Assembly (NCBI GenBank): GCA_020722685.1
Contig: DYKH01000132.1
Location: forward strand, 2,811-14,048
Length of the DNA: 11,238 nucleotides
Origin: Caldithrix sp.
GTDB lineage: Bacteria > KSB1 > UBA2214 > DYKH01
Direction: 5' to 3'
Below are positions 1 to 11,238 of this stretch, in pieces. The translations under genes and the position numbers were made by a program. Each line of letters opens with the position of its first letter. Positions within the stretch are counted from its first letter, which is position 1. The notes under the pieces are model-generated. The model saw only the letters and a list, made by a program, of their open reading frames with translations, was not told where the DNA came from and did no database searches.

Positions 1-122
1 TGGCAAATCAGAGATTTGCCCTACAGTGGCGCAGGTCTCCGACTTGCGGATTTGGCAAATCAGAGATTTGCCCTACAGTGGCGCAAGTCTTTGACTTGCG
101 GATAATGGCAAATCAGAGATTT
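1..122. repeat. Tandem double-hairpin repeat, two full units and one partial
   Basis: Unit 1 (1-52) and unit 2 (53-105) are near-identical, and a partial third unit begins at 106 and runs into the end of arsC. Each full unit has two short palindromes: GGCAAATC-AGA-GATTTGCC (stem 8, loop 3) and CGCAAGTC-TTT-GACTTGCG (stem 8, loop 3). Unit 1 has variant bases in the second hairpin (CGCAGGTC-TCC-GACTTGCG) that keep pairing through a G-T wobble, which suggests the structure is maintained. The same element recurs at 1473-1562. It looks like a REP-type or MITE-like dispersed repeat. Sitting directly after arsC on the minus strand, it may also stabilise or end the arsC transcript, but there is no clear U-tract. 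Confidence 0.85.
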
Positions 123-517
123 ATCTCACGCAACAAGGTAGGAATCACTTGCGCTATTTCATCGCGCACCTTGCGAAAGTCATCCATGTTATCCGTCTTT
201 GCCGGATCGGGAAAACCGTAATGGACGCGCTTTCCCTTCCCAAGCCAAACGGGACATTCCTCCGCAGCTGAATCGCATACGGTGACAACGAGATCAAAAT
301 CCACATCCCGAAATTCGTCTGCCTGCTTCGACCGACCCTCGTGTTGGATGCCGATTTCTCGGAGCGCTTCCAACGTCTTTGGGTGTACGTAACCCGCAGG
401 CTTTGTCCCCGCGCTGACGGCTTCCCACTCTTCGCCCAAGCGCGCATTGACGATTGCCTCTGCCATCTGTGAACGGCAGGAATTTCCAGTGCATAAGAAT
501 AAGACTTTTTGTTTCAT
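113..517 (-). CDS. arsC: Arsenate reductase ArsC, thioredoxin-coupled (low-molecular-weight phosphatase fold)
   Basis: Cytoplasmic enzyme that reduces As(V) to As(III), the form exported or sequestered. The 134 residues match the usual length of the thioredoxin-linked class. The phosphatase-type P-loop CTGNSCRSQ supplies nucleophile Cys9 and Arg15. Cys81 and Cys88 in CDSAAEECP are the pair that forms the relay disulfide, matching the Cys10/82/89 layout of the staphylococcal pI258 enzyme. The FPDP motif near residue 102 supplies the general-acid Asp. The start is supported by a GAGGA-like ribosome site about 8 bases upstream. It is the last gene of the arsRDAC operon, 34 bases after arsA. The final three codons and the stop lie inside a copy of the hairpin repeat at 106-122. 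Family assignment is firm; coupling to thioredoxin rather than mycoredoxin is inferred from the cysteine pattern. Confidence 0.96.
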   Translation of the reverse strand: MKQKVLFLCTGNSCRSQMAEAIVNARLGEEWEAVSAGTKPAGYVHPKTLEALREIGIQHEGRSKQADEFRDVDFDLVVTVCDSAAEECPVWLGKGKRVHYGFPDPAKTDNMDDFRKVRDEIAQVIPTLLREINL

Positions 518-551
518 TAAAATTATCCTCTTGGCTAATATATAATCACCG

Positions 552-1457
552 CTACGCCCGCATATCGGTGAGGGCTTTACTGGCGAAGAAGATTTTCCCC
601 ACCTGACGCAGTTTCGCCGCGCCCTTGATCTCGTCTGAAAGCAGGGTCATGCGCCGTTTGGGATATGTGAACTCGCGCTCAATCTGAGTGAGATAGCGCG
701 CCTGCATTTCAGCGCGCGCCGCAAAGAGCGGATTATCCGCCCCATCGGGCGGGATGATGCCATTGATGATCAAACGGAAATTGTGGATATCCAGTTTGCG
801 CAGCTCGTCAATCGCACGGCCGGTTTCATTAATAGATATCGCTTCGGGGTGCAGGACGAAGACGAATTGCGTTTGCGCCGACTGACGCATGGCGGCCAGG
901 GCGCGTTCGTATTTGTGTTTGGCATCCTGAATAGCCGCGGCGGGGCCCAGGCAGGTCTGCCCGCTGCCCGCGCTAGCCGCGTCGATGGACTGACTCCACT
1001 CAGCGGGCAGTTCCAGCAAACGGATAGTGTGACCCGTCGGTGCGGTGTCGAAGATGACGATATCGAAGGCATTCCCGTTTTGAGAGGGGATGTCCAGAAA
1101 ATCGGTGAAGCGGTCAAAGGCGGCGACCTCCGCCGTACAGGGTCCGCTCATTTGCTCTTCCATCACCTGCACAATCTGCGGTGGGAAAGCAGCGCGGATG
1201 GGCGCCATGGCGTGGTCAATGTATTCCTGCGTGGCTTTGTTGGGGTCAATCTCCATCGCAGAAAGGTTAGGAACGCCCGCAATCGGCGTGACCTGATGCC
1301 CGATTTCCTGCTCAAAGACATCCGCCAGGTTGGAGGCCGGGTCGGTGGTGACGATGAGGGTGCGCTTGCCTTCATCAGCATAGCGTACAGCGTGCGTGAA
1401 GGCTATGCTGGTCTTGCCGACGCCGCCTTTGCCAGAGAAGAAAATGAATTGAGGCAT
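552..1457 (-). CDS. arsA: Arsenite-stimulated ATPase ArsA, single-domain form
   Basis: ATPase of the SIMIBI/GET3 class that energises arsenite efflux when bound to an ArsB-type permease. About 301 residues, half the size of the duplicated E. coli R773 ArsA, so it probably works as a homodimer. The deviant Walker A GKGGVGKTS is at residues 9-17, and the ArsA signature DTAPTGHTIRLL is at about 137-148. The metalloid-binding cysteines appear to be Cys107 (in MSGPCTAEVAAFDRF) and Cys169 (in GSGQTCLGP), corresponding to the pair in the first half of R773 ArsA. I chose the ATG at 1455-1457, with AAGGA just upstream; the earlier in-frame ATG at 1479-1481 lies inside a repeat element. It follows arsD after a 106-base repeat-filled gap and precedes arsC by 34 bases. 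No permease gene is present in the window. Confidence 0.95.
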   Translation of the reverse strand: MPQFIFFSGKGGVGKTSIAFTHAVRYADEGKRTLIVTTDPASNLADVFEQEIGHQVTPIAGVPNLSAMEIDPNKATQEYIDHAMAPIRAAFPPQIVQVMEEQMSGPCTAEVAAFDRFTDFLDIPSQNGNAFDIVIFDTAPTGHTIRLLELPAEWSQSIDAASAGSGQTCLGPAAAIQDAKHKYERALAAMRQSAQTQFVFVLHPEAISINETGRAIDELRKLDIHNFRLIINGIIPPDGADNPLFAARAEMQARYLTQIEREFTYPKRRMTLLSDEIKGAAKLRQVGKIFFASKALTDMRA

Positions 1458-1472
1458 GGTTTTCCTTATCAT

Positions 1473-1562
1473 GTGGCGCAAGTCTTTGACTTGTGCTTTA
1501 TGGCAAATCGCTTTATGGCAAATCAGAGATTTGCCCCACGGTGGTGCAAGTCTTTGACTTGC
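1473..1562. repeat. Double-hairpin repeat between arsD and arsA
   Basis: Second location of the repeat seen at 1-122. It contains the CAAGTC-TTT-GACTTG hairpin at 1476-1496, a truncated start of a CAAATC unit (about 1500-1509), a full GGCAAATC-AGA-GATTTGCC hairpin at 1517-1535 and another GCAAGTC-TTT-GACTTGC hairpin at 1546-1562. It fills almost the whole arsD-arsA spacer and touches the arsD stop codon. In the arsRDAC mRNA these would be strong consecutive stem-loops, which could uncouple arsA from arsD expression or protect an mRNA end. That role is inferred. Confidence 0.85.
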
Positions 1563-1563
1563 G

Positions 1564-1908
1564 CTACAACGCCGCTTTGACTTCGTCCAGCGTGGGATAC
1601 GCCCCCGCCTTAATCACCTTGCCGTACACGACGATAATAGGCAAAGCCTCCAACTGCTTTTCGCGCACCAGTTTCATCACCTCGGCATTACCCAGAAAAG
1701 CGTTGGGGTGGCTAGTCATCTGGTAGCGTTCTATCCGGATGCCCTGGGTTTGGAGTGAGAGTATCATCTCGTTGACATCCAGCAACGTTTGGTCGAGTGT
1801 TGGTCCGCACAACCCGGTAGGACAGCATAAGGATGGATCGAAGAATTCAACCTCGACGGGTTGGGGAGCTTTGGGTGGAGAATCCAGAATCTGGATGGTA
1901 TCTGTCAT
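1564..1908 (-). CDS. arsD: Arsenite metallochaperone ArsD
   Basis: Small cytoplasmic protein that binds As(III) and hands it to ArsA, and in some operons acts as a weak second repressor. The 114 residues are typical of the family. The hallmark segment FDPSLCCPTGLCGP places Cys28, Cys29 and Cys34 in the vicinal-plus-third-cysteine pattern of R773 ArsD (Cys12, 13, 18). The N-terminus is about 16 residues longer than R773 ArsD and proline-rich. A thioredoxin-like fold is expected; the segment LEALPIIVVYGKVIKAGAYPT is the conserved C-terminal part. The start is fixed by GGAGG about 9 bases upstream. It sits 38 bases after arsR. The ribosome site lies in the loop of a short inverted repeat (see the 1914-1929 entry). 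Confidence 0.95.
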   Translation of the reverse strand: MTDTIQILDSPPKAPQPVEVEFFDPSLCCPTGLCGPTLDQTLLDVNEMILSLQTQGIRIERYQMTSHPNAFLGNAEVMKLVREKQLEALPIIVVYGKVIKAGAYPTLDEVKAAL

Positions 1909-1913
1909 AATGG

Positions 1914-1929
1914 TTCAACCTCCGTTGAA
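1914..1929 (-). promoter_or_regulatory. Inverted repeat enclosing the arsD ribosome-binding site
   Basis: On the minus strand the sequence reads TTCAAC-GGAG-GTTGAA, 6-bp arms around the core of the arsD Shine-Dalgarno. The TTCAA-N6-TTGAA spacing is the same as in the core of the putative ArsR operator at 2331-2360. It could be a second ArsR binding site inside the operon, or an RNA hairpin presenting or hiding the ribosome site. The arms are short, so chance is not excluded. Confidence 0.45.
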
Positions 1930-1946
1930 GTAATCTGGCAAAAAAC

Positions 1947-2345
1947 TTAGGTTCCCGTGACAATTTCGTCAGCAGCCATAAAACTATTTTGCGGGCCGCA
2001 AGCCGGTCGGCGCGGCTGGATGCGGTTCGGGTTGAAGAACGCGCCAAAAGCGGCATTGAGTTCTTCCAGCGCGGCGCGGTTGATTGAGTAATACACCCAG
2101 CGGGAATCAAATGCGTCACGTTCTACATTCACAAGCCCGGCAGCGCGCAATCTGCTTAAGTGGTGCGAAATTAAGTTGGGCGCCATTTGCAGGTTGTCGC
2201 CCAGTTCGCAATTACACTGCACGCCTTGCATCAACAGGTTGAAGATGAGCAAGCGTTTAGGCTCGGCAAGAACCTTTAGACGCTCAGCCAGGGTTTCAAG
2301 GTTGACCGGAGGAAATTTTAATTCACTGGAAATATAGTTCAACAT
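1947..2345 (-). CDS. arsR: ArsR/SmtB-family arsenic-responsive repressor
   Basis: Winged-helix repressor of the ars operon that leaves DNA when As(III) binds. 132 residues from the chosen start. The helix-turn-helix is visible in NLISHHLSRLRAAGLV (about 57-72) followed by the wing SRWVYYSI (about 81-88). The expected metalloid site is near the recognition helix: QCNCELGDNL with Cys44 and Cys46, a CxC version of the classical ELCVCDL motif; Cys116 near the C-terminus may be a third ligand. I place the start at the ATG at 2343-2345 because a perfect promoter lies immediately upstream, putting the transcript start at or within a base or two of this ATG. No Shine-Dalgarno is visible, which fits a leaderless mRNA. 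The upstream in-frame ATG at 2361-2363 falls between the -35 and -10 elements and so would not be transcribed from this promoter. Confidence 0.92.
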   Translation of the reverse strand: MLNYISSELKFPPVNLETLAERLKVLAEPKRLLIFNLLMQGVQCNCELGDNLQMAPNLISHHLSRLRAAGLVNVERDAFDSRWVYYSINRAALEELNAAFGAFFNPNRIQPRRPACGPQNSFMAADEIVTGT

Positions 2346-2360
2346 ACATTGAATTATATT
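2331..2360. promoter_or_regulatory. ArsR operator, 12-6-12 inverted repeat
   Basis: AATATAGTTCAA (2331-2342) and TTGAATTATATT (2349-2360) are inverted copies with a single mismatch (position 2354 against 2337), separated by six bases. The palindrome covers the -10 hexamer, the expected transcription start and the arsR ATG. This is the position and symmetry expected for an autoregulating ArsR dimer that blocks RNA polymerase. Binding itself is inferred. Confidence 0.82.
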
Positions 2361-2380
2361 CATAAACAAACATCTGTCAA
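2353..2380 (-). promoter_or_regulatory. Consensus sigma-70 promoter of arsRDAC (leaderless)
   Basis: On the minus strand TTGACA (2380-2375) and TATAAT (2358-2353) are both perfect matches to the housekeeping consensus, with a 16-bp spacer. Transcription should start about 7-8 bases after the -10, at 2346 or 2345, the first base of the arsR ATG. The 3' half overlaps the ArsR operator, so the strong promoter is expected to be tightly repressed without arsenite. Confidence 0.85.
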
Positions 2381-2463
2381 GGATGAATGTCAGCAGGAGA
2401 ACGTGACGGATGGCAAAATGGACCACAGCGGTGGCGTAAAGAAGGCGTAATACACTCCGAGCC

Positions 2464-2503
2464 AAAAACGCCGTCCCGAAAGATCATTCTCCTTCGGGAC
2501 GGC
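2464..2503 (-). terminator. Rho-independent terminator of the ttrBCA operon
   Basis: On the minus strand GCCGTCCCGAA (2503-2493) pairs perfectly over 11 bp with TTCGGGACGGC (2480-2470), loop of 12 bases, followed after one base by TTTTT (2468-2464). It starts 27 bases after the ttrA stop codon. It separates the respiratory operon from arsR, which has its own promoter. Between this terminator and the arsR promoter (2381-2463) I see no gene or other signal. Confidence 0.92.
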
Positions 2504-2530
2504 GCAACGCCTAACATTTAACGATTATTA

Positions 2531-5500
2531 TCAGATTTTCTCCACTTTCACTTTCGTATCGTAGAAGCTGGCACTGCCGCCGATGGGATCGGTCAGGCAG
2601 GTGGTCTGCGTGCCTTCATCAAGCAGAAGCACCGGGTTCGAGCATACGCCAACATTACGGCGCGGATCGCCCTTGACAATCTTGCCGTCGATGACCACAT
2701 CACGCGCGCCATAGGCCCAGTGACCATAAGACCAGGAGACAAGGATGGAACCAGGACGGGTGGTTTGAGTCAGTTTGACCTCTCCTTGCACAGGCTCCGT
2801 GTGACCGTTGCCTAGATCAAGCATGCCATTCGGGTTGGTGCGTGAGGTCAGTTTAACCATGTCGCCATCCTTCAATCCCAGCGAGATGGCGTCTAGCGGA
2901 TTGATGAGCACATGGTTGGTCGGGATAATGCCCATACCGCCTTGCGTCCAGTAGTTACTGATGGTGCGGGATTGTCCGCCGGTGACTTCCTTATAAGTGA
3001 CGACCGAGAAGGGATAGTCCTGGTTGTCCACGGGCGCGCCGGTGCTGTTTTGAGGCGGCTCGTAGTGTGGCACACCGCTGAAGGGTTTGCCGGTGATGCT
3101 GTCTTTACCAGTAGCGACCGGCTCGACGAAGATGTTCATCTGCGAGCCAAAAGCGTGTGCCAGGAAAGGACCGGAATAACTCTTGTCCGGGGAGTCGAAA
3201 CGCCCGCCGCGATTGAGCACATAAACGACTTTGCGCCAGAGGGATTCGCCGACAGCGGCCATCCACTTTTGTTCATCGAAAACAGCTTTGGGCAAGTGTC
3301 GACGCGCTTTGCGGAAAATCTCCATCTCGGCGTCGTCCGCATCGGGCACGGCTTCTTCGGCATCTTTCTTGTCGCCAAAGGCGATGTTGGCAATGCCACG
3401 CAGGTAGTAATCCTCGGGACGGTTGAAATCACCGTGCTTACCGAATCCGTTTTTGCCAATGCCAGGCAGTTCGAGCGCCTTGCCGATGGCGATCATCATG
3501 GCTTCCATCGAAATGGGCATTTCTTCGCCGTCCACATTGACGATCTCCGGGACTGGTGCAACCATCGGCTGGCGCACGCGGATATTCTTGATCGGTTCAG
3601 GCGGCGGCGAGCCGAGGAAAGCCCAGCGTTCGGCGTAACTCAGGTCGGGGAACAGGTAATCAGCGTACATCGAAGTTTCTCCAATGACGATGTCGTCGGC
3701 GATGAAGAGCGGGAACTTCTCGGTATCCTGTAACATTTTGATCTGTTCGGCGCCAGCAGGCGCGGCCAGGGCGGGCGTGCCCATGTGCAGCCATAAGATT
3801 TTGATCGGATACGGGTATTGGGCATACGCGGCCGGGATGATTTCCTGATAGACGCTGCTGGTATAGGGATAGAACGGGCGCGGCGCAGGATAATCGGTGA
3901 AGAGGGTGGTCTTTTCGTAAGCCGCGCCTTCGCGGGTTACTTTGACGCCAAACGCGCCCAGTTTGCCGGGATGATCGGCACCCAGGTCGAAGGGCTTGTC
4001 CGCATTGCCAATGGCATTCCAGGCGCCGCCACCTTTGCTGAGTCCACCCTTCCAGTCAATGTTACCGATCAGCAGGTTGAGCGCCACCAGCGCCTGGGCG
4101 GTGTAGTAGCCATTCGTGTGCTGGACTACGCCGCGATAGAATTCGACTCCGGCTTTCTTGCCATGCGAGGTGAACTCGTCTGCCAGGCGGGTGATGGTGT
4201 TCAAATCCACGCCAGCCAACTTTGCCCAGTCTTCCATGCTTTGAGCGGAGGCTTCGTCGAGCAGAAGTTGCAGGCTGCTCTTGACCTTGATGCCTTTGAC
4301 GGAGGTATCCACCAGCAGATCGCCGGTGACCGCAGTCTTATCGTCCGCCGGGTCAACCAGGGCGGGAACTCCAGCAGTCAACGCGACGAAGGGATCGAGT
4401 TTGAAGACGACACCGTCCGGTGTGACCCAGGTTGCGATCACTTTTCCATCCGCATCGGTCTCTTCCTTCTTCTCGACCAGCTGCAGTTCGCTGCCGCGCA
4501 GGAATGCTCCTGCATGACCCTTCTCATCCAGCTTGACCAGCCAGGTGGAGTTCGTCCAGGATTTTTCGCCCGCAGCCAGCGCGGCGCCTTTGTTGGCGGA
4601 AGCCAGAAATTTAGAGTCATAGCGTTCATTCTCGAAAATCCAGCGGATCATCGCCAGCGCCAGCGGCAGGTCGCCGCCCTGTTGAACGGGAATCCACCAG
4701 CCTTTGGCGGCGGTCTTCGACATGCGCGGATCCACAACCGCGAACTTGAGGTTATGGTCGACCACGCCTTTGGTCACAGCTTCGCTCATGATGGTCGGAC
4801 CGAAGTTGGCTTCAAAGGGACTGGTGCCCCAGAAAATCACGAACTCGGAGTTGACGGTATCCGGCTTCATGTGGTTCGGGCCCGTCGCCCATTTTCCATC
4901 TTTGTATTGCGCGGTGGCATAGGTGTAAGCGATGTGATGTGACTGCTCGCAGATGGTGGTGTGGTCGTACCAGTTCTTCGAGCCGAAGGAATTGAGCGTG
5001 AAGCGTTGGGCGAAGTTGTTGCGCCCCGGTTCGATGCGCCCGGCCTGGAACACAAACTGGTTGTTCTTGACACCCAGATCGGGATGTTCGGGATCGATCA
5101 ACAGGTCTAGTTCCGCGGCGTGCTTGGTCTTGAACTCATCCAATTTCATCTTGCCGCCAGCAACGGCGGAAGCATCCGCGGACAACGCGGAAATGAGCTT
5201 GGCGTCTTTCGTTGCCAGCACATCCTTGAAGCCCGGCACGACACGGTCTTCGCCAGCCTCGGCAAAGAGTTTGCCGCCGTTGACAATTTCAGCGATGGCC
5301 TGCTCGAACGGAATGACCTGCCACTTGTTTTCGCCACGCTTGCCGGCGCGCTTCAACACCTTGACAATACGGTATGGGTCATACTGCGTCTGGATGGTGG
5401 CTTGTCCCTTGGGGCAGAGTTTACCGTCCACCAGAGCGGATTCCGTGAGCGGGCTATCGTAAGCCAACGGCCTCATCATATTGTTTGGGCTGTACGGGTT

Positions 5501-5764
5501 GCCGTCCACCTTGACCAACACGCCATCCTGGATTTTGCCTTTGATGGTGCATTGCGTGTTGCATTGCAGGCATTCGCCGTAGATGATGTTTTCCGGGCTG
5601 GCTTGGAAGTAACTGCCTTCCCCGGAGGCGGCTAAAGTCTTTTGCGTTTTGGCGAACACTTCGCCCATGTTGCCCAGCAAAGCGACCGTCGCGCCAGTCA
5701 CACCGGAAAGTTTGATAAAGTCTCGGCGGGAAAGTTCTTGTTTTTTGGAAGTAGGCTCAGTCAT
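2531..5764 (-). CDS. ttrA: Molybdopterin oxidoreductase catalytic subunit, tetrathionate reductase TtrA-like
   Basis: Catalytic subunit of a DMSO-reductase-family enzyme with bis-MGD and one [4Fe-4S] cluster, acting outside the cytoplasmic membrane. 1077 residues from the ATG at 5762-5764, which has AAAGGAGG about 8 bases upstream; an in-frame ATG 15 codons earlier lies inside ttrC. A Tat signal is clear: SRRDFIKLSG at 12-21, then a short hydrophobic stretch. The N-terminal cluster cysteines are Cys65, 68, 72 and 117 (CX2CX3CX44C). Cys272 in TTICEQSHH is the likely Mo ligand. Stretches such as KRGENKWQVIPFEQ, LNSFGSKNW, GEKSWTNSTWLV, EFTSHGKKAG and NRPEDYYLRGIANIAFG resemble Salmonella TtrA (about 1020 residues) as I recall it. 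The C-terminal cofactor-binding domain begins near 916. It overlaps nothing; its start is one base after the ttrC stop. ArrA and ArxA are usually shorter. The substrate (tetrathionate, arsenate, selenate or other) cannot be read from sequence; the neighbouring ars genes keep arsenate open. Confidence 0.88.
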   Translation of the reverse strand: MTEPTSKKQELSRRDFIKLSGVTGATVALLGNMGEVFAKTQKTLAASGEGSYFQASPENIIYGECLQCNTQCTIKGKIQDGVLVKVDGNPYSPNNMMRPLAYDSPLTESALVDGKLCPKGQATIQTQYDPYRIVKVLKRAGKRGENKWQVIPFEQAIAEIVNGGKLFAEAGEDRVVPGFKDVLATKDAKLISALSADASAVAGGKMKLDEFKTKHAAELDLLIDPEHPDLGVKNNQFVFQAGRIEPGRNNFAQRFTLNSFGSKNWYDHTTICEQSHHIAYTYATAQYKDGKWATGPNHMKPDTVNSEFVIFWGTSPFEANFGPTIMSEAVTKGVVDHNLKFAVVDPRMSKTAAKGWWIPVQQGGDLPLALAMIRWIFENERYDSKFLASANKGAALAAGEKSWTNSTWLVKLDEKGHAGAFLRGSELQLVEKKEETDADGKVIATWVTPDGVVFKLDPFVALTAGVPALVDPADDKTAVTGDLLVDTSVKGIKVKSSLQLLLDEASAQSMEDWAKLAGVDLNTITRLADEFTSHGKKAGVEFYRGVVQHTNGYYTAQALVALNLLIGNIDWKGGLSKGGGAWNAIGNADKPFDLGADHPGKLGAFGVKVTREGAAYEKTTLFTDYPAPRPFYPYTSSVYQEIIPAAYAQYPYPIKILWLHMGTPALAAPAGAEQIKMLQDTEKFPLFIADDIVIGETSMYADYLFPDLSYAERWAFLGSPPPEPIKNIRVRQPMVAPVPEIVNVDGEEMPISMEAMMIAIGKALELPGIGKNGFGKHGDFNRPEDYYLRGIANIAFGDKKDAEEAVPDADDAEMEIFRKARRHLPKAVFDEQKWMAAVGESLWRKVVYVLNRGGRFDSPDKSYSGPFLAHAFGSQMNIFVEPVATGKDSITGKPFSGVPHYEPPQNSTGAPVDNQDYPFSVVTYKEVTGGQSRTISNYWTQGGMGIIPTNHVLINPLDAISLGLKDGDMVKLTSRTNPNGMLDLGNGHTEPVQGEVKLTQTTRPGSILVSWSYGHWAYGARDVVIDGKIVKGDPRRNVGVCSNPVLLLDEGTQTTCLTDPIGGSASFYDTKVKVEKI

Positions 5765-5765
5765 G

Positions 5766-6896
5766 TTATGCCTCCTTTTGAGATTTCGTAACGAGCGGCA
5801 GAAAGACATCCGCGCCCAATAGCAAACCCAGGATGATCACGCCCAGCAAGCCCGAAGCCACCGCCCATTCGGTTGCGCTGGGGGAATAAGCCAAAGTCAG
5901 GCCGCGCCCTTGAAATGCGCTCGAAAGATTGGGGAGAAAGTCCACTTGCTGAGCGGGGACGAGGATCAGATAACGGGCCACGGCATTACCGAGCAGGATG
6001 AACAGACCCATCAGCCCGACCAAAGCCCCGCTTCCCGCTACTCGACGCTGGGTGAGGACAACGATAGGCAGGACCGCCCCGAGGATGATTTGCACGCCCC
6101 AGAACAACAGGCTGTACTGCCCGAAAAGCGCCGCATTAATCGGCTGGACGATGTCTGGCACATTGCCCTCTAGCGCCTGCGAGTAGAATAGCCAGACAAA
6201 GTACAGGTTCACCACCAGCAAGCCCACCACAGTCATGTTTAGCACAGGGAACAGTTTCTCGTTATCGGCAGGCTTGCTAAAGAAGCCGCGAATGACCAGC
6301 AGCATGGCTGCGCCAGTGGTCAGCGCAAAGAAGATAAACTGCACGGGCAACAGGGCAGCATGCCAGTACATGCGCGAGGCATTCATGCCCAGCATCTTGC
6401 CAGGCGCACCTGCTACGAACAGTGCTACTGCCAGGCCAATAGCCATGACGATTTTCAGCGCCGCATTTTTGGGCTGCTTGATGGAGATGAACAAAGCCAC
6501 CAATCCCAATATGCCAAAGAGGGTGTAGCCCCATACATCTTTGATTTCACCCGAACTCCAGTGGGGCCGCGTGAAGGCCTTGATGAAGCGCTCTAGGTGT
6601 CCGAGGTCAAGACCAATCGCGGCCATTCCCGCTGCCAAGTTGACCAGCGCAGCCCACAGGGCGGTCTGACCCGTCCCCTTAAGCGCGGGAACTTCAAAGA
6701 GCAGGTCGAGGCTGGCCCAGACGAAGCATCCGACCGCGATCCCGCCGAGTAAGAAATACAAGGCCACCCACAGTCCCCAGGTCACGAATGAACCGTATGC
6801 GGCATTTTGATCGCCGAACGCGAAGCGGTCATAAAATCCCCACAGACCGATGAGCAGGGCCAGTACGCCTAGAACATAAGCAATTTTTTTATTCAT
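5766..6896 (-). CDS. ttrC: NrfD/PsrC-family membrane subunit, TtrC-like quinol-oxidising anchor
   Basis: Integral membrane subunit that takes electrons from quinol and passes them to the Fe-S subunit. 376 residues, very hydrophobic, with about ten predicted helices near 5-22, 38-60, 80-98, 122-139, 147-165, 178-203, 220-240, 258-281, 290-312 and 345-367. NrfD-family hallmarks are WGLWVALYFLLGGIAVG near 40-56 and LDLGHLERF near 96-104. TtrC of enterobacteria is somewhat shorter. GGAGG lies about 5 bases before the ATG and overlaps the ttrB stop codon (TAGGAGG), and the stop is one base from the ttrA start, so translation of the three genes is coupled. Family membership is firm; the TtrC label rests on operon order and partners. 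No heme ligands of the cytochrome b type are expected in this family. Confidence 0.92.
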   Translation of the reverse strand: MNKKIAYVLGVLALLIGLWGFYDRFAFGDQNAAYGSFVTWGLWVALYFLLGGIAVGCFVWASLDLLFEVPALKGTGQTALWAALVNLAAGMAAIGLDLGHLERFIKAFTRPHWSSGEIKDVWGYTLFGILGLVALFISIKQPKNAALKIVMAIGLAVALFVAGAPGKMLGMNASRMYWHAALLPVQFIFFALTTGAAMLLVIRGFFSKPADNEKLFPVLNMTVVGLLVVNLYFVWLFYSQALEGNVPDIVQPINAALFGQYSLLFWGVQIILGAVLPIVVLTQRRVAGSGALVGLMGLFILLGNAVARYLILVPAQQVDFLPNLSSAFQGRGLTLAYSPSATEWAVASGLLGVIILGLLLGADVFLPLVTKSQKEA

Positions 6897-6905
6897 CTCA
6901 GCCTC

Positions 6906-7748
6906 CTACACAATGTAATATACGCGGGGTTCGGTGCCGAGTTCTTCCTTCAGCCGAATCACGTTGGGTTTGTTGATGAGTTCGGTCACCAGCGAGTCGG
7001 GATCGTTGGCGTCGCCGAAATAGGTGGCGCGGCCGATGCAGGTGGTGACGCAGGCGGGCAACATGCCATTTTTGACGCGGTGCAGGCAGAAGGTGCACTT
7101 GCGCGCATTACCCACCGGAGAGTTGCGTCCCTCGCGCGCGCGGTTCTCGCCATATTCCACACTGGGGAGGCGCTCATAATCATCCGCGTTGGATTGGCCG
7201 AGGATGAAGTCGAAACCATCGGGCGTGGCTTGGGTATAGGTCTGCCCGAAGTCGAAGGTGCGCGCGCCATAAGGACAAGCCTCTATGCAGGCGCGGCAGC
7301 CAATGCACTGGTCATAATCTATCACTACGATACCTTCCTCGTTTTTATACGTGGCGGTTACGGGACAGACTTCAGTGCAAGGCGGTTCATCGCATTGCAT
7401 ACACGGACGCGGGAGGAATTTCATGCTCACGTTGGGATACGTGCCGACCTCTTCGAAGATCACGGGGCGATAGACCACCCCAGGTGGCAATTTGTTTTCA
7501 GCGATACAGGCGACGGTACAAGAGGTACAGCCCACACATTTGCGCAGGTCAATGACCATCACCCAGCGCCGTTCCGAGGCGGGCTTTTCCAGTGCGCGTT
7601 TCAATTCACGGGTCATCCGCACCAGATCGTCTTCTTTTACCAGCGGGTCATCCATGGCGAGGGGTGAAATTTCCAGCCCTTCAGCCAGCGGAGCGACCAG
7701 CCCGGCAAAAACCTCGGAAGTATACTTGTTTAGTAATTTATCCGACAT
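6906..7748 (-). CDS. ttrB: Four-cluster 4Fe-4S electron-transfer subunit, TtrB-like
   Basis: Electron-transfer subunit linking the NrfD-type anchor to the molybdoenzyme. 280 residues from the ATG at 7746-7748, preceded by AGGAG at about 8 bases; a longer reading frame with an ATG at 7808 has no comparable ribosome site. Sixteen cysteines form four ferredoxin-type clusters: 71/74/77/81, 116/119/124/128, 148/151/154/158 and 218/221/233/237, the last with the long CX2CX11CX3C spacing common in DmsB/PsrB-like proteins. A charged N-terminal extension of about 60 residues precedes the first cluster. I see no Tat or Sec signal, unlike enterobacterial TtrB, so export would have to be as a passenger of the Tat-signalled TtrA. 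First gene of the operon, ending 9 bases before ttrC. Confidence 0.93.
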
Positions 7749-7780
7749 TGGGCTTCTCCTTTTCGAAAAAACTTGGAATC

Positions 7781-7870
7781 CCCTATTAATTCCATCCCTA
7801 TTTTCCACGATTTTGAGATTCGAAGGTAGAAGGAAAATTCCGCTATTTTCCCGTGAGTTGTCAGGGAAAA
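7781..7870. promoter_or_regulatory. Cluster of GGAAAA/TTTTCC half-sites upstream of ttrB (candidate regulator binding region)
   Basis: The 183-base gap between ttrB and the response regulator gene holds a perfect inverted repeat TTTTCCC-N11-GGGAAAA (7846-7852 and 7864-7870), arm centres 18 bp apart. Further copies are TTTTCC at 7801-7806 and GGAAAA at 7832-7837. The longer word CTATTTTCC occurs at 7798-7806 and 7843-7851, and CCCTATT repeats at 7781 and 7796. This density is unlike the rest of the window and is where an activator of ttrBCA should bind. I see no convincing -35/-10 pair, which fits an activator-dependent promoter. The role is inferred. Confidence 0.5.
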
Positions 7871-7884
7871 CCCGACAAACGGGT
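7866..7884 (-). terminator. Weak possible terminator after the response regulator gene
   Basis: On the minus strand ACCCG-TTTGT-CGGGT is followed by TTT (one further T is the last base of the stem). The stem is only 5 bp and the T-run is short, so termination would be weak. It overlaps one half-site of the GGGAAAA inverted repeat. Some read-through from the regulatory genes into ttrBCA is therefore plausible. Confidence 0.3.
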
Positions 7885-7931
7885 GATTAATGTCATGAGA
7901 GAGGTTTTTTAATTTTGCTGAGCGGCAATTA

Positions 7932-8576
7932 TCATTCCCCCGAGATGATCCCCTTTTTCAAAGCAAAACGAACGAGAGCGGCGCGGTTTTTCAACCCCAG
8001 TTTTTCCATACCTCGCGCCCGGTAAGTTTCTACCGTTTTAGTGCTCAGGCTTAATTGCGCAGCAATCTCTGCCGAAGTATGCCCTAGAGCGACCAGTTTT
8101 AGGACACTTTGCTCGCGCTCACTCAAACTTTCCCAGGCATCGGGGGTGAAATCGGATTTGGGCAGCATATCCTCCAGCAGGACGCGCGTCATTGAAGGAT
8201 GAACATATATCTCACCATGTAACATGGCCTGGATGGCGGAGATCAATTCCGAATCAGCGGCTTTCTTGAGCACGTAACCCGCTGCTCCATTCTTGAGTGC
8301 AGTGCGCAGGTATTGTGGATCATCATGCATGGTCAGGATCAGGATTTTGGTCGCCGGGGCGGATTTCCGCAAAGCCGGCAGTGCATCCAGCCCACCCAGA
8401 CCGGGCATAGATAGATCGAGCAGGATCAAGTCGGGCTGAAGCTTGTCAGCCAGTTCGAGGGCTTCGAGCCCGCTGGAAGCCTCGCCGATAACATTAAGGC
8501 CGGGCTGACTTTCCAAGAGAAGCCTCAACCCGGAACGAAGAACAACATGATCATCGGCAAGTAAAATCGTGGTCAT
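7932..8576 (-). CDS. NarL/FixJ-type response regulator with LuxR-family DNA-binding domain
   Basis: DNA-binding response regulator, 214 residues. The receiver domain (1-118) has the acidic pair Asp8/Asp9, phosphoacceptor Asp54 in LILLDLSMPG, Thr81 and Lys103 in GYVLKK, so it should be phosphorylatable. A LuxR-type helix-turn-helix occupies about 148-205 (SLSEREQSVLKLVALGHTS onward, with STKTVETYRARGMEKLGL as the recognition part). It lies 58 bases downstream of the histidine kinase gene and just upstream of ttrBCA, the position of ttrR in enterobacterial ttr loci. The likely target is the half-site cluster before ttrB, and perhaps its own promoter. Function as the activator of ttrBCA is inferred from position; the domain assignment is firm. 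Confidence 0.94.
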   Translation of the reverse strand: MTTILLADDHVVLRSGLRLLLESQPGLNVIGEASSGLEALELADKLQPDLILLDLSMPGLGGLDALPALRKSAPATKILILTMHDDPQYLRTALKNGAAGYVLKKAADSELISAIQAMLHGEIYVHPSMTRVLLEDMLPKSDFTPDAWESLSEREQSVLKLVALGHTSAEIAAQLSLSTKTVETYRARGMEKLGLKNRAALVRFALKKGIISGE

Positions 8577-8634
8577 CTTTCCACTTTACGCATCAACTAT
8601 TACAAATCATTTTTCATGCTCATCGTATGGTAAA

Positions 8635-10053
8635 TCACCACAGCGGAATCTGAACATGAACGCACGTGCCCGCTCCGGGCCGACTCTCTACCGTCAAGCG
8701 GCCGCCAAGAAGCTCGGCACGTTCCCGCATTCCCTCCAGACCCAGATGACGGTTACCAGTTAAACGATCTGGTTCGAACCCTTGCCCATCATCTTCGACC
8801 AACACGATGACATCCCCGCCACGTTGCTCAATCAGCACCGAGACCGAATTGGCGTGGGCGTGGCGGGCTACGTTGGTGAGCGACTCTTGTACAATGCGAT
8901 AGATGACCGTTTCGATCTCACCCGGTAAGCGTTCCTCGCTGATATGGATAAAAAGGTCCAGAGGAGTCTTGTGAAGCGTTTGCCATTCACGAGTAAGTTG
9001 GTCCAGCGCGGCCGGCAATCCGAGGTCATCGAGAATACGCGGACGCAGATGCACCGAGATGTCGTGAACTACTTCTAGTGTTTGTGCGGCAACTTGCCGT
9101 AAAACCTCGGCTTGCTGCTTGAGATAGTCGTCCTGACTGATGGTTTGCAGGTTTTTCAATCCCAACATTAGTGAGGTCAGGTTTTGGGAGGTCGAATCGT
9201 GTAATTCACGGGAAATGCGGCTGCGCTCCTCTTCCTGGGTGACAATTACTTTTTCCAGCAACTGGCGGCGCAGTTGTTCGCGTTCTCGCCGGATTTCATC
9301 CATGCGAGCCAGTTCGATGGTCATGGAGTTAAACGCTTCTGCTAAGTCACCAATTTCGTCATTTGCCCAGCGCGACAAGCGTTTCGAAAAATCACCTAGC
9401 GCCACAGATCGGGAGGCTTCCACCAGTTCCCGCAATGGACGAGTCAGCACAAAGGTCAAGATGGTGACTCCCAGAACACCTATTGCCGAGACCAGCACAA
9501 TCATCAGAAGAATTTGGCCGCTCACAGTGGCAATTGTGGCTCGTAAACCCGTATCTGACAATCCTACTCTTAACATCCCAGCCTGACCATTGAAAATCGG
9601 CACGGCAGTATCCCATACCAAGCCATCCTCGCCCTGGATGATGATCGTATGGCTGTGATCATATTCAGAAAGCCGATTTGCACTCAAAAGCGCTAAAGGA
9701 AAACCGCTGCCAAAAGTGTGCACCAACACCCGACCGTATTTATCTACGATGAATGCGTAGCGTAGTGTGGGATTGTTGGCTTGGGTATCCTCCAATAATT
9801 TTTGCAGCGCAACCAGATCGTTGAGCAAGATGGGATCAGTGGCGCGGGCAGCTAAGTCGCTGGCGATGGTTACGCTTTGGTTCTCTAACTGCAACTGCAG
9901 TGTGCGGGTGAGCGAGGCTCGCACCTGCCAGAGAATGCCGATGCCTAGCAGAAGCACAAGGCCAAGCGCCATGCCCATCATTTTGACGCGCACACTGACA
10001 GCAGAGATCAACCACCACAACTTGCGCCCGAGAGCAGCGAGGGAGTTTTTCAT
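8635..10053 (-). CDS. Membrane sensor histidine kinase, HisKA_3 (NarX/DesK-like) type
   Basis: 472 residues. TM1 is about 24-43 and TM2 about 178-203, enclosing an extracytoplasmic domain of some 130 residues (45-177) that looks like a single PAS/Cache-type fold (YAFIVDKYGRVLVHT near 99-113). A HAMP linker (about 204-255) and a short coiled coil follow. The dimerisation box RISRELHDSTSQNL carries His285. The ATPase domain has the N-box QESLTNVARHAH (389-400) and glycine motifs DDGQGF (421-426) and GLEGMRERA (438-446). All catalytic landmarks are present. The start codon overlaps the stop of the binding-protein gene as ATGA and has no Shine-Dalgarno of its own, so its translation is coupled to that gene. 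In enterobacterial TtrS the PhnD-like sensor is fused to the kinase; here it is a separate protein. The signal is not identifiable from sequence. Confidence 0.94.
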   Translation of the reverse strand: MKNSLAALGRKLWWLISAVSVRVKMMGMALGLVLLLGIGILWQVRASLTRTLQLQLENQSVTIASDLAARATDPILLNDLVALQKLLEDTQANNPTLRYAFIVDKYGRVLVHTFGSGFPLALLSANRLSEYDHSHTIIIQGEDGLVWDTAVPIFNGQAGMLRVGLSDTGLRATIATVSGQILLMIVLVSAIGVLGVTILTFVLTRPLRELVEASRSVALGDFSKRLSRWANDEIGDLAEAFNSMTIELARMDEIRREREQLRRQLLEKVIVTQEEERSRISRELHDSTSQNLTSLMLGLKNLQTISQDDYLKQQAEVLRQVAAQTLEVVHDISVHLRPRILDDLGLPAALDQLTREWQTLHKTPLDLFIHISEERLPGEIETVIYRIVQESLTNVARHAHANSVSVLIEQRGGDVIVLVEDDGQGFEPDRLTGNRHLGLEGMRERAELLGGRLTVESRPGAGTCVHVQIPLW

Positions 10054-10967
10054 GGTAGGTCAGGGAGGAAAACCTCCTGCATCAAGGAGCGCGCATTGGC
10101 GTATGCCTTGTCCTCGATAAAGATGAATCTGTCTATGCCAATCTCATCCAGCGCGGCTCGCCCCAGTGGATCTCCATCCATCTCCAGCAACAGAGATTGC
10201 AATTCGGCTTTAATCTGCGGGCGGAGGTTTGGGTTAACGACCACTGGCGGAATGCCGAAGGGAGGAGAGCGCATAATCACTTTGACCTTCTGAGCCAGAG
10301 TTGGGTCGCGTCTCAATGCAAATTCATAAACCATACTATCCACGCTGGCGCCATCTGCCAGACCGCTGGCGACTGCGTAAATTGCTTTATCGTGGCTGTA
10401 GGTATAAAAAGTGCGGCTAAAAAATTCTTCTGGTGTCTTGCCCAATGATTGGACCAGCGCGGTGGGGTAGACGCGTCCGGTGAGCGAGATTGGGTCGGTG
10501 AAAGCGAAAACCTGACCTGCCAAATCGGCAATCTGGTTGACTTTTTTGTCCATCGAGACGATCAAATAAGCATAATACTCTGTTGCGCCGTTCACTTGAG
10601 GGGCAGCCAGCAATTCCAAGTTGAAATCATCATGCCCTACTATATAGGCGCTGGTGCAGACAAAAGCCAGATCCACGTCACCGCGTTCGATTAAGTCATT
10701 GACTTCCAAGTAGGTACGACGCTGGATCAGTTCGACCGGGCGATTCAATTTTTCCCCCAAGTATTCCAGAAGGGAAGTGTATGATTCCACTGTCCCGCGG
10801 GGAGAGATGATTGATGCCACAGCCACGCGCAGCGGGACTTGGTCTAGAGCAGGCGTGGGCAGGGGAGCGAGGTCGTTGAGGGCGATTGTCACATCGGGTT
10901 GTATGCCTGATGAACAGGCAGTGAGCAGGAAAATCAGCAGGAAGACAAGTCGGGAAGGTATGGACAT
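10050..10967 (-). CDS. PhnD-like periplasmic-binding lipoprotein, probable sensory partner of the kinase
   Basis: Phosphate/phosphonate-binding-like protein (PhnD superfamily), 305 residues from the ATG at 10965-10967. A lipoprotein signal peptide ends in LLTAC with lipidated Cys18, followed by a proline-rich linker (to about 45) and the binding fold beginning LRVAVASIISPRGTVESY. Motifs of the superfamily include GDVDLAFVCTSAYIVG, ITDLAG-like QIADLAGQVFAFTDP and GLADGASVDSMVYEF. No transporter permease or ATPase is nearby, and the stop overlaps the kinase start, so a sensory rather than transport role is likely, as with AioX, ArxX/ArrT-type proteins and the TtrS sensor domain. Cys104 is the only cysteine in the mature protein besides the lipidated one. 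The start is favoured over the ATG at 11034-11036, which lies upstream of the predicted promoter; a TAGGAT ribosome site precedes the chosen ATG. The ligand is unknown. Confidence 0.9.
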   Translation of the reverse strand: MSIPSRLVFLLIFLLTACSSGIQPDVTIALNDLAPLPTPALDQVPLRVAVASIISPRGTVESYTSLLEYLGEKLNRPVELIQRRTYLEVNDLIERGDVDLAFVCTSAYIVGHDDFNLELLAAPQVNGATEYYAYLIVSMDKKVNQIADLAGQVFAFTDPISLTGRVYPTALVQSLGKTPEEFFSRTFYTYSHDKAIYAVASGLADGASVDSMVYEFALRRDPTLAQKVKVIMRSPPFGIPPVVVNPNLRPQIKAELQSLLLEMDGDPLGRAALDEIGIDRFIFIEDKAYANARSLMQEVFLPDLP

Positions 10968-10991
10968 ACAAGCTAATCCTATCTGTGTTAT

Positions 10992-11020
10992 ATGATAGTC
11001 CCTCTTACGGAAAATGTAAA
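10992..11020 (-). promoter_or_regulatory. Sigma-70-like promoter of the sensor/regulator genes
   Basis: On the minus strand TTTACA (11020-11015) and TATCAT (10997-10992) each match the consensus at five of six positions with the ideal 17-bp spacer. Transcription would start near 10985, giving a leader of about 20 bases with a TAGGAT ribosome site before the lipoprotein ATG at 10967. No operator-like palindrome is obvious around it, so low constitutive expression of the sensory genes is plausible. Confidence 0.68.
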
Positions 11021-11092
11021 TCCTCGATCTCAGCAATTCTCAATTACCTGGAAATCGTTCGGCGGGCTAGAAGCCTTGCGTCAGTCCAAAAA

Positions 11093-11222
11093 AGCCCTTC
11101 GGGCTGCCCAGTCAGTCGGCTTTAGCCGACTTCCATGAACTAAGGCAGGGATTTATCCCGCCGAATTTAATCAGCCAACAAGCTGGTTGAACGGTTATTT
11201 CGTAACGCGGCATTCATGCCGC
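11093..11222. repeat. Chain of small palindromes at the right end
   Basis: The 200 bases beyond the sensory operon hold no gene that I can support but a run of short palindromes: AGCCC-TTC-GGGCT (11093-11105), AGTCGGCT-TT-AGCCGACT (11114-11131), GGC(A)GGGAT-TT-ATCCCGCC (11144-11162, one bulge), a weaker CAAC-N6-GTTG (11176-11189) and GCGGCAT-TC-ATGCCGC (11207-11222). Loops are two to three bases in the strong ones. This looks like a dispersed intergenic repeat of palindromic modules, different in sequence from the left-end repeats but similar in build. It may continue past the window edge. It might form cruciforms or act as a bidirectional transcript end; neither role is shown. Confidence 0.72.
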
Positions 11223-11238
11223 AACCAAACGGCGACAT

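Follow-up and report, generated by a model that had tools for sequence, protein, structure and literature searches.

Arsenate respiration turns arsenate into arsenite, which is more mobile and more toxic, and gene surveys for it rely on arrA. The locus described here shares with the ArrXSR-ArrAB systems of the Chrysiogenes arsenatis type the sensor family, the sensor-kinase-regulator layout and a non-AAA+ regulator, and differs from them in its catalytic subunit, which is TtrA-like. ArrR belongs to the non-AAA+ regulators and has a FixJ-like HTH; for AioR and ArxR an AAA+ domain has been described. By the available text of PMC5908839, ArrX bound arsenate (1 uM) and phosphate (150 uM) in ITC, but not tetrathionate, thiosulfate, selenate or antimonite. 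The same text describes the pocket as common to AioX, ArxX and ArrX, with selectivity not set by the pocket residues alone. With the canonical enterobacterial TtrRS-TtrBCA the locus has in common the B-C-A order, a Mo subunit with Cys ligand, the membrane subunit C and a PF12974 sensor domain. In the canonical system, however, the sensor is fused to the kinase and lacks the ArrX pocket, and the catalytic subunits are 30-31% identical to ours, fall in a separate clade and have other Mo-site residues.

Three further systems resemble the locus. In Melioribacter roseus (MROS_1076, ArrTSR, arsRPCB), going by the description in the available text of PMC5492636, a PhnD-like sensor, a kinase and a regulator lie right upstream of ttr and an ars locus lies beside it, as in our DNA, although phylum and ars gene set are different. 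Such a sensor is named ArrT in that text. There, arsenate raised ttrA, but statistically only the induction of psr/phsA was clear, and Psr/Phs was preferred by the authors as main reductase, with TtrA as auxiliary. For Pyrobaculum aerophilum, a TtrA-type arsenate reductase (PAE1265) has been hypothesised and ttrA linked to growth on arsenate, as cited by others in partial texts; by this description the enzyme is of the same family as ours, but archaeal. TtrBCA-like clusters beside arsRDABC are found in Citrobacter arsenatis LY-1, Enterobacter ludwigii pEL-ars2 and Salmonella pN17S347-1 plasmids. These share the Mo site CE.SHH and the Arg with our locus, but their ars operon is divergent (starts 183-186 bases away), their subunits are 38% identical to ours and on the canonical side of the tree, and no sensor-kinase-regulator set is annotated alongside. 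In the literature searched, no paper was found that brings together "ArrX" and "tetrathionate reductase".

Layout of the locus

The window, i.e., the whole analysed stretch of 11,238 nucleotides, carries the following features.

10050..10967, minus strand: ArrX-type periplasmic oxyanion sensor (PF12974), likely a lipoprotein (LTAC lipobox read by eye); ORF 10050-11036 from TTG 11036, ATG 10967 preferred
8635..10053, minus strand: histidine kinase, sCache_3_2-HAMP-HisKA_3-HATPase
7932..8576, minus strand: NarL/FixJ-type response regulator, receiver and LuxR HTH, of the type known from ArrR
7858..7878, minus strand: palindrome TTGTCGGGTTTTCCCTGACAA, upstream of ttrB
6906..7748, minus strand: ttrB-like Fe-S subunit, 4Fe-4S dicluster; ORF 6906-7808 from GTG 7808, ATG 7748 with GGAG preferred
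5766..6896, minus strand: ttrC-like NrfD membrane subunit, by ORF and domain match
2531..5764, minus strand: ttrA-like molybdopterin catalytic subunit, 1077 aa; ORF 2531-5809, ATG 5764
2468..2505, minus strand: intrinsic-terminator-like hairpin of 16 pairs, 3' of ttrA
2353..2380, minus strand: sigma-70 promoter match TTGACA-16-TATAAT before the ars operon, 12/12 to consensus
1947..2342, minus strand: arsR, ArsR/SmtB repressor with CxC motif (VQCNCEL); ORF longer, ATG 2342 preferred
1564..1908, minus strand: arsD metallochaperone, CCPTGLC (105 bits, cut-off 90)
552..1481, minus strand: arsA, half-length ATPase of 309 aa, by profile match
113..517, minus strand: arsC, LMWP/thioredoxin-type cytoplasmic arsenate reductase (best model, below NCBIfam cut-offs)
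1..112, no strand: short repeats 3' of arsC, without a visible permease start

ORF calls and Pfam/NCBIfam identities bore out the six-gene order given in the earlier note, i.e., sensor, kinase, regulator, ttrB, ttrC, ttrA, all on the minus strand. The genes arsR, arsD, arsA and arsC follow 3' of ttrA on the same strand. Since the hairpin (2505-2468) and the promoter (2380-2353) intervene, ttr and ars look like two separate transcription units, as far as consensus matches can suggest it, and ATG 2342 was preferred as arsR start because it is located behind this promoter. The same note had called the ars set complete, which is wrong for the window: neither ArsB nor Acr3 was found among its ORFs, the window ending 112 bases past arsC, and ArsA aligns only to positions 12-296 of a 617-position model, of which the 580-aa ArsA of a relative, G027, covers 12-584.

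The catalytic subunit

The catalytic subunit has a TAT signal and carries its Cys Mo ligand in TTICEQSHH, a Cys present in all aligned rows. It scored 486 bits with the curated TtrA model, 172 with PhsA and 118 with ArrA. With TtrA as the closest of these three, a Cys ligand and a B-C-A unit, it belongs to the superfamily of TtrA, SrdA and the archaeal arsenate reductase. The best model and the gene order would agree with plain tetrathionate respiration by a TtrBCA with a split TtrS-like sensor, the ars genes adjoining by chance. However, 486 bits is far under the NCBIfam TtrA equivalog cut-off of 1750, as 118 bits is under the 1600 of the ArrA model. In a FastTree phylogeny with SH-like support only and long-branch warnings, built without SrdA, PAE1265 and MROS_1076, the subunit was placed in a separate 75-row clade (support 99), outside the canonical TtrA clade of E. 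coli-plasmid, Proteus, Pseudomonas and Azospirillum sequences. Among the members of the separate clade is the protein of Moorella humiferrea (60% identical), a cultured carrier; a search started from a Calditrichaeota row also gave Deferrisoma camini and Geothermobacter hydrogeniphilus, two organisms outside the sampling of the tree. Because of this separate clade, the tight branching within characterised TtrA that the earlier note named as a sign of plain tetrathionate respiration was not found in this tree. By name, SrdA, PAE1265 and MROS_1076 were absent from the best 120 each of 2337, 417 and 2748 protein-search matches.

The Mo site also departs from the tetrathionate reductases: our subunit has CEQSHH with an upstream Arg, whereas canonical rows have C-G..Y-R and lack that Arg (4/4). 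An Arg in the column of ArrA Arg165 was not limited to the clade, since 34 of 38 distant rows have it as well. The column of ArrA Lys198 holds His or Tyr here, which counts against an arsenate reading. Identity to the ArrA of a relative, G263, was 26%.

The sensor and its two-component partners

The closest PDB match of the sensor was ArrX (200 bits, 5.5e-58), followed by AioX (139 bits), phosphonate/phosphite-binding proteins (at most 78) and PhnD (35). Among the seven residues of the AioX/ArrX pocket (Y88, C106, Y131, S161, S163, H192 and D210) six are identical in the window's sensor and S163 is replaced by Thr. All seven positions were kept in 58 of 58 orthologues, with Ser in 27 and Thr in 31 at S163. 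The sensor is thus not a generic PhnD but of the ArrX/AioX type. A PhnD-like sensor as a general clue, mentioned in passing by the earlier note, was rejected because TtrS has PF12974 as well; pocket residues and scores separate the two. The sensor module should carry the argument; the sensor is the best clue to the substrate. Its ligand is predicted to be arsenate, though specificity could have shifted.

Kinase and sensor are separate genes, unlike the fused PF12974-kinase of the TtrS type, and the same four kinase domains were found in the kinase ahead of arrA in G263. In that genome an orthologous sensor-kinase-regulator set immediately precedes an ArrA and a B subunit. This ArrA scores 1306 bits with the ArrA model against 270 with the next one, and the sensor of the set pairs with a TtrA-linked sensor in the sensor tree. 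The PF12974 domain of canonical TtrS would again fit plain tetrathionate respiration, but the one TtrS compared keeps 0/7 of the pocket residues, and with the module of G263 standing before a clear ArrA we consider this explanation unlikely. A reductase for another oxyanion (selenate as in SrdBCA, or antimonate) or for oxyanions broadly, with an ArrX-family sensor tuned accordingly, would suit the available description of SrdA, in the same superfamily, as catalytically versatile, and also a selectivity that pocket residues do not fix; it is quite unlikely in view of the ITC results for selenate and antimonite and of the arsC and acr3 neighbours recurring in relatives (arsC among the matches listed). 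The reverse direction, an Arx-like anaerobic arsenite oxidase with an AioX/ArxX-type sensor binding arsenite, has the common pocket in its favour, as well as a tree in which AioX falls within the main group of these sensors and ArrX beyond it, both as long branches, but it is very unlikely given the higher ArrX score, the module ahead of ArrA in G263 and the regulator, with receiver and FixJ/LuxR HTH, in which the Pfam/NCBIfam search found no AAA+ domain.

The palindrome at 7858-7878 resembles tcaggtttttccctga, which has been proposed as an ArrR site ahead of arrA in C. arsenatis. Of 59 regions of roughly 500 bases preceding ttrB or arrA, 8 contained the exact motif; 200 Markov resamplings gave 0.49 on average and 3 at most, and whole-loci density would predict about 0.9. 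For shorter regions the counts were 6/59 against 11/339 control ORFs (p 0.03), and 18/59 against 57/339 with one mismatch allowed (p 0.02). We regard the palindrome as a candidate ArrR-like operator, which is suggestive only.

Relatives and the role of the locus

The nearest relatives of the locus are Chloroflexota MAGs. Across 396 genomes of the class, sensor and TtrA-type enzyme occurred together in 77, the enzyme only in 16, the sensor only in 8 and neither in 295 (Fisher p 5e-56); 58 of the 105 sensors lay within 10 kb of TtrA. The enzyme was thus present in 93 genomes and a clear ArrA in 3. ArrA in Chloroflexota has already been reported from cold seeps, by the available text of PMC10060404. 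Fourteen of 50 acr3 genes were within 10 kb of ttrA or sensor, where about 0.6 (0.63) were expected; in-frame stops occur in three of these matches, and one has an identity of only 36%. Acr3 presence as such was mildly enriched (46/101 vs 86/295, p 0.003). At least four relatives (G227, G217, G283 and G033) have acr3 directly after arsC, and in G027 arsR-arsD-arsA stand 3' of ttrA in the window's order, separated from that gene by two ORFs, one of them FmdE-like.

The closest relative, G004 (87% TtrA), lacked Acr3 as well as ArsA, B, C and D in its 23-kb stretch, where only a generic ArsR-family match was found, which speaks for tetrathionate; its genome, a probably incomplete MAG of 1.9 Mb, gave no Acr3 match and no ArsC among the matches listed. 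ArsD was found in 0/6 of the nearest genomes, and a neighbouring acr3 in G005 only. Linkage of ars genes to ttrA or sensor is recurrent but patchy in the class, and because of this patchiness it was rejected as the main argument. The earlier note had weighed recruitment of an enzyme of the TtrA family to arsenate respiration against chance neighbourship. For the first of these, the separate clade and an ars linkage far above expectation stand in support, whereas conservation of that linkage failed among the closest relatives.

As the cell carries an arsenate-type sensor with arsenic-resistance genes adjoining, it probably breathes arsenate, and we judge it likely, from sequence comparison, that the locus encodes an ArrXSR-controlled TtrA-family arsenate reductase of the kind hypothesised for Pyrobaculum and Melioribacter. 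Arsenate would be bound in the periplasm by the ArrX-type lipoprotein, which would signal through its own HisKA_3 kinase to the NarL/FixJ-type regulator and so activate ttrBCA. Arsenate would then be reduced by subunit A, the exported molybdopterin protein, with electrons passing from the quinol pool through the NrfD subunit C and the Fe-S subunit B. Arsenite entering the cell would be dealt with by the ars operon, a transcription unit of its own under ArsR control, and arsenate leaking in would first be reduced by ArsC.

Isolates dependent on arsenate but without ArrAB have been reported, with no agreed enzyme in the available text of the source. Whether a second, widespread type of respiratory arsenate reductase, resembling TtrA and governed by ArrXSR, replaces ArrA across this Chloroflexota class, and probably in other phyla too, while filed as tetrathionate reductase, we consider evenly balanced. 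Should arsenate be the substrate of the clade, many genomes that now carry the label of tetrathionate reducers would be potential arsenic mobilisers. Surveys based on arrA would then miss such arsenate respiration, since databases would label the cluster "tetrathionate reductase", and the ArrX-type sensor would serve as a sequence marker to tell these loci from true tetrathionate reductases.

Gene layout of the window and its nearest relatives

On the minus strand of the window the genes follow the order sensor, kinase, regulator, B, C, A, arsR, arsD, arsA and arsC, identities which are backed by profile matches to Pfam and NCBIfam models. Since a hairpin with a T tail stands after ttrA and a perfect sigma-70 consensus upstream of arsR, the respiratory and the ars genes most likely form two transcription units, as judged from the sequence. 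The window ArsD and ArsR have the cysteine motifs expected of such proteins. ArsA (552-1481, minus strand) is half-length, and its close homologue in the genome G027 is a full tandem ATPase; the window protein could be a natural half-size form or have lost its second half. No arsenite permease was visible downstream of the ars genes before the window end (coordinate 1). Short repeats, GCAAGTCAAAGACTTGC and GGCAAATCTCTGATTTGCC, were found at 1-112 and 1482-1563, between and after the ars genes, and similar text stands ahead of acr3 in locus L138.

The window TtrA as query retrieved six loci from Chloroflexi MAGs, with 73-87% identity. Four of these loci (L001, L004, L005 and L006) had sensor, kinase and regulator close to ttrA, and none of the three genes was found within the stretches examined of L002 and L003. 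ArsD was absent from all six genomes. As regards ars genes, the stretch examined of the nearest locus, L004, gave only a generic ArsR-family match, and in G005 divergent arsR and acr3 genes stand upstream of ttrC, with one ORF between. An FmdE-like gene was close to ttrA in all six loci. This gene (PF02663 and a zinc finger) recurs by ttrA or the sensor in L001-L006 and many of the loci L061-L142 (for example L005:13751-14368, near ttrA), in some loci moaA stands there too, and neither was seen in the window. Such neighbours possibly provide cofactor supply for the molybdenum enzyme.

The catalytic subunit and its molybdenum site

In a FastTree phylogeny of 110 rows, comprising neither SrdA, PAE1265 nor MROS_1076, the window TtrA was placed in a clade of 75 rows (support 99) together with Chloroflexi, Moorella humiferrea and a Calditrichaeota MAG. 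Canonical TtrA and the enzymes from ars plasmids lay in a separate clade of 29 rows (support 95). Searches with the window and Calditrichaeota sequences gave 210 rows, window included. At the Mo ligand of these, C was followed by E in 209/210 rows, S stood at +3 in 198/210, and H at +4 in 208/210 and at +5 in 210/210. The Citrobacter-plasmid group had E, H and H in 79/79 rows and S at +3 in 77/79. The 66 rows from the Chloroflexi loci examined showed E..H-H in 26-27 and Q..L-Y in 39, and canonical TtrA had G..Y-R in 4/4; canonical controls were few, namely four TtrA for the enzyme and one TtrS for the sensor. In the column of ArrA Arg165, Arg was present in 276/276 of these window, Calditrichaeota and Chloroflexi rows and in 79/79 of the Citrobacter-plasmid group, in 34/38 more distant rows and 2/2 ArrA, and in 0/4 canonical TtrA; it was absent from the two haloarchaeal rows. 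By these counts, the residues distinguish the clade from canonical TtrA and, taken alone, do not name the substrate. The TtrA homologue of the Halobellus sp. DFY28 plasmid (L143:8965-12226) is annotated as two overlapping ORFs.

The sensor and its tie with TtrA

The solved structures nearest to the window sensor were ArrX, followed by AioX. The seven pocket positions defined by Badilla et al. (PMC5908839) were kept in 58/58 orthologues, i.e., those longer than 240 aa from the loci examined, window sensor included, position 163 being either Ser or Thr; the one canonical TtrS compared kept 0/7. A tblastn search of plasmids with the sensor gave 82 records, and among the best 40 of these were AioX-annotated records with 33-34% identity as well as PhnD transport proteins.

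The survey set consisted of the 396 genomes of the class containing G004, the nearest relative. TtrA was matched at 1e-50 in 93 genomes and the sensor at 1e-25 also in 93, 85 of them at 1e-45 or better. Counted with these 85, both proteins occurred in 77 genomes, TtrA alone in 16, the sensor alone in eight and neither in 295. Among 105 strong sensor matches, 61 were on the same contig as TtrA and 58 within 10 kb of it, values which are lower bounds because MAG contigs are short. Clear ArrA was found in three of the 396 genomes (G263, G333 and G109; 957-1306 bits, each below the strict cut-off of 1600), leaving out two weaker matches of 386 and 430 bits. In G263 a sensor orthologue is followed by kinase, regulator, ArrA and B subunit, where the kinase matches that of the window in its four domains, and on a short contig of G109 a kinase piece and a window-like regulator stand ahead of ArrA. 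A quick sensor tree paired the G263 sensor with that of L004 (support 90) within a group of 48 rows (support 99); AioX fell inside and ArrX outside this group, both on very long branches, a placement which we do not trust.

Other arrangements were also observed. In L132:6864-13486 (G272) an ArrX-type sensor, kinase and regulator stand ahead of a molybdopterin subunit, which is a different and very divergent one, and of a B subunit. L086, L099 and L126 carry two successive sensor-kinase-regulator sets, the sensor of one being more divergent. L134:5386-10878 (G369) has ttrB and ttrC, then FmdE, sensor and kinase, with no ttrA recognised between, and in L088 and L089 ttrBCA is tandemly duplicated, and downstream of it come FmdE and the sensor module.

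The class-wide tie of a TtrA clade with an ArrX-type sensor appears to be new here. Our literature search found no paper naming 'ArrX' together with 'tetrathionate reductase'; in one organism such a tie has been noted, as ArrT. This name is used in PMC5492636 for the sensor beside the TtrA of Melioribacter roseus, whose layout, by its published description, matches that of the window and whose ttrA was raised on arsenate; the authors favour the Psr/Phs enzyme as the main reductase.

Arsenic genes beside the locus

The acr3 probe, Acr3 of G005, was confirmed by TIGR00832, as were two other matches. It matched in 132 of the 396 class genomes, with 50 matches in 46 of the 101 genomes having TtrA or sensor. 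Fourteen of the 50 lay within 10 kb of TtrA or sensor (13/49 without the probe's own genome), again a lower bound given the short contigs, against approximately 0.63 expected from random placement with a generous footprint; three of the 14 had an in-frame stop and one (G270) was only 36% identical. The window's order of ttrA followed by arsR-arsD-arsA was repeated in G027 at 66-77% identity, with an FmdE-like gene and another ORF between.

Examples of ars genes close to ttrA or a sensor
acr3, 105 bases from a sensor, G370
acr3, 230 bases from ttrA, G304
arsC, approximately 143 bases from a sensor, G341

Because the ars sets differ and stand at different places, their arrangement suggests that ars genes joined the locus repeatedly and independently.

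Wells and co-workers assigned to the TtrA/SrdA family an arsenate reductase from archaea (PMC7331816 and PMC10100899). In Citrobacter arsenatis, Enterobacter ludwigii and Salmonella, conjugative plasmids carry a TtrBCA-like cluster, 183-186 bases from the ars operon. In these plasmids (L057, L058 and L148) the ttrBCA-like operon is divergent from and abuts arsRDABC, and its annotation is limited to 'DsrO' or 4Fe-4S protein, hypothetical protein and molybdopterin oxidoreductase. This plasmid cluster may be an arsenate reductase carried together with ars resistance.
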